Of a DNA stretch of 64,000 nucleotides, positions 1 to 64,000 are shown one piece after another. Below the pieces are notes generated by a model that saw nothing but the letters and a program-made list of their open reading frames with translations, had not been told where the DNA came from and ran no database searches. Within the stretch, counting starts at the first letter, position 1, and every line of letters begins with the position of its first letter. A program made the position numbers and the translations under genes. The DNA is taken from positions 2,356,001-2,420,000 of the forward strand of contig NZ_AP028934.1 in NCBI RefSeq assembly GCF_036323475.1. The letters are read 5' to 3'. This DNA is from Solobacterium moorei (GTDB lineage: Bacteria; Bacillota_I; Bacilli_A; Erysipelotrichales; Erysipelotrichaceae).

Positions 1-28
1 ATAAAGTGAAAAGAGGTGAACAGAAGAT

Positions 29-2755
29 ATGATTGTTTTGAAGAAAATATTGAAGTCGATCATTTGGGGGATTGCCTATGTGATTGTTGCATACTTTCTT
101 GCTATGCAGATAGCATGGCTTTTATCTTACAGAGATGATCTGATGGGATTTATTGATGCGATCAATGTGCGGCATGTCTGTCTGGATCCGGCAATCATGT
201 TCTGGCAGGGGAATGCAGAATACTTCCGCCTGGTAACATATCTGATTCTGGCCGGACTGCTGTACTTTTTGACCATGTCATTGCGGCCGTCTAAGACAGA
301 AAGAGAAATGCGTGCGATGAAGCGGCGATTGACGCATGAAGAAATGGATTCATATACACATATTGCAAGCAGGCACGAGGCTAAAAAAGGATTGCAGCGC
401 TTCCGCTTCGATGCGGATGGAAGACAGGATCATAAGTTTGTTTCCGCCAAAAAGTATTATAAAGATGTCCGGTGGTGGTTTGGCAATGCGGCATTTTTGA
501 TTCAGTTTGTATCAGCAGTGGTCATTGTTATGATCACAATAAAAAATCTGATCAACCGGATAGGTCAATATATTCCGTCAAACATGCTGCGGATTCAATT
601 AACACTGCCGGCAGTTTTGGATCATATGTTCTTTTATATTGTGATCTTTTTGGGACTGCTAATCCTGGAGATTCTGATCAGCTCTAATGTATGGGAAAAA
701 TCAGCCCGGAAGCTGTTCAAGGATAAATTAACGATGATCAAAGATACGATTCGGCAGCGAAGAGAGCTGAAGCAGCTGATCAAAAGCGGACATATTCAAC
801 AGATCGAGGCGAATATGGGAAATTGGAGAACAGATCTGCTGTTGAGATGGAATGCGGTATATGTACTGCTCAGACCGCATATCAAAGATTATGCTGATTT
901 TGTATTCAACCCGCAGAAACACTTGTGGAATAAACTGGTACAGCGTTTGAAGCTCTCCGATAAATGGAAAGTAAATGAATACAGATGGTTTAATATCAAT
1001 GGGGAAGATACGAATCGAAGATGCGGCTTGCCGATGGAAACATCAAGATCATGTACTTACGTGGATCCGGATGATAATCACAGTCTGGTCATTGGTACAA
1101 CGAACTCCGGTAAGACAACTACGGTAGTGCATGGCTTTATTGAAGGTGTGCGCATTGGCAGATCAAACATGTTTGTCAATGATATTAAAAAGAATCTGTT
1201 ACAGGCGCATTACGGACGCTTGAAGGCGGACGGGTACAATGTTATTGTTCTGGATTTTGTGGATCCGGCGAAATCTGAATGCTGGAATCCTTTTGGAATC
1301 GTATATGCAAAATACCGGGAAGCACAGCAAGCAGCGGATCAGTGCTGGAAAAATGAAAATGAACGGGGAAATTACCTAGAGATAAAGAAACAATACCTCT
1401 TGCTGCAGGCAAAGATGCTGCAAGTAAATAAAGAATTTGCCAAAGACCTAGATTCGGAAGACAAAGATCAGCAGCAAAAAGCCAAGGCGGCGATCGATCC
1501 GGTCGAAAAACGATATAACCAGCTGAAGAAACAAAAGATGATGATCGAAGAATCACCGAACTTTCCAAGACCGGATCTTTCTGATGCCAATGAACAGTTG
1601 ACGGATATTTGCCGGACACTGTGTGAAGAAAAAACATCAAAAGCACACTTCTGGCAACAGGCACAGCGGCTCATGGAAGGATGTGTGTCTTTTCTTTTGG
1701 AGTATGAGTATGTTGATGATGACGGGAACATTTGCCAGTTGGATGAAGATCAGATCAACTTCCCGAATATCAATGCACTTGCAAGCGAGGGTTTTTCTAC
1801 CGTTGATACACCATCCGGAAGGATGTTCCTGTTAATGTGGTATCTGCAAAATCTCCGTAATGTGACAGATCGATCTTATGAAAGACTGATCACGATATGT
1901 TATACGGGTGCAGACGAAAGAGGATCCATTCTGTCTACGTTCTCCAATAAAATGCAGATAGGTATGATCAATGAACGTGTCAGAAAGATGACCTCAAAGA
2001 CTACCTTCAGCTTTAAAGATATGGTTACTAAGCCGACGGCGATATTCATGATTACCAATGATGAAAAAACAACATATCATCCTTTCGTAAGCCTGTTTGT
2101 TACACAGCTTTATAACGAGTTGGCAGCTGCTTCCAGACAGTATCCGGATCAAAGATTGCCTATCCCCTGGGACATCATCTGGGATGAGTTTGGCATATCA
2201 CCGGCATTGAAGGATCCAAATACTGTCTTTGCGGCATCCCGCTTCAGAGGAATCAGATGGCATATCGTTGTTCAGGAATACTCTCAGATTGATGAGAAGT
2301 ACGGTGACAAGATGGCGGAAACGATCAAAGGAAATATCATGAATACCATTTATCTGTTGGCAACCAACAATAAAACCGTCAAGGAGTTTTCTAATCGTGC
2401 CGGCAAGAAGTTGAAATGGAATAAAGAAACAAAACGCTTTGATACCGTGCCGGTCATTACTGAAGACAGATTGATGCATCTGTCACTTTCCGAAGCAGTC
2501 ATTTTAAGGCAGCGAAAGATGCCGATCATTACCAGGTTCTATCCGAATTTTTGGTATATCTATAATCGATCGGCGTATCTGTATAAAGATAAATTTCAGA
2601 TTGAAAACAAACTAAGCGAATTACATACTTTCTCACTGACGGAAGAATATAAAAAATTGTTTACACATAGGGTGGAAACTGAAAAACGGGAAGTAAATGA
2701 TGAAGATGACGGATGCGGAAACCGGGGAGATTCTGGATGTCAAACCGATCAATAA
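29..2755 (+). CDS. VirD4/TraG-type conjugative coupling ATPase
   Basis: This 908-residue protein looks like a type IV coupling protein, the inner-membrane ATPase that hands relaxase-bound DNA to a conjugation channel. Hydrophobic segments lie near residues 8-32, 65-83, 150-172 and 198-217. A Walker A motif (GTTNSGKT) is at about 356-363, and a Walker B-like IIWDEFG is near 717-723. A Q/K/E-rich insertion at about 435-520 probably belongs to the all-alpha domain. The ATG at 29 follows a GAGGTGA-type ribosome binding site. The downstream 44-aa gene starts inside its 3' end, so this is the visible tail of a conjugation operon whose other genes lie outside the window. Family assignment is firm; whether the element is still mobile is unknown. 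Confidence 0.9.
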   Translation: MIVLKKILKSIIWGIAYVIVAYFLAMQIAWLLSYRDDLMGFIDAINVRHVCLDPAIMFWQGNAEYFRLVTYLILAGLLYFLTMSLRPSKTEREMRAMKRRLTHEEMDSYTHIASRHEAKKGLQRFRFDADGRQDHKFVSAKKYYKDVRWWFGNAAFLIQFVSAVVIVMITIKNLINRIGQYIPSNMLRIQLTLPAVLDHMFFYIVIFLGLLILEILISSNVWEKSARKLFKDKLTMIKDTIRQRRELKQLIKSGHIQQIEANMGNWRTDLLLRWNAVYVLLRPHIKDYADFVFNPQKHLWNKLVQRLKLSDKWKVNEYRWFNINGEDTNRRCGLPMETSRSCTYVDPDDNHSLVIGTTNSGKTTTVVHGFIEGVRIGRSNMFVNDIKKNLLQAHYGRLKADGYNVIVLDFVDPAKSECWNPFGIVYAKYREAQQAADQCWKNENERGNYLEIKKQYLLLQAKMLQVNKEFAKDLDSEDKDQQQKAKAAIDPVEKRYNQLKKQKMMIEESPNFPRPDLSDANEQLTDICRTLCEEKTSKAHFWQQAQRLMEGCVSFLLEYEYVDDDGNICQLDEDQINFPNINALASEGFSTVDTPSGRMFLLMWYLQNLRNVTDRSYERLITICYTGADERGSILSTFSNKMQIGMINERVRKMTSKTTFSFKDMVTKPTAIFMITNDEKTTYHPFVSLFVTQLYNELAAASRQYPDQRLPIPWDIIWDEFGISPALKDPNTVFAASRFRGIRWHIVVQEYSQIDEKYGDKMAETIKGNIMNTIYLLATNNKTVKEFSNRAGKKLKWNKETKRFDTVPVITEDRLMHLSLSEAVILRQRKMPIITRFYPNFWYIYNRSAYLYKDKFQIENKLSELHTFSLTEEYKKLFTHRVETEKREVNDEDDGCGNRGDSGCQTDQ

Positions 2756-2831
2756 GAAACAAAGAAAACATAAAGAAAACAGCAGAGAAACAGATATGCA
2801 GCTTACGATGAATTTTGAGGAGGAAAAGTAA
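2697..2831 (+). CDS. Small 44-aa protein overlapping the TraG 3' end
   Basis: The frame opens with a double ATG 59 bases before the TraG stop and ends 1 base before the next gene's GTG. It encodes a charged 44-residue peptide beginning MMKMTDAETGEILDV, rich in Lys, Glu and Asn, with no membrane segment. The last codons (Glu-Glu-Glu-Lys) double as the AGGAGG ribosome binding site of the next gene. Start-stop nesting on both sides argues for translational coupling and hence a real gene. Short DAETGEILDV-like openings are common in small proteins of Firmicutes integrative elements (general impression, not searched). Function unknown. Confidence 0.55.
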   Translation: MMKMTDAETGEILDVKPINKKQRKHKENSRETDMQLTMNFEEEK

Positions 2832-2832
2832 A

Positions 2833-3288
2833 GTGAAATATGTAGAAGAAAGAGCGTTGAAGGAACAATTTTGGAAGAAATATGGATACAGATCAAATAT
2901 TGTTTCCTATCAGTTTGAGTGCAAGGCTCGAACCGGAGGTGTTGATCTATTGACTGTAGAAAAAGTAAAAGATGATAAAGGATTCCATATTGAATTATGT
3001 AGTTTTGAATTCAAACTGGCAGATATTGATAAGGCATTTTCTCAGGCATATCTGAATTCTGACTTTTGCCATAAGAACTTTGTGGTAGTCCCAATGGATA
3101 AGAAAAAAGTAATCCTGGATAAGTATAGCGATTACTTTAAAAAGTATCCTCATATAGGTTGTATAGGTGTATATCATCCCGAAGAGGAAGGTGGTAAATG
3201 GGAGATGTTCCATAAGTGTCGTACAAAAGCGGATGAAGAGTTGAAACAGAACCAGGAAATACTGAAACTTTGCACGAAGATCATTTAA
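2833..3288 (+). CDS. Hypothetical protein with PD-(D/E)XK nuclease-like core
   Basis: This is a soluble protein of about 151 residues. The GTG at 2833 is preferred over an upstream TTG at 2815 because AGGAGG at 2818-2823 is correctly spaced for the GTG and lies inside the longer reading. The order helix (RALKEQFWKKYG), then GGVDLLTVEK, then a strand ending FEFK, then LADIDKAFSQAYL matches the alpha-beta-beta-beta-alpha layout of PD-(D/E)XK nucleases. The candidate metal residues are the Asp of GVDLL and the Glu and Lys of EFK. This is an inference from pattern only; a DNA-linked role would fit the conjugation context. It is followed at 3301 by a perfect inverted repeat. Confidence 0.5.
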   Translation: MKYVEERALKEQFWKKYGYRSNIVSYQFECKARTGGVDLLTVEKVKDDKGFHIELCSFEFKLADIDKAFSQAYLNSDFCHKNFVVVPMDKKKVILDKYSDYFKKYPHIGCIGVYHPEEEGGKWEMFHKCRTKADEELKQNQEILKLCTKII

Positions 3289-3300
3289 GAATAAAGAAAT

Positions 3301-3326
3301 TGCCGAGATAGTAATCTATCTCGGCA
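3301..3326. terminator. Perfect 10-bp inverted repeat, possible terminator
   Basis: TGCCGAGATA and TATCTCGGCA are perfectly complementary around a 6-base loop, 12 bases after the preceding stop codon. There is no T-run on the + strand after it, so it may be a weak terminator or the scar of an element boundary. Confidence 0.45.
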
Positions 3327-3331
3327 TAAGT

Positions 3332-3472
3332 GTGTATGTTGGAGCTATTGCAAAAGGATATGCAACCCAGAAAGTTGCAGAATATTTGATGTCAACAAAG
3401 ATTAAAAACGCCGTCATCGATGCTGGAGGAAATCTGAAAGCATTATCAGAAAAATATAATGGAAAAGAATGA
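3332..3472 (+). pseudogene. ApbE (FAD:protein FMN transferase) fragment
   Basis: The reading in this frame includes GAIAKGYATQKVAEYL, then IKNAVIDAGGNLKAL, then a TGA stop at 3470-3472. This is the conserved G-x-I-A-K-G-Y-A / N-x-GGN core of ApbE flavinyltransferases, which attach FMN to Thr in extracytoplasmic proteins. Only about 45 codons remain. There is no start, no N-terminal half and no downstream Asp/Thr motif, and the frame runs directly out of the inverted repeat at 3301-3326. It is therefore a remnant left by rearrangement. A lipoprotein with flavinylation-like repeats lies at 42.5 kb, but no intact apbE is in the window. Confidence 0.7.
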
Positions 3473-3565
3473 TTGATTCTAATAATTTGATTCCTAAAAA
3501 GTTAAGTTAAACATTCTGCGCCTAAGGCTATACAATGTACATATAAGATTTTGGAGTTGATTATC

Positions 3566-4606
3566 ATGCGCTGTTTTAAACAATTGACACAGACCGATAG
3601 GGTCAAATTGGAAACTTTATATGAGAAGAAAGTACCAATCAAGGATATAGCAAAGATCTTAAAAGTGCATATATCCACGATATATCGTGAAATAAAGCAT
3701 GGCAAATATTATAAAAAGGTTGGCAATTCTCATAAAAGAACATACAGCTCTGATCTGGCACAACAGCGTCATGAAACAAAGATGCGGTCAAAGGGAGTTG
3801 CCAAGAAAATATCTAGGGATCCACGTCTTGCTCGATATATTGAAAACAAGATTGCAGATGACAAGTACAGTCCTGCAGTTGTACTGGGTGAAATTAAACG
3901 TAAGAATCTAAAGTTCCGAGAATCGATCTGTGTAACCACTTTGTATAACTACATCGATGCCGGTGTATTTGATAGAGTCACTAACAAAGACTTGATTGTC
4001 AAAGGGAAAAGAAAGCGGAAATATAAGAAGGTAAAGAAGAACAAGGAAGCAAAACGGATCGTAGGAACAAGTATTGAGAAACGTCCGGAATACATCTTGA
4101 CCAGAGATGAATTCGGACATTGGGAGATGGATACCGTCAAAGGAAAGAATACATCCCACAGCAGTATGCTTGTTATGACGGAAAGAAAGACCAGGAAAGA
4201 AATCATCGTCAAGTTGAAACATCATTGTGCCGAAGCTGTCGTACAAGCATTAAACAATCTTGAAAAACGATTACAGGGGAAATTCAATATACTCTTCAGA
4301 ACGATCACCTGTGACAATGGGACAGAGTTTTCCTATGTAGAAAAGATAGAACGATCCTGTACAGATGAAACACAGAAGAGAACGGAATTATATTTTTGTC
4401 ATCCATATACAAGTTGTGAACGTGGCAGCAATGAAGTTGCAAACAAATTGATCAGAAAGTTTATTCCTAAAGGGACGGAGTTTGATGACTATTCTGAAAG
4501 CAAGTTTAAGACGATAGAAGAATGGATCAACAACTACCCAAGAAAACTATTTGATTATCGAACGGCAGAGGAGATGTTCATACAGGAACTTTCCGCAGTT
4601 CCCTGA
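3566..4606 (+). CDS. IS30-family transposase
   Basis: This 346-residue transposase starts at the ATG at 3566. The TTG 15 bases upstream coincides with the TTGGAG ribosome binding site. The N-terminus carries a helix-turn-helix (VPIKDIAKILKVHISTIYREIKHG), followed by a basic linker and a DDE integrase core: D in HWEMDTVKGK, D in TCDNGTEF, and E in YTSCERGSNEVANKLIRKF, where the E-R-G-(S/T)-N-E signature is typical of IS30. The length fits the family. The reading frame is intact. I could not define convincing terminal inverted repeats on either side, so the element boundaries are left open. Confidence 0.9.
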   Translation: MRCFKQLTQTDRVKLETLYEKKVPIKDIAKILKVHISTIYREIKHGKYYKKVGNSHKRTYSSDLAQQRHETKMRSKGVAKKISRDPRLARYIENKIADDKYSPAVVLGEIKRKNLKFRESICVTTLYNYIDAGVFDRVTNKDLIVKGKRKRKYKKVKKNKEAKRIVGTSIEKRPEYILTRDEFGHWEMDTVKGKNTSHSSMLVMTERKTRKEIIVKLKHHCAEAVVQALNNLEKRLQGKFNILFRTITCDNGTEFSYVEKIERSCTDETQKRTELYFCHPYTSCERGSNEVANKLIRKFIPKGTEFDDYSESKFKTIEEWINNYPRKLFDYRTAEEMFIQELSAVP

Positions 4607-4870
4607 ACTGAAGGATATCGTTATTTAACAATACATACATTACAATCCGGAAACAAATCAGATCATTGGATAATGGTCTTTTAAAAGATGTATCAAATTG
4701 ATAAAATAAACCTGCATGCAATACATATAACTCTAAAATGTAACAAAACCAAGTTTCTTTCATAGAAAAACAGATATTTCTCTAAAAAATCAAAAAAACT
4801 TTGCGATATGTCTTGAAATTTTCCAAATTGCGAAAAAAATCAAACGAAAGAAATTTATCTTAAAAACCTC
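4607..4870. other. Intergenic stretch, no gene seen
   Basis: AT-rich sequence between the IS30 transposase and the tRNA-Lys promoter. Only short open frames without ribosome binding sites are present. The right end of the IS30 element must lie here but was not recognised. Confidence 0.5.
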
Positions 4871-4899
4871 TTGCAAAGATAAAATTTAAATTATATAAT
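4871..4899 (+). promoter_or_regulatory. tRNA-Lys promoter
   Basis: TTGCAA at 4871-4876 and a perfect TATAAT at 4894-4899 are separated by 17 bp. The tRNA begins about 20 bp downstream. Confidence 0.8.
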
Positions 4900-4919
4900 C
4901 ATAAAGCATTGAGCGAGAT

Positions 4920-4995
4920 GGTTTCTTAGCTCAGTTGGTAGAGCAACTGACTCTTAATCAGTGGGTCGAGGGTTCGAGCCCCTCAGAGACCACCA
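4920..4995 (+). tRNA. tRNA-Lys (anticodon CTT)
   Basis: A 76-base cloverleaf. The acceptor GGTTTCT pairs with AGAGACC (one G-T), the D-arm is TAGCTCAGTTGGTAGAGC, and the anticodon loop CTCTTAA gives CTT. The T-arm is GGGTTCGAGCCCC and the 3' CCA is genome-encoded. It reads AAG lysine codons. Confidence 0.95.
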
Positions 4996-5000
4996 TAAAC

Positions 5001-5032
5001 AAAAGGGAAGTTCCGAAAGGTTCTTCCCTTTT
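5001..5032 (+). terminator. Terminator of tRNA-Lys
   Basis: AAAAGGGAAG pairs with CTTCCCTTTT around an inner CC-GAAA-GG hairpin, ending in a T-rich tract 6 bases after the tRNA. Confidence 0.8.
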
Positions 5033-5299
5033 ATTTATGAGTAAGCAATATTTCAATTATATATGCATGAGCATTGAATGATATTATCGCCCATAAATCC
5101 AGCATTCACCTCGCTTCATTAACTTATGGATTCTATCATTAAAATATGATGTATAATAATTGCAACAAATATAAATGTTTATCTGTATTAAAAGGTGATA
5201 GCCTTCGTATTTTAAAATCAACGTTCCCAATAATCAACTCACAACATTTTCATTATCTATCACCAAATATATTCAAGCACACGGAGGTACTATACTACA

Positions 5300-6205
5300 A
5301 TGCAAGAGTTAACAAAGAGTATTACATGCAATAATATTAGCAAAAAATACAATCATTCTAGGATTTTTAGCGATTGCAGATCTACTATCGCTCTTGCAAA
5401 TATCACTTTTTCTGTTTCCCGTGGTGAAATATTAGGAATTATAGGGAAAAACGGTGCAGGTAAAACAACACTCATTAAAATATTGTCAGGTATTATGGTT
5501 CCCGACAGTGGTAAGGTAGAAGTAACGGGAACCAACCCTTTTAAGAGAACTAAATCATACAGAAATTCCGTAGCAATTATCATGGGACAAAAAAGTCAAA
5601 TGGACGAAGATATTTCCATATATGATAATGCGCTGTTTATGGCTTCTGTATACGGGATTAATAGAGAAACTGCGGACATTCGCATTTCCTCACTCTCATC
5701 TAAGCTTGGACTTACTACCCAATTAAAACAACAAGTAAGAACATTATCTCTAGGCGAGAGGATGAAGGGCGATTTACTTATTGCTTTTTTACATACTCCA
5801 ACAATCATCTTTTTAGACGAACCAACGATAGGCTTAGATTATTCGACTCAATGCTCCGTTCGTTCATTTCTGAAAGAATATGTTAAACAAAATAATGCAT
5901 CTTTGATTCTAACCAGTCATAATATTGATGATATCAAAGAACTCAGTGACAATATATTGATTCTCAACGAGGGCAAGCAATTATTCCTAGGTACAATTAG
6001 GGAATTATATATGATTGTTAAGCCCAAAAAATTTTTAGAATTTAAGATGGATGATGAAACTATAAAACAAGTAGAAATACAACAAGATAACCAAAAATTC
6101 CTAGAAACCATAGGAACAATACCTTCTGATAGATTGAAAGAAATTAACTTAGTTGATATGGACTTGAATGAGGTAATAGAGGAATTATATAGAAGGAGTA
6201 AATAG
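5300..6205 (+). CDS. ABC-2 exporter ATP-binding protein
   Basis: A 301-residue ATPase subunit that would power export through the two permeases encoded immediately downstream. Walker A is GKNGAGKTT (about residues 50-58), the signature motif is LSLGERMKGDL, Walker B is IIFLDEPTIGLD, and the switch His is in LTSHNID. The extended N-terminus and a C-terminal tail of about 70 residues after the core resemble the COG4586-type subunits that pair with DUF990-like permeases. GGAGG lies 12 bases before the ATG. The stop codon shares one base with the next gene's GTG (taGTG). The genes are more AT-rich than their neighbours, suggesting acquisition. The substrate cannot be predicted. Confidence 0.85.
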   Translation: MQELTKSITCNNISKKYNHSRIFSDCRSTIALANITFSVSRGEILGIIGKNGAGKTTLIKILSGIMVPDSGKVEVTGTNPFKRTKSYRNSVAIIMGQKSQMDEDISIYDNALFMASVYGINRETADIRISSLSSKLGLTTQLKQQVRTLSLGERMKGDLLIAFLHTPTIIFLDEPTIGLDYSTQCSVRSFLKEYVKQNNASLILTSHNIDDIKELSDNILILNEGKQLFLGTIRELYMIVKPKKFLEFKMDDETIKQVEIQQDNQKFLETIGTIPSDRLKEINLVDMDLNEVIEELYRRSK

Positions 6206-6981
6206 TGATTACAAGTTTGCTGAAGAATTCATTCAAACAATATATCTCGTATCCTCTCTATTTCATTGGAGAAGTACTGGGATCTGTACTTTTCCCAATT
6301 GCGATTAATTGCTTTTTTATCATCAGTATTATGTCAACTACTGATATTAAAGCATATACCAATAGTGGGATAATCCTATATGTTATTATCTCTAATTTAA
6401 CCTACGTGGTAATTACCATGGATGTATCCAGAGAAATTGCAAAAGATATCAAAGGGAATGGTTTAGGTCAAAAGCTACTCTTACCAAAATGTTACTTTAT
6501 ACTAGTTATTTTCAAAGCTCTAGCAAAAATGGCTGTCCGCATTATTTGCGTATATATCCCGATTTTTACAGTAAGTATATTTGCATTGGGAACTTCTAAT
6601 ATACTCGCATGCATGCTAAAAGCTATTCCATTCTTACTATATGCATGTTCGATTAGTATTTTGATTTCTATCCTAATTGGATTATCCGCTTTCTATTTCA
6701 CAGAAATATGGGGGTTAAAAGCATTTATTTCATTTATATCTTACGTTTTATCCGGATCATTATTCCCTTTTGACTTGACTCTCAAATCAATTCAAAAAAT
6801 ACTTTTATTGACGCCATTCCCATACATTAGCTATATACCAACAAAAATTATTACCGATTCCAATTTCTTAATTGAGTCATTTATGTTCATAATTCCACTT
6901 ATTTATATCATAATTTTTTTAATCATCTCCATATTTATTTGGAGAGATGGAATAAAAAAATATCAAAGTTGCGGAGTGTAA
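6205..6981 (+). CDS. ABC-2 family permease, first subunit
   Basis: A 258-residue membrane protein with six predicted hydrophobic segments and very few charges. It begins at a GTG overlapping the ATPase stop by one base. A short basic stretch (SREIAKDIKGNGLGQKLLLPK) lies between segments 2 and 3, where ABC-2 permeases carry their coupling helix. It forms the transmembrane path with the next gene product, and its stop is one base from the next ATG. The motif EIWGLKAFISFISYVLSGSLFPFDL fits pfam01061-like or related ABC-2 permeases. Part of an exporter of unknown substrate. Confidence 0.75.
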   Translation: MITSLLKNSFKQYISYPLYFIGEVLGSVLFPIAINCFFIISIMSTTDIKAYTNSGIILYVIISNLTYVVITMDVSREIAKDIKGNGLGQKLLLPKCYFILVIFKALAKMAVRIICVYIPIFTVSIFALGTSNILACMLKAIPFLLYACSISILISILIGLSAFYFTEIWGLKAFISFISYVLSGSLFPFDLTLKSIQKILLLTPFPYISYIPTKIITDSNFLIESFMFIIPLIYIIIFLIISIFIWRDGIKKYQSCGV

Positions 6982-6982
6982 T

Positions 6983-7756
6983 ATGTTTCAATATATAGTA
7001 TCGTGCTTACAATTCTCATGGAAAAAAGCCACCGTTTATAAGGCTAACTTAGCAAGCTGGGTGCTTGCCGATTTAGGCATGTATCTTTCTACTATCTTTG
7101 TATACCTTTTATTAGGAGGAACTGTTTTCCTTTTTGCTGGCTACAACAACTCCCAAATGCTCTTGTATATTAGCAATAGTTTTCTCATTAACAATATCTA
7201 TTCAATTTTATTTTCGGAGGCCATTGATACTATATCTATTGATATTCGCAATGGCAAAATGTATTATTCGCTTTTAAAACCTGTACCTTTAACAGTATTT
7301 TATATTGCAAAAAATCTGAATTTGAAGTCTCTTGTTATTACTCCGTTTTTAATAGTTTTTAATGTATATTGTCTTTACCTAAATCACCTTTCGCTTCATA
7401 TAATGAATTTCTTATTGCTTCTGGTAGCAGTATACTCAATGGGTGTAATATTTCTATTAATTATTTGTCTTGATTTTATAGGACTTCGATCGGAAGCTAT
7501 TAATCCAATTATGGTAGAATTACTAGAATTACGAGATAGACCTGATAAAATTTTTAATACTTTTATTCGTAGTATTTTCATCTATATCATACCTATTTAT
7601 TTAACAAGTGCTATTCCTACTAAAATTATGATTGAAAACTGTAATCTGATTGAAAGCATATACTTTTTCCTTTTTCCTGTGATTGGAACTGTTTTATCAA
7701 CAGTTTGTATTAAAAAATCAATTAAATACTATACCTTCGGGACGGAAGAGGTATAA
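6983..7756 (+). CDS. ABC-2 family permease, second subunit (DUF990-like)
   Basis: A 257-residue membrane protein with about six hydrophobic spans. The region with FSEAIDTISIDIRNGKMYY and SLLKPVPLTVFY matches the conserved G-x-(L/M)-xxx-L-x-KP element of the DUF990 (ABC2_membrane_6) permeases, which occur with a second ABC-2 permease and a COG4586-type ATPase. Its ATG lies one base after the preceding stop, so the three genes are one transcription unit. About 160 bp of AT-rich sequence with no clear terminator separates it from the convergent MATE gene. Confidence 0.75.
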   Translation: MFQYIVSCLQFSWKKATVYKANLASWVLADLGMYLSTIFVYLLLGGTVFLFAGYNNSQMLLYISNSFLINNIYSILFSEAIDTISIDIRNGKMYYSLLKPVPLTVFYIAKNLNLKSLVITPFLIVFNVYCLYLNHLSLHIMNFLLLLVAVYSMGVIFLLIICLDFIGLRSEAINPIMVELLELRDRPDKIFNTFIRSIFIYIIPIYLTSAIPTKIMIENCNLIESIYFFLFPVIGTVLSTVCIKKSIKYYTFGTEEV

Positions 7757-7915
7757 ATCTTCACAAGAAATTAAACCAGCAATTCACTAAAAAAGATCAT
7801 CTATGAAAATAAACGATACCTCAACAATCTGTTAATTTAAAGAATGAAATACTATGCTTATTTCGTTTTTAAATTTAATGTTTATTGTTTCCGCACAATT
7901 TTCACGTGATCTTTT

Positions 7916-9283
7916 TTACTTCATTAAAATATCTGCGTTAGCTTCATTGTGAATCTGTTCTGAGATATCACGCATCGTGATAATCGTTACTGGGATTAGA
8001 TAGAGTACCGCTCCAAGCCATGCACTTTGATCAGCCCATGTAATCGCATTGTATCCAAAGTCTGCCACTAAGAGTACACAGACAGCTGTTCGGCAAATCA
8101 TCTCAACAACACCACAGTAGATTGCACGCATTGCATATCCTAATCCTTGAATACTCATACGCACAACATTCAAGATGCCTAATAACCACCAAGCATATCC
8201 CATTCTTCTTAAATAGAGAGCTGCTGCAGAAAGTACTGTTTCATCGCCTGTAATAAATAATGTACTGAGTACTTTCCCAAATAGAATCATGAAGATTCCT
8301 GATAGTACTCCATACGCAACACCAACATAGGTACCCTTCCGTAGACCTTCTTTGATACGGTCTTCCTTCTTTGCACCATAGTTCTGTGAGACAAAGGTAG
8401 AAACAGCAGTAGCTAGGGCATCAAATGGACACAACAAGAACTGCTTAATCTTAATACCCGCAGTAAATGCAGAAACATACACTGTTCCTAGAGAATTATT
8501 GGCAGATTGCATAATCATTGAACCGATGGCTGTGATTGAATATTGTAGACCCATCGGAATTCCCATTATCAATAGTCGTTTTGATAGTTCTGGATCAAGC
8601 TTTCTTTCTTCTGAATGAATATGTAAGATTGGAAATCTCATCACAATCAAAATTAAGCATAAAACACCTGATACTGCTTGCGAGAATACAGTCGCAATAG
8701 CTGCTCCCGCAACACCCCACTTCAAGTTAATAATGCAAAAGATATCCAAAAAAATATTAAGTACAGCCGAGATTGCCAAGAAGATAAATGGTGTTTTAGA
8801 GTCACCGATTGCACGTAAGATACTCGATAAGTAGTTGTATAAAAGTGTAAACGGCAAACCGATAAAAATAACAATAATATAGTTATATGTATCCTGATAG
8901 ATTTCAGATGGCACACGCAATAAATCCAAGATTAGCGGACAGAAGAAACAGGTTGCGACAGTTAAAATCACCGCAATAACGAATGTCCAAACACAACCTT
9001 GAAATTCAAATCTCTGCATTCCCTTTGGATCATTTGCACCAAAGCGTTGGGCAATTGGTACCGCAAATCCTGCCATTGTGCCGATACAAAATCCCAAGAC
9101 CAAAAACTGAACACTACTGGTCGCACCGACAGCCGCTAAGGCTTCAGGTCCTAGTGTTTGTCCTACGATTGCAGCATCTGCCACATTATATGTTTGTTGG
9201 AAAAGATTTCCTAATAGGAGCGGAATCGCAAATTGTAGTATCAGTTTTAAAGAGTTTCCCTCGACCATACTTTTTCTCATCAC
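7916..9283 (-). CDS. MATE-family multidrug/toxin efflux transporter
   Basis: A 455-residue polytopic protein with twelve hydrophobic segments in two MatE halves (for example FAIPLLLGNLFQQTYNVADA at the start of the first half). These carriers expel cationic compounds using a Na+ or H+ gradient. The ATG follows an AAGGGAGGG ribosome binding site. A TATAAT -10 box lies at 9312-9317, giving a very short leader. The sequence upstream of that box from 9328 on is the 3' end of the group II intron, so the -35 region is now intron-derived. Length is normal for the family. Substrate unknown. Confidence 0.9.
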   Translation of the reverse strand: MMRKSMVEGNSLKLILQFAIPLLLGNLFQQTYNVADAAIVGQTLGPEALAAVGATSSVQFLVLGFCIGTMAGFAVPIAQRFGANDPKGMQRFEFQGCVWTFVIAVILTVATCFFCPLILDLLRVPSEIYQDTYNYIIVIFIGLPFTLLYNYLSSILRAIGDSKTPFIFLAISAVLNIFLDIFCIINLKWGVAGAAIATVFSQAVSGVLCLILIVMRFPILHIHSEERKLDPELSKRLLIMGIPMGLQYSITAIGSMIMQSANNSLGTVYVSAFTAGIKIKQFLLCPFDALATAVSTFVSQNYGAKKEDRIKEGLRKGTYVGVAYGVLSGIFMILFGKVLSTLFITGDETVLSAAALYLRRMGYAWWLLGILNVVRMSIQGLGYAMRAIYCGVVEMICRTAVCVLLVADFGYNAITWADQSAWLGAVLYLIPVTIITMRDISEQIHNEANADILMK

Positions 9284-9327
9284 GTATCCCTCCCTTCAAA
9301 GAATACTGTTCATTATATAACAATTCA

Positions 9328-11263
9328 ATAGAGTAGAGTGAGAATATCTTATCCAGATATTCCTCGACCCTCTCATTGCACCGTACATACGGGTCTCGTA
9401 TACGGCGCTACATTTGTATTGTTTCTACCTTTACTTAGATTGATAATATTCTAGTGGATTGATTAATCCCGGTCTGTCTTTGCTTTTCATCGATAGTACC
9501 TTTGGACTCAATAAGAATTTTATTGTGTTTCCATTTGCCTGTCGATATAGACCTAGTCTAGTATTGGCTGTACTGTAGATTCTTTCATCAGAGATATTGA
9601 CCTTGAGTATCCGATTTAGACTTTGTAGGTTGGTATAGATACGTTTTGGTTTCTTCCATTGTTTTAGAATTATCACACGTATCTTGTGTCGCAACCATTC
9701 TCCAAATTCTTTTAAGAAGGTCTTCATCGAGCCAATCCTGAAGTAGTTTATCCATCCTCTCACGATTTGGTTTACTTGGGTGAATACAGTCGATAAAGGA
9801 AGTGCACTTGCCTTTTTACGGCATAGCACTTCTTTTATTTTCTTACATAGTTTTTGTTTCCTATCGTATGTAGGCATACTTTTCCATCCATCTTTGTTTT
9901 TCCAGAACGTGAAGCCAAGAAACGAACTATTGCTAGGTCTTACTACTTTTGTTTTTGTCATGTTGACCTTTAGAAATAGTTTTCTTTCTAGCCAACTTGA
10001 TACAGACTTCATGACTCTGTTGGCTGACATCTCACTCTTCACGAGGATATTACAGTCATCTGCGTATCTTACGAATCTTAGCCCTCTGCTTTCCAGTTCC
10101 TTATCAAACCTATCTAGGTAGATATTGGATAATATTGGACTGAGCGGACCTCCTTGTGGAACTCCTTCTTCATTTCTGTGGATGATTCCATCTTCCATGA
10201 TTCCAGCCCTCAAAAAGGACCTTACGAGATGTAGCGTTACATCATCTTTTACTTTCTCTCTAAGTATGGATATCAACTTATCATGATTCACTGTGTCAAA
10301 GTACTTTTCAATATCTAGGTCTATTACCCATTCACACCCTTCGTTTAGGTAGAAGAGTACTTCCTCCATCGCTTGGTGGGCACTTCTGTTTGGTCTGAAT
10401 CCGTAACTATGCTCACTAAAGCACTCGTCATAGAGTTCACTAAACACTTGTGCCACTGCTTGTTGGATTACTCTATCCACTACAACGGGTATCCCCAATG
10501 GTCTTTTCTTTCCATTTGGTTTTGGGATATAGACTCTTTTTACTGCCCGAGGTCTGTATTTCTTTTCCCATATCGAAGTTTTGATTTCTTCTATATGTTT
10601 ACTGAAGTATTCGTCAATTTCTTCCACAGACATCTTGTCAATGCCCGATGCACCTTTATTACTCTTGACTCTTTTCATCGCCTCTTGTAAGTTCTTTTGA
10701 CTTAGAATCTTGTCCATTAATTCCATGGCTGCTCCTCCTTCTATTGCACAAATAATGAAATTCTCTTCTTGCCTTTTCACCATCCATAGTTACGTTCTAT
10801 GGTTCTAGGTGATATCTCAATTCCAGAGTATTCATTTTCTTACATATAGTGATTTGCACTATACAAACATTAACCCCTTCAGTACTGGTGTATACCTACT
10901 ATGGGCTCAGCTGACTTCTTGTGATAGACCTTTTCCGACCGATGGTACTATAGTTGTTTGAAAACGTCTAGGATTCATCGTCCACAAGACCTCACGGGGT
11001 AAGTCACATACCTTTCTCTCTTCTTTCACAAGTTCCTGATTTACTGTTTTGGTTTTACGTTTACCTTTTGGGCTTCGATTTGTAGAGCAATCTCACCCTC
11101 CATTTAGCCTTATATCAGATTTCTGTTCGTAACCTCGAAAGAATCGCTACACCACTTCCTTCACCCAAAGCCTCACGGCTTACGGCTTGTGGTTCGCTAC
11201 GCTTGGCGGTAACTACCTACGACTGGACTTTCACCAGTTAGGTTTGCGACATGCCCGTCACAC
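9328..11263 (-). mobile_element. Group II intron (IIC-like), about 1.94 kb
   Basis: On the minus strand the intron opens GTGTGACGGGCATGTCGC at 11263, a typical bacterial group II 5' end. It encodes a reverse transcriptase-maturase and closes with a domain V (AGCGCCGTATACGAGACC...GTACGGTGC near 9379-9411). A domain VI hairpin (GAATATCT/AGATATTC) follows, with a ...CTACTCTAT end near 9328. The 5' exon is the hypA terminator hairpin and T6 tract (11267-11302) plus GGA. Insertion directly behind an intrinsic terminator is the recognised habit of class C group II introns. The 3' boundary is placed on the AY rule and could be off by a base or two. The 3' flank leads into the MATE promoter region. 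Confidence 0.88.
9431..10726 (-). CDS. ltrA: Group II intron reverse transcriptase/maturase
   Basis: A 431-residue intron-encoded protein that aids splicing and reverse-transcribes the intron during retrohoming. The start at 10726 (MELMDKILSQ) has AGGAGGAG just upstream. A longer in-frame opening at 10783 lacks such a site. Reverse transcriptase blocks are clear: RPLGIPVVVDRVIQQAV, SYGFRPNRSAHQA, IDLDIEKYFDTVNH, GVPQGGPLSPILSN, and the catalytic RYADDCNI. The maturase X domain follows (WINYFRIGSMKTF). There is no obvious C-terminal HNH endonuclease, as expected for class C introns. The frame is intact, so the intron could be active. Confidence 0.95.
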   Translation of the reverse strand: MELMDKILSQKNLQEAMKRVKSNKGASGIDKMSVEEIDEYFSKHIEEIKTSIWEKKYRPRAVKRVYIPKPNGKKRPLGIPVVVDRVIQQAVAQVFSELYDECFSEHSYGFRPNRSAHQAMEEVLFYLNEGCEWVIDLDIEKYFDTVNHDKLISILREKVKDDVTLHLVRSFLRAGIMEDGIIHRNEEGVPQGGPLSPILSNIYLDRFDKELESRGLRFVRYADDCNILVKSEMSANRVMKSVSSWLERKLFLKVNMTKTKVVRPSNSSFLGFTFWKNKDGWKSMPTYDRKQKLCKKIKEVLCRKKASALPLSTVFTQVNQIVRGWINYFRIGSMKTFLKEFGEWLRHKIRVIILKQWKKPKRIYTNLQSLNRILKVNISDERIYSTANTRLGLYRQANGNTIKFLLSPKVLSMKSKDRPGLINPLEYYQSK

Positions 11264-11266
11264 TCC

Positions 11267-11302
11267 AAAAAAGAAGAGTAGATTTTGAATTTCTACTCTT
11301 CT
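11267..11302 (-). terminator. hypA terminator, overlapping the stop codon
   Basis: AGAAGAGTAGA and TCTACTCTTCT form an 11-bp stem followed on the minus strand by TTTTTT. The TAG stop of hypA is part of the 5' arm. The group II intron begins 3 bases beyond the T-run. Confidence 0.9.
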
Positions 11303-11646
11303 GTTTCTGCTTCAACTTCCTTGATAATACATTCATCACCTTTTACAAGGTATGTCTCTTCACTACCACAATATGGACATATTCTTCCATGCTTTACTGT
11401 CTCATATTCTTGTTTACACAATTCACAAAACGTCACAGCAGGAATTGTCTCTAACTTTAATTCGCACTCTAGTAATAGAGGATATTTTACTTTGAAATAA
11501 TTCCAACAATCTACGAAGTAATCTGTCATAATACCAGATACTTCACCAACCTCTAGGGTTACTGAACCATATTTTGTGACCTTGTTTTCTTCTGCCATTT
11601 CTGTGAGAGTTTTCGCAAGGTGTGTAACAATCCCCATCTCATGCAT
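11293..11646 (-). CDS. hypA: Nickel metallochaperone HypA
   Basis: This 117-residue protein matches HypA, which binds nickel through its N-terminal MHEM segment (His2) and passes it, with the GTPase HypB, to a nickel enzyme, classically [NiFe]-hydrogenase. The structural zinc site is present as FCELC and CPYCG (two CxxC pairs near residues 74-95). Its ATG is 2 bases after the stop of the oxidoreductase gene, so it is the last gene of the hypB1-hypB2-oxidoreductase-hypA operon. No hydrogenase subunit, urease or other nickel enzyme is encoded in this window, so the client is unknown. Confidence 0.9.
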   Translation of the reverse strand: MHEMGIVTHLAKTLTEMAEENKVTKYGSVTLEVGEVSGIMTDYFVDCWNYFKVKYPLLLECELKLETIPAVTFCELCKQEYETVKHGRICPYCGSEETYLVKGDECIIKEVEAETEE

Positions 11647-11648
11647 GA

Positions 11649-14438
11649 TTATTTACTCTTCTTCTTGAATAAAATCTTGAGTTTGCGTTTTGCGGCGTAA
11701 GGAAGAATAGCCTTGATCTTATCTTCACAACGATACATTCTAGACGCATCTGGTAAATCTCTTTGTAGATGAATCGCATCAAATTCACAACATGTTGTAC
11801 ATAGACCACAACCGATACACTTATTAAGGTCAACAAATGTCGCACCACAGCCTAAGCAACGTTTCGCTTCTGTACGAACTTGTTCATCTGTAAATGCTAG
11901 ACGCATATCGTTGAATGTAGCCCTTGGATTTCCTTGTTTATGTCCAGGAACCTGTCGCTTGGCTGTATCAAATTCTTCTAATACAACATCATCCTTATTT
12001 AATTCAATGAAATGACGTAGGTCACGGTTGATTGTCATGGATTGTCCTGGATGAACAAAACGATTAATGGAGTCTTCTACAATTCTACCAGCCGCAATCG
12101 CATCAATCGCAAATCTTGGACCTGTGTATACATCACCACCCACAAATATATCTGGGTCAGCAGTCTGTAATGTGACTGGATCAGCCTTAGCAGTATTGTT
12201 GCGGTTAAGTTCAACCTTTGTGCCTTCTAAGAGCTTACCCCATTCAATCGATTGTCCAATAGATAGTAATACATTCTTGCATGGAACTGTGATGGTTTCA
12301 TTTTCATCGTATTGAGGATTAAACTTGCCATCCACATCCTTAACAGACAAGCACTTCTTAAATACAACGCCTGTAACATTTCCATTTTCAGTTAGGATTT
12401 CCTTTGGACCCCAACCATTCATAACAGAGATGTCTTCTTCCTTGGCTTCTAGTACTTCATCTGCAGCAGCAGGCATTTCCTTTTCATTCTCAAGACATAA
12501 CATTGTGACTTTACCTTCTGTTAAACGAACAGCAGTACGTGCTACGTCAACTGCAACGTTACCACCACCGATAACAACTACATCACCTTCTAATCCATGT
12601 CTTAAAGCTTCGTTATTTGCCTTACGTAAGAACTCTACACCTGTTTGAACACCGTTAGCGTCTTCACCAGGAACACCTGTCTTACGTCCACCTTGAGCAC
12701 CAATCGCAATATAGAATGCTTTATAGCCTTCACTGCGTAATGCAGGGATTGTTGTGTCCTTACCAATTTCAACATTGTATTTAAACTCAACACCCATCTC
12801 ACGCAGTACATCGATCTCAGCTTCGATAATATCTTTCTCTAAGCGGAAGGATGGAATACCATTCAGTAACATACCACCTGCACGACTTTCCTTTTCAAAC
12901 ACTGTTACAGGATATCCATGCATACGGAGGTAATACGCTGCCGAAAGACCAGCAGGACCAGCACCGACAATCGCAATCTTATATTCATCAGACCACATTC
13001 CACCATCATCCTTTTCACATAAAGGAACGAAACGTGTTTCTGCGTTTAATTCTTGTGCAGCGATGTATTTCTTAATTTCATCAATTGCGATAGGTTGATC
13101 AACCTTACCACGTGTACATGCGTCTTCACAACGACGATTACAGATTGCTCCACATACTGCAGGGAATGGATTATCCTGCTTGATTAGTTTGAGGGCATCC
13201 ATGAATCTTCCTTCAGAAGCCATCTTTACATAACCCTGCACCGCTAAGTGAGCAGGACAAGCCGTCTTACATGGTGCTGTACCTGTGTCATAGCAGTTGA
13301 TCTTAGAAGTTTCACGATAATCCGGATTCCAATGATCTTCGCCCCATTCTGTTTCATCTGGTAATAATGTTGTTGGATACTGGATTGCACCTAAACTTGT
13401 GCATAACTTCTGACCAAGCTTCGCAGCTCCCACTGGACAAACTTCAACACACTTACCACAGGCAACGCACTTTTCTTTCTCGACATGTGCTCGATATGCG
13501 GAACGTGATAGGTTTGGTGTATTGTACAACTGTGATGTGCGTAACGCATTACATACACCAGGTGCACAGTTACAGATACCTACAATCTTGCCTTCACCAT
13601 CAATATTAGTAATTTGGTGTACAAAGCCATGACGTTCACCACGTTTCAAGATTTCTAAGACTTCATCATAGGAAACATAACGTGCCCTACCACGATCGAC
13701 CTGATATTCAGCCATGTCTCCAACACCAATACAGAATTCACCATTGATTTCGCCAGAGCCTTCGCCACGCATCTCCTGTTGGCGACGGCATGTACATTGG
13801 CTGATTGCATACTTGTCGTACTTATCTAACCAATGGTTCAAATGCTCTACAGATACTGATTGATTTACATGTTCAATTGCCTTCTCCACCGGAATAACAT
13901 GCATACCAATTCCTCCACCGCCAAGTGGAACCATTGGCGTTACAGGTTCTAGTGGCATCTGTGTCATTAAGTTAAAGAATGTCGCAAGTTTTGGATGTGC
14001 TGTTGTAAGTTCTTCATTCATCATCATAAATTCAGCAGAACCTGGAACGAAAATAGGCACATTATATTGTTTCTCGTTCTCCGGATTTTCACGATTCATC
14101 TCTATCAAACCAATCCAACATAGATGATCAATCATCTTCTGTGTTTCTTCTAGCGTCATATTATTTTTCTTCGCTAGAATTTCTGGTTTATATCCTACAC
14201 GTGTCTTCTTGAATGACAACATGAACTTCACTTCTTCTTTTGTAAGTAGTTCATCTAGCATCCAGTATTCAGGATCTTCTGTTTTAACAGAATGTGTTAA
14301 CTTTGCCTTGATACGGTTGGTAATCATGCATGCAAGGTCTAGTAATAGTTTTTCCTTTTCTGGATCTACAGCTACATAATTTGGATCCGGAACGAAGTCA
14401 CGTTCATTCGTCATTCTCTTCTTTGGGGCAGTTGTCAT
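11649..14438 (-). CDS. Multidomain Fe-S flavoprotein oxidoreductase (GltD-like)
   Basis: A 929-residue protein. The ATG at 14438 is chosen because the GTG at 14459 lies inside the hypB2 end and AGAGAG precedes the ATG. An N-terminal helical region is followed by Cys-rich ISQCTCRRQQE (about 214) and ICNCAPGVCNA, then a ferredoxin-type CVACGKCVEVCP (about 321). A GltD-like segment comes next with CKTACP and CNRRCEDACTRG, an FAD Rossmann motif VGAGPAGL (about 488), and an NAD(P) motif IGGGNVAVDVA (about 621). The C-terminus carries CLGCGA and CIGCGLCTTCC clusters. Glutamate-synthase-beta-type modules move electrons between NAD(P)H and an Fe-S partner. Placement between hypB and hypA suggests it partners, or is matured beside, a nickel enzyme. 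Exact reaction unknown. Confidence 0.8.
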   Translation of the reverse strand: MTTAPKKRMTNERDFVPDPNYVAVDPEKEKLLLDLACMITNRIKAKLTHSVKTEDPEYWMLDELLTKEEVKFMLSFKKTRVGYKPEILAKKNNMTLEETQKMIDHLCWIGLIEMNRENPENEKQYNVPIFVPGSAEFMMMNEELTTAHPKLATFFNLMTQMPLEPVTPMVPLGGGGIGMHVIPVEKAIEHVNQSVSVEHLNHWLDKYDKYAISQCTCRRQQEMRGEGSGEINGEFCIGVGDMAEYQVDRGRARYVSYDEVLEILKRGERHGFVHQITNIDGEGKIVGICNCAPGVCNALRTSQLYNTPNLSRSAYRAHVEKEKCVACGKCVEVCPVGAAKLGQKLCTSLGAIQYPTTLLPDETEWGEDHWNPDYRETSKINCYDTGTAPCKTACPAHLAVQGYVKMASEGRFMDALKLIKQDNPFPAVCGAICNRRCEDACTRGKVDQPIAIDEIKKYIAAQELNAETRFVPLCEKDDGGMWSDEYKIAIVGAGPAGLSAAYYLRMHGYPVTVFEKESRAGGMLLNGIPSFRLEKDIIEAEIDVLREMGVEFKYNVEIGKDTTIPALRSEGYKAFYIAIGAQGGRKTGVPGEDANGVQTGVEFLRKANNEALRHGLEGDVVVIGGGNVAVDVARTAVRLTEGKVTMLCLENEKEMPAAADEVLEAKEEDISVMNGWGPKEILTENGNVTGVVFKKCLSVKDVDGKFNPQYDENETITVPCKNVLLSIGQSIEWGKLLEGTKVELNRNNTAKADPVTLQTADPDIFVGGDVYTGPRFAIDAIAAGRIVEDSINRFVHPGQSMTINRDLRHFIELNKDDVVLEEFDTAKRQVPGHKQGNPRATFNDMRLAFTDEQVRTEAKRCLGCGATFVDLNKCIGCGLCTTCCEFDAIHLQRDLPDASRMYRCEDKIKAILPYAAKRKLKILFKKKSK

Positions 14439-14443
14439 AATTA

Positions 14444-15103
14444 TTATCTCTCTTTCCACTCAGCTACTTCTTGTTGTAACCAGTTTAGCCACTCTTGCAT
14501 TCCCTCTTTGGTTTTAGCACTCACTGGGAATATCTGAATATTTGGATTCAAACGCTTTACACGTTCGATACAAACATCTAAATCAAAATCAAAATATGGT
14601 AGGGCATCAATCTTACTGATGACGAGGGCATCACTCTTTTCAAACATCAATGGATATTTGAGAGGCTTGTCATCACCTTCTGTCACACTTAGAATCATGA
14701 CATTCTTTCCAGCACCTGTATCATATTCTGCAGGACAAATCAGATTTCCTACATTCTCTAAGAATGCAAGGTCGATGTCGTCTCCCTTCATCGCATCGAT
14801 GCCTGTCTTTGTCATTCCCGCATCCATATGACACATACCATCTGTATGTACCTGTACTGCTACAGCACCTAACTGTTCGATTCTTTCCGCATCGACTGCA
14901 GATTCAATATCTGCTTCTAAAACCGCAATCTTTATCTCAGATAACATCTGTATCGTCGAACTTAGGAGTGTGGTCTTGCCAGAACCAGGAGAGCTCATTA
15001 GGTTGATGAGTAGTGTTCCCTGTTTTTTCATCTGTGCACGTAGTGCATCGGCATCCATGTCATTTGATGCGGTAATACTCTTATGGAGTTCTATGATTTT
15101 CAT
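14444..15103 (-). CDS. hypB: HypB-like nickel-insertion GTPase, second copy
   Basis: A 219-residue SIMIBI-class GTPase starting at the ATG at 15103, which overlaps the preceding hypB stop (ATGA) and has GGAGG upstream. The P-loop is SSPGSGKTT, the metal site CH is in DGMCHMDAG, the conserved core is ENVGNLICPAEYDTGA, and the base-recognition loop reads SKID instead of NKID. It lacks the His-rich or CxxCGC nickel-storage N-terminus of some HypBs. It diverges clearly from its neighbour, so this is a long-standing paralogue rather than a fresh duplication. It probably cycles with HypA; division of labour between the two copies is unknown. Confidence 0.88.
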   Translation of the reverse strand: MKIIELHKSITASNDMDADALRAQMKKQGTLLINLMSSPGSGKTTLLSSTIQMLSEIKIAVLEADIESAVDAERIEQLGAVAVQVHTDGMCHMDAGMTKTGIDAMKGDDIDLAFLENVGNLICPAEYDTGAGKNVMILSVTEGDDKPLKYPLMFEKSDALVISKIDALPYFDFDLDVCIERVKRLNPNIQIFPVSAKTKEGMQEWLNWLQQEVAEWKER

Positions 15104-15768
15104 TCTACATTCCTCCACGCTTCGATACGCTTGCGTATAGCATTTATCATGTCATCAAAGCCTTCACCAGTTTTCGCACTAATTGGATAGAATTCCATAT
15201 TTGGATTCAACTTACGAACATGTTCCTTGCATCGTTCTTCATCGAAGTCAAAGATTGCCTTGGTATCGATCTTATTAAAGAGTAAGATATCGCCCACCTG
15301 AAACATCAATGGATATTTCAGCGGCTTATCATCACCCTCAGGAATGCTTAGAATAACTAGTTTTAAATTCGCACCAGTATCAAACTCAGCCGGACATACC
15401 AAGTTGCCAATATTCTCTAGAATTACAACATCTAAATCTTCAATGTTAAGTCTTTCCATTCCACGAGCAGTCATGTCTGCTGTCATATGACAGCTACCAC
15501 CTGTATGCAGTTGGATTACCTTGACACCTAACTTAGAGATTGTCTTTGCGTCCACATCAGAATCGACATCCGCTTCCATCACACCTACGCGGTAATCCTT
15601 CTTCAACTCCTCTATCATTCTTACAAGTGTTGTTGTCTTACCTGCACCTGGCGAAGCCATCAAATTAATTAGATATACACGATGTTCTTTTAATGTATTA
15701 CGTACTTTTTGGGCTTCCAAGGTATTATCTGCACTCAATCGTTCTTTTGTCTCAAAAATCTCGTACAT
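15100..15768 (-). CDS. hypB: HypB-like nickel-insertion GTPase, first copy
   Basis: A 222-residue GTPase and the first gene of the operon. The P-loop is ASPGAGKTT, the metal-binding motif is GGSCHMTADM, the core is ENIGNLVCPAEFDTGA, and the guanine loop is NKID. Like its neighbour it lacks a nickel-storage N-terminal extension. The start has AAGGAG upstream and a promoter at 15797-15825. HypB hydrolyses GTP to drive nickel transfer from HypA to the client apoenzyme. Four-base overlap with the next gene indicates coupled translation of the pair, which may work as a heterodimer (inference). Confidence 0.9.
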   Translation of the reverse strand: MYEIFETKERLSADNTLEAQKVRNTLKEHRVYLINLMASPGAGKTTTLVRMIEELKKDYRVGVMEADVDSDVDAKTISKLGVKVIQLHTGGSCHMTADMTARGMERLNIEDLDVVILENIGNLVCPAEFDTGANLKLVILSIPEGDDKPLKYPLMFQVGDILLFNKIDTKAIFDFDEERCKEHVRKLNPNMEFYPISAKTGEGFDDMINAIRKRIEAWRNVE

Positions 15769-15796
15769 GTTTACTCCTTGTTGTTTATTTTTATTT

Positions 15797-15825
15797 ATTT
15801 TAATATTTAATTAGTTTTTTCACAA
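15797..15825 (-). promoter_or_regulatory. Promoter of the hypB-hypB-oxidoreductase-hypA operon
   Basis: On the minus strand TTGTGA (15825-15820) and TAAAAT (15802-15797) are separated by exactly 17 bp, about 30 bp before the first hypB start. Confidence 0.55.
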
Positions 15826-15859
15826 TATAACACAGCACTACAAAATCCCATGAAAGTCT

Positions 15860-15890
15860 AAAAAAGAATGCCATTTATTGACATTCTTTT
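15860..15890 (-). terminator. Terminator hairpin between copA and hyp operon
   Basis: AAGAATG pairs with CATTCTT around a 12-base loop, followed by TTTTT on the minus strand. It lies just upstream of the hyp promoter and is probably a second stop for read-through from copA. Confidence 0.6.
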
Positions 15891-15919
15891 CTTGTATGCA
15901 TGGTTTGATAAAACTAACT

Positions 15920-15950
15920 AAAAAGATATCGATGAGTATCACCGATATCT
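15920..15950 (-). terminator. csoR-copA terminator
   Basis: AGATATCG and CGATATCT form an 8-bp stem followed by TTTTTAG on the minus strand, directly after the copA stop. Confidence 0.75.
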
Positions 15951-15955
15951 AACTG

Positions 15956-16165
15956 TTATTCGATTCCTGTAACTGTATAATCTTCCGCTTCTACAGCTTT
16001 ACGTAACTCTTCATTTGGTACTTCTTTGTTGAGTGTTACGATAGCCTGCTTACTAACATGTGATACTTCGGCAGATGTTACACCATCAATCTTTTCTAGT
16101 GCACTCTTTACAGCCTTCTCACAATGACCACACATCATACCTTCAATCATAATCTTCTTTTCCAT
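15956..16165 (-). other. In-frame internal start: possible free CopZ-like chaperone
   Basis: Within the copA frame an ATG at 16165 (MEKKIMIEGMMCGHC) is preceded by AGAGGA with 7 bases spacing. Initiation here would give a free 69-residue copper chaperone of exactly CopZ size, in addition to the fused domain. The region just before it encodes only a charged linker, consistent with a former copA stop and copZ start that fused. Evidence is sequence pattern only. Confidence 0.45.
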
Positions 16166-18484
16166 TTGTTTTTCCTCTTTTCTTTCTGTATGTTTTTCTC
16201 TTTGAATATTTTTTTCTTCAATATCTTTATCAATCTTAAATAGGTTTAATCTTAAAGCATTCATGCATACTGTAACACTTGATAGGGCCATCGCTGCTGC
16301 ACCAAACATCGGATTCATAGATAAACCCAATAAGCCAGCGGCTAATGGAATACAAATCAAGTTATAGAAGAATGCCCAGAATAGATTCTCTTTGACATTA
16401 CGTAGTGTTGCACGACTGAGTCTGACTGCTCTAACGACATCTGTTAATGTTGAGTTAGACAATACGATATCCGCGGAATCAATTGCGACATCTGTACCTG
16501 CACCAATTGCGATACCAATATCTGCTTTTGTAAGTGCCGGCGCATCATTGATACCATCACCAACCATCGCAACTTTTCCTTGTTTCTGAAGTTCAGCGAT
16601 AACTGCCTCTTTTCCATCTGGTTTTACACCAGCGACGACACGGTCAACACCTGCAACCTTCGCAATCGCATTGGCAGTACGCTCATTATCACCCGTTAAC
16701 ATCACTACCTGCATACCCAACTGCTTTAGCTTTGTGATTGCATTATGAGAATCTTCCTTGATTGTATCTGCAGCGGTAATCATACCAATCAGTTTTCCAT
16801 CTTGCGCAAAGAATAATGGTGTTTTACCTTCGCCTGCATATTGATCTGCTTTCGCTTGAATATCTGATGATATATCTGCGATTGTACGTATATAACTCAT
16901 TGATCCTGCTTGCATCAGATGATTGTTGAGTGTTGCTTCGATACCACTACCAACAACATTCTTGAACCGTTCTGTTGGTAGTGCTTGAATATTTTCCTGT
17001 TGAGCCTTTTCAACGATTGCTTTTGCAAATGGATGTTCTGATTTCTGCTCAACAGAATATGCGATTTGTAGTAACTCGTTTATACTCATATCTCCAATTG
17101 GATTAATATCTTTTACCTTTGGCTGTCCTGTTGTAATGGTTCCCGTCTTATCTAGAGCGATGATATTCATCTTACCCATTTCTTCTAACGCTTCAGAGGT
17201 TTTAAATAGGATGCCATGTTGAAAGCCCATTCCATTTCCAACCATAATAGCAACTGGCGTTGCTAGGCCTAATGCACATGGACAAGAAATAACCAATACA
17301 GAGATTGCACGCTCTAGTGCATATACAAAGCTTGCCCCTGCAAGTAACCAACCAATCATTACAATAATGGAAATCACAATAACCGCAGGCACGAATACTG
17401 CAGAGATTCGATCAGCTATCTTAGCGATTGGAGCCTTTGTGGCAGCCGCATCACTTACCATCTGAATAATCTTAGATAGTGTAGTATCTTTACCTACATG
17501 TGTAGCCTTTGCATGTAAATATCCAGAGATATTTAAGGTGCCTGCACTAACCGTATCATTTACACTCTTATCGACTGGTACTGACTCACCTGTAAGAGCA
17601 GATTCATTGATGGAACTATCCCCTGAGATAATCACACCATCTACCGGAATACTTTCCCCAGGTTTTACAACGAAGATATCACCTAACTTTACTTCATCGA
17701 TATTGATGATTATTTCAATACCATCTCGAATGACTGTTGCTTTCCTAGGTGCTAACTTCATCAAGCTCTTTAACGCATCTGTTGTCTTACCCTTGGACTT
17801 TGCTTCTAACATCTTACCAATTGTAATGAATACCAGTATCATTGCGGCAGATTCAAAATACAACTGATTATGATAGAGCGGCATTAATTCCATATTCGCT
17901 ACACCATCTGTAATCTGCACTGTCATTACATACAATACATAGACTGACCACACAAAGGATACAGAAGAACCTAATGCGACTAATGTATCCATATTTGGAG
18001 AACCATGCATGAATGACTTGAATCCACTGATAAAGAATTTCTTATTAATAACCATCACAATCAAGGTTAGAAACATCTGTGTTAGCCCTAACCCAATATG
18101 ATTGTGATTTAGGAAGGATGGCAATGGCAAACCTAACATACCATGACCCATCGTGATATACATCAGTACTACTAAGAAGCCTAATGAATACCATAGACGT
18201 TTCTTTAGCTTCGGTGTCTCATGGTCCTGCAAAGCTTCCTCTTCTGCAGAAATACTTTCTGTATCCGTCTTTTGTGTATTTGTTTCTGACTGTAGCTTTG
18301 CGCTGTAGCCTGCATTCTCAACGGCTTTTATAATTGCATTTGGATCTGCACCACCTTCAACACCCATTGAATTTGTTAGTAGACTGACTGCACAGGACTG
18401 TACACCATCCACCTTGGATACCGCTTTTTCAACTCTAGCTTGGCAAGCTGCACAAGTCATACCTTCTACAATATATTTTTCCAT
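15956..18484 (-). CDS. copA: Copper-exporting P1B-type ATPase with C-terminal CopZ-like domain
   Basis: An 842-residue ATPase that pumps Cu(I) out of the cell. The N-terminal heavy-metal domain carries GMTCAAC (residues 8-14). Then follow membrane helices, the TGE actuator loop (NESALTGES), the ion-path CPC (about 401-403), the phosphorylation site DKTGT (about 444), HP (SEHPFAK) and GDGINDAPAL. After the last helices there is a charged linker (residues about 750-773) and a second complete heavy-metal domain with MMCGHC. A domain at this end is unusual for CopA and looks like a fused copZ. It is cotranscribed with csoR 16 bases upstream. The start is MEKYIVEGM, with the ribosome binding site in the csoR tail spacer. 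Confidence 0.95.
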   Translation of the reverse strand: MEKYIVEGMTCAACQARVEKAVSKVDGVQSCAVSLLTNSMGVEGGADPNAIIKAVENAGYSAKLQSETNTQKTDTESISAEEEALQDHETPKLKKRLWYSLGFLVVLMYITMGHGMLGLPLPSFLNHNHIGLGLTQMFLTLIVMVINKKFFISGFKSFMHGSPNMDTLVALGSSVSFVWSVYVLYVMTVQITDGVANMELMPLYHNQLYFESAAMILVFITIGKMLEAKSKGKTTDALKSLMKLAPRKATVIRDGIEIIINIDEVKLGDIFVVKPGESIPVDGVIISGDSSINESALTGESVPVDKSVNDTVSAGTLNISGYLHAKATHVGKDTTLSKIIQMVSDAAATKAPIAKIADRISAVFVPAVIVISIIVMIGWLLAGASFVYALERAISVLVISCPCALGLATPVAIMVGNGMGFQHGILFKTSEALEEMGKMNIIALDKTGTITTGQPKVKDINPIGDMSINELLQIAYSVEQKSEHPFAKAIVEKAQQENIQALPTERFKNVVGSGIEATLNNHLMQAGSMSYIRTIADISSDIQAKADQYAGEGKTPLFFAQDGKLIGMITAADTIKEDSHNAITKLKQLGMQVVMLTGDNERTANAIAKVAGVDRVVAGVKPDGKEAVIAELQKQGKVAMVGDGINDAPALTKADIGIAIGAGTDVAIDSADIVLSNSTLTDVVRAVRLSRATLRNVKENLFWAFFYNLICIPLAAGLLGLSMNPMFGAAAMALSSVTVCMNALRLNLFKIDKDIEEKNIQREKHTERKEEKQMEKKIMIEGMMCGHCEKAVKSALEKIDGVTSAEVSHVSKQAIVTLNKEVPNEELRKAVEAEDYTVTGIE

Positions 18485-18500
18485 AAAACCTCATTTCTAA

Positions 18501-18794
18501 TTACTTCATTAATTTCTGAAGTACTGTTACGAGTTCATCAATAGACTCATCTTTTCCTTGTCGTATATCCGTTGCGACACAATCACGAATGTGGCATGCC
18601 AATAACTCTTTATTAAAACTATTTAGTGCACTTGTAACAGCGGATACCTGAACTAAGATATCTGGACAGTATAAATCATCCTCCACCATCTTCTGTATTC
18701 CGCGCACCTGACCTTCAATACGCTTTAATCTAGTAACAAGTTTCTTCTGCTCATCTGCAGTTCTTTTTTTATGTCTTACTTCACATTGATGCAT
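18501..18794 (-). CDS. csoR: Copper-sensing repressor CsoR
   Basis: A 97-residue DUF156/CsoR-family repressor starting at the ATG at 18794 (MHQCEVRHKK) behind GGAGG. The longer frame upstream runs through the promoter and is rejected. The copper ligands are in place as Cys in DLYCPD and His and Cys in ACHIRDC. CsoR forms helical bundles that leave DNA on binding Cu(I). A palindromic operator sits inside its own promoter (18819-18847), so it autoregulates csoR-copA. Extra His/Cys in the first ten residues are not part of the canonical site. Confidence 0.92.
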   Translation of the reverse strand: MHQCEVRHKKRTADEQKKLVTRLKRIEGQVRGIQKMVEDDLYCPDILVQVSAVTSALNSFNKELLACHIRDCVATDIRQGKDESIDELVTVLQKLMK

Positions 18795-18818
18795 CGTACA
18801 CCTCCGTTTTACATCTCT

Positions 18819-18847
18819 GTTGTATACCCCTATAGGGTATAAGTCAA
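18819..18847 (-). promoter_or_regulatory. csoR-copA promoter with CsoR operator in the spacer
   Basis: On the minus strand TTGACT (18847-18842) is followed after 17 bp by TACAAC (18824-18819). The spacer is almost exactly filled by the palindrome TATACCCTATAGGGGTATA, the AT-flanked CCC-TATA-GGG arrangement typical of CsoR operators. Bound repressor would block RNA polymerase directly. Confidence 0.8.
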
Positions 18848-18862
18848 GTGATACTATCCCAA

Positions 18863-18890
18863 GAAAAAAAACGCAGATTTCTCTACGTTT
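18863..18890 (-). terminator. Terminator after the SDR epimerase gene
   Basis: AACGTAGA and TCTGCGTT pair (one G-T) around GAAA and run into eight Ts on the minus strand. The stem overlaps the stop codon of the epimerase gene and isolates it from csoR. Confidence 0.75.
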
Positions 18891-19908
18891 AGAATTTCGC
18901 ATTAAATCTTCCCATATATGCATGGTAATCACTAATTACTTGATCACACCATAAGTCAAAATCAGGATCTTCAATTCTTGATTCACTATGTTCCCAGATA
19001 TATTGTGTATAGAGTTCAATTCCCTTATCTAAATTGATCAGACATTTAAAGTCAGGGATTAATGTATCTCTTACGATATCTGTATATAGATTGGAGAATT
19101 GCTTATCTCCTGCAATCTGTTCTGAAAGAGGATACTTTGTACTCATCGCAAGCATTTCAGATGCGATATGCACTTTCTGTACTTTGCGATTCAAAGCCTT
19201 TCCTAATGAATCGTAAATCATATCCCATGTTACGATCTCTGGATTAATAAGGTTGATAGAACGATTGATTGCATTCATATTTCCAATCAGTTGGATAAAG
19301 TTATACGCAAAATCATAACTATGCATCATATGCCAAATGGATTGACCATCTCCATGAATAATCACCGGTTTATCATTGAGAATTCTTGATACAACACTCC
19401 AACAATTCTTACCCTTTACACTTAACGGAAAACAATCAAAGCCATACGTCTGTGAAGGTCTAACGATTGTGATTGGAAAGCCCTTCTTCGCAGCCTGGTT
19501 GAATACATCCTCACAAGCCGCCTTATCTCTTCCATACTTTGATAAACGGTTCTTCTGTACAGAATCTTCATTGAGAATGAAGTTACTTTCATGATTGAAT
19601 ACCACAACAGTGGAGATAAAGATATATTGTCTTGTATGGTTTTGAAATAGATATACACGATCTCTTGCTTGATCTGATTTATAAACTACAAAGTCAATGA
19701 CCGCATCAAATACAGTATTACCGATAATCTTCTGCATCTTTGCTGTATCATTGGCATCACAGATAATGTGATTGGCCATCACAGGTAATGGACGATGTCC
19801 ACGATTGATAACGTATAACTCCGTATCACGACTCTTCGCCAGCATTCCTAATACAACTGAAGAAATGACACCAGTACCTCCGATAATTAAAATCTTACGC
19901 ACGCTCAT
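18889..19908 (-). CDS. NAD-dependent epimerase/dehydratase (extended SDR)
   Basis: A 339-residue Rossmann-fold protein. The ATG at 19908 (MSVRKILIIGGTG) has GGGAGG upstream; a frame extension to 19941 is rejected. The nucleotide-binding motif reads GGTGVISS, a G-x-x-G-x-(I/V)-S variant seen in atypical extended SDRs. The usual YxxxK is replaced by LSKYGRDKAACED around residues 125-137, with the catalytic Tyr and Lys still four apart (YGRDK). FISTVVVFNH contributes the Ser/Thr position. It probably acts on a nucleotide sugar or similar substrate. It is a single-gene unit with a TATAAT at 19944-19949 upstream and its own terminator. Substrate unknown. Confidence 0.75.
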   Translation of the reverse strand: MSVRKILIIGGTGVISSVVLGMLAKSRDTELYVINRGHRPLPVMANHIICDANDTAKMQKIIGNTVFDAVIDFVVYKSDQARDRVYLFQNHTRQYIFISTVVVFNHESNFILNEDSVQKNRLSKYGRDKAACEDVFNQAAKKGFPITIVRPSQTYGFDCFPLSVKGKNCWSVVSRILNDKPVIIHGDGQSIWHMMHSYDFAYNFIQLIGNMNAINRSINLINPEIVTWDMIYDSLGKALNRKVQKVHIASEMLAMSTKYPLSEQIAGDKQFSNLYTDIVRDTLIPDFKCLINLDKGIELYTQYIWEHSESRIEDPDFDLWCDQVISDYHAYMGRFNAKF

Positions 19909-19949
19909 CCTTACCTCCCCACTATCTAAAACTAGATACAATTATTATA

Positions 19950-19990
19950 TAAGAAAACCCCGTAAAGTTATCATCAAACATTGCAGGGTT
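19950..19990 (-). terminator. Probable terminator of the L,D-transpeptidase gene
   Basis: AACCCTG and CGGGGTT can pair (one G-T) across a loop of about 24 bases, followed by TTTTCTT on the minus strand. The long loop lowers confidence. Confidence 0.4.
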
Positions 19991-19995
19991 ATCTT

Positions 19996-21159
19996 TTAAT
20001 GTGTCGTAGATAGCCAAGGGTTATTTGGATCTGGATCTGTTGGATCCCAACCACGATTTGGACTTGTCTCATCAATCTTCGTCTGCTCAGGAATACCTAG
20101 CGGTCCCGGATTCTGTGCATCATCATAAATTTCAACCGTCACACCTAATGGACAGTAATCATAAATCCACTTTACATCCTTCACCGAAAGACGCACACAG
20201 CCCAGTGAAGCTGATGTACCTAGCTTATTAAACTCTTCATATTCCAAATCGCTTGGATTCTGCGTAAAATACGGAACAGAGTGGAATAGAATATCATTTA
20301 CAATATCTGTTACATACTGACCATAGACATTACCATACAATGGACGCCAACGGCTACGATTAAAGGTATGGAATACACCCGCAGGTGTTTCTGGCCCCAC
20401 TGAACACAACATTGCCTTAACAGGAATTGTGCAACTACCTGTTGCTTGGTCATATGCATAAATCGTAACCGTATTGAATACACGATTGACACGGATCATA
20501 TATGGCGTACTGATTGTAGAATCTACAACCGTTACATAAGTTGTATTACTAGCTTCAAGACCATTCTTATCCTTTGCGGTTACGGTTATAGGGTATGTAC
20601 CCATAGTATTTGTATCCACAGTTCCACTGATTGTATATGTACCATTTGATAACTCAGTACTATACGATAAGTTTCCATCAACAGGATCACTTACAGCGCG
20701 TACGATAGTGGAGGTCTGGAAGGTTTCTCCACGATTCACTGCAACTGCAGTATCCACAAGTGTGATACTTGGGGCTGTATGGTCTTCTACCGTAACACTA
20801 TATTTAAATTCCTTTTGAACATCTTTGTCTTTTAAGCGGTATATAATCGGATAACTACCTACCTGATTTGTATTTACCGTGCCTTCAATTTCCAAATCCC
20901 CAACAGAGTCCAAAATAATCGCCTTTGGATCAAATGTAGAACCATATTCCACATTTAACTTTGATTCATCAATTGATAAGGTAATTCCCGTAGTCATTCT
21001 ACGGAATGCATCATAGACGAAAGATAATCCATATAACAAGACACTACCCACTGCCACGAATAACATCACAACAGCGACCAGCACTAATATTAACCTTTTA
21101 AAGTCCACTTTCCTCTTTTTCATACCAAGTATTGTAACATCTATCGTTTTATTTCGCAT
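19996..21159 (-). CDS. L,D-transpeptidase (YkuD) with Ig-like domains
   Basis: A 387-residue envelope protein. A cytoplasmic basic start (KKRKVDFKR) precedes one membrane anchor (about residues 22-46). Two bacterial Ig-like repeats of the DUF5011 type follow (VNTNQVGSYPIIYRLKDKD and VDTNTMGTYPITVTAKDKNG). The YkuD catalytic domain has the active-site pattern H-S-V-P ... S-A-S-L-G-C-V-R-L, where Cys attacks the peptidoglycan stem. It would form 3-3 cross-links or attach proteins outside the membrane. A Pro/Asn/Asp-rich tail ends the protein. The start at 21159 lacks a strong ribosome binding site; an internal ATG at codon 13 is possible. Confidence 0.88.
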   Translation of the reverse strand: MRNKTIDVTILGMKKRKVDFKRLILVLVAVVMLFVAVGSVLLYGLSFVYDAFRRMTTGITLSIDESKLNVEYGSTFDPKAIILDSVGDLEIEGTVNTNQVGSYPIIYRLKDKDVQKEFKYSVTVEDHTAPSITLVDTAVAVNRGETFQTSTIVRAVSDPVDGNLSYSTELSNGTYTISGTVDTNTMGTYPITVTAKDKNGLEASNTTYVTVVDSTISTPYMIRVNRVFNTVTIYAYDQATGSCTIPVKAMLCSVGPETPAGVFHTFNRSRWRPLYGNVYGQYVTDIVNDILFHSVPYFTQNPSDLEYEEFNKLGTSASLGCVRLSVKDVKWIYDYCPLGVTVEIYDDAQNPGPLGIPEQTKIDETSPNRGWDPTDPDPNNPWLSTTH

Positions 21160-21188
21160 CGTCAGCGATTTCTCTCACATTTTTTCAC

Positions 21189-21212
21189 AAAAAAAACCAA
21201 GAATACTCTTGG
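21189..21212 (-). terminator. Terminator of the nrdG-nrdD-glutaredoxin operon
   Basis: CCAAGA and TCTTGG flank a 4-base loop and are followed by eight Ts on the minus strand. Confidence 0.8.
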
Positions 21213-21229
21213 CATTTATACTACATTTC

Positions 21230-21460
21230 TTATTTATCAACAAACTTCTGAATTTCCTCAAACCCAATGAGTTGTTCAATTCCATCTTCATGATGAACTA
21301 ACATCGTCGGCGCAATCATAATTCCTAAATTTCTACAGAGTTTCATATTCTTCTCTGCTTCCAGAGCTTCATACGCAAAGTTTCTTTGCACCATGTACTC
21401 CTTGATAAGTTTACACTTTGGACAATTCTTTGTTGTGATTAATTGTGGAAGTTTTGTCAT
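21230..21460 (-). CDS. Glutaredoxin-like thiol protein next to nrdD
   Basis: A 76-residue thioredoxin-fold protein with redox motif NCPKC (residues 13-17) and the cis-proline region IAPTMLV. It overlaps the nrdD stop by four bases (ATGA), so the two are translationally coupled. Class III ribonucleotide reductases of the NrdD2 type take electrons from a small thioredoxin or glutaredoxin instead of formate. This protein is the natural candidate for that role (inference). Its overall size and the lone CxxC are NrdH-like. Confidence 0.75.
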   Translation of the reverse strand: MTKLPQLITTKNCPKCKLIKEYMVQRNFAYEALEAEKNMKLCRNLGIMIAPTMLVHHEDGIEQLIGFEEIQKFVDK

Positions 21461-23397
21461 CTTTCGTTAACAGCCTCTTGGTACAGATAACCTTCGATTG
21501 GATAATCACGATTGCATGTATTCAATGTGATATATGGAATTGTATAGTTTTCCATAATACGCCCTAAGAGTACCGCAATGCCTTTTGCGTCATACTCATT
21601 CTTCGCAAGACGCACATTGAAGATGGTTCCACCAGTATAGATTTCCTGCATACGATTCTGTATATCTAAGCGAGTAAATAAATCTACATTTCCATCAATT
21701 GGCAGCTCTGTACTACCTGTGTAGTATGGTGTATCCCCCTGCATCGCAATCACCATATCAGGATATTCTTTTTGATCCTTTAGCGCAAAACGATGAGAAA
21801 TATCACCTGCAGCCACTGCCTCAATACTGAAGAGTTCATGATAATCCGCCTGATATTCCTTTAGACGCTTACGAACATGCATGAGCACATTCTCCGCAAA
21901 GTCCTGTGCCTCTTCTGTATCTAAGCCCTTTCGAATCCACTTTGCATTCATGCATGCTTCATTCATTCCTACGATTCCAATCGAAGAGAAATGATTATCA
22001 AAGCTACCAAGATAATGCTTTGTATAAGGATAAAGTCCTGCCTCTAACAAGCTAGCAAGAACTTGACGCTTTGTACTTAAAGAACGAGCAGAGATATCTA
22101 ATACCTTATCTAAATGCTTCAAGAAATCTTCTTCATCTTTTGCAAGATAGGCGAGTCTAGCCATATTAATAGATACAGTCCCAATCGTTCCTGTATTCTC
22201 TCCATACGCAAATAAACCACCTGTCTTTTTAAATAATTTCTTTGCGTTAAAGTGAGTGCCACTAAAGATACTACGTGCATTCTTCTGCTTTAAATCTCCA
22301 TTTATAAAATTTGCAAAGTATGGAAGACCTGTCTTTACCGTTACTTCTAATAACAATTTTGCATTATCACTATTCCAGTCAAATTTCTTAGTAATTGCAT
22401 ATGTTGGAATTGGGAAGGAGAATATATTTCCTTCCGCATCACCCTCTAAGATGACTTCAAGGAAGGCACGGTTAATGATTGCCATTTCATCCTGACAATC
22501 ACCATATGTAAAGTCTTGTTCCTCACCACCAACAATTGCTGGACGCTTTGCAAGATCTTCAGGGGCCGTCCAATCAAAGCATATATTCGCAAACGGAGAA
22601 ATTGTTCCCCAACGGGATGGTGTATTTAAACTATAAATCAATGTCTGCATACTCTGCTTTACGTCATCAAATGATAAATGATCCATACGTACAAACGGAG
22701 CTAGGTATGTATCAAAGGATGAGAAGGATTGTGCTCCTGCCCACTCATTCTGCATAATCCCAAAGAAGTTTACAATCTGATTACAGATGGTAATGAGATG
22801 CTTTGCAGGAGCGGAAGCAGTCTGCTTAGCCACCCCACTCAAACCTTGCTGGATTAATTCTTTCAAGGACCAACCTGCATTACATCCTGTTAACATATTC
22901 AGATCATGAATATGGATATCCCCATCGCGATGTGCAGTGGCAACCTCTTCATCATATACTTCACTCAACCAGTAATTGGTGGTGATAGAGGCTGAGTTTG
23001 ATAAAATCAAACCACCAACAGAGTAGGTTGTATTACCTTTACTGTGCTGATTTCCTGTATTGATATAATTGTCCACAACAGAATGATAATCAAATGTTGT
23101 ATTTGTAATATTACGTACATTTTCACGCTGTTTACGATAGAGGATATACGCCTTTGATACATCCGCATATCCCGATTCACTTAATACCTTTTCTGCACTA
23201 TCCTGAATCTTTTCTACGTCGATTAAACTATTCTGAATTTTAGGTTCAAAATCACTGGTAATACGTAGTGCAATCAAATCAATCACGCTATCGGTGTATT
23301 CACGATCACATGCATCAAACGCTTTGCGAATTGCACTTGCGACCTTCTTGATGTTAAACGCTGCAGTACTGCCATCTCTTTTCTTTACACGATACAT
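21457..23397 (-). CDS. nrdD: Anaerobic ribonucleoside-triphosphate reductase, short C-terminus
   Basis: A 646-residue class III reductase that makes deoxynucleotides without oxygen. An ATP-cone (KRDGSTAAFNIKKVASAI) opens the protein. The active-site region GCNAGWSLKELI, the barrel motifs NICFDWT, GIVGMNEACM, and STELPIDGNVDLF are present. Unusually, it ends at IPYITLNTCNRDYPIEGYLYQEAVNER. The four-Cys zinc ribbon and the R-V-x-G-Y glycyl-radical loop expected after this point are missing, and no continuation is seen in other frames. The final EGYL is the only Gly-Tyr near the end. The ATG at 23397 is preferred over the GTG at 23400. Between nrdG and the glutaredoxin gene. Confidence 0.85.
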   Translation of the reverse strand: MYRVKKRDGSTAAFNIKKVASAIRKAFDACDREYTDSVIDLIALRITSDFEPKIQNSLIDVEKIQDSAEKVLSESGYADVSKAYILYRKQRENVRNITNTTFDYHSVVDNYINTGNQHSKGNTTYSVGGLILSNSASITTNYWLSEVYDEEVATAHRDGDIHIHDLNMLTGCNAGWSLKELIQQGLSGVAKQTASAPAKHLITICNQIVNFFGIMQNEWAGAQSFSSFDTYLAPFVRMDHLSFDDVKQSMQTLIYSLNTPSRWGTISPFANICFDWTAPEDLAKRPAIVGGEEQDFTYGDCQDEMAIINRAFLEVILEGDAEGNIFSFPIPTYAITKKFDWNSDNAKLLLEVTVKTGLPYFANFINGDLKQKNARSIFSGTHFNAKKLFKKTGGLFAYGENTGTIGTVSINMARLAYLAKDEEDFLKHLDKVLDISARSLSTKRQVLASLLEAGLYPYTKHYLGSFDNHFSSIGIVGMNEACMNAKWIRKGLDTEEAQDFAENVLMHVRKRLKEYQADYHELFSIEAVAAGDISHRFALKDQKEYPDMVIAMQGDTPYYTGSTELPIDGNVDLFTRLDIQNRMQEIYTGGTIFNVRLAKNEYDAKGIAVLLGRIMENYTIPYITLNTCNRDYPIEGYLYQEAVNER

Positions 23398-23400
23398 CAC

Positions 23401-24552
23401 TTACACCTCCTTCGCTAATCTTAATTCTACATTCTTCACATATGGTTCAACTGCATTCTTCATTTCTTCCATCTCTTCTGCAGTATATGCATGCAAATCA
23501 GGTTGAATCACCGTATCCGAAGACACAAATTGTTGTAATACATAACGAGCATCACTACCAATAAACTTGGCAATCTCTATCAAATCATCGACCGTATGGA
23601 ATTCTTTTACAACGGTTGTTTTAAATTCATGTTCTATTTTATATTCTTGCAGCAGACATACGCTTTCTGTAATAGGATGTTTGTATTCCATATCCGATTT
23701 TAGTCCACTGGTTAATGGATACTTCTCGGCACTATTCTTTATATCTAATGACACAAAATCCAACAAGCCTTCTTCCAATAATATTCCAAGCTTCTCATTG
23801 TTTGTGCCATTAGTATCCAGTTTCACTGCGTAGCCTAGTTCTTTGATCTGACGAATAAATGGAATAAGTTCTTCTTGTAATAATGGTTCACCACCACTAA
23901 TGACTACACCATCCAATAACCCACTACGTTGATTGAGGTATGAAAGGATTTCTTCTGGTGCGATATAGCGATATTTCTCTGGAATAAACACAAGATCTTT
24001 CTGATTGCAGAACGGGCACTTCATATTACATCCAGCCGTATAGATTGTCGCCGAAACTTTTCCAGGGTAATCCGTAATCGTTGTCTTTTGTAGGGCACCA
24101 ATTTTTAATGTATGGAACGCATCCAGTTCGCTAGATAAAATATTACGAGAGTTTTCACAGGCAACGTTTAGCATCTCCTCAAACCGGTCGAAATCTACAC
24201 CACTGGCTAACGCAGCACGACACTGATTACGGAAATCATATACAGCTGTCATCATTGTGGATGCTTTATCCGTAGTGTGTAAGTGCTTCATACGATGGTC
24301 TTTTTCGTCCTGTACCGCACTTACATATCCCTGCTCAATCAGACGCTGAATACTCTTCGTTGTTGTACCTTTATCCACTTCACTGATACGTGTAACGTCT
24401 TGCATTGTGATGCCTTCATTCTCATTGATAATCAATAAAAATGTTAATTGGCCGGAGCCAATATCATATGGCGCCAGCATCTTATCAAAATATTTTTGTG
24501 TATTGCGAAACAATACTGATAAATTCAAAATAAAATTACTCGTATCACTCAT
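23401..24552 (-). CDS. nrdG: MarR-type regulator fused to NrdG radical-SAM activase
   Basis: A 383-residue fusion. Residues 1-145 form a MarR winged-helix domain (TMQDVTRISEVDKGTTTKSI is the recognition region, LIEQGYV the wing). Residues 148-383 are an anaerobic reductase activase with the radical-SAM cluster CNMKCPFC (C175, C179, C182), GGEPL, and TNGT. NrdG normally generates the glycyl radical on NrdD and is about 170-240 residues. There is no stop, start or ribosome binding site between the halves. Adjacent to nrdD (4 bases). An Fe-S enzyme joined to a DNA-binding domain could let cofactor status or oxygen control nrd transcription (inference). Confidence 0.88.
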   Translation of the reverse strand: MSDTSNFILNLSVLFRNTQKYFDKMLAPYDIGSGQLTFLLIINENEGITMQDVTRISEVDKGTTTKSIQRLIEQGYVSAVQDEKDHRMKHLHTTDKASTMMTAVYDFRNQCRAALASGVDFDRFEEMLNVACENSRNILSSELDAFHTLKIGALQKTTITDYPGKVSATIYTAGCNMKCPFCNQKDLVFIPEKYRYIAPEEILSYLNQRSGLLDGVVISGGEPLLQEELIPFIRQIKELGYAVKLDTNGTNNEKLGILLEEGLLDFVSLDIKNSAEKYPLTSGLKSDMEYKHPITESVCLLQEYKIEHEFKTTVVKEFHTVDDLIEIAKFIGSDARYVLQQFVSSDTVIQPDLHAYTAEEMEEMKNAVEPYVKNVELRLAKEV

Positions 24553-24636
24553 TCCGGATTGGAGCTCCTTATAGTTAGTATTTTATCATATTATTCTCTA
24601 TTCAAAACCTCGTTCAAATGAAAAGTTCCTAAACAT

Positions 24637-25500
24637 TTACTGTTCTTCGGAACTTGATTTACTATTTGGTATAAAGTGTTCAAAAACAAAATAATCAAAG
24701 TACTTACAGTTGTCCTCTAACTCTTCTTTAGAGCGTATTGTCCAAGCAACCGCGGGATTTTTAAATAAGCAATGGCACAACATGCGTGAAAGGTTATGAC
24801 GATTATGATGGTTATACGCAATAAAGTTCGGTCGGGTAATGAAATTTGTCAAAAGATACTGCATAATCGTCGTTGCGATACACATTTTTCCTTTTGCTTG
24901 TGCGTTAGGACGTTCCGCAAGCTGACCACGAATAATCTCTGGACGATTCTTACGATACCAGTTTACACAAGCAGGATGAAATGACTCTACACAATATAAA
25001 CCATGATACTTCTGCAATAACAAATCTGCTTTACTAGATAAACCATTTGTATCAGTAGATGAATTGGCCACCTTTAGTTCCACAATCAAAGGTACCTTTC
25101 CATCCACTAATTTCAGTACATCTTCAAACAGAGGAACCTTCTCTTCACTTGCTAGTAAGTGGTATCTCTCTAATTCTTCTAGTGTTAGTTCTGTTAGTAC
25201 TTTATTAACGACTGCACCTTTTTCATCCCGTAATAATCTACCTGTCTTTCCATCGTGAAAGATAACAGGTATGCCATCTTTGGTTAGTTGAACATCTAGT
25301 TCGATTCCATAACCATTCTCTACTGCTTTTAAAAAAGCAGCCATTGAATTTTCTGGAATATTACTTTGTGAATCATGTAAACCACGGTGAGCGTAATAGT
25401 AATGACGAAATCCTTCCCACTTTTCATCTTTAAGATTCTGGGGATGAATCATCCATAAATAGAGTAAACAAATACTGGCTAAGATAATAATAACAATCAT
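24637..25500 (-). CDS. Glycerophosphodiester phosphodiesterase, membrane-anchored
   Basis: A 287-residue GDPD-family protein with one N-terminal membrane span (MIVIIILASICLLYLWMI). The catalytic elements are YAHRGLHD (His and Arg), PENSMAAF (Glu-Asn), ELDVQLTKDG (metal-binding Glu and Asp), VIFHDG (His), and VELK. It hydrolyses glycerophosphodiesters from lipids or teichoic acid, probably at the outer membrane face. The gene lies 6 bases after yaaA in the same direction, so they are likely cotranscribed. A Ser-rich charged tail ends the protein. Confidence 0.9.
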   Translation of the reverse strand: MIVIIILASICLLYLWMIHPQNLKDEKWEGFRHYYYAHRGLHDSQSNIPENSMAAFLKAVENGYGIELDVQLTKDGIPVIFHDGKTGRLLRDEKGAVVNKVLTELTLEELERYHLLASEEKVPLFEDVLKLVDGKVPLIVELKVANSSTDTNGLSSKADLLLQKYHGLYCVESFHPACVNWYRKNRPEIIRGQLAERPNAQAKGKMCIATTIMQYLLTNFITRPNFIAYNHHNRHNLSRMLCHCLFKNPAVAWTIRSKEELEDNCKYFDYFVFEHFIPNSKSSSEEQ

Positions 25501-25506
25501 TTTATC

Positions 25507-26235
25507 TTACTCCTGACCGATAAATACAAAATGAGTAGCATTTGAAAGTTCTTCCGCATAGCGATAGTGTTCACTAAATTTCTTGATGTCTTCCGGATCT
25601 GTGATGTGATTCTGTGCCATATACCAAATCATATCTCCACGTGCCATCTTCGCCTTGGTTGCCTTTGTGATTAGCTTTCCATTCTTAAATTCACCAAAGA
25701 CAATATTGATCATTCGATCACTTTCTTGAAGATACTCTTTGATACAACGTGAATACTCTTCTGATGCAAGATTAATAATCACATCATCATCCAATTCATG
25801 ATAGAGTGCATCATCCCAATAGTCATATAAGTTACTACCATCTGGAAACACCGATAACATTTCCAAACGATATGGTGTAATACCATCCATTGGCTTTAGT
25901 ACACCATAGAAACCAGAAAGAATACGGAAGTGCTCTTGCAGATAGTCTAACTCATCCTGGCATAGGGAAGTCGCAGATAAATGTTGAAACGCAAGGCCGC
26001 TATAGCTAAATAACGCAGGCGAAAGATTCTTATGTAGGTTCATCGTTTCAATACGTTTGATATTTTCAGCCAAGATCTTATCATTGCAACGATACATATG
26101 TTGTAGTTGATCGGCACTCATTCCACGCAGTTTTTCTAGTAAGGCTTCTGTCTTTGAAAGGAAAACTGGTGTTGTTTTTGGAGCTAAGTCTTCATCTTGA
26201 ATCATCTTTTTTGTTGGAGAGAATATTATTTTCAT
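25507..26235 (-). CDS. yaaA: YaaA/UPF0246 family protein
   Basis: A 242-residue member of the YaaA (DUF328) family, linked in E. coli to limiting iron-driven damage under peroxide stress. Characteristic segments are MKIIFSPTKKM at the start, SPALFSYSGLAFQ, ILSGFYGVLKPMDGITPYRLEM, and FGEFKNGKLITKATKAK. The length matches the family. Its start is only 40 bases from the divergent SseB-like gene, so the two promoters overlap. GDPD follows in the same direction. Confidence 0.9.
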   Translation of the reverse strand: MKIIFSPTKKMIQDEDLAPKTTPVFLSKTEALLEKLRGMSADQLQHMYRCNDKILAENIKRIETMNLHKNLSPALFSYSGLAFQHLSATSLCQDELDYLQEHFRILSGFYGVLKPMDGITPYRLEMLSVFPDGSNLYDYWDDALYHELDDDVIINLASEEYSRCIKEYLQESDRMINIVFGEFKNGKLITKATKAKMARGDMIWYMAQNHITDPEDIKKFSEHYRYAEELSNATHFVFIGQE

Positions 26236-26275
26236 GTTCCTATTATATAATAAATGCAGAAATGGTGAGGATTAC

Positions 26276-26743
26276 ATGCAAAGATTTAATTCATTAACAA
26301 ATACAACTGTAGATACAAAACTAGAAAGCCTTCTCACACAGCGCAAAGCGCCTCTGAGTGAAGATGGCATGAAAAAGATACTAGAAGAGTTAACACTTTA
26401 TATGGCTGGTGATCGTCGATTCTATATTGCTTTCTATCCAAAAGAAGACGCAATCACAAGCAATACCATTCAAGCATCTGATATTGACCGCGTCGATTTA
26501 ATGCAGGCAACTGACGACGAAAAGTATCTTCCTATATTTTCTACATTAGAAGGACTACGAGTGTTTAAACCAACATTGCAGAAAGATGAACACATCTATG
26601 TTGTCACAAAACAAGATGTATTAGATTTCTTAAATATGAACGCAAAGGTTGCAGCAGCTGTTTTAAATCCACTTGTGGATGACTTACTACTGTATCGTAT
26701 GCAACTACAGAATCTCATTCAAGTACAGGCAGAACAATTATAA
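26276..26743 (+). CDS. SseB N-terminal-domain-like protein
   Basis: A soluble protein of 155 residues. The ATG at 26276 has GGTGAGGA upstream and TATAAT at about 26244, so the longer frame from 26234 is rejected. It contains an acidic, beta-rich core (RFYIAFYPKED, YLPIFSTLEGLRVFK, HIYVVTKQDVLDFL) resembling the SseB N-terminal domain found in many Firmicutes proteins of unknown role. It stands alone, divergent from yaaA, with its own terminator. Confidence 0.55.
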   Translation: MQRFNSLTNTTVDTKLESLLTQRKAPLSEDGMKKILEELTLYMAGDRRFYIAFYPKEDAITSNTIQASDIDRVDLMQATDDEKYLPIFSTLEGLRVFKPTLQKDEHIYVVTKQDVLDFLNMNAKVAAAVLNPLVDDLLLYRMQLQNLIQVQAEQL

Positions 26744-26746
26744 AAT

Positions 26747-26772
26747 AAGCTCGGGATAAACATCCTGGGCTT
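26747..26772 (+). terminator. Terminator after the SseB-like gene
   Basis: AAGCTCGGGAT pairs throughout with ATCCTGGGCTT (including G-T pairs) around AAAC and is followed by a T-rich tract. Confidence 0.7.
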
Positions 26773-26776
26773 TACT

Positions 26777-27636
26777 TTAATATTTATTTTCTGTATCCAT
26801 GTATGCATGAAAATTACGGAATATATCTTCTTGGAAAGATTCATCCACTTGGCTGATTTCATCCTGTCTTGCAAAGAAGTTTTGTTGTGCATATTGAAAT
26901 ACTTTCTGTTCAAAACGTATGACTTCTTTGGATACCTGTGCATTTGGAAATCGTGTATCAAACATGTGGAAACAACCCTCATCCTCTTTTAACATGATTG
27001 TGACACCTGCCTTATACAGATGTTTCATATAGGTTACGGTTTCTTCATAGAATGGCCCTGGTGTACCTACAACTGTAAAGGTTGGCGGCAGATTTCGAAA
27101 ATCCTTTAATCGTGCTGGTGCACAGTACACCGGTACATCCTGTAGATTACGTTTATATAACTGCCAATGGAAATACTTTTGTGAAGTAGTCCAAGCTAAT
27201 GTTTCATTTTTATTTTCACTTGATGGACGATCATCAATCATTGGATATAGAGGCATCTGGAATGCAATCTTTACTTCATTCATATCACGTACATACGCAG
27301 ATAACGCAGCCACTAAACCACCACCTGCACTTTCACCACCCACAAATAGTTGATGAGGATTGATATGTAACTTGCATGCATGTTTCTTCATCCACTTAAG
27401 TGTCAGATAGGCATCTTCTAAAGCTGCAGGATATGGTGCTTCATAACTCTTGCGATAATCCGGCAACACCATGACTACGTTTCCGTTTACCAGGAAACGT
27501 TCCGCATATGGATAACATTCTTCCGGCAATGCTGTTCCATATCCACCACCATGAAGCCATAAAAGATCTACTGATTCTTCCCCAGTCAATCGATTTGGAT
27601 AAACAATACAGATACGCAAAGAAGATCCATCATTTC
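26777..27636 (-). pseudogene. Alpha/beta-hydrolase esterase, 3' part (split by insertions)
   Basis: This holds the catalytic part of an HSL-type carboxylesterase: oxyanion-hole LHGGGYG, nucleophile elbow GESAGGG, the acid and His in the C-terminal half (HMFDTRFP). The open frame continues upstream into insertion-sequence DNA (to 27709), but authentic esterase codons start at about RNDGSSLRICIVYP. The missing 5' part lies at 32379-32565, 4.7 kb away. Joining the two after removing the insertion and one copy of the 3-bp duplication gives one uninterrupted frame of about 347 residues. The gene is therefore inactivated unless the insertion excises. Confidence 0.88.
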
Positions 27637-27686
27637 TGAAGCGAACCCCAAAAGTTGGACAACAACTTAGGAGGTTCATTTTTATT

Positions 27687-29096
27687 ATGAAATTTACATT
27701 TGAAGACAAGGTACAAATCTACAAGGAACGAAAACTTGGAACCACATTTTCTAAGCTCCAGTTAAAATGGAAAATGCAAAAATCTAAAATTGAATATATT
27801 GTTAGGCTAGTTGATAAACATGGATTGGATATTCTACGTCATAGTTCTCACGATTACTCTGCTGAATTTAAAGAAGCAGCCATCTATAGAGTATTGACTC
27901 TTCATAAGTCAATAATGAGCGTATCAATAGACTTAGGGTTGTCTACCGATAGTCTTCTCTTTCGATGGATTAAAGAATATAAAGAAAATGGATATAATGT
28001 CGTTGTAAGGAAGCGAGGACGACATGCCAAAGAAGAAAACAATCGAGGAGCTGGAGAAAGAAAACAAGCTCCTACGCGAGCAGAACTTGAGGCTATTAAT
28101 AGAGAACGAATTCATAAAAAAATTAGATGCCTTAGTTACGGAAAGAGAAAAGAGAGAAAAGAAGAAATAGTTAGGGCGATATCGGAACTAAGGCAAGAAC
28201 TACATGTACCTGTTGGATATATCATCCAAACGATAAATACCAGTACACAATTGTCTTATCATATCAGCCGTTCTGACTACTATTATTGGAAAGACAAACA
28301 AGACAGTGATTTCAAATATGATGATGTAATGAATGACATCATCAATGTTTTCTATACCCATAAGAGAAGATACGGATATCGACGTATTTATCTGGAAATC
28401 AGAAAGCTGTATCCAACGATCAATCGTAAGACGATACAAAGGCTTATGCATAAGATGGGTCTATTTGGAAATACACCTAAAGCTAAATACAAATCATACA
28501 AAGGCAATATGAATGGTACAGTAGAGAATCACTTACTAGAAAAGGTAGTTGATGAAGAGAATCACATTACCTATTACAAGCGCAACTTCTCTACAAGTAC
28601 AGTTAACGAGAAATGGACAACAGATGTATCAGAGTTCCACATCACTGCAGGCAAGCTGTATCTATCACCTATTCTCGACATGCATAATAGAGAAATTATA
28701 TCTTGGAATATATCTAATAATCCAAACTATGAGCAGATTGCCAATATGCTTGATATCGCATTTCATAGATATCCAAATATAGAAGGACTGATATTCCATT
28801 CTGATCAAGGATGGCAATATCAAATGAATCAATACCATAAGGCTCTACATGAACACGGGGTCATCCAATCGATGTCTCGCAAAGGAAATTGCCTAGATAA
28901 TTGTGTAATGGAGAACTTCTTTGGAAAGATGAAGAATGAGATGTTCTACGGACATGAATATGAGTTCCATACATTGGAAGAATTGAAATGTGCCATGGAA
29001 GAATACATACACTATTACAACGAAGAAAGAATACAGACAAAATTAAAAGGCCTAACCCCTTGTCAGGCAAGGAATCAAGCCTTATCATGTCGGTAA
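27687..29096 (+). CDS. IS3-family transposase of element A, with misplaced frame
   Basis: A continuous 469-codon frame. The start has an AGGAGG ribosome binding site. The N-terminal helix-turn-helix (about residues 1-110) and the C-terminal DDE integrase are good: D in WTTDVSEF, D in FHSDQGW, and E in NCVMENFFGKMKNE. But residues about 112-160 read as a charged, unlikely sequence, while the leucine zipper expected there is encoded in another frame (28024-28170). So the long frame is probably not the natural product. Either a small indel near 28,020 damaged orfA, or two frame changes are used. HHYNEERIQTKLKGLTP-type ending is normal for IS3 orfB. Confidence 0.75.
   Translation: MKFTFEDKVQIYKERKLGTTFSKLQLKWKMQKSKIEYIVRLVDKHGLDILRHSSHDYSAEFKEAAIYRVLTLHKSIMSVSIDLGLSTDSLLFRWIKEYKENGYNVVVRKRGRHAKEENNRGAGERKQAPTRAELEAINRERIHKKIRCLSYGKRKERKEEIVRAISELRQELHVPVGYIIQTINTSTQLSYHISRSDYYYWKDKQDSDFKYDDVMNDIINVFYTHKRRYGYRRIYLEIRKLYPTINRKTIQRLMHKMGLFGNTPKAKYKSYKGNMNGTVENHLLEKVVDEENHITYYKRNFSTSTVNEKWTTDVSEFHITAGKLYLSPILDMHNREIISWNISNNPNYEQIANMLDIAFHRYPNIEGLIFHSDQGWQYQMNQYHKALHEHGVIQSMSRKGNCLDNCVMENFFGKMKNEMFYGHEYEFHTLEELKCAMEEYIHYYNEERIQTKLKGLTPCQARNQALSCR
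28024..28170 (+). CDS. Leucine-zipper segment of IS3 OrfA in the alternative frame
   Basis: A 48-codon frame reads MPKKKTIEELEKENKLLREQ and then a regular heptad of Leu/Ile to EREKREKKK, the dimerisation zipper of IS3-family OrfA. It ends at TAG right before the orfB start region. An AAAAAA-type slippery run lies inside and upstream of its end, where a -1 shift would enter the orfB frame. It has its own ATG with GCGAGG upstream. Either part of a broken orfA or a separately started piece. Confidence 0.55.
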   Translation: MPKKKTIEELEKENKLLREQNLRLLIENEFIKKLDALVTEREKREKKK

Positions 29097-29172
29097 ATTA
29101 ACGTGTCCAAGAAATTTGTACCGACCCCCAAAAGTTAGACCAAGAATCTAACGAATGGAGGTCGGTATTTTT

Positions 29173-29751
29173 ATGACAAAACATAGTTTTGAATTCAAGA
29201 AAAAAATAGTTTTAGAATATTTGAATGGTAAAGGAGGAATTCTATATCTTTCTAAAAAATATGGATTAGGCTCTAAATCCCAGCTACACAAATGGGTGAA
29301 AAACTATAAAGCATTTGGAAATGATGGTTTATTGCGCTCACGAGAAAATGAAGTTTATTCTTTCGAAATGAAACTTTCTATTGTAGAGTTGTATTTAACA
29401 AGTGAAATCACATATCAAGAGTTAGCTATACAGAATGGCATTAAGAACCCAGCTACGATTGGCAACTGGGTTAATCGCTTTCGTATAGCAGGTCCTGATG
29501 CGTTAAAATCACGCCGAAAGGGTCGAAGGAAAGCTATGGATAAGACAGATAGAAAGACTCAAAACAAACTCATGGAAGAAGCTTCTGTTAATACAAGTGT
29601 AGAACATATAAAGAAATTAGAAGATGAACTTCTTCGGTTAAGAATAGAGAATGCATTTTTAAAAGAACTGAGGAGGCTGCGTTTAGAGGACGAGGAAAAA
29701 ATGAGAGAATGGCACTCGTCATCAACAGTCTCCGACAAAAGTTCAAACTAA
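29173..29751 (+). CDS. IS3-family OrfA of element B
   Basis: A 192-residue DNA-binding subunit. The ATG at 29173 follows GGAGGT. Two helix-turn-helix segments (GGILYLSKKYGLGSKSQLHKW and ITYQELAIQNGIKNPATIGNW) and a C-terminal zipper (IKKLEDELLRLRIENAFLKELRRL) are typical of the IS150/IS3 group. A run of six A (GAGGAAAAAATGA, about 29694-29701) near its end is a candidate -1 slippage site for making the OrfAB transposase. Intact. Confidence 0.88.
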   Translation: MTKHSFEFKKKIVLEYLNGKGGILYLSKKYGLGSKSQLHKWVKNYKAFGNDGLLRSRENEVYSFEMKLSIVELYLTSEITYQELAIQNGIKNPATIGNWVNRFRIAGPDALKSRRKGRRKAMDKTDRKTQNKLMEEASVNTSVEHIKKLEDELLRLRIENAFLKELRRLRLEDEEKMREWHSSSTVSDKSSN

Positions 29752-30593
29752 AAGACCTTCTCTCTTATACCGGAATGCCAAAAGCGACATATATGTATTG
29801 GCAAAAGAGATTTGATAGAGAAAATCCTGATAAAAAGCTTGAAGAAAACATACAAGAAATTCGTATAAATAATAAGGATTATGGCTACCGTAGAATCGTT
29901 GGAGAACTTCGCAACAATGGATATACCATTAATAAAAAGAAAGTACAGAGAATCATACAAAAGCTTCACTTACAGGTAACGTCTTATACTCGCAAAAGCA
30001 GAAAATACAGTTCTTATAGAGGAACAGTTGGAAGAGTTGCGCCTAATAGAATTCACAGACGCTTCAAGACACATATACCGCATCAGAAAATAACAACTGA
30101 TACAACTGAATTCAAGTATTATGAAGTCGATAAAAAGGGTCATATGACAATACATAAGCTTTATCTAGATCCATTTATGGATATGTGTAGTGGTGAGATA
30201 CTTAGTTACGAAATTGGTAAGAGACCTTCTGCAGAAAACGTGATGAATGCCTTGGAGAAAGCTATTACAATCACTACAGACTGCCCATATAGAAGAACAT
30301 TTCATTCTGATCAAGGATGGGCATATCAGATGAACGCTTATACACGTAGATTAAAAGAAGAAAGAATCTTCCAGAGTATGTCTCGAAAAGGAAACTGCCT
30401 TGATAACTCAGTTATGGAAAATTTCTTTGGACTGATTAAACAAGAAATATACTATGGAGTCATGTACTATAGTTTCGATGAACTGAAGTTAAAAATAGAA
30501 AGATTTATAAATTATTACAATGAGCAACGAATAAAAGAAAAGTTAGGATGGATGAGTCCTGTTCAATACAGACAACATCTTCTAGCTTCATAA
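29709..30593 (+). CDS. IS3-family OrfB (DDE integrase) of element B
   Basis: A 294-codon frame overlapping orfA by 43 bases in the -1 frame, so it is normally made as part of an OrfAB fusion. An HTH_21-like region (KLEENIQEIRINNKDYGYRRI) precedes the rve integrase core with D in TTDTTEF, D in FHSDQGW, and E in SVMENFFGLIKQE. The stop TAA falls at the junction with the IS110 element, which did not remove any codon. Intact, so element B may still supply transposase. Confidence 0.9.
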   Translation: MALVINSLRQKFKLKDLLSYTGMPKATYMYWQKRFDRENPDKKLEENIQEIRINNKDYGYRRIVGELRNNGYTINKKKVQRIIQKLHLQVTSYTRKSRKYSSYRGTVGRVAPNRIHRRFKTHIPHQKITTDTTEFKYYEVDKKGHMTIHKLYLDPFMDMCSGEILSYEIGKRPSAENVMNALEKAITITTDCPYRRTFHSDQGWAYQMNAYTRRLKEERIFQSMSRKGNCLDNSVMENFFGLIKQEIYYGVMYYSFDELKLKIERFINYYNEQRIKEKLGWMSPVQYRQHLLAS

Positions 30594-30718
30594 AAACTTG
30601 ATAACTTAAGTCAAGAAGAAATTTCTAATCTTTAGTGATTTCTTCTTTTTCGTTTTGTGCATTATTAAAACAAGAGAAATTATATCTCCCATTTTGCTAG
30701 ATTAGGTTTATACTGTTG

Positions 30719-31939
30719 CTAAGAATGATATAGAGTACCATTCTTACATAGGCTATAGATTATGACCAGTAATTTATGAGCACTAGCAGTATAGGCAGCT
30801 TTAGACGACAATGGGCATTGGGTCTGCTGTCTTTTCTTTTTGGTGAATTCATATAGTGGATCTTCTTTGCGCAATCGATAATTACATTGTGCACCAAGGT
30901 ATAAAAGGCATCGCAAATGCTTATTGCCTTTCTTTGATATCTTGAAATGCAGTCCATCAATATCTCCGGATTGTTGTATCTTTGGATTCAAGCCTGCATA
31001 TGCCACGATAGCCGCTCTGTTATCAAATCGGCTTACATCTCCAAGCTCTGCTATGATACGGGCTGCCAGATTCTCTCCGATTCCAACAATACTAACAACA
31101 GATGCAAAATAAGGACATGTTCGTGCTATCTCTATCATTTCCTTCAATAGTGAATCGCATTTTTTCTTCTGTTCCTGCACGTTCTCTATCAAGCTTGGCA
31201 ATTTGACTACTTCTATATCATCGATATCACATCCTGAATAGCACTCCTTTGCCTTCTCGTAGATCTTATGTACGATTCTTTCTGTATATCCTTTTAAATG
31301 ACCTGTACGATGCCCAACGGTCTTAACGATGGTATCCTCTCTATGGCCCAATAGTAAGGATGGATGAGGATATCTTTTTAATATCTCCATTGGGAGTGGA
31401 TCATACAGATTTTGATTCCCTTTAAAGGTCTTATCAATCCTTGGATATATGATATCCAGCATGGATCTCAAACTCACTTTGCGTTTCCGAAGATGAACCA
31501 ACTCACTTTCATATATACGGCTCAATTGATAGAGTCTTTTGTACTCTTGTGGTTGTGCTTGATATTGTCTTAGTTCCTTCTCACAATAGTACGCTTTTGC
31601 GATATGTGCACAGTCTAATGCGTCTGTCTTATTACTATGTAGGGAGGTCTTGCGATAGGTCGCAGATAATAATGGAGAAATGATGTAGTACCTTATCTTG
31701 TGGTCTTCAAGATATTTTTGTAGTGGTCGATGATAGACACCTGTAGCCTCAAAGATAACTGGTATATCTTCTCGTTCTGTCTTAGCTTCAAGGTCTTTGA
31801 TAGTTTGCCCTAATTTCTGGAAACCATCGATCGTAGCTGAAAGCTGCTTTGGTTTTCGCATTGGATGTCCATTCTCTATGAAGGGCTGGTAGTGACAGGA
31901 ACCCTTTGATACATCCACTGTAATGATTGGTCCTTCCAT
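30719..31939 (-). CDS. IS110-family DEDD/serine recombinase (copy 1)
   Basis: A 406-residue recombinase starting at the ATG at 31939 (MEGPIITVDVSKGS) behind AAGGAG. The N-terminal RuvC-like DEDD domain shows D in TVDVSKG, E in IFEATGVYH, and DALDCAHIA. A coiled middle precedes the Transposase_20 domain with a helix-hairpin-helix (VVSIVGIGENLAARIIAELGD) and the Ser-containing AGLNPKIQQSGD, where IS110 enzymes carry the nucleophilic serine. ISKKGNKHLR follows. IS110 enzymes are guided by an element-encoded bridge RNA. The protein of copy 2 is identical. Confidence 0.93.
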   Translation of the reverse strand: MEGPIITVDVSKGSCHYQPFIENGHPMRKPKQLSATIDGFQKLGQTIKDLEAKTEREDIPVIFEATGVYHRPLQKYLEDHKIRYYIISPLLSATYRKTSLHSNKTDALDCAHIAKAYYCEKELRQYQAQPQEYKRLYQLSRIYESELVHLRKRKVSLRSMLDIIYPRIDKTFKGNQNLYDPLPMEILKRYPHPSLLLGHREDTIVKTVGHRTGHLKGYTERIVHKIYEKAKECYSGCDIDDIEVVKLPSLIENVQEQKKKCDSLLKEMIEIARTCPYFASVVSIVGIGENLAARIIAELGDVSRFDNRAAIVAYAGLNPKIQQSGDIDGLHFKISKKGNKHLRCLLYLGAQCNYRLRKEDPLYEFTKKKRQQTQCPLSSKAAYTASAHKLLVIIYSLCKNGTLYHS

Positions 31940-31999
31940 GATGGAATACTCCTTTCTTTCTGATATGCATAATGTCTTGGTAAACTTCCCCATCCCCAC

Positions 32000-32277
32000 A
32001 TCCGACTATTTTTCTGGTTTATATACGACATATCTAGCTGTTTCCTGGATTGTCATCTTGATAAAGCAGCCTAAGAATATAGGAGGGAAGCAGAACGCTT
32101 TTTATGACGGACTCAATGATATCAATGGTCTAAAAGATGGCACGTTCTCACTTTACCCAGACCAATTCCCATACATGCCTGTACGAGAAAGGCCAGAAAC
32201 ATTCTAGTGTCCCTGACCTCTATATCATATTCTTCTTCTGAAGTTTTTTCTCTGAAATCAGGACTAGATTATTCCTG
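32000..32277 (-). ncRNA. Predicted bridge (guide) RNA of IS110 copy 1
   Basis: The left end is non-coding but highly structured on the transposase strand. A 10-bp hairpin (GAAATCAGGA/TCCTGATTTC, 32254-32282) lies at the tip. Next, a GAACG/CGTTC stem encloses ATCTTTT and CATAAAAAG (32098-32106). The last is complementary to CTTTTTATG at the insertion sites, and the first resembles the target's left side. Further 3', TTATCAAG (32057-32064) is identical to the element's right end (30597-30604). This matches the target loop then donor loop order of IS110 bridge RNAs. A promoter would form across the joined ends (TTGACT at 30614-30609, TATTAT at 32288-32283, 17-18 bp). Ends approximate. Confidence 0.7.
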
Positions 32278-32289
32278 ATTTCATAATAG

Positions 32290-32315
32290 AAAAAAGAGAT
32301 GACCAAAGTCATCTC
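32290..32315 (-). terminator. Terminator-like hairpin that forms the IS110 copy-1 target
   Basis: On the minus strand GAGATGAC-TTTG-GTCATCTC is followed by TTTTTT, then immediately by the IS110 left end. It belongs to the right end of element B, where it would block outside transcription entering the element. Confidence 0.8.
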
Positions 32316-32378
32316 GTAAAAAGTCTAACTTTTAGGGGTCACCTCAATTGGGTTCACTTCAAAATTGGGTTCACTTCA

Positions 32379-32565
32379 TTCTTAGGATCTCTTTTTCTTC
32401 CATATGGGTATTTCTACCAAACCACTTCCCATAAAACTTACGTTTTAGATTTCTATCACGTTCCCTAATTGCGGTAATAGAATTGAGTGATGGTTGATTA
32501 TTCAACACCATGCTTGCGTATTTACGTAAATCACGATGTATCATATCTATTGTTATTTTCATCAT
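32379..32565 (-). pseudogene. Alpha/beta-hydrolase esterase, 5' part
   Basis: The first 62 codons (MMKITIDMIHRDLRKYAS ... HMEEKEILR) of the esterase whose remainder is at 26777-27636. The open frame continues a few codons into element A (MK-stop). With the insertion removed the join reads KEILRNDGSSLRICIVYP without a frame change, and the combined length is 1,044 bases including the stop. GGGGGA precedes the start. Confidence 0.85.
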
Positions 32566-32599
32566 TCCCCCGATAGCGTATTTATTTTATCATAAATTG

Positions 32600-33469
32600 C
32601 TATCTCAAATGATGTCTTTCTCCTTGTCTTAAAAACATCTTTAATTCTGCCAGTCTCTTCATCGCTGTTTTACGACCTTCCTCGTAAACTGCACGAATTC
32701 GCTTACGGTCATGTTCAATTCTGCCAATGTTTAATTCCGCCTCTGGTTGAATCACAAACACATTATTTTTAGCAACCTCTTCTTTGATATACGCAATCGT
32801 ATCATTATAAGTTTCATGACGTAACTCTAACGCACGCACCATATTTGGATATTTACGATACTTTGCACGAATAACCTTCATCATTTGCTGTGGTTTTTTT
32901 ACATAATTCTCTGGTTGTGTTAGGATAATCACATTCTTTTCATATCCTATCTGTTGAAACTTCTTGATTGGGATAGAGTCAGAGATACCACCATCTAAAT
33001 AAATATGTCCATTGATATGTACTGGACTTGCAAATACTGGCATTGACGCAGAAGCACGCACAAAGTCCAACGATTCATTATTAATATCTTTGGCATCGTA
33101 ATAATAAGGCTCTCCACTTTCGATGTCAGTTGCGACCAAATAGAACTTCATTGGATTCTGTGAGTAAGTTGTGGCATCCATTGGATCTAACTTTTCAGGC
33201 AATGTATGATAGCAGAACTCCGCATTGAAAAAGTCTCCGGTTTTAATCCAAGATTGAACGCTTGCGTATCTTGGATCCTTTGCATATTTCATGTTATAGC
33301 GGAATGTACGACCAATCTGCTTACTCTTTAGATTTACACCAAAACACGCACCAGCAGATACACCAATCGCGCCATCAAATGTAATATGATTTTCCATTAG
33401 TACATCGATGACACCTGCCGTAAAGATGCCTCGCATCGCACCACCTTCAAGAACTAGTCCTTTTTTCAT
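32600..33469 (-). CDS. Patatin-like phospholipase
   Basis: A 289-residue cytosolic patatin-family lipid acyl hydrolase. The oxyanion-hole motif LEGGAMRGIFTAG opens the protein, the nucleophile elbow is GVSAG (about residues 37-41), and the catalytic Asp is in LDGGISDSIP (about 160-168). The C-terminal region RIEHDRKRIRAVYEEGRKTA is typical of bacterial YjjU-like members. It probably deacylates phospholipids or lysophospholipids. It was the upstream neighbour of the esterase on the same strand before the insertions, with 34 bases between them, suggesting a lipid/ester-related pair. Confidence 0.9.
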   Translation of the reverse strand: MKKGLVLEGGAMRGIFTAGVIDVLMENHITFDGAIGVSAGACFGVNLKSKQIGRTFRYNMKYAKDPRYASVQSWIKTGDFFNAEFCYHTLPEKLDPMDATTYSQNPMKFYLVATDIESGEPYYYDAKDINNESLDFVRASASMPVFASPVHINGHIYLDGGISDSIPIKKFQQIGYEKNVIILTQPENYVKKPQQMMKVIRAKYRKYPNMVRALELRHETYNDTIAYIKEEVAKNNVFVIQPEAELNIGRIEHDRKRIRAVYEEGRKTAMKRLAELKMFLRQGERHHLR

Positions 33470-33597
33470 ACTTCATCACCTCAATGCGGTAAGTTTATCA
33501 TAATTTTTTCTGATATCTTTTTGTTAGACTCAATATTCACAAAAATAACATAATTCTTTGCTTCTATATAAATTACAATAACAAATATTATCTTAAT

Positions 33598-34806
33598 TTA
33601 CTTTTCGAATATATCACTCGCATGCATATTATCTAGAACAATATCATCTTGATCCATTTTAATTAAACATAGACCCAAGCTAATTAAACGAATTAATTTT
33701 TCACTCTCATGGGCGTCATCTATATGAAACATTTCTTTGATTTTTCTTAGACGATAAACAACTGTATTCCGATGTGTAAATAACTCTTGTGCAGTTTCAA
33801 TAACTGAATGATTTTTTAATTCATAATAATATAGTGTTTCGCAATATACTGTATGATTTTCTTTATCATACTCGTACATTCTTTTATATACATCAGGTAC
33901 TAAATCAAACCGACTTTTCACCTGATCCAACATCATACGCAAACGATAGCCTTCCGTATAGAATACTTTAGCTGAGAAAGTCTTATTTTGTAATAATGAC
34001 GTAAACTCTAAAATTTGTTTATATATCTTAGGTAACTCATAGATATCTTTTATAACACTAGAGATAACGACAAATACCTGAAACTCTTTCGCAATATTCT
34101 CAAGTATTTCGACTTGTCTTTTTTCATGTACAAACAGCAAAACACTCTTCTGATATAAGAATGGACGTGATTCTGCTAACGCAGCTTCTAGCTTTGCATC
34201 TAATAATCGATATGATATTTGTAGATTTGTTCTATTTGATACATCAATTAGCGCAAGGTGCCCCTGATCCATCTGCTCAATCCATGTATTAGATATCTGT
34301 AGCTTAAATAAAGCAGGATTCTGATAATCCCCATCTAATAAGTGTGTTAAAATCTCTTCTTCTGTATTCTTCGAAAGAAATTGATTTTCAATCTGTGCTA
34401 AATATTGTTTTGCTAGAATCATTTCAATTTTATTCATATCATTATCATTTACTTGTTCTAGCTGACCTTCTGCATCTACACAAAACAAATAACCGATATT
34501 TTTATGTTCTGCTCTCAGCGTTGAGATTCTACGTCTCCATGGGCTTTCTTCGATTGTCAAAAATACTGGCTCCTCTAAATTTGGTTGCCAGTTTAAATTA
34601 CGCACGACTTCATAGGTAATATGTTTGCTCTCTATTGTTGAATCAAAAGGGATATCATGAAAGCCTTCTGATTTATAATAAGAAACTACATGAAATGCAT
34701 CATCTAATATTAATAATGGGCATTTTAATAATATTGATGATATTTTTATCAGCCCATCTAAGTTAACGCCTGATAAAAACGCATCCACTAATTTTGAAAT
34801 ATCCAT
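33598..34806 (-). CDS. PucR/CdaR-family transcriptional regulator
   Basis: A 402-residue regulator. The N-terminal half is a sensor-like region. The last 65 residues contain the PucR C-terminal helix-turn-helix (YYYELKNHSVIETAQELFTHRNTVVYRLRKIKEMF). Such proteins (CdaR, PucR) usually activate sugar-acid or purine genes in response to the metabolite. It is divergent from kdgT-budA with a 119-bp AT-rich spacer, so it very likely controls that operon. Similar regulators control glycerate, glucarate and related uptake systems; the effector here is unknown. Confidence 0.85.
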   Translation of the reverse strand: MDISKLVDAFLSGVNLDGLIKISSILLKCPLLILDDAFHVVSYYKSEGFHDIPFDSTIESKHITYEVVRNLNWQPNLEEPVFLTIEESPWRRRISTLRAEHKNIGYLFCVDAEGQLEQVNDNDMNKIEMILAKQYLAQIENQFLSKNTEEEILTHLLDGDYQNPALFKLQISNTWIEQMDQGHLALIDVSNRTNLQISYRLLDAKLEAALAESRPFLYQKSVLLFVHEKRQVEILENIAKEFQVFVVISSVIKDIYELPKIYKQILEFTSLLQNKTFSAKVFYTEGYRLRMMLDQVKSRFDLVPDVYKRMYEYDKENHTVYCETLYYYELKNHSVIETAQELFTHRNTVVYRLRKIKEMFHIDDAHESEKLIRLISLGLCLIKMDQDDIVLDNMHASDIFEK

Positions 34807-34925
34807 CTACCCCTCCGATTATGCTGATAGCACAAAAAGAATACTCACTATTATATGTTCTGAACGGTTCATTATCAAATAAAAAGTTATATATTGATTA
34901 CGTTGTTTTTTAAAGGAGCATAGTT

Positions 34926-35923
34926 ATGTCAGAAGAAAAAAAGAACGTTAACATCTGGAAAGCCTTACAGAAGGTTCCAGCAGGAACAATGTTTGTTCCA
35001 TTAATTATTGGTGCAATCATCACCACAATTGGTCAAGGACTCTTCAATGTAGATATCTGGGCTGTATTAGGAAATCCTATGAAGGATATGTTCTCATCCT
35101 CTGGTCAGATGTTAATTATTGGCTTGATGTTATTCTTTACAGGTACTGGTGTTAAGGTTTCAGATTTGAAGTCAGCACTTGGTAGAAGTGTTCCACTCAT
35201 TATTGTTCGTCTTGTAGTCGCATATGCATTATGTGCACTATACTATGTATTATTTGGATTTGAAGGTGTATTTGGTATTCCGTTCCTAGCTGTTGCATGT
35301 GCAATCACAAGTGCTAACGCTGCACTATACATGGGTATTATCTCTCCATTCGGTGATGAAGCTGATAAGGCAGGATTTGGTATCATGTTGATTTGTTCAA
35401 TGCCTCTATTACCAATCTTATTCTTAGGTTTCTATGGAACATCTGGATTTGGTGTCCTCAGGTTATACAGATTATCGCATTATTGATTCCATTCATCTTA
35501 GGTATGATTCTCGGTAGTCTTGATGCAGATATTCGTAAAGTATTTGCTGGTGGTAATGCAACAATCTTACCATTCTTAGGATTTGAATTTGGTTCTACAA
35601 TCAACTTATTCAAAGCACTTGGTATGATTCCACAAGGTATCTTGTTAAGCATTGCATACTTCATTATTGTTATTGGTCCATCTTATTTCGTAGAACGTAA
35701 CATTCTACATCGTCCAGGATATATCAGTGTTGCTTCTGCATCTCTTGCAGGTGTTGCACTTGCTATCCCTGCAATGGCCGCTTCTAGTAATGCAGCATTT
35801 GAACCATTTGTTTCACCAACGATTGCAATCTTAGCATTCGTATTAGCAATTACAAATGTTACAGCACCATTCCTTGTTAAAGCTGAATTACAAAGACATC
35901 CAGCTGACAACATGGCGAAATAA
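34926..35923 (+). pseudogene. kdgT: 2-keto-3-deoxygluconate permease (KdgT-like), frameshifted
   Basis: The gene is split into two frames: 34926-35486 (ending GFGVLRLYRLSHY) and an overlapping frame ending at 35923. The real protein passes from one to the other near 35452-35457. Adding one base restores GFG-V-PQVIQIIALLIPFILG and a 332-residue protein, the normal length for KdgT. Both halves match the family: GLMLFFTGTGVKVSDL and ACAITSANAALYMGI in the first, LPFLGFEFGSTINL in the second. The start follows AAAGGAG. Single-base deletion, sequencing error or recoding cannot be told apart here. Upstream partner of budA, divergent from the PucR regulator. Confidence 0.85.
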
Positions 35924-35946
35924 AGAAAAGAAAGAAGGAAATTATT

Positions 35947-36657
35947 ATGCAAAAGGTTTTACAGGTTTCTACATTAAACGCATTAATGTTAGGTGATTTT
36001 AACGGCACAATGACAGTCAAGGATCTATTAAGTGATTGCGATACAGGTATCGGTACATACGAAGGTCTTGATGGCGAAGCACTCATTGTTGATGGTGTCG
36101 CTTATAAAGGAACAGCTGATGGAACAGTTGTTAAGATGGCTGATACAGATAAGTTAGCATTCTCTACAGTTACTAAATTTGATCACTCTGTAAAGGAACA
36201 GACAATCACAAATGTTGAAGATATTAAGACATTAAAGGCAAAGCTACAACCTATCGTTGATCAAAACAAGAATATCTTCTACATGTTCTTAGCACACGCT
36301 AAGTTCTCCAAGATGCATGTACGTAGCTGCTATAAGTGCGCAAAGCCATATCCTACACTTGCTGAAGCAGCTTGCGAACAAAGAGAATATCACTATGAAA
36401 ATGAAGAAGGACAGATTATCGCAATCTACTGCCCTGATTATGTAGAAGGTATCAACCTACCAGGCTGGCATTTCCACTTCTTATCAGATGATAAGACACA
36501 TGGTGGACATATCTTAGGACTAAGCGCTGATGAATTCACATTCAAGATGAACGCTATTCCTGAATTTGATCTAGTTCTTCCAACAGATTCCGACTTTGGT
36601 AAGTTAAATCTAACAGAAGATCTATCCGAAAGTACAAACGCTGTTGAAGGAAACTAA
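35947..36657 (+). CDS. budA: Alpha-acetolactate decarboxylase
   Basis: A 236-residue enzyme that converts 2-acetolactate to acetoin. Conserved blocks are STLNALMLGDFNGTMTV, TGIGTYEGLDGE, FSTVTKFD, and RSCYKCAKPYPTL. The zinc site is GWHFHFLSDDKTHGGHILG, where three His ligands sit. It has a ribosome binding site (AAGAAGGAAA) 23 bases after kdgT, so both are cotranscribed under the likely control of the divergent PucR protein. Pairing an acetoin-forming enzyme with a sugar-acid permease is unusual; acetoin formation would buffer pyruvate from sugar-acid breakdown (inference). Confidence 0.92.
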   Translation: MQKVLQVSTLNALMLGDFNGTMTVKDLLSDCDTGIGTYEGLDGEALIVDGVAYKGTADGTVVKMADTDKLAFSTVTKFDHSVKEQTITNVEDIKTLKAKLQPIVDQNKNIFYMFLAHAKFSKMHVRSCYKCAKPYPTLAEAACEQREYHYENEEGQIIAIYCPDYVEGINLPGWHFHFLSDDKTHGGHILGLSADEFTFKMNAIPEFDLVLPTDSDFGKLNLTEDLSESTNAVEGN

Positions 36658-36687
36658 CCCCCCTTATCTTTCGACATGAATGTTTGA

Positions 36688-36710
36688 CCCTGTATAAAAC
36701 AGGGCTTTTT
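36688..36710 (+). terminator. Terminator of the kdgT-budA unit
   Basis: CCCTGT and ACAGGG flank ATAAA and are followed by CTTTTT. Confidence 0.8.
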
Positions 36711-36736
36711 ATGCATGCATGAAAAAAACTTTACGG

Positions 36737-37723
36737 CTATTGCTTCTCCATAAAGTTCTTAATTAACTCACGATATTCTTCAATGATTTCCTTCATCTCA
36801 CGAAGTGAAGAGATAGAAGATAAACGGTTCTTATACTCTGAAGCATGTGGTAATCCTGTAATATACCAACCTGCCATACCACGCATCATGCAGATACCAT
36901 TTCTTTCACTCTCATATTCACAGAGCTTCTCTGCATAGTGATATGCAAGATTTAACTTTTCATTATAATCAGGCTCTACATATGTACCACCATTCAGATA
37001 TGCATCTACTTCCTGCAAGAAGAATGGTCTTCCTAAAAGTCCACGACCAATCATAATCGCATCACAACCCGTTTCCTCTAACATACGTTTCGCATCTTCT
37101 GGTATACGAATATCACCATTTCCAATGACAGGGATATTTACTGCATCCTTTACTGCTTTGATATATGCATTATTAGAATGGCCTGTATACTGTTGCCCAC
37201 GTGTACGACCATGTACTGCAACTGCACTAACACCCGCCTTCTCTGCTAACTTTGCGATTTCTACACAATTAATGTGGTCACTATCCCAACCCGCACGCAT
37301 CTTCACTGTCACAGGACGATCTGTATGTGTTACCACTGCATGCATGACCTCATACGCAAGCTCTGGTTTCTGCATCAAATAGCTTCCAGAATGTGCCTTT
37401 ACAACCTTCTGTACAGGACATCCCATATTAATATCAATCATATCACAGTTTGTATTCTTGGTTAGATACTCTGCTGCCTCAGCCATTGTAATAGGATCAC
37501 TACCAAATAACTGTAAAGCAACTGGATGTTCGCCCTCACTGATACGACACATATCCTGAGTCTTTGCGTTTTGATAGTGCAATGCTTTATCACTAATCAT
37601 TTCACTTACGACTAGACCTGCACCATAATCGTGCATGATTTCACGATAGACAGGATTTGAGATACCCGCTAAAGGTGCTGCGACAATTTGATTCTTTAAT
37701 TCTATATTTCCAATCTTAAACAC
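36737..37723 (-). CDS. dusB: tRNA-dihydrouridine synthase
   Basis: A 328-residue flavoprotein that reduces uridines in the tRNA D-loop. The TIM-barrel FMN enzyme signature is clear: AAPLAGISNPVYREI, DINMGCPVQKVVKAHSGSYLM with the catalytic Cys, VKMRAGWD, VHGRTRGQQYTG, VIGNGDI, and IMIGRGLLGRPF. The length fits DusB-type enzymes. It starts at GTG (37723) and overlaps the end of hslO by 8 bases, so the two are cotranscribed. The hslO-dus gene pair is common in Firmicutes. Confidence 0.93.
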   Translation of the reverse strand: MFKIGNIELKNQIVAAPLAGISNPVYREIMHDYGAGLVVSEMISDKALHYQNAKTQDMCRISEGEHPVALQLFGSDPITMAEAAEYLTKNTNCDMIDINMGCPVQKVVKAHSGSYLMQKPELAYEVMHAVVTHTDRPVTVKMRAGWDSDHINCVEIAKLAEKAGVSAVAVHGRTRGQQYTGHSNNAYIKAVKDAVNIPVIGNGDIRIPEDAKRMLEETGCDAIMIGRGLLGRPFFLQEVDAYLNGGTYVEPDYNEKLNLAYHYAEKLCEYESERNGICMMRGMAGWYITGLPHASEYKNRLSSISSLREMKEIIEEYRELIKNFMEKQ

Positions 37724-38594
37724 GCTGCTTTAACTCCAATACTTCTTTTAATTCTTCTGGTGTAAATCGGTACTCCTTATTACAGTATTGGCAATGAATA
37801 TCCGCACCCTTACCATCTTTAATCATTTCCTGTAAATCATGATCAGAAAGTGTCGCAAGTGCATCCTTATAATGCTCATGTGAACAACCACAGTACCAAC
37901 GAACATCCTTATGTTCTAAGATATTCGCATCTTCGAAATACATATGAATAATGTCCTCAATAGACATTCCTTCACTGATCAATGTGGATACAGGTCTCAT
38001 CTTTGCGGCAACCGCTTCGCATGCGCTGATGACTTCCTCTGTTGCGTTTGGAAGTAACTGTAAGATAAATCCACCTGCAGCCAAAATACTACCATCAGGA
38101 TTTACAAGAACACCTACATTTACAACAGAAGGTGTCTGTTCAGAGACTGCATAGTAATACGCAAAATCATCGCCAACTTCACCTGTCTGAATATTCACCA
38201 TACCAGAGAAAGGATCTTTTAGACCCATATCTCGCGTCACTGTTAATGTGCCGTTTGTACCAATTGCTTTACCTACATCCAAATGTCCATCCTCACGCAC
38301 AAGATAGATTGAAGGATCTCCAATAAAGCCCTTCACATTTCCACTACCATCCGCTTGCGCAAGAACAGTGCCTGCTGGCCCATGTCCATTAAAGATACAG
38401 GTAACTTTTTCATAGACATTCTTTAAATCACTACCCATGATAGCTGTAACTGTTAAGGTTCTACCTAAAGCAGCCGCAGAAGTAGCCATACAGTGATGTA
38501 GCTTTCTAGCTTCTTCTACGATATCTGTTGTATCAACTGCGTGAATTCTAACACTACCACCCAGCGCTTCTGCGATTACAATTTGCTTTCTCAT
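37716..38594 (-). CDS. hslO: Redox-switched chaperone Hsp33
   Basis: A 292-residue holdase that is activated when its zinc cysteines are oxidised. The ATG at 38594 (MRKQIVIAEALGG) follows GGAGA; the frame extension to 38615 is rejected. The C-terminal redox switch is complete: WYCGCS and HCQYCN form the CxC and CxxC pairs near residues 231 and 265. Its start overlaps the stop of the glycosidase gene by 4 bases (ATGA-type). Together with dusB it forms the GH2-hslO-dus unit. A thiol-oxidation sensor fits an anaerobe exposed to oxygen or hypochlorite. Confidence 0.95.
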   Translation of the reverse strand: MRKQIVIAEALGGSVRIHAVDTTDIVEEARKLHHCMATSAAALGRTLTVTAIMGSDLKNVYEKVTCIFNGHGPAGTVLAQADGSGNVKGFIGDPSIYLVREDGHLDVGKAIGTNGTLTVTRDMGLKDPFSGMVNIQTGEVGDDFAYYYAVSEQTPSVVNVGVLVNPDGSILAAGGFILQLLPNATEEVISACEAVAAKMRPVSTLISEGMSIEDIIHMYFEDANILEHKDVRWYCGCSHEHYKDALATLSDHDLQEMIKDGKGADIHCQYCNKEYRFTPEELKEVLELKQRV

Positions 38595-40321
38595 TTCTTT
38601 AATCTCCTCATGCATCGTTGATTTAGATTGCGAATTCTCTTTTCATCCAACTTCACAATTTCTCTATCCGCTGTCATAATACCATTGCACTCATCTTCTA
38701 CATCCGTTAACTGTGTAAATACACAAGCAGTTAACCCCTTTGGAATATTACGAATAATACTATCTTCATATAACTTTCGAATCGCCGTGTTTAACTTTAA
38801 CTTATCTGTGATTTTTTTGTAACCATAAAGCTTTTGTGCAAGACTATGTCCTAGAATTAAATAAGAATAGCCTCCAAACTCAGATAAGATTGCCATTCTC
38901 TTTTCATGATTCTGTGGATTTGTATAGGTATGGAAATACACATGACGACTGTAGAAATCCCCAGCCCCTTGATCATGCCAACCACTAGCACTATCCACAA
39001 AACGTGTCAAATCCATCAATTGAATATGCTTGGTTACCTTAGCACTATCAAACTGTCCCCAACCTTCATTGAAAGGAACCCATGCAAAGATAGATACAAC
39101 ATTATATAAATTATGAATCATCGCGTTTAACTCATCATAGTATGCTTTCTTACTCCAGTCATCACATCTACCGAGATGTTTTTGTTTCTGGTCATTCATA
39201 CGCGTGATATTTAAGTGTGGCAAGTATAAAGTTGTTAGTTTACTTGGTTGGCCACCATTAGGCATATCCTGCATGACAAGCATACCTAAACGATCCGCAT
39301 GATAATACCAACGACGGGATTCCACTTTGACATGCTTGCGTATCATGTTAAAGCCTAATTCTTTTACCTTTTGAATATCGTAAATCATCATCTCATCATC
39401 AGGATAAGTTAAATTTCCCTCTGGTGTATAACCTTGATCCAATACACCACTTAAGAATACTGGTTTATGATTTAAGCAAAAACGAGGATAACCTTTTCCA
39501 TCCTTCTCACAAGTAAAACAACGCATTCCAAAATAACTCTTAACAATGTCATCCTCTGTTTCAATATACAAGTCATATAAAAAAGGATCTTTCAGTGTCC
39601 ATGGATGCATATCTTCAATAAAGATCTCATTACGCATCTCAGCAGTCATCTCATGATAGATCATCTTCCCTGCTGCACTGATGGTAATTGTCGCATGATT
39701 AAAGTCACCTTCCATCTCTAGATAAACAGTCTGTCTATCATAATTCGGTGTAATCTTTAATGCATGGACTCCATGTAGAGGTATATCTTCTAGCCATACC
39801 GTCTGCCAGATACCTGATATTGGTGTATACCACATGCCACCATGTTGGATTTTCTGTTTTCCGTATGCATACTCACCTGTGTCACTTGGATCAGTGCACT
39901 TTACAAGTAATGCATTCTGATACTTGATATAACTAGATACATCAAAACCAAACGGCTCATAACCACCAATGTGTCTGCCAACTTCAATACCGTTTAGATA
40001 AACAATACATTGTTGATCAACTGCTTCAAAGTTTAAATACGTATGATATTCTCCCGGTTTATAAGAGAACTGTTTCTTATACCATAATACTTTCCCAGGC
40101 AATAAAATCTCATCACTACCAGAAAGCTGTGAACCCAAAGGAAAAGGAACGTTGATTGGCTTCCAGTTATTTCCCTGCGGTATTTGATTCGTATCTGTAA
40201 TTTGATATTCCCAACGGCCGTTTAAGTTCGTATAACTGCCACGCTGTAACTGCATACGAGGATATTCCTGCAAAGGGCTTTTTAGATTTACATTCTTGCC
40301 CCAACGACTCATCACTTTCAT
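38591..40321 (-). CDS. Glycoside hydrolase family 2 protein
   Basis: A 576-residue cytoplasmic glycosidase of the beta-galactosidase/beta-glucuronidase family. The N-terminal jelly roll (NLNGRWEYQI ... WYKKQFSY ... VDQQCIVYLNGIEVGRHIGGYEPFGFDVSSYI), Ig-like domain and TIM barrel are in order. FVPFNEGWGQFD (about residue 420) holds the acid/base Glu, and ILSEFGGYSYL (about 479) the nucleophile Glu. It lacks a signal peptide and the extra C-terminal domains of LacZ, so it resembles the short sugar-binding-domain GH2 clade. Substrate not predictable. First gene of a unit with hslO and dusB. Confidence 0.9.
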   Translation of the reverse strand: MKVMSRWGKNVNLKSPLQEYPRMQLQRGSYTNLNGRWEYQITDTNQIPQGNNWKPINVPFPLGSQLSGSDEILLPGKVLWYKKQFSYKPGEYHTYLNFEAVDQQCIVYLNGIEVGRHIGGYEPFGFDVSSYIKYQNALLVKCTDPSDTGEYAYGKQKIQHGGMWYTPISGIWQTVWLEDIPLHGVHALKITPNYDRQTVYLEMEGDFNHATITISAAGKMIYHEMTAEMRNEIFIEDMHPWTLKDPFLYDLYIETEDDIVKSYFGMRCFTCEKDGKGYPRFCLNHKPVFLSGVLDQGYTPEGNLTYPDDEMMIYDIQKVKELGFNMIRKHVKVESRRWYYHADRLGMLVMQDMPNGGQPSKLTTLYLPHLNITRMNDQKQKHLGRCDDWSKKAYYDELNAMIHNLYNVVSIFAWVPFNEGWGQFDSAKVTKHIQLMDLTRFVDSASGWHDQGAGDFYSRHVYFHTYTNPQNHEKRMAILSEFGGYSYLILGHSLAQKLYGYKKITDKLKLNTAIRKLYEDSIIRNIPKGLTACVFTQLTDVEDECNGIMTADREIVKLDEKRIRNLNQRCMRRLKK

Positions 40322-40343
40322 GCCAACCCCCTTTTTCTCGCTA

Positions 40344-40733
40344 TTATTTCTTTGTTCGATAACCGATAAACGCAGTTACTATAGCTGCTAAACCATGCAC
40401 CTTTAGAATATATGCCAAGATTGTTTCAAACATCTTCATTGGCTCTGTATATTGTGCAACACTATTCGCGACGGTCCATCCATAGATTAGTGATAGCACA
40501 AGGGAAACTGTAATCATCCCTAAGGATATCGCTGTTGTAGGAATTTTATAATTTCTTAAAACAGACCATAACTGCGGTAATGTCACTAGCAGAACTAAGC
40601 CTATCATTCCATTCACAGATAATATTTTGAAGTTACATAGAATCATCAAAAATGATGTCACTACCATCATCAAGATTCCAGACACAAGTGTAATTAATAC
40701 TTTTAAAATAATACTTTTACATAGTTCTTCCAT
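40344..40733 (-). CDS. Small four-helix membrane protein
   Basis: A 129-residue hydrophobic protein with four predicted spans (about residues 10-32, 40-58, 66-85 and 103-124) and a KK tail. It lies 22 bases upstream of the glycosidase gene on the same strand. I do not recognise the family. The ribosome binding site is weak (AGGAGAAAATATGG). Confidence 0.6.
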   Translation of the reverse strand: MEELCKSIILKVLITLVSGILMMVVTSFLMILCNFKILSVNGMIGLVLLVTLPQLWSVLRNYKIPTTAISLGMITVSLVLSLIYGWTVANSVAQYTEPMKMFETILAYILKVHGLAAIVTAFIGYRTKK

Positions 40734-40921
40734 ATTTTCTCCTGCAACTCATTATAGCATAGTCACCACCATCCCTCACTTTCCATCTATGCATAAAAAC
40801 TTGATAACTTAAGTCAAGAAGAAATTTCTAATCTTTAGTGATTTCTTCTTTTTCGTTTTGTGCATTATTAAAACAAGAGAAATTATATCTCCCATTTTGC
40901 TAGATTAGGTTTATACTGTTG

Positions 40922-42142
40922 CTAAGAATGATATAGAGTACCATTCTTACATAGGCTATAGATTATGACCAGTAATTTATGAGCACTAGCAGTATAGGCA
41001 GCTTTAGACGACAATGGGCATTGGGTCTGCTGTCTTTTCTTTTTGGTGAATTCATATAGTGGATCTTCTTTGCGCAATCGATAATTACATTGTGCACCAA
41101 GGTATAAAAGGCATCGCAAATGCTTATTGCCTTTCTTTGATATCTTGAAATGCAGTCCATCAATATCTCCGGATTGTTGTATCTTTGGATTCAAGCCTGC
41201 ATATGCCACGATAGCCGCTCTGTTATCAAATCGGCTTACATCTCCAAGCTCTGCTATGATACGGGCTGCCAGATTCTCTCCGATTCCAACAATACTAACA
41301 ACAGATGCAAAATAAGGACATGTTCGTGCTATCTCTATCATTTCCTTCAATAGTGAATCGCATTTTTTCTTCTGTTCCTGCACGTTCTCTATCAAGCTTG
41401 GCAATTTGACTACTTCTATATCATCGATATCACATCCTGAATAGCACTCCTTTGCCTTCTCGTAGATCTTATGTACGATTCTTTCTGTATATCCTTTTAA
41501 ATGACCTGTACGATGCCCAACGGTCTTAACGATGGTATCCTCTCTATGGCCCAATAGTAAGGATGGATGAGGATATCTTTTTAATATCTCCATTGGGAGT
41601 GGATCATACAGATTTTGATTCCCTTTAAAGGTCTTATCAATCCTTGGATATATGATATCCAGCATGGATCTCAAACTCACTTTGCGTTTCCGAAGATGAA
41701 CCAACTCACTTTCATATATACGGCTCAATTGATAGAGTCTTTTGTACTCTTGTGGTTGTGCTTGATATTGTCTTAGTTCCTTCTCACAATAGTACGCTTT
41801 TGCGATATGTGCACAGTCTAATGCGTCTGTCTTATTACTATGTAGGGAGGTCTTGCGATAGGTCGCAGATAATAATGGAGAAATGATGTAGTACCTTATC
41901 TTGTGGTCTTCAAGATATTTTTGTAGTGGTCGATGATAGACACCTGTAGCCTCAAAGATAACTGGTATATCTTCTCGTTCTGTCTTAGCTTCAAGGTCTT
42001 TGATAGTTTGCCCTAATTTCTGGAAACCATCGATCGTAGCTGAAAGCTGCTTTGGTTTTCGCATTGGATGTCCATTCTCTATGAAGGGCTGGTAGTGACA
42101 GGAACCCTTTGATACATCCACTGTAATGATTGGTCCTTCCAT
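40922..42142 (-). CDS. IS110-family DEDD/serine recombinase (copy 2)
   Basis: Identical 406-residue product to copy 1, with the same start choice (ATG at 42142 behind AAGGAG), DEDD residues and Ser-bearing QSGD motif. The lack of coding differences between copies 10 kb apart points to very recent transposition or strong gene conversion. Both copies carry their complete left and right ends and should be functional. Confidence 0.93.
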   Translation of the reverse strand: MEGPIITVDVSKGSCHYQPFIENGHPMRKPKQLSATIDGFQKLGQTIKDLEAKTEREDIPVIFEATGVYHRPLQKYLEDHKIRYYIISPLLSATYRKTSLHSNKTDALDCAHIAKAYYCEKELRQYQAQPQEYKRLYQLSRIYESELVHLRKRKVSLRSMLDIIYPRIDKTFKGNQNLYDPLPMEILKRYPHPSLLLGHREDTIVKTVGHRTGHLKGYTERIVHKIYEKAKECYSGCDIDDIEVVKLPSLIENVQEQKKKCDSLLKEMIEIARTCPYFASVVSIVGIGENLAARIIAELGDVSRFDNRAAIVAYAGLNPKIQQSGDIDGLHFKISKKGNKHLRCLLYLGAQCNYRLRKEDPLYEFTKKKRQQTQCPLSSKAAYTASAHKLLVIIYSLCKNGTLYHS

Positions 42143-42202
42143 GATGGAATACTCCTTTCTTTCTGATATGCATAATGTCTTGGTAAACTTCCCCATCCCC
42201 AC

Positions 42203-42480
42203 ATCCGACTATTTTTCTGGCTTATATACGACATATCTAACTGTTTCCTGGATTGTCATCTTGATAAAGCAGCCTAAGAATATAGGAGGGAAGCAGAACG
42301 CTTTTTATGACGGACTCAATGATATCAATGGTCTAAAAGATGGCACGTTCTCACTTTACCCAGACCAATTCCCATACATGCCTGTACGAGAAAGGCCAGA
42401 AACATTCTAGTGTCCCTGACCTCTATATCATATTCTTCTTCTGAAGTTTTTTCTCTGAAATCAGGACTAGATTATTCCTG
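42203..42480 (-). ncRNA. Predicted bridge (guide) RNA of IS110 copy 2
   Basis: Same structured left end as copy 1. CATAAAAAG is at 42301-42309 and TTATCAAG at 42260-42267 on the minus strand. The two inter-copy differences lie at 42221 and 42240, outside these guide-like segments. Here the complementarity to the insertion site (CTTTTTATG, rebuilt from both flanks) is complete at nine bases. Ends approximate. Confidence 0.7.
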
Positions 42481-42492
42481 ATTTCATAATAG

Positions 42493-42526
42493 AAAAAGAA
42501 TATCTTCAGCTTCCTAAAGATATTCT
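42493..42526 (-). terminator. Lipoprotein-gene terminator and IS110 copy-2 target
   Basis: AGAATATCT and AGATATTCT form a 9-bp stem followed by TTTTT on the minus strand. The IS110 left end begins immediately after the T-run. Confidence 0.88.
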
Positions 42527-42547
42527 TATACTTCTAAAAGATTTGAA

Positions 42548-43597
42548 TTAGTTAAGCTTTGTAGCAGCTTCAATAGCTGTAGTTGTAACCTTCTGTAGAG
42601 AATTAACACCAATTGTGCATCCTGTCATAAGGTCCTTATCAGCTGTCACAGTCTTACCACCTTCATTAGTAGTAACTTTCATATCAGCGATTTCCTTACC
42701 AGTCTTGCCAACTGTCCAGTCATCATAAGCCTGATTCTGTTCGAACCATTCCTTGCCGATAGAAGAAACCTTCTTCATGCCATATTCATCTTTCTTTTCA
42801 CCCTTTGTAGCGATAGCAACTGCTTCTCCATCTACAACACCAGCTGTTGTGAATTTCACAGCGTTTTGTGCTTCATCAGTCTGTGTGAATACAGCCTTAC
42901 CATCCTTATCTAAAGCAACTACACCATATGTAGAGCTAGCCTTTGCTTCACCACTCTTTTCAGCACTTGCATCCTTACCAGAAACTTGAGTCAAGATTGC
43001 AGAACCTACAGATGCTACATCTTTCACTTCAACAGCGTTCTTAGCAGCCTTATCTAAAGCCTGTTGGAAAGCAGTAACCCCGATTGTGCATCCTGTCATA
43101 AGATCCTTATCAGCCGAAACTGTGTGCTTTTCATCCTTCTGTGTTGTAGGCATATTTAATACTTCTTCAACTGTCTTACCAACAGCCCACTTCTCTAAAG
43201 CCTCAACCTGTTCATACCATTCCTTCTTAATGGAAGACTTGTCCTTCATTCCATACTTATCACCTAATGCCTTCTTAGATGTAGAAGCTGTATTGTCAGA
43301 AGTAACGTGACCAGTCGCATCATAAGTAACCTTATCCTGTGCTACATCAAAGTATACATACTTGATTACATTACCCTCTAATACAACTGATGCAAATGTT
43401 GTATCGAACTGTGCTGCTGTATCAGAACCTTCCTTCGTCTTGTTTGATACATTAGTAACAGAACCTGTACCAACCATTACAGTAGCAGCTGTTTCTTCCT
43501 TAGTAGAAGCTGTATTTGTGGAAGACTTCTTGGATCCTCCAGCTGTGCAACCTGCCAGCATTGCAACAGCGCATAAAGTTGTTAGAATCTTTTTCAT
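42548..43597 (-). CDS. Lipoprotein with two FMN-binding-like repeats
   Basis: A 349-residue secreted lipoprotein. The ATG at 43597 follows GGAGGG; the signal peptide ends in lipobox LAGC. A Ser/Thr-rich linker leads to two similar halves, each with KYGMKDKSSIKKEWYEQ- or EYGMKKVSSIGKEWFEQ-like segments, then VGKTxxEI, then ADKDLMTGCTIGV. The last resembles the flavinylation box D-x-x-(S/T)-G-A-T of FMN-bind domains, with Cys for Ala. Listeria PplA, an electron-transfer lipoprotein, has two such ApbE-modified domains. A flavin role is an inference; an ApbE remnant occurs at 3332-3472. It ends at the terminator used by IS110 copy 2. Confidence 0.7.
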   Translation of the reverse strand: MKKILTTLCAVAMLAGCTAGGSKKSSTNTASTKEETAATVMVGTGSVTNVSNKTKEGSDTAAQFDTTFASVVLEGNVIKYVYFDVAQDKVTYDATGHVTSDNTASTSKKALGDKYGMKDKSSIKKEWYEQVEALEKWAVGKTVEEVLNMPTTQKDEKHTVSADKDLMTGCTIGVTAFQQALDKAAKNAVEVKDVASVGSAILTQVSGKDASAEKSGEAKASSTYGVVALDKDGKAVFTQTDEAQNAVKFTTAGVVDGEAVAIATKGEKKDEYGMKKVSSIGKEWFEQNQAYDDWTVGKTGKEIADMKVTTNEGGKTVTADKDLMTGCTIGVNSLQKVTTTAIEAATKLN

Positions 43598-43734
43598 TTT
43601 CAAATTTCCCTCCATCTAACTTAAGTCTGCTTGTTGATAATAACTATCAGTATCCGGTTAGTCAACACAAAGATGATAATCCTTTCACAAAAATACAAAA
43701 TTGTATGGTATCTATATCTATTCAAGTAATTCGA

Positions 43735-43762
43735 TAAGAAAACCGGTAGATTCTTCTACCGG
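43735..43762 (-). terminator. Terminator of the SLC13 transporter gene
   Basis: CCGGTAGA and TCTACCGG around a 4-base loop are followed by TTTTCTT on the minus strand. Confidence 0.85.
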
Positions 43763-43792
43763 CATGCATGTAAAATACTATCATTTATCAAC

Positions 43793-45256
43793 TTATAGTA
43801 GCGCTGCTGCAATTGGATAACCAACAAGCGTAGTTATTATTACCGCCACAACCATAATGATGAATCCATATGCCATCATCTGCTTTGTATTTGTCCAACC
43901 GCTCGACACCGCAATTGCCACACAAGGCATCGCTGGAGGTGTCGCAAAAGCAAATGCAGACATCATTCCAATGTTTACAATTAGAGCCGCTACATTCACC
44001 GCTGTGATATTTGCTGTTACCGCAAGAGCAGCGGCAGACACAACTGTAGCAGTTACCATATTACTAGATAAATTTGTTTGAAACGCAGCCCAAAGAATAA
44101 AAATTAATACCATGATCATCACAGGTAAATGAGATGTAATCGGCGATAATCCTCCAGATATCCATGCAGTAATACCAATATCACTATTGGTGATTGCTGC
44201 ACCAAGAGCAGTTGTACCAGCACACATAATTAACGATGGCCAAGATACACCCTTACTCATTGCTTCACCAAAGTTCAACAAGGGCTTTCCTTCATCTGTC
44301 AAAATAGATAATAGAACAATACCAACTAATGGTGGAAATGCTGTGCCTAACTTATCTAAATATTTTAAACCAACGAAGATAGGTCCATCTTTAATGATAT
44401 GCATGCATAAGTTTGGTAATACCCACATACATACAACAAGAATAAATACCGCAAGCACAAAATTTTCGGCTCTTGTTGGTTTCTCTTGATCTACATAAAT
44501 CTTCTTTTTCTCGTAATTCACAAACGAAGAAGTATCTGGATTTATCATATAACGGAATACTAGTAGTGTTATGAATGCCGTTAAGATACCCACAGGAATC
44601 GCTGCTAGCATATAACTGCCGTAATGGATGACACTTCCATATAATTCAGTATATGCATTCATGGCAATCACAGGAAATACATGCGCAATCGGTGTCATGC
44701 CAGATGAAATACCACACATAATCACAGTTCCCATCATTAACACAGACGCAAACTTATCTCCCTTTTTTAGTTTTAGTAATACATAGATTTCTTCTAAGAT
44801 TGGAAGATACACAAAGAATAGCACTGTAGGTGAAATGAAACTACCTATCACAAGAATACTTGCAAAGTACAATGCAATAAACATCCACGGGCCCTTCATC
44901 GCAAGATTTGAATTAATAAATAATAACGCAATTCTTTTGATATATGACGTCTTCGAGAGTGCGTATGTTACCACAAAGGTAAACATCAAGAATACAACGA
45001 TTGTCCCACCATACGCACCAGATAATATTGTACCAATCTTTAATTCAGGTACAAATGCAAGCGCACCAATTAATAGAATTGATGGCCAATCAATCGCAAT
45101 CGTTAACCACAATAATAAAGTACCTGCAAAGATTCCCAATACCTGCATACCAGACGCAGATAAACCAGGTAATGCAGGCAGAAACCTCATACCAAACATC
45201 AATAACATAGATATGACGATAATTATGTTTCTTTTTCTATTACTCTTATTCATCGA
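43793..45256 (-). CDS. SLC13/DASS-family anion:Na+ symporter
   Basis: A 487-residue polytopic protein with about eleven membrane spans. The ATG at 45256 follows GGGGAGA. Paired hairpin motifs characteristic of divalent-anion:sodium symporters are seen: GSFISPTVLFF in the first repeat and LWAAFQTNLSSNMVTATVV in the second, corresponding to the S-N-T type substrate clamps. FATPPAMPCVAIAVSSGW is a family hallmark near the C-terminus. It would import dicarboxylates or a related anion with sodium. The upstream lipoprotein and downstream str operon are separated by terminators, so it is monocistronic. Confidence 0.85.
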   Translation of the reverse strand, partial: SMNKSNRKRNIIIVISMLLMFGMRFLPALPGLSASGMQVLGIFAGTLLLWLTIAIDWPSILLIGALAFVPELKIGTILSGAYGGTIVVFLMFTFVVTYALSKTSYIKRIALLFINSNLAMKGPWMFIALYFASILVIGSFISPTVLFFVYLPILEEIYVLLKLKKGDKFASVLMMGTVIMCGISSGMTPIAHVFPVIAMNAYTELYGSVIHYGSYMLAAIPVGILTAFITLLVFRYMINPDTSSFVNYEKKKIYVDQEKPTRAENFVLAVFILVVCMWVLPNLCMHIIKDGPIFVGLKYLDKLGTAFPPLVGIVLLSILTDEGKPLLNFGEAMSKGVSWPSLIMCAGTTALGAAITNSDIGITAWISGGLSPITSHLPVMIMVLIFILWAAFQTNLSSNMVTATVVSAAALAVTANITAVNVAALIVNIGMMSAFAFATPPAMPCVAIAVSSGWTNTKQMMAYGFIIMVVAVIITTLVGYPIAAALL

Positions 45257-45333
45257 GTTAAATTCTCCCCTGTAAATCACTACACCAACTAGTATAACGC
45301 AAATTACGGGTTTTGCTTCATAGAAATCACACA

Positions 45334-45357
45334 GAAAAAGGCACTCAATGAGTGCCT
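45334..45357 (-). terminator. tuf (str operon) terminator
   Basis: GGCACTCA and TGAGTGCC pair almost without loop and run into TTTTT on the minus strand, just after the tuf stop. Confidence 0.85.
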
Positions 45358-45373
45358 GATATAAGTAATTGAA

Positions 45374-46567
45374 TTACTTAACGATTTCTGTGATAGAACC
45401 AGAACCTACAGTACGTCCACCTTCACGGATAGAGAACTTAGTTCCTTGTTCTACAGCGATAGGAGCTAATAGAGTTACATCCATAACTACGTTATCGCCA
45501 GGCATGCACAATTCTGTGCCTTCTGGTAACTGGATAACACCAGTAACGTCTGTTGTACGGAAGTAGAACTGTGGACGGTAGTTAGATACGAATGGTGTAT
45601 GACGTCCGCCTTCTTCCTTAGTTAATACGTAAACCTGAGCCTTGAACTGTGTGTGTGGAGTAACTGAACCTGGCTTAGCTAATACCTGTCCACGTTCAAT
45701 TTCTTCACGGTTAACACCACGGAGCAATGCACCGATGTTGTCACCAGCCTGAGCGAAGTCAAGAGTCTTACGGAACATTTCGATACCTGTTACAACAGTC
45801 TTACGAGTTTCCTTAATACCTACTACTTCTACTTCATCATTCAAGTTTAACTTACCACGTTCTACACGTCCAGTAGCTACTGTACCACGACCTGTGATTG
45901 TGAATACGTCTTCAACCGCCATCATGAATGGCTTGTCAAATTCATGAACTGGAGCTGGGATGTAAGCATCAACAGCATCTAGTAATTCCTTGATTGCTGG
46001 TTCCCACTTTGGATCGCCTTCCAAAGCCTTCAATGCAGAACCACGAATCACTGGAGCGTTATCTCCATCAAATCCATATTCAGAAAGAAGTTCACGTACT
46101 TCCATCTCTACTAAGTCGATCAATTCTGGATCGTCAACCATGTCGCACTTGTTTAAGAATACAACAATCTTAGGTACGCCTACCTGACGTGATAATAAGA
46201 TGTGCTCACGTGTCTGTGGCATTGGTCCATCAGTAGCAGCTACTACTAAGATAGCACCATCCATCTGAGCAGCACCAGTAATCATGTTCTTAACATAGTC
46301 AGCGTGGCCTGGGCAGTCTACGTGTGCATAGTGACGTGTCTTTGTCTGGTATTCAACGTGTGCTGTGTTGATTGTAATACCACGTTCCTTCTCTTCTGGA
46401 GCTCCGTCAATCTGATCGTAAGCTTCGAATTGAGCCTTACCATCTTCTGGGTGTGTTGATAAATACTTTGTAATTGCCGCTGTTAATGTTGTCTTACCGT
46501 GGTCAACGTGACCGATAGTACCAATGTTAACGTGTTCGAGCGACCGGTCGAAATGTTCCTTTGCCAT
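45374..46567 (-). CDS. tuf: Elongation factor Tu
   Basis: A 397-residue translational GTPase that brings aminoacyl-tRNA to the ribosome. G1 GHVDHGKT, switch [14 protein letters not shown]3 [14 protein letters not shown]4 NKCD and G5 GSALKAL are intact, followed by both beta-barrel domains and the ending SITEIVK. Start has GGAGG upstream. Last gene of the str operon, 83 bp after fusA and with its own terminator. Confidence 0.98.
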
Positions 46568-46650
46568 AATATTTTTTCCTCCTGGTTTTTTCTACCTTTA
46601 TAAGCTGTTTCCATTTTATTAGAAACAGTACTTATTTACAATCATTTTTA

Positions 46651-48723
46651 CTACTTAGTTGTGTTTTTCTCAATAATTTCTTTAGCAATGTTCTTAGGTA
46701 CTTCTTCATAGTGGTCCATTTGCATAGAATAGATACCACGACCCTGTGTAAATGAACGTAAGTCTGTTACGTATCCAAACATTTCAGCTAATGGAACGAA
46801 AGCACGTACCTTAATTGCATTACCTGTTTCTTCTTGTTCACGAATTTGTCCACGACGCTTTGTGATATCACCCATGACAGAGCCCAAGTAATCAGCTGGA
46901 GCTGTTACGTCAACTGCCATGATAGGTTCAAGAATTGCAGGATCGCACTTCTTAGCTGCTTCCTTTAAAGCAAGTGAAGCCGCAATCTTATAAGCCTGTT
47001 CAGATGAGTCGACATCATGGTAGCTACCGTCGAATAAGACAGCCTTGATGTCTACGATTGGATAACCAGCAACTAAACCATTGTTTAAGGATTCTTCCAA
47101 ACCTTGTTGTGTAGGCTTAATAAATTCCTTAGGTACTGAACCGCCGACTGTTTCATCAACGAATTCAAATCCCTTACCTGGGTTAGGGCTAAATCTAATC
47201 CAAACGTCACCATACTGACCGTGACCACCAGACTGACGAACAAACTTACCTTGTACTTCAGCTTCCTTACGGATTGTTTCACGGTATGCTACCTGTGGTG
47301 CACCTGATGTAGCTTCAACCTTAAATTCACGTCTCATACGGTCCATGATGATATCTAACTGCAATTCACCTACACCAGCAATAATTGTCTGACCAGTTTC
47401 TTCATCTGTATAAGTTCTGAATGTTGGGTCTTCTTCAGCAAGTTTAGCTAATGCTTCATCCATCTTCTGTGAGTCACCCTTTGTCTTAGGTTCTACAGAC
47501 ATCTGAATAACTGGTTCTGGGAACACCATGGATTCAAGAACGATTGGATGTTCTTCATCACATAATGTATCACCTGTAGTTGTGTTCTTAAGACCAACTG
47601 CACCAGCAATGTCACCAGCATAAACTTCTTCGATATCCGCACGGTGGTTAGCATGCATGCGAACCAAACGTCCGAAACGTTCACGCTTTTCCTTAGAAGC
47701 ATTTAATATATAACTACCTGCCTTCGCAACACCGGAGTATACGCGGAAGTATGTTAAACGACCTACGAATGGGTCAGTAGCCACCTTAAATGCTAAGGCA
47801 CTAAATGGTTCATCATCAGAAGGATGACGTTCGCTTGGTGTGCCATCTTCTAATGTACCCTTAATAGCTTCAATATCTGTAGGTGCAGGTAGGTAATCTA
47901 CAACTGCATCTAGTAATAACTGAACGCCCTTGTTCTTATATGCAGAACCGCACATAACAGGGAAGAATTCGGAAGTCATAACACCCTTACGGATAGCTGC
48001 CTTCACTTCTTCAACTGTTGGTTCTTCACCATCAAGAACCTTCATCATCAATTCATCGTCATAGTCTGCAACTGCTTCTAGCATTGCTAAATGCATTTCT
48101 TCAGCCTTTGCCTTGAATTGTTCATCAATTTCACTAACTTGAATATCTGTACCGTTATCATTTGTGTACATGTGCTGCTTCATTGTTACTAAGTCGATGA
48201 TTCCACGGAATGATGATTCAGCACCGATAGGCATCTGAATTGCAGCTGCCTTAGCACCTAAACGATTTCCAATAGAAGCAACGCTCATTTCAAAGTCAGC
48301 ACCAGTCGCATCCATCTTGTTTGAGAATACGATACGTGGTACGCGGTATTCAGTAGCCTGGCGCCAAACTGTTTCAGTCTGTGGTTCTACACCAGCCTTA
48401 GAGTCTAATACTGTAACTGCTCCATCCAATACACGTAAGGAACGCTCAACTTCAGCTGTGAAGTCTACGTGGCCCGGTGTATCGATAATGTTAATCTGGC
48501 AATCTTGCCAGTGGCAAGTTGTAGCAGCGGAAGTGATTGTAATACCACGTTCCTGTTCCTGAGCCATCCAGTCCATCTGAGACGCACCTTCGTGTGTTTC
48601 ACCGATCTTATGAATCTTACCTGTGTAGAAAAGGATACGTTCAGTTGTTGTAGTTTTACCAGCATCGATGTGCGCCATGATACCGATATTACGAATCTTA
48701 TTAAGCGGGAATTCTCTAGCCAT
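46651..48723 (-). CDS. fusA: Elongation factor G
   Basis: A 690-residue GTPase that drives ribosomal translocation. G1 [10 protein letters not shown], switch [14 protein letters not shown]3 DTPGHVDF and G4 [11 protein letters not shown] are complete, and the domain IV tip [20 protein letters not shown] is conserved. The protein ends [32 protein letters not shown], normal for EF-G. It lies 18 bp after rpsG. A full-length canonical copy rather than a tetracycline-resistance paralogue. Confidence 0.98.
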
Positions 48724-48741
48724 TGATTGCTCCTTCCCCGA

Positions 48742-49212
48742 TTAGAAACGGTAGTGAGCGAATGCTTTGTTCGCTTCTGCCATCTTATGTGTATCTTCTT
48801 TCTTCTTTACAGATGCACCTGTACCGTTTGCGGCATCCATAATTTCATTGGCAAGACGCATTTCCATTGTATTTTCATGGCGAAGTCTTGCGTAGTTAAC
48901 AATCCAACGTAGAGATAATGTCAACTTACGTTCAGCAGATACTTCTACTGGTACCTGTAAGTTTGCACCACCTACACGACGAACCTTCAATTCTAACTGA
49001 GGCATTACATTGCCGAGAGCCTTTTCGAATACTTCCATTGGGTTCTCACCTGTCTTCTTCTCAATCTGAGCGAATGCATCATATAAAATTGTTTGAGCTG
49101 TACCACGCTTACCATCAATCATAATCTTGTTGATCAACTTAGTGATTAACTTTGAATTATAAATTGGATCAGGAAGTACATCACGCTTTGCTATATAACC
49201 TTTTCTTGGCAT
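48742..49212 (-). CDS. rpsG: 30S ribosomal protein S7
   Basis: The 156-residue small-subunit head assembly protein. It begins [21 protein letters not shown] and ends TEA-like [12 protein letters not shown], both standard for bacterial S7. A GGAGA-type site precedes the start. It lies between rpsL (18 bp) and fusA (18 bp) in the usual str order, so they are coexpressed. Confidence 0.97.
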
Positions 49213-49230
49213 GTTCTATTCTCCCTTCTC

Positions 49231-49650
49231 TTATTTAGCAGCCTTTGGCTTCTTTGCACCGTATAATGAACGGCTTTGATTACGGTTTGCTACACCGGCA
49301 CAGTCTAATGTACCGCGGATGATGTGGTAACGTACACCAGGTAAGTCCTTAACACGTCCACCACGGATCATAACAACACTATGCTCCTGTAGGTTGTGTC
49401 CAATTCCTGGAATGTATGCTGTTACTTCTAATCCATTGGATAGACGAACACGGGCATACTTACGTAAAGCTGAGTTAGGCTTCTTAGGTGTCATTGTACC
49501 AACACGAGTACATACACCTCTCTTCTGTGGACTGCTGAGTTTTGTTACACGCTTCTTGAGTGAGTTTACGCCTCTGTTTAATGCAGGGGACTTTGACTTG
49601 TAAACTTTATCAGTACGACCTTTGCGTACTAACTGGTTTATTGTAGGCAT
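49231..49650 (-). CDS. rpsL: 30S ribosomal protein S12
   Basis: A 139-residue decoding-centre protein. The ATG at 49650 ([12 protein letters not shown]) follows AAAGGAGA; the upstream extension to 49677 is rejected. The loops that contact the A site are wild type at the positions known for streptomycin resistance: [11 protein letters not shown] and [14 protein letters not shown], with Lys and Pro residues conserved. First gene of the str operon; a specific promoter was not picked out in the 150 bp upstream. Confidence 0.97.
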
Positions 49651-49804
49651 TTCAGTTTCTCCTTTCATTTTATGCACACATTTCCAAGTGTGCCAAACCT
49701 TAGTCTAAATATAAGCCTTACTTCCGTAAAGCCAGTTTTTTCGCTAAGCGTAATAATGATACCTTTTTATATCTTTAAAGTCAATATACTTTTCGCCATG
49801 TTTT

Positions 49805-50243
49805 TCAATGATTTTGCGGCCTCAAGTGCTCTATAGATACATTTGATATTTGTTCACATGAGTAAAATGTAGTACCACTCCAATAGTTTACACCATTCAC
49901 CATTTGGGGCACTTCTGTCCCTTCTGATGGGGTTGTTCCCATATAATTGGCAATATCATCTTGTGAATAAGTTGTACCATATAAGTATGTTGAAATCATT
50001 TGCACACTGGCATGTCCACAATACCAACTTTGTTCTTGATGAAACAACGGAACCGGCAAATACCTTTGCTCAGTAGTATAAGAACGTAATCCTATTTGTC
50101 CATAACTATAGTTTATTTGCTGTTTCTTCAGGTGGATTTCCGAAACCATTCATTCCTTCACCATCCGCATAAACAGACATTGTTAAACACATTGTAGTAC
50201 AAGCAGCAATTATTGCAGATAAAATTATTCTCTTCTTCATCAT
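49805..50243 (-). pseudogene. Secreted C39-like cysteine peptidase, broken
   Basis: A signal-peptide frame (50243-50106, MMKKRIILSAIIAACTTMC ... SVYADGEG) has a good ribosome binding site but ends at a TAG. The catalytic part is in a different frame (49805-50149): YLPVPLFHQEQSWYCGHASVQMI matches the Cys region of Peptidase_C39_2. So a +1 shift near 50,110-50,150 separates them. The C-terminus is also cut after HLRPQNH, before the catalytic His region. A remnant of a secreted peptidase. Confidence 0.75.
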
Positions 50244-51318
50244 TTATTCTCCCAATATATACTTATCGATCCAAATCATATGCTCCTTGTAATCTGCCCA
50301 ATACACATAAATTTGATTATCTATATTAGATATTTTAGGAAATACAAACCCTTTGATCTTGCCATTCGTATATTGATAGTTCGTTAACACTCCCTCATTA
50401 TACCTCACCACATCCTCATCATTAGTATGGAAAACACCGTTTCCAATGCTCGTAACCCGGTTGAATAGGTGATTGAATCTGTCTTTCTTCTCACCGTTTT
50501 TATCTAACAGAAAAGCTTCTGAACGCTTCGCATCGGAAGTGATATATTCATCCCCTTTTGACCATACGACTTTGCCAATCGGAAAATCGACTTCGATCTG
50601 TATCAATTTCTCTTCATCAGCATTCCAATCGCAGATAATATTTTTGCCGTTTTCTTCAATACCGTACGTCAGATGATGTTCAGATATTTCCAAGGTATAA
50701 TCGGGAACATCCTTTACTGAGGCAAAGTGTTCCGTCAAAACCCGATCTTCTCCTGTTTTAAGATCAATTTTTTTCAAAGCAGTCCATACACCTTTATCTT
50801 CTCTGTTGGTAGCATAGGAAAGATAAAAAAATATCGGTACCTATCTGCTTGAAAATCGGAATCTGAAATTCGTTGTCGATCTGATTTCTTTCAATCTGCT
50901 TTGTTTCGTCTCCATTTTTATAGATCACTTCGTAGAAGCCGCCATTAAATGTTGACGCAAGAATCACATTATCATCAGCCACATAATCCCATATCCGTAA
51001 ATCTTCATCAACAAATGAAGCTATTTCATGGTAGCTGCCATCGACTAAACTGATATATCCGATTGAATTTGTAAAAAAGGCTGTTGTACTATTAGCAGAA
51101 ATTCTCTCTAAAGAAATGTATGCTTTATCATCTTCTACCCGATGAAATTCGGAACTATCACTTTCTCCGTCATTATATGTAAATTCCTCTTGAAGTATCA
51201 GGTTCTTTTTTTCTTCCTGAACTTCAAATTTATCCACGCTTGATACAGAAGTGTTTGTACACCCACCAATAAATAATATGGCACAACACAAAGAAGCTAT
51301 GAAAAAAGGGTTTCTCAT
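50244..51318 (-). pseudogene. Beta-propeller-like lipoprotein, broken at a homopolymer
   Basis: The ATG at 51318 follows GAGGAG and gives a lipoprotein signal (FIASLCCAILFIGGC). The frame stops at 50794. The rest (KKIDLKTGEDRVLTEHF ... IDKYILGE, to 50244) is in another frame. Seven As at 50825-50831 (T7 on the coding strand) sit at the break. With six, the sequence reads GTDIF-YLSYATNREDKGVWTALKKIDL without interruption and yields 357 residues. Repeated YDYVADDN / IYVYWAD-type strands suggest a propeller or SMP-30-like sensor. The length change in a homopolymer may be mutation, phase switching or a sequencing artefact. Confidence 0.8.
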
Positions 51319-51588
51319 AAACGGACTCCTCCTATCCACTATAGAAATCAAATTTATGATCTGTTTAAACTCCTGTCTTGTACTTTGCAACACATAAATT
51401 ATGAATATGCTTGGCTTTCATATAATGCGTCTCTTTTCGCATTTCTTTTACAATTTCATCATACGAATTTCAATAGAAATTACAACTTCTAACATTTTCA
51501 CAAAAATTTGTTATAATAATTCTATTGTAGAAAACAACGTTCTGAAATATCCTCTTATCTTGGAATATTTTTTTATTTTGATTTAAGT
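51319..51588. other. Intergenic stretch, no gene seen
   Basis: AT-rich. It contains a TATAAT-like box around 51513 on the + strand and short unsupported frames. No hairpin or repeat stands out. Confidence 0.5.
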
Positions 51589-51789
51589 TTAATTCCCTTC
51601 CGGAATCGTTAACTTTACTTTTGCTGTTTTTCCATCGATGCCGCTTTTCTTTAATGCTTCCAGAAACTCATTTGCATCTTTATATGTCAGAAATTGAAAT
51701 GGGCAGCCTTCGCTGTCCACCAATACTGTCCCTTCATCATTCATAATCTCATAACCGTCTATAATCAAATTACTATGTAAATCCATCAT
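51589..51789 (-). CDS. Small 66-aa hypothetical protein
   Basis: A 66-residue acidic protein beginning MMDLHSNLIIDGYEIMND with AAAGGGGG upstream of the double ATG. The pattern of short strands and one helix (ITYKDANEFLEALKKSG-like) suggests a compact alpha/beta fold. No family recognised. It lies within the decay zone but its frame is intact. The ribosome binding site supports a real gene. Confidence 0.55.
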   Translation of the reverse strand: MMDLHSNLIIDGYEIMNDEGTVLVDSEGCPFQFLTYKDANEFLEALKKSGIDGKTAKVKLTIPEGN

Positions 51790-51882
51790 CTATCCCCCTT
51801 TCCAACAAGTAGCACATTTAATCACCTTGCCTGCTGCTTTCTTACAATTTTTATCTGATATAATAATCCCGGAGGTGAGTTT

Positions 51883-51981
51883 ATGACCTCTGATAAGGAT
51901 ATATCATCAGTAACTTGTATCAACTTACAATATGAATTTAGAGAATATTATTTCTCTTATTCTGTTGTACCTGATAGTTAG
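51883..51981 (+). CDS. Possible 32-aa peptide with strong ribosome binding site
   Basis: ATG at 51883 follows GGAGGTGA at ideal spacing, and TATAAT lies at 51859-51864. The 32 codons end at TAG just before the hairpin repeat at 51988. The peptide (MTSDKDISSVTCINLQYEF...) has no known motif. It could be a real small gene with that hairpin as its terminator, or the 5' remnant of a longer gene. Tentative. Confidence 0.35.
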   Translation: MTSDKDISSVTCINLQYEFREYYFSYSVVPDS

Positions 51982-51987
51982 AGAATT

Positions 51988-52014
51988 AAAATCTACTCCT
52001 AAAGAGTAGAATTT
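51988..52014. repeat. 27-bp direct repeat with internal hairpin, left copy
   Basis: Identical to 53684-53710. It contains CTACTC-CTAAA-GAGTAG, a 6-bp (extendable) hairpin. The two copies flank the IS1182-like element exactly and look like a long target-site duplication of a palindrome. Confidence 0.85.
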
Positions 52015-53683
52015 CAGAGTGTTGACAAAGTGACATTTTAAACGATGTCACTTTTTATTTTGTCTGTAAACTTCAATAATATTGACTTTCCAATAAGACA
52101 AAGTACTGATTTTGAGGTATTAAGCTTAAAAATGGATTTGCTTCCCATTTCCATCGTGCCATTCTTTCTAGATTATGGCATGCAAAAATCATCGACGTTC
52201 TATGTCGATTTTTCTTTAACCCTCTTTCTCGTGTGAATCTCAAGCAATGATTCTCCTTATCCTCCGCAAATACTCTCTCGATTGTCTGTTTGCGTAATGG
52301 ATATATTTCCTTCCATAATGGGGTATACCTTATCTCTTCTGCTGCTTCAAGATAGGGTGCCCATACATGTCTGGTTATCACTTTTGTATTATTCTTGCTT
52401 TTGGTGCATTTATCTTTCAACGGACAGCTGGCACATATTAATGGATTACTCTTGTATTGCCTGTACCCTTGTCGGTTCACTGTTGTATATGTCAATGTTT
52501 GATTGTTTGGACATATATACCAGTCATAGTGTTCGTCATACACATATTCTCTTTTTGGGAAAAAGCCTTTCTTCGTCTGAGGTCTTTTATATGGAAGTAT
52601 TGGCTGCTGATGATTATCTATTATCTCTTTGGCAATGGCTGGTGTTTTATATCCTGCATCTAAACATACATTTTTAATTTGATCTCCAAATTTTCCCTGA
52701 AGATGTCTGTATGCACCAAAGAATGAAACACTGTCATGTATATTTCCAGGGACTGTATCAAAGCTCAATACGAATCCATGTTTATCACAGAATGTCTGCT
52801 GTTCATACGCAAAACATTCTTCATGTTCTCCTTTATGATAATTCCCGGATTCAGGATCAGTAGTACTTTGCTTTACTCTTTTTGTTTTTACTATCTCTAT
52901 TTCTTCTCCTGTTTCAGAATCAAAATCCAGTTCTGTTCTGTTTAATGAGTGAAATTCTTTTTTACCATCTAATGCTCTTTCTTGGTTTATTTCCTCAAGC
53001 AGGGAATCTTCAAAACATTTTTTTGTGATTTCTATTTCTGCATCTGTATGTTTTCTTTTATTTGCATTGGCTTTAACGTGTGTTCCGTCTCCAAACACTG
53101 TTTCGAGATCAACAAATCCTGCATCCATAGCTTCCTTAAGTATTCTATTGAATATTTGTTCAAATATATCAGAATCTCCATATCTACGTATATAGTTCTG
53201 GCTCCAGGTAGAATAATTTGGAATACTCTCAAACATTTCATATCCTATAAACTATCTGTATGCCAGATTTACTTCTATTTCCTTACAGGTTTTTCTCATA
53301 CTGTTGATGCCAAAACAGAAGTTAATGAATATCATCTTAAATAAAACCACCGGATCAATGGATGGCCTTCCTTCAGAACTATACAGATCCTTTACCAGAG
53401 GATATATAAAGTTCCAGTCAACAGCTTCTTCAAGCTTTCTGACCATGTGATCTGGTGGTACTAAGTTATCAATAGTATCAAATATTATACTGTCGTGTTT
53501 TATATTATTCCTGCATGTCATTGTCATGATAATCACTCTCCAATTCCCGTTATTATTATACCATGATTACTTTTTGCAAAATAAAAAGCAGAAGAATTAC
53601 CGATTTTGGGAATTGGAGATCTTCTGCTTCTTTATTATACTTTATTTTTTGCTTTTTTTCCTTATTTGTTTGTCAACAGGCTG
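52015..53683 (-). mobile_element. IS1182-like insertion sequence
   Basis: 1,669 bp with inverted ends CAGAGTGTTGACAAA (left) and CAGCCTGTTGACAAA (right, reverse complement), bounded by 27-bp direct repeats. It contains one transposase gene, on the minus strand, disabled by a stop codon. The 27-bp flanking repeat is much longer than usual target duplications. Confidence 0.85.
52073..53536 (-). pseudogene. IS1182-family transposase with in-frame amber stop
   Basis: Two frames, 53252-53536 (ending VNLAYR) and 52073-53236 (starting MFESIPNY), are in the same register and separated only by TAG plus five codons. TAG most simply derives from TGG, restoring the conserved YRWF motif of this family. 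The rebuilt protein is 487 residues, a normal length. Family features: DGTHVKANANK, DAGYKT, the CASCPLKDKC zinc-like motif, and YPLRKQTIERVFAEDKENH with the catalytic Glu. The element is therefore non-autonomous unless suppressed. Confidence 0.88.
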
Positions 53684-53710
53684 AAAATCTACTCCTAAAG
53701 AGTAGAATTT
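53684..53710. repeat. 27-bp direct repeat with internal hairpin, right copy
   Basis: Exact second copy of 51988-52014, directly abutting the right end of the IS1182-like element. Confidence 0.85.
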
Positions 53711-53733
53711 GATTCTTGGGTTACTGATGATGA

Positions 53734-53762
53734 AAAAAGAGGAGTTCGCTACTCCTCTTTTC
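53734..53762. terminator. Strong hairpin behind the IS1182-like element
   Basis: AAAAGAGGAGT and ACTCCTCTTTT form an 11-bp stem around TCGCT. T-runs exist on both strands, so it could end transcription from either side. Confidence 0.7.
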
Positions 53763-54005
53763 CTTTGGGCTTTCAGTAACCCATATCAACTTACATCTAC
53801 AGTATAACGAACTTCATTATTTTTTTCAAATGCCCTACACTATTTTCGTGCAGAGTTTCAGAATCTCCTGGTTTCGGCCTCCCTTCCATATAATTCCCAC
53901 ACAAAAAGTTCATTCTTATATCATGGAATATCGTTGCTATATGTATTATAGTAATAGAAAGTACGATATGTATTTTAATATTGCTTTTTATTCAAGGAGG
54001 TTCCA
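53763..54005. other. Intergenic stretch upstream of the zinc-finger gene
   Basis: No supported gene. It contains a partial echo (CAGTAAC...TATCAACTTACA near 53775) of sequence at 51908-51929 on the other side of the insertion, hinting at an older local duplication. The next gene's AAGGAGG is at its end. Confidence 0.45.
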
Positions 54006-54896
54006 ATGGCAAACAAAGTATGTGATTTCTGCCTAAGTGAAGGAAAAGGTCTTTTTAACCAGCCTAAGAAAATAGAAGATGGTCATTACATCTGTAAAGA
54101 CTGTCGTTCCATATTAACTTCTTACAATCTTCCTCTCAAGTATGATATCTTCCAGATACTCGTTACGGCACAAGAGAATATGCGCGATATGATTATGGAA
54201 TCCTACATCAAGAATCATAATATTGATGAAATGATGGCGAAGTTCTATCCTTTCGACGATATGCCACTGCACCCTGGGGAACATTGTATTTCTAAGGTCA
54301 AGGCATACCAAACAGTCACAAAGGATTCCATCCCTTATACACGTGCTGTTTCAAAAATCGCTGAGATTTCCAAATCCACCATTCAAAATATCGTCGATTC
54401 CACAACGCGTACCAACTCTCATAAAGTAGAAGGCATTCTCTATGAAACAGATGTGGCGTTCTACTTCTTATCTCCAAACTATGTTAACTGCCACCGTTTG
54501 GGATATGCATTACGCAATCGTAGCGACACAGATCGTATTAACATTGTTACGCCAACTGCACGTTACACATACATGCTAGAAAACTCTGATTTAATTTTCA
54601 TGCGTGAACGCTTCTATCAGAAATTAAACGCTGCTAGGAACAAAAAGGATACACACTTAATCTATATGTCAGATGATAACCTCATTCGTATTACGCCTGG
54701 TGTATACGATATTCCAAAGAGCTTACGCCCTGGTAAGTATGTTGTTACCGCAATTCGCGATGCAGGTCTTCACATGAAGGATTCTTTGGGCAGAGTTAAA
54801 GACTACTATGAAAACGAAGAAGTCATTGATCTCAGCGATGGTGGTGTATTAGAGTGCACTGGTGAATACGAACTAAAATGGATTAGTCACAAATAA
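54006..54896 (+). CDS. Hypothetical protein with N-terminal zinc-finger (DUF4428-like)
   Basis: A 296-residue soluble protein with AAGGAGG upstream. The first 45 residues carry VCDFC and ICKDC pairs, a treble-clef/zinc-ribbon like that of DUF4428 proteins. The rest is alpha/beta with ENMRDMIMESYIKNH and a C-terminal beta domain (GVYDIPKSLRPGKYVVTAIRDAG ... ISDGGVLECTGEYELKW-like). No catalytic motif is evident. It stands alone with a long terminator hairpin. The nearby SPFH and zinc-ribbon genes share the habit of short zinc modules on Firmicutes membrane-stress proteins. Function unknown. Confidence 0.65.
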   Translation: MANKVCDFCLSEGKGLFNQPKKIEDGHYICKDCRSILTSYNLPLKYDIFQILVTAQENMRDMIMESYIKNHNIDEMMAKFYPFDDMPLHPGEHCISKVKAYQTVTKDSIPYTRAVSKIAEISKSTIQNIVDSTTRTNSHKVEGILYETDVAFYFLSPNYVNCHRLGYALRNRSDTDRINIVTPTARYTYMLENSDLIFMRERFYQKLNAARNKKDTHLIYMSDDNLIRITPGVYDIPKSLRPGKYVVTAIRDAGLHMKDSLGRVKDYYENEEVIDLSDGGVLECTGEYELKWISHK

Positions 54897-54897
54897 A

Positions 54898-54955
54898 GGG
54901 ACTGTAACAATTAAGTAAATTTTATAGATTTACTTAAGGCGTACAGCCTCTTTTC
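54898..54955 (+). terminator. Long terminator hairpin
   Basis: GGGACTGTA...TACAGCCTC encloses the perfect arm pair TTAAGTAAAT/ATTTACTTAA (54911-54937) and runs into CTTTTC. Confidence 0.75.
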
Positions 54956-55013
54956 ATTTAATGTGAAATATTTGATTATCCGAAGTAATCACTTCGTTAA
55001 GTAATATCAGAAA

Positions 55014-55046
55014 AACAAAAGGTACCCGAAATTTCGGATACCCTTA
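55014..55046 (-). terminator. Terminator of tRNA-Asn
   Basis: GGGTATCCGAAA pairs with TTTCGGGTACC around a short loop (with one mismatch), followed by TTTTGTTTTT on the minus strand. Confidence 0.75.
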
Positions 55047-55048
55047 TA

Positions 55049-55124
55049 TGGCGCCTTAAACAGGGCTCGAACCTGTGACCTAGCGGTTAACAGCCGCTCG
55101 CTCTGCCGACTGAGCTATTAAGGC
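55049..55124 (-). tRNA. tRNA-Asn (anticodon GTT)
   Basis: A 76-base cloverleaf on the minus strand. Acceptor GCCTTAA/TTAAGGC, discriminator G73 (the Asn identity base), D-arm TAGCTCAGTCGGCAGAGC, anticodon loop CTGTTAA, T-arm CAGGTTCGAGCCCTG, encoded CCA. Confidence 0.95.
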
Positions 55125-55132
55125 ACGTGACT

Positions 55133-55161
55133 ATATTACCATTTCTATATAATCATCGCAA
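55133..55161 (-). promoter_or_regulatory. tRNA-Asn promoter
   Basis: TTGCGA (55161-55156) and TAATAT (55138-55133) with exactly 17 bp between, nine bases before the tRNA 5' end. Confidence 0.65.
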
Positions 55162-55282
55162 CACCTTTTTCATTATTTGCAGAAAAAGTTGATTTAAAAT
55201 ATTTGAAATTATTTATTGACTAGCGGTCAATTCAATGCTAATATATAGTTGTACAGTCAGAAGACTATAAGGAGGAACTTAT

Positions 55283-56395
55283 ATGGGTCTCATTTCTACT
55301 GCTTTATTATCCGCTAGTTCAACACTTAGCGATTCTTGGAAAGAGTATTTCTATTGTGATGCTATTCCATCTGATGTATTTGTTGTTAAAGGTATCAAGA
55401 GAAACTCCGGAGGATTCTTCAGTGGCAATAAGGGAAGCGACAACATCATTACAGATGGCTCGGTAATTGCAGTTGCTGATGGCCAAGCGATGATCATCGT
55501 CGAACAGGGACAAATCGTTGATATTTGTGCTGAACCTGGCGAATTCAAATATGACTCTTCTACACAGCCATCTGTATTCACAGGTAGCCTTGGTGAAGGC
55601 GTTAAGAGAATGTTTGAAGAATTTGGCCGCCGCTTCACATTTGGTGGACAACCTGCTGCAGACCAACGTATCTATTATGTAAACACAAAGGAATTAGTTG
55701 GTGTGAAGTATGGTACTCCATCCCCAATCCCATTCAGAGTTGTTGATGCACGTGCAGGTATCGATATTGATGTATCAATGAAGTGCTTTGGTGAATACAG
55801 CTTGCATGTATGTGATCCAGTATTATTCTATACAAACGTTTGTGGAAACGTATCAGACAGCTATAAGTTAAGCGACCTCAACGACCAGTTACGTACTGAA
55901 TTACTCACTGCTTTACAACCAGCATTCGGTAAGTTAAGCGAACAAGGTATCCGTTATTCTCAGATTCCAGCTCATACAACTGAGTTAGCTGCTGCGCTTA
56001 ACGAAGAACTCAGCAGTAAGTGGAGAGAAAAGCGCGGTATCGAAATCGTATCCTTCGGTGTATCTTCTATCAAGGCTGATGAGGCTGATGAAGAAATGCT
56101 CAAGCAAATGCAACGTAACGCTGCATACACAGATACAAACTTAGCTGCTGCAACTCTTGTTGGCGCACAAGCACAAGCAATGCAAGATGCTGCCAAGAAT
56201 GCGAATGGTGCTGCTATGGGCTTTGTAGGCATGAATGCTGCACAAAGTGCTGGCGGTATCAATGCTAATGCACTATACCAAGCAGGTCAGGCACAAAAAG
56301 CCACAAACAGCGGTGATAAGTGGTTCTGTCCAGAATGTGGTAACGAGAATCATTCAAACTTCTGCTCTCACTGCGGAACAAAGAAACCTGAATAA
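55283..56395 (+). CDS. SPFH-domain protein, YdjI-like, with C-terminal zinc ribbon
   Basis: A 370-residue protein with AGGAGG upstream. After a short N-terminus it shows the SPFH/band-7 fold (YFYCDAIPSDVFVVKG, DGSVIAVADGQAMIIVEQGQIVD, FGEYSLHVCDPVLFY). An Ala/Gln-rich helix (about 265-320) follows, then a zinc ribbon (FCPECG ... FCSHCG). This is the layout of Bacillus YdjI, which with YdjG and YdjH recruits PspA to stressed membrane. The two following genes match YdjG- and YdjH/TPM-type partners. No PspA gene is in the window. A terminator lies before the next gene, so expression may be partly separate. Confidence 0.8.
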   Translation: MGLISTALLSASSTLSDSWKEYFYCDAIPSDVFVVKGIKRNSGGFFSGNKGSDNIITDGSVIAVADGQAMIIVEQGQIVDICAEPGEFKYDSSTQPSVFTGSLGEGVKRMFEEFGRRFTFGGQPAADQRIYYVNTKELVGVKYGTPSPIPFRVVDARAGIDIDVSMKCFGEYSLHVCDPVLFYTNVCGNVSDSYKLSDLNDQLRTELLTALQPAFGKLSEQGIRYSQIPAHTTELAAALNEELSSKWREKRGIEIVSFGVSSIKADEADEEMLKQMQRNAAYTDTNLAAATLVGAQAQAMQDAAKNANGAAMGFVGMNAAQSAGGINANALYQAGQAQKATNSGDKWFCPECGNENHSNFCSHCGTKKPE

Positions 56396-56410
56396 TCATC
56401 CAAAACGATA

Positions 56411-56436
56411 AGAACCCGTTCTATCGGGTTCTTTTT
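56411..56436 (+). terminator. Terminator after the SPFH gene
   Basis: AGAACCCG and CGGGTTCT flank TTCTAT and are followed by TTTTTC. Confidence 0.85.
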
Positions 56437-56457
56437 CTCAAATGAAAGGGGAAAATC

Positions 56458-57552
56458 ATGGCAAATAACGCTTTAACAAATTTCCAATGTCCAAATTGTA
56501 ATGGTCCTCTTACCTTTGATCCAGGAAGTCAGAAGTTAAAATGTGGTAACTGCGGTAGTGCTTTTGCACCTGCAGAAATCGAGGAACACTACGACAAACA
56601 AGTAGCTCTATCCATTGAAGAAGGACAAAAAGAATATAGTGCAGAAGATACGCTACAGTGGAGTGAAGAAGATGCGCAAAACTTGCGTGCATATAACTGC
56701 CCTTCTTGTGGAGCACAGTTAATCGCAGATAAGAACACTGCTGCGACAAGCTGCCCATACTGTGGTAATCCCACGATTGTGCCAGCACAGTTTAGTGGGG
56801 TACTAAAACCAGACTATGTGATTCCTTTCAAGATGAATAAGGATGAAGCTATCAAAAAATTGTCTGACTTCTACAATGGAAAACCACTCTTACCAAACGC
56901 TTTTAAGGAACGTAACCATATTGAAGAAATCAAAGGTGTATATGTTCCCTTCTGGCTCTATGATGGCACAGCAGATGTAGACATGGCCTTCCGTGGCACA
57001 ATTTCACATTCTCATCGTGAGGGTGACTACACTGTTACTGTTACTGAAAACTACTCTATCCTACGTCAAGGAACCGTACAATTTAATCGTGTTCCTGCTG
57101 ATGGATCAAGTAAGATGCCAGATGAGTTCATGGACGCAATTGAACCATATAACTATAACGAAATGATTCCGTTTGAAATGGGATATATGACTGGATACCT
57201 TGCAGATCGATACGATGTAACTGCAGAACAAGACCGTAATCGTGTCAATACACGTATGCGTACATCTTCAGCAGATAAAATTCGTGAAACTGTTAGAGGT
57301 TATCACACCCTACTCCCACGTCGTTCAAATATCTATATTCGAGAAGATAAAGTACACTATGCATTCTTACCAGTATGGATGCTTACCACAAAATGGCAAG
57401 GTAAGACATACATGTTCGCAATGAATGGTCAAACAGGAAAGATGATTGGTGATGACTTACCAATCGACACTGGAAAATCGGTTCTTTACTTCTTTGGCAT
57501 CCTACTCATCGGTATGATATTGACTGGCATACTGCTATTTGTGGTATTTTAG
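56458..57552 (+). CDS. TFIIB-type zinc-ribbon membrane protein, YdjG-like
   Basis: A 364-residue protein. Two zinc ribbons lie at the N-terminus (CPNC...CGNC at about residues 11-33, CPSC...CPYC at about 78-102), followed by a beta-rich body (EIKGVYVPFWLYDGTADVDMAF) and one C-terminal membrane span (about 342-363, VLYFFGILLIGMILTGILLFVV). Bacillus YdjG has this double-ribbon plus membrane layout and, with YdjH, forms the sensing complex for YdjI/PspA. A GGGG ribosome binding site precedes the ATG; the TPM gene follows after 12 bases, so the two are cotranscribed. Confidence 0.8.
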   Translation: MANNALTNFQCPNCNGPLTFDPGSQKLKCGNCGSAFAPAEIEEHYDKQVALSIEEGQKEYSAEDTLQWSEEDAQNLRAYNCPSCGAQLIADKNTAATSCPYCGNPTIVPAQFSGVLKPDYVIPFKMNKDEAIKKLSDFYNGKPLLPNAFKERNHIEEIKGVYVPFWLYDGTADVDMAFRGTISHSHREGDYTVTVTENYSILRQGTVQFNRVPADGSSKMPDEFMDAIEPYNYNEMIPFEMGYMTGYLADRYDVTAEQDRNRVNTRMRTSSADKIRETVRGYHTLLPRRSNIYIREDKVHYAFLPVWMLTTKWQGKTYMFAMNGQTGKMIGDDLPIDTGKSVLYFFGILLIGMILTGILLFVVF

Positions 57553-57564
57553 GAGGTACGCATT

Positions 57565-58329
57565 ATGAAGAAAAAATTACTAGCACTCGTTGCGGCATTT
57601 ACTTTCTTGCTATGTATGTTACCAAGCTTATTTCTACCAACAAGAGCTGATGCAAATGATTACGTTGTTGATGAATATGGCATATTAACAAATTCAGAAA
57701 TACAAGCACTCAATAACATCGCAAAAGAATACAGCGATAAATATAAGATTGGTTTTTACATCCGTATTATGAATTCTCACGGTTCACAGACAATCGAGCA
57801 ATACTCTGAAAGTATCTTCAACTCAGAAGGTCTTGGAATTGGTGACGAAAGAGAAGGCATTATGCTAACTCTTACGATGGAAGATCGTAAGTTTGATATT
57901 ACAGTACACGGCACAAAGGCAAATAAGATTTTTGATGCAAGTGCAAGAGAAAATATTGCAAGCGCTGTCGTATATGACCACTTAAAATATAACGAGTATG
58001 GAGAAGGTGCAAAAGTATTCCTTGATGAATGCTCAAGCACAATCGTTACACCTTATATTGTTAAGGGTAGTATAACTGCAATTGTTCCATTGATTATTTC
58101 TATCGTCACAATCCTATTCTTTAGAAGTAAGCATAAGACAAAAGGCATTTCCCATGAAGCGTATGCCTACATACCACAAGGCGGGCTAAAGCTTCAAAGA
58201 GCACAAGATATGTACTTATATCGCTCTGAGACACGCACCTATAATCCTCCTGCTAAGAGTAGCGGTGGAGGAGGCGGTTTCCACTCCAGTAGCGGTGGTG
58301 GATTTGGTCATACAAGCGGAAGCTTCTAA
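57565..58329 (+). CDS. Secreted TPM-domain protein, YdjH/YgcG-like
   Basis: A 254-residue membrane protein. A signal peptide ends around TRADANDY. The TPM (TLP18.3/Psb32/MOLO-1) domain covers residues 30-150 (VVDEYGILTNSEIQALNN, KIGFYIRIMNS, GEREGIMLTLTMEDRKF), a membrane span lies at about 173-190, and a cytoplasmic tail ends in an SSGGGGGFHSSSGGG-type Gly/Ser-rich stretch typical of the family. AGGAGG lies upstream. Partner of the zinc-ribbon gene just before it. Confidence 0.85.
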   Translation: MKKKLLALVAAFTFLLCMLPSLFLPTRADANDYVVDEYGILTNSEIQALNNIAKEYSDKYKIGFYIRIMNSHGSQTIEQYSESIFNSEGLGIGDEREGIMLTLTMEDRKFDITVHGTKANKIFDASARENIASAVVYDHLKYNEYGEGAKVFLDECSSTIVTPYIVKGSITAIVPLIISIVTILFFRSKHKTKGISHEAYAYIPQGGLKLQRAQDMYLYRSETRTYNPPAKSSGGGGGFHSSSGGGFGHTSGSF

Positions 58330-58335
58330 TACACC

Positions 58336-58370
58336 AAAGGCTTATTCAATTTGGATAAGCCTTTTATTTT
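58336..58370. terminator. Bidirectional terminator between TPM and methyltransferase genes
   Basis: AAAGGCTTAT and ATAAGCCTTTT flank a 9-base loop; T-runs occur on both sides. The stop codon of the convergent methyltransferase lies inside it. Confidence 0.8.
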
Positions 58371-58954
58371 ACCACAGCAATAGCGATGCCATCTCCCACA
58401 TCAAGGTGGAATGCTGTCTCAAAACGAGAATCTGTTTTGAGATATTCACGGAACTTTAAAATCTTGCGAGTCAATTGTACTGTAGAACGATTTTGCGAAA
58501 GTTCAGGACAGTCTACAATGCCATGAAACTGCAAGTTATCAAAGAAGAAAACCGTACCCTTTCTTGCATTTTTGAAAAAGTGTTCCATATACTTGCGATA
58601 CTGAGACTTCGCAGCATCAATAAAGATTAGGTCATAGATCTTCTTTGTTTCAAATTGATATGCATCCTGTAAGTATGCATGCACTCTATCCCGCAAACCT
58701 GCATGCATGATATTATTTACGGCCTGTTCATACATATCAGGATTAATTTCCACTGTATCGATTGTCATATCCCAACGCAAACTCGCCATCTGAATTGCCG
58801 AGTAGCCTACCGCTGTACCAATCTCTAAGATATCGCGTATCCCTTCATGACTACGTATATATTCCAACAAGAATTCCATCCCATCATCTAACATGATTGG
58901 GATATGCTCCTTGCGAGCTTTATCGTGTATTTCCTGTAATCTAGCTTCATCCAT
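58364..58954 (-). CDS. SAM-dependent O-methyltransferase
   Basis: A 196-residue class I methyltransferase of the caffeoyl-CoA/catechol OMT type. The SAM-binding motif is ILEIGTAVGYSAIQMA (about residues 43-58), followed by DTVEINPDMYEQAVNNI and DLIFIDAAKSQYRKY with the metal-binding Asp region. FFFDNLQFHG supplies the second metal Asp-Asn. The ATG at 58954 is chosen by homology; there is no ribosome binding site, and a TATTAT box lies about 10 bases upstream, so the message may be nearly leaderless. A longer reading to 59116 crosses the divergent promoter and is rejected. Substrate unknown; often found in Firmicutes as YrrM. Confidence 0.82.
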   Translation of the reverse strand: MDEARLQEIHDKARKEHIPIMLDDGMEFLLEYIRSHEGIRDILEIGTAVGYSAIQMASLRWDMTIDTVEINPDMYEQAVNNIMHAGLRDRVHAYLQDAYQFETKKIYDLIFIDAAKSQYRKYMEHFFKNARKGTVFFFDNLQFHGIVDCPELSQNRSTVQLTRKILKFREYLKTDSRFETAFHLDVGDGIAIAVVK

Positions 58955-59024
58955 ATAGACAGTATAATATATTATTTCAATACGGTACATGTTAGAATGA
59001 AAGGATAAAGAAATGGAGGGATAT

Positions 59025-62000
59025 ATGTTAACACTTGAGTTTGTACGTGCTTTTATTGGTGAGAAAATGTTTACCAAAGGTATGCAGGAGTATACTGAAG
59101 CAAATGTCTTTAACATGGAAATTATCGAGAATGATGAACATTACAAACTGATTACAGCCAATGTTCAAGGTGAAGAGTATTACAGCGTTCATGTTGTTAA
59201 CATAGAACTCAGCCCACAGAACGAATGGATTACAAAAATGACCTGTGATTGCGAGTATTTCGATTATCGTCATACCCCTTGTAAACATATCGCAGCTGTA
59301 CTCATCGCCTATGTAAAACGCAATGATGCACAACCCGAACCTTCCTTACGTAAAAAACATACTGATAAATCATTTAAAGAGTTCTTATCTAGTTATCAAG
59401 CACACACAAGTAACTTTACCAAAAGACCTTTGAACATCATTTTAGAACCAGAAATATCCCCGAAGTTCCGTACTGACATGCTTGAAGTAGGATTTAAGAT
59501 TGGTTTATTAAATGAACATCTCTATTCAATTCAAAACATCACGGAATTTGTCGAGAATTTGGATGGTGAAAAGAATAAGAAATATGGAAAATCTTTGGAG
59601 TTTACGCACACACTCCAAGCCTTCCATCCACGCTATCACCCTCTAGTACAGTATTTAGTTGATTATGTACATGATGAAACTTCCTATTCCCTTTACCAAA
59701 GTATCCCTGGATATCGTATGATGCATGCGGCTGATTTACCACGTCGTACAATTACCGTAAAATCCTATGCAACCGATATCTTCTGGGACACCATCAAGGA
59801 TCTTTCATTCAACATCAAAGAACATTACGGTATCTTGCGACCATATACTTTAGTAGCTGGGCAGCCATTCATGAGCGCATCCATCGAGAAAGTAGATGAT
59901 GGATATCAATTTAATACAACCGTATTGCCATATATTACTGGCAAGAAACACAGCTATTTCTTTGATGAAAGTCGACAAATGATTTACCGTGACGTAAGAG
60001 CTTCACAATCCTTCCGTAAATTAATCGACTATTTTCATAGTGCTAAATCGGCGAATATCTTTATTGCGGAAGACGATATCGCAACCTTTGCAAGAAATGT
60101 GTTCCCAATCTTGCAAAAGAATTTGACCGTTCAAACAAAAGGATTTAATCCGACACAGTATCTTCCTGAGATTCCTACTTTTGAAATATATCTAGATATG
60201 CCACAGGATAATCTAATTACAGGTGAACTCTTTGCTATTTATTCTCACGGTAAATACAATGTATTCTTACCTAGTGAAAATGCAGTGAATCGAGATTTAT
60301 TTTTCGAAAAGAATATGGAGTATTTCTTCTCCCCTTGGTTTAGTGCCTATGACCCAACAAACTCTTGTATGGCGCTAACCGACGACGATGACAAGGTATA
60401 TCGTTTTGTCAAATTTGGCATCCTAGAAATGCAGGCTAAAGCCGATGTATTCATCTCAGAATCTCTCAAGAAGCTAAAGCTTCACAGCCAAACACGTATC
60501 TCCATTGGGGTATCCGTTAATCACGATCTACTACAGTTAAATCTAATCAGTGATCAAATTAATCTCAAGCAACTCAATGAGATTCTCAGTAAATATGATC
60601 CAAAGAAGAAATACTATCGTCTTAAGAGTGGTGAGTTTGTGGATATCGATGAAAACATTCAAGCCCTTGCAAGCTTCAAAGACGCAATGAATCTTAGTAA
60701 TTCGCAATTTACAAGTGGTTCCATTGATGTCCCAGCTTATCGTGCATCCTATCTTAATCAATTAGCAGAGACTTCTATCTTAGATATTCAAGCAAAGGAA
60801 AACTTTAGACAACTAATTCGCAATATGAAGGATATCGAAGATATTGAATACACTATTCCCCAGGAAATCGAACCAATCTTGCGGCCTTATCAGAAGAAAG
60901 GTTTCCGGTGGCTTTATGCACTAAAAGAGAATCATCTAGGTGGATTACTAGCAGATGAAATGGGCTTAGGTAAATCTATTCAAATCATCTCATTGCTTGC
61001 GGCTTGGAAAGATCGCAAACGTACGCTGATTGTATGTCCATCCTCCCTTGTATACAACTGGGCTAATGAAATCAATAAATTCATGCCAAATATGCATTAC
61101 ACAATGATTTCAGGATTCGCAAATATTCGCAAAGAACTCATTCATACTTCATTAGAAAATGATATTCTAATTACTTCTTATGATGCTCTCAAGCGTGATA
61201 TTGATGTCTATCGTACGATGGAATTCTCTTGTCAGGTTATTGATGAGGCACAGTATATAAAGAATGCATCCACACTAGCCGCACAATCAGTAAAGGAAAT
61301 TAACAGTCACTTCCGTATCGCCTTAACAGGTACACCTATCGAAAACCGTTTGAGTGAGCTATGGTCTATCTTTGATTTTATCCTACCAGGATTCTTTGGC
61401 TCGTATCAAAAATTCCGTACAAACTACGAACTTCCTATCGTACGTGACCAAGATGAGTTCTTAGAAGCAGAACTGCAAAAGATGGTAACGCCATTTATCC
61501 TACGTAGACGCAAGAAGGATGTATTGCACGACTTACCAGATAAGATTGAAGATGTATATTATGGTCAACTCGAAGATGAACAAAAGGATCTCTACAAAGC
61601 GCGCGTTCAGCGTCTCAAGTTAATGTTGCAGAAACAAAGTGATGAAGAATTCAAGGAGAACAAGATTGCAGTATTAGCGGAGTTAACGCGCTTACGCCAA
61701 CTCTGTTGTGACCCTCACTTAATTTATGACCACTATAAAGGCAACTCTGCCAAGAAAGAACTCTGTTTAGATATCGTAGAAAATGCAATTGAAGAAGGAC
61801 ATAAGATATTACTCTTCTCCCAATTTACTTCTATGCTAGATACTCTAACCCAGGAGTTTGATAAGAAGGGAATTCGTTATCATAAGCTTGTTGGATCCAC
61901 TCCACAGTTCGAACGTGCACGAATGGTAGAATCCTTCCAAACGGATGATGTACCTATTTTCTGTATCTCATTAAAAGCAGGTGGCACCGGCCTAAACCTT

Positions 62001-62252
62001 ACCGCAGCAGATATCGTTATCCACTATGATCCTTGGTGGAATACAGCAGTTGAAAACCAAGCAAGTGACCGTGCACATCGTATCGGTCAAACAAATGTAG
62101 TAAATGTCTTCCGTTTAATTATCAAGGATACCATCGAAGAGCGAATCATTCAGCTACAAAAAGAGAAATCTAATCTAGCTGACCGTATTCTATCTGGTGA
62201 AGGTGTTTCCAGTGCTACATTATCCAGACAGGATTTATTAGAATTACTCTAA
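59025..62252 (+). CDS. SWIM zinc-finger/SNF2-family helicase
   Basis: A 1,075-residue DNA-translocating ATPase; ATG at 59025 behind GGAGG. An N-terminal SWIM motif (CDCEYFDYRHTPCKHI, about residues 74-89) precedes a long DUF3670-like region. The SNF2 motor follows: LADEMGLGKSIQ (motif I, about 642), DEAQYIKN (II, about 737), LTGTPIENRLSELW (III), and the helicase C half with LLFSQFT, ISLKAGGTGLNLTAAD and DRAHRIGQ. These proteins remodel protein-DNA or RNA polymerase complexes. The frame is complete. It is divergent from the O-methyltransferase with an overlapping promoter. Confidence 0.92.
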   Translation: MLTLEFVRAFIGEKMFTKGMQEYTEANVFNMEIIENDEHYKLITANVQGEEYYSVHVVNIELSPQNEWITKMTCDCEYFDYRHTPCKHIAAVLIAYVKRNDAQPEPSLRKKHTDKSFKEFLSSYQAHTSNFTKRPLNIILEPEISPKFRTDMLEVGFKIGLLNEHLYSIQNITEFVENLDGEKNKKYGKSLEFTHTLQAFHPRYHPLVQYLVDYVHDETSYSLYQSIPGYRMMHAADLPRRTITVKSYATDIFWDTIKDLSFNIKEHYGILRPYTLVAGQPFMSASIEKVDDGYQFNTTVLPYITGKKHSYFFDESRQMIYRDVRASQSFRKLIDYFHSAKSANIFIAEDDIATFARNVFPILQKNLTVQTKGFNPTQYLPEIPTFEIYLDMPQDNLITGELFAIYSHGKYNVFLPSENAVNRDLFFEKNMEYFFSPWFSAYDPTNSCMALTDDDDKVYRFVKFGILEMQAKADVFISESLKKLKLHSQTRISIGVSVNHDLLQLNLISDQINLKQLNEILSKYDPKKKYYRLKSGEFVDIDENIQALASFKDAMNLSNSQFTSGSIDVPAYRASYLNQLAETSILDIQAKENFRQLIRNMKDIEDIEYTIPQEIEPILRPYQKKGFRWLYALKENHLGGLLADEMGLGKSIQIISLLAAWKDRKRTLIVCPSSLVYNWANEINKFMPNMHYTMISGFANIRKELIHTSLENDILITSYDALKRDIDVYRTMEFSCQVIDEAQYIKNASTLAAQSVKEINSHFRIALTGTPIENRLSELWSIFDFILPGFFGSYQKFRTNYELPIVRDQDEFLEAELQKMVTPFILRRRKKDVLHDLPDKIEDVYYGQLEDEQKDLYKARVQRLKLMLQKQSDEEFKENKIAVLAELTRLRQLCCDPHLIYDHYKGNSAKKELCLDIVENAIEEGHKILLFSQFTSMLDTLTQEFDKKGIRYHKLVGSTPQFERARMVESFQTDDVPIFCISLKAGGTGLNLTAADIVIHYDPWWNTAVENQASDRAHRIGQTNVVNVFRLIIKDTIEERIIQLQKEKSNLADRILSGEGVSSATLSRQDLLELL

Positions 62253-62260
62253 ATCAAGCA

Positions 62261-62284
62261 AAAGAGACTGCGAGGTCTCTTTCA
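62261..62284. terminator. Bidirectional terminator between helicase and sigma-like genes
   Basis: AAAGAGAC and GTCTCTTT flank TGCGAG, with T-rich sequence on both sides; the sigma-like gene's stop follows immediately. Confidence 0.75.
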
Positions 62285-63628
62285 TTATTTCCGATATGTT
62301 AAGAACTGATTGTTCTTGTCTGCAAGCCACTTGTTTTTACCAATTTGATACCAAGTGTAATCACTTGTCTGTTCAACAGAAAGTACTGTAAACTTCTCTC
62401 CACGCTTTGCGCTTCCCACTACATCAAAGTTTGTGCCTGCACCTCCACGAATATTCAAGGAGTCAATTACAACTTCAACTTCACCTAGTGTCTCTGGCGT
62501 GGGTTCTGGAGTTGCTGGTGTAGCAGTAGGCTCTGGTGTCGCATCAGAGTTTGCGACTACGCTAGTTGTCTCATTCTTTGATCCAAAAAGTGATTTGAAA
62601 TCAAACTTTCCACCCATTGAATCATATACAATCCAAGCTAGCCCAGCCAATAACATTAATGTTAGAATCACAATTAAGAATTTTACGAAGAAACTTCCAC
62701 CCTTGGATTCCTCCTCTTCAATATCCTCAACCTCTCCATCATTCTCATCAAATAAATCTTTCTTGAGAACTTGAGTTGCAGAGGACCGCACCTCTTGTTC
62801 ATGAGAAATTGGGGTCGGTTCTTCCTTCTCTGTTGGAAGTGATAATGTATCCTCAATTTCATCAGATCCTGATGTGGATGGTAAATCTGGAAATTGCACT
62901 TCCTTACTCTTTTCTTGTGGAAGAGATGGTGTCTCTACTGGCTTCACAGTTTCTTCCGGTTGTGCAAATACACCACTGAGAATATCATTCTCTGCTGACT
63001 GTAGTGCAAGGTCATCTTGCATCTTCAAAACCAATGCACGCGATGATACTGGATTTAACTTATCCATCAATACGATTAATGTTCCTAAGTTGAAACCTCC
63101 ACTCATCAGTGTATCCTTGGCTTCCGTTAACCAACTCATTACAGATTGAGGTGTTGTCATCAATAGCTTTGCACTTTCCTCAATGGACAAACCATCATAT
63201 AAGTGAAGTGCTAAAGCAGCTCTAGCTCCCGTGCTAAGCTTATCCATCATCTCTAATACTTGGTACTTCTTTCCTTCAACTGTTTCAGGTAAAACTGCCA
63301 TGTAGTTAGGGATTTCATCTGCTTCCGTGTACATGTTGCTGTTGGTTGTAGATTCTTTTAATGGTAATACGTGGGCGATAGCTTCCTTACGAACAATTTC
63401 TGCTGCCCAGCACTCAAACCATTCCGAATTCGTTACTTCCTTTAGATTTGAGAATACCTTCTTTAGCCCAGCCTGTTCTACTTTTCTAGCTTGCTCGTGA
63501 TCTGCCACATATAATCTCGTAATAAAGTACATCTTATCTGAAATACGTCTGAGTATCTCCTTTGCGGCCTCAATATCACGTTGTTTTGCTTTTGTTAGTA
63601 ATTCCTGTATTGTCTGATTTTCTAACAT
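62285..63628 (-). CDS. Membrane-anchored sigma-like protein with SH3 tail
   Basis: A 447-residue protein; ATG behind GGAGGG. Residues 1-180 resemble an ECF-type sigma/anti-terminator module: helices similar to region 2 (residues 15-80) and region 4 (LSTGARAALALHLYDGLSIEESAKLLMTTPQSVMSWLTEAKDTL, 131-174, the helix-turn-helix). A disordered Pro/Glu/Ser linker (222-310) leads to one membrane span (313-335, KFLIVILTLMLLAGLAWIVYDS). A Thr/Pro-rich stalk then carries an SH3b domain outside (385-445, VVIDSLNIRGGAGTNFDVVG). A sigma-like domain tied to a wall-facing SH3 would couple envelope state to transcription (inference). It lies 14 bases after the PFL gene. Confidence 0.82.
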   Translation of the reverse strand: MLENQTIQELLTKAKQRDIEAAKEILRRISDKMYFITRLYVADHEQARKVEQAGLKKVFSNLKEVTNSEWFECWAAEIVRKEAIAHVLPLKESTTNSNMYTEADEIPNYMAVLPETVEGKKYQVLEMMDKLSTGARAALALHLYDGLSIEESAKLLMTTPQSVMSWLTEAKDTLMSGGFNLGTLIVLMDKLNPVSSRALVLKMQDDLALQSAENDILSGVFAQPEETVKPVETPSLPQEKSKEVQFPDLPSTSGSDEIEDTLSLPTEKEEPTPISHEQEVRSSATQVLKKDLFDENDGEVEDIEEEESKGGSFFVKFLIVILTLMLLAGLAWIVYDSMGGKFDFKSLFGSKNETTSVVANSDATPEPTATPATPEPTPETLGEVEVVIDSLNIRGGAGTNFDVVGSAKRGEKFTVLSVEQTSDYTWYQIGKNKWLADKNNQFLTYRK

Positions 63629-63642
63629 AATTCCCTCCAGTA

Positions 63643-64000
63643 TTAATTCTTCAAACTATGTATCGGGGCCGGAATTCTTCCACCACGATTGATTAGTTTA
63701 TCTGCTTTTGTCATCTTCACTGGCATGATTGGTCCTTCACCTAAAAGACCGCCAAATACTAGTTTATCCCCTGCATCCATGCCAATTGCTGGTATCAATC
63801 TGCATGCAGTTGTCTTATTGTTAATCATACCGATGGCAGCTTCATCTGCAATTATAGCAGATAGTGTCTCTGCTGTCGTATCACCAGGCACAATAATCAT
63901 ATCTAATCCAACGGAACATACCGCTGTCATTGCTTCTAATTTTTCAATTGTTAGGATTCCTCGCTCTGCTGCTGCAATCATCCCAGCATCTTCTGATACC
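63643..64000 (-). CDS. PFL-family/UPF0210 protein, C-terminal part
   Basis: The frame is open to the window edge ([14 protein letters not shown]...), so only the last 119 residues are seen. [40 protein letters not shown] and [17 protein letters not shown] are the conserved C-terminal blocks of DUF711/UPF0210 proteins, which are related to the pyruvate formate-lyase fold by name only and have no assigned reaction. It lies upstream of the sigma-like gene on the same strand with a 14-base gap, so they are probably cotranscribed. Confidence 0.85.

Follow-up and report, generated by a model that had tools for sequence, protein, structure and literature searches.

A MarR-NrdG2 fusion as a predicted repressor of anaerobic ribonucleotide reductase genes in Erysipelotrichales

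We propose that a protein of Solobacterium moorei in which a MarR domain is fused to the activase NrdG2 acts as a repressor of anaerobic ribonucleotide reductase (RNR) genes, doing the job of NrdR, with the ATP-cone of an NrdD as its probable nucleotide sensor. We consider this reading probable; it draws partly on inference and partly on what the sequences themselves contain, namely the fusion, its conservation, the sites and their co-occurrence with it, a dead NrdD2 and purifying selection. More tentatively, RNR and activase may have been turned repeatedly into a dedicated two-protein ATP/dATP-sensing repressor, made up of MarR-NrdG2 and a catalytically dead NrdD with its ATP-cone, that controls the remaining active RNR, as an analogue of NrdR that arose independently out of RNR parts. 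The fusion gene lies in a 64,000-nucleotide stretch of contig NZ_AP028934.1 (positions 2,356,001 to 2,420,000), called here the window; coordinates are those of the window, or of its genome where marked G000.

In most bacteria, RNR genes are described as being repressed by NrdR, whose ATP-cone senses nucleotides (PMC9110341); it has been called the universal repressor of RNR in bacteria (PMC12051234). None of the 295 sampled genomes of the order encoded an NrdR above the TIGR00244 cut-off; the same profile found NrdR in 9 of 14 control genomes, and the weak matches resembled ATP-cones of long RNR frames. A balanced dNTP supply is essential and an order with no detected NrdR needs another regulator, for which MarR-NrdG2 is a concrete candidate with defined predicted operators.

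A single-frame fusion widespread in the order

The fusion gene (23401-24552, minus strand) reads through 383 codons in a single frame with no internal stops. Its MarR domain (residues 1-145; 24118-24552, minus strand) matched Pfam MarR_2 at residues 32-87 with 40.9 bits against a cut-off of 27, and the Pfam MarR profile above its gathering score (32.0 against 24.6 bits). The radical-SAM NrdG2 domain (residues 151-343; 23524-24102, minus strand) matched TIGR02495 of NCBIfam with 195.6 bits against a curated cut-off of 131.15, and its CxxxCxxC Fe-S motif is intact, reading CNMKCPFC with C175, C179 and C182 in place (residues 175-182; 24007-24030, minus strand). In an AlphaFold2 model (mean pLDDT 84), the MarR fold runs through helix 121-144, residues 138-147 form a short low-confidence stretch and the radical-SAM barrel follows; Foldseek matched the MarR half of this model to 5eri and 3s2w and the barrel to PFL-activating enzyme. 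Neither the Zn-ribbon nor the ATP-cone of NrdR (TIGR00244 type) was found in the fusion protein by Pfam. Upstream of the gene, a promoter-like TTGAAC-16-AATAAT (24590-24617, minus strand) was recognised only by its match to the consensus.

The first-pass annotation had described one frame joining MarR and NrdG without an internal stop, and the ORF, the MarR_2 and TIGR02495 matches and the cysteines confirm it. It had also named two findings that would speak against a true fusion, domains made separately and a join of two genes; both were checked and neither was borne out. Residues 133-152 contain no ATG, GTG or TTG codon, so that translation has no obvious place to start between the domains, and separate production of the domains was rejected on this ground. 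The domain-architecture search that it had suggested, carried out across the order, gave single-frame alignments over both domains in at least about 145 of the 295 genomes (rows tallied by hand, the count being a lower bound), and a sequencing error or assembly join was rejected because of these homologues, which include isolates such as Sharpea and Eggerthia. The fusion is likewise present in family f14, which belongs to the same class. In the rest of the sampled phylum NrdG2 is a free-standing protein, with alignments beginning near residue 148, and a phage collection gave NrdG2-like or other radical-SAM matches only, with no fusion. A full-text literature search, outside which many subscription papers lie, turned up neither a MarR-NrdG fusion nor regulators derived from NrdD, and no RNR activase doubling as a repressor. 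Three genomes (G155, G187 and G233; loci L273, L271 and L270) carry the fusion without an adjacent NrdD; in G233 it begins directly 3' of a GDPD gene and has no operator of its own. The window also holds an IS3-like transposase gene (27687-29096), and a near-identical protein is encoded elsewhere in the genome (L120).

Conservation of the MarR part was examined across 63 homologues. The stretch KGTTTKSIQR (residues 61-70), within the recognition helix DKGTTTKSIQRL (residues 60-71; 24340-24375, minus strand), has a mean entropy of 0.69 bits, against 0.62 and 0.66 for the Fe-S loop. D60, K61, K66, D85 and R87 are invariant, the last two forming the D85-x-R87 wing (24292-24300, minus strand), and helix and wing are retained where NrdD is dead. 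With a recognition helix that varies as little as the Fe-S loop, the MarR part appears to be functional and under selection, as expected of a DNA-binding domain. The earlier idea of a DNA-binding regulator of anaerobic RNR genes has strong comparative support, from the conserved helix and from the sites described below; binding as a dimer to a palindromic operator, typical of the MarR family, is predicted, the sites having been identified by comparison.

Palindromic candidate operators at RNR promoters

An 18-bp palindrome, tAGTTGGAnnTCCAACTa, lies 5' of most fused genes and of a second, intact nrdD (nrdD1, as distinct from NrdD2, the NrdD partner of the fusion). In the upstream regions that were read, it often follows a promoter-like element and precedes the ribosome-binding site; TAGTTGGAAATCCAACTA is a site of this kind in a relative. 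Scanning the 295 genomes for the exact palindrome gave 29 sites, and a reversed control pattern gave 0. RNR genes follow 23 of the 27 exact sites inspected: 8 precede the fusion, 12 nrdD1 and 3 another nrdD, the remaining 4 being before unrelated genes. At up to 4 mismatches, the palindrome was found in 56 of 63 fusion promoters, against 10 of 1890 shuffles, and in 28 of 30 nrdD1 promoters of the genus, against 3 of 900. The site core tracks the genome, its two promoters both having GGAnnTCC in most of the window's genus and GAAnnTTC in G024 and G119.

Among fusion-bearing genomes of other genera, TAGTTGN6CAACTA at up to 2 mismatches precedes nrdD in 11 of 17, the other six having no site at that threshold, as against 0 of 24 nrdD promoters in fusion-free genomes of the order, a count that leaves out G115, a fusion-free genome with an exact site. 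Within family f2 the site is present in 6 of 7 genomes with the fusion and 0 of 20 without it (Fisher p 2e-5, relatedness ignored); most of these cross-genome comparisons are not phylogenetically independent. This tracking of site with fusion bears on another explanation, that a separate, free MarR-family protein binds the palindromes and the MarR part of the fusion is incidental. The palindrome does resemble common MarR sites, it stands ahead of unrelated genes in g61 genomes, and G115 has its exact site at nrdD1 with no fusion detected. Against this, the site is found with the fusion in these counts, it occupies the fusion's own promoter in most relatives, and the fused recognition helix is nearly invariant, so that we regard binding by a free protein as improbable and prefer the fusion as the binding partner. 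In addition to G115, G230 and G256 have an nrdD1 site with the fusion undetected, which incomplete drafts could explain, as could another MarR protein. Some family f2 genomes without the fusion carry exact palindromes ahead of unrelated genes. Of three loci with exact palindromes in fusion-free genomes (L133, L134 and L132, in G036, G080 and G059), two have the palindrome before the same substrate-binding-protein gene. In G179 and G210, nrdD1 has no site and may share the fusion's operon, as it lies on the same contig a few kb downstream.

Several genera have nrdD divergent from a Crp/Fnr-like gene with a different palindrome, an arrangement identified by eye; at L222, L223, L224 and L241 a GTTGCAnnTGCAAC-type palindrome lies between the two. 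These GTTGCAnnTGCAAC palindromes of fusion-free genera were set aside as versions of our operator, for they probably belong to the divergent Crp/Fnr-like gene, which may be another RNR regulator. In MarR-free clostridial nrdG2-nrdD operons (L023 and L025), AAGTTGCAATTGCAACTT or AAGTTGCATTTGCGACTT lies immediately upstream of the stand-alone nrdG2.

Binding of the fusion to its own promoter, as first suggested, is favoured for most relatives by the 56 promoters counted above and was rejected for the window's genome, where the best own-promoter site, TATAAGGAGCTCCAATCC (24556-24573, minus strand), has 6 mismatches, a score typical of shuffled sequence. By comparison with relatives it is a decayed operator remnant, overlapping the ribosome-binding site, and in the nearest relative (L003/G139) the own-promoter site is likewise decayed or absent. 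A clear site, TAGTTGGAAATGCAACTA, lies outside the window, 1.4 Mb away (G000:944380-944397), 20 bases 5' of an nrdD1 (G000:944418) whose product has intact cysteines and the glycyl motif RRTCGYIG. Because the only strong site precedes nrdD1 and the own-promoter site has decayed, the predicted target of the window fusion is likely nrdD1 rather than its own operon. The second-best site of the genome (456971) falls within an ORF and was put down to chance. Upstream of the class I nrdA-nrdB operon (G000:C1:614 kb; L204), in this genome with no detected NrdR, there is no palindrome, the best match having 5 mismatches. An insertion element lies directly 3' of nrdD1 (L269 3872-5200; G000 about 946.8-948.1 kb), with no nrdG1 nearby; most other genomes checked have nrdG1 in that place.

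The neighbouring NrdD-derived protein and nucleotide sensing

Next to the fusion gene, an NrdD2-derived pseudoenzyme is encoded at 21457-23400 (minus strand). Active NrdD2 relatives are about 790 residues long and carry SMCCRL, GYCAGW, a CPxC zinc knuckle, SRITGYYRP and a C-terminally fused redoxin. The window protein ends after 647 codons and lacks the knuckle, the glycyl-radical loop and both the SCCR and GYC cysteines: SMCCRL has become SIFSGT, with Phe-Ser in place of the finger-loop cysteine pair (MCCRL in active relatives; 22261-22266, minus strand), GYC has become GCN and GSGEST has become AYGENT. The redoxin, fused in active relatives, is here a separate 76-residue ORF with CPKC (21230-21460, minus strand), as seen from the ORF, Pfam and comparison. 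In NrdD of the NrdDh type, SCCR is the candidate location of the radical cysteine (PMC4493059). L003/G139 shows the same changes and also lacks the glycyl loop, and neither locus holds an adjacent NrdD with a glycyl-radical loop for NrdG2 to activate. Judged by its missing catalytic residues, the neighbouring NrdD is catalytically dead.

We examined 22 dead NrdD2 cases, all of which retain the ATP-cone motif and the MarR helix and are otherwise diverse. Fourteen form one clade that has mostly kept the glycyl loop. Many dead cases, G129 and G108 among them, retain it, and some radical chemistry may persist there; the loop is absent from the window and G139, G014/G045, G008/G030, Eggerthia and G161. 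The Fe-S motif is lost in G008, G030 and G227; G231 was also scored without it, probably from a wrongly cut frame. In a tree built from 43 fusion proteins, well-supported branches require at least 3 changes for the dead state and parsimony requires 4; going by the missing catalytic residues, catalysis is lost in at least three lineages. Pairs of dead NrdD2 gave dN/dS of about 0.03-0.11 where dS was unsaturated, which argues that they are not decaying. The best-conserved segment of the window protein is its ATP-cone (23122-23391, minus strand; Pfam PF03477, 4.2e-20). In active NrdD2, the body is 88% and the cone 75% conserved; in dead NrdD2 the cone exceeds the body, at 77 vs 55% for window-Solobacterium, 75 vs 35% for Eggerthia-G007 and 58 vs 28% for G008-Solobacterium, and in G161 the cone alone is recognised by Pfam. 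A function reduced to nucleotide sensing would be expected to leave such a pattern. Of the 22 dead cases, 5 keep the fusion's own site, against 16 of 17 active ones, and the nrdD site persists in all 10 dead-lineage genomes inspected.

In the mechanism that we infer, which comprises DNA binding, repression rather than activation, NrdD docking on the fusion and nucleotide sensing, the MarR part would bind tAGTTGGAnnTCCAACTa sites just downstream of RNR promoters, the NrdG2 part would dock an NrdD, and the ATP-cone of that NrdD would report the ATP/dATP ratio, so that RNR transcription would come under repression whenever the dNTP supply is ample. Class III NrdD changes its oligomeric state in response to ATP and dATP (PMC11226230), and a shift of this kind could alter DNA binding. 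In the ancestral form, the same proteins would also be working activase and reductase, and the operon would repress both itself and nrdD1. NrdD2 of the window lineage would have lost catalysis, the pair surviving mostly or entirely for its role in sensing and in repressing the intact nrdD1 (G000:944418).

The fusion might instead repress RNR while sensing oxygen, Fe-S status or SAM through NrdG2, leaving the NrdD2 derivative a mere scaffold. The intact Fe-S motif of the window and of most homologues fits such a sensor. However, G008 and G030, which have no CxxxCxxC, still have the MarR helix as well as an exact site ahead of an intact nrdD, and selection favours the ATP-cone in dead NrdD2; we therefore consider it unlikely. 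The first-pass annotation had listed Fe-S cluster, SAM or NrdD as possible signals. The first two are unlikely to be general, given those two relatives with the MarR domain and distal site, and NrdD, in the form of ATP/dATP sensing, is the better idea because the neighbouring NrdD is catalytically dead, which had gone unnoticed.

It is just as doubtful that the window NrdG2 serves to activate NrdD1 in trans, with the pseudo-NrdD idle or acting as a chaperone and the MarR part adding nrdD1 regulation. The intact NrdG2 Fe-S motif and the insertion element found in place of nrdG1 after nrdD1 speak for it, but G014 and G045 keep the fusion and a dead NrdD2 despite having nrdG1 beside nrdD1, and purifying selection on the pseudo-NrdD would be left unexplained. 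Alongside the preferred sensor-repressor role, activase function may still be under selection in the window, since the NrdG2 Fe-S residues are kept.

Relation to known regulators and enzymes

The dead NrdD cases amount to separation-of-function mutants made by nature, and from them one would predict that nucleotide-sensing regulation by the RNR complex itself predates its loss of catalysis. In some gut bacteria, genes with an anaerobic RNR and activase annotation may not make dNTPs.

Like NrdR (PMC9110341), the fusion is predicted to act on RNR operons as a repressor close to where transcription starts, nucleotides being sensed by an ATP-cone. It differs in having no Zn-ribbon, in using MarR for DNA binding at an unrelated operator, and in that the ATP-cone is on a separate, NrdD-derived protein. 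With the NrdG2/NrdD class III RNR (TIGR02495; NrdDh type, SCCR), it shares an intact NrdG2 and an NrdD-derived partner with an ATP-cone; here, in contrast, NrdG2 has an N-terminal MarR domain, and the partner is without glycyl loop, zinc knuckle and active-site cysteines. MarR regulators (5eri, 3s2w, FabT) have the same winged helix, D-x-R wing and 16-18 bp palindromic promoter site, whereas here a radical-SAM activase is fused to them. BirA and PutA are trigger enzymes with DNA-binding domains, in which a pathway enzyme doubles as a repressor, and we propose the same for the fusion. The enzyme-repressor principle is therefore already known; the RNR activase version is new and is unusual for the repeated loss of partner catalysis, which, unlike in BirA and PutA, leaves a regulator made of RNR parts.
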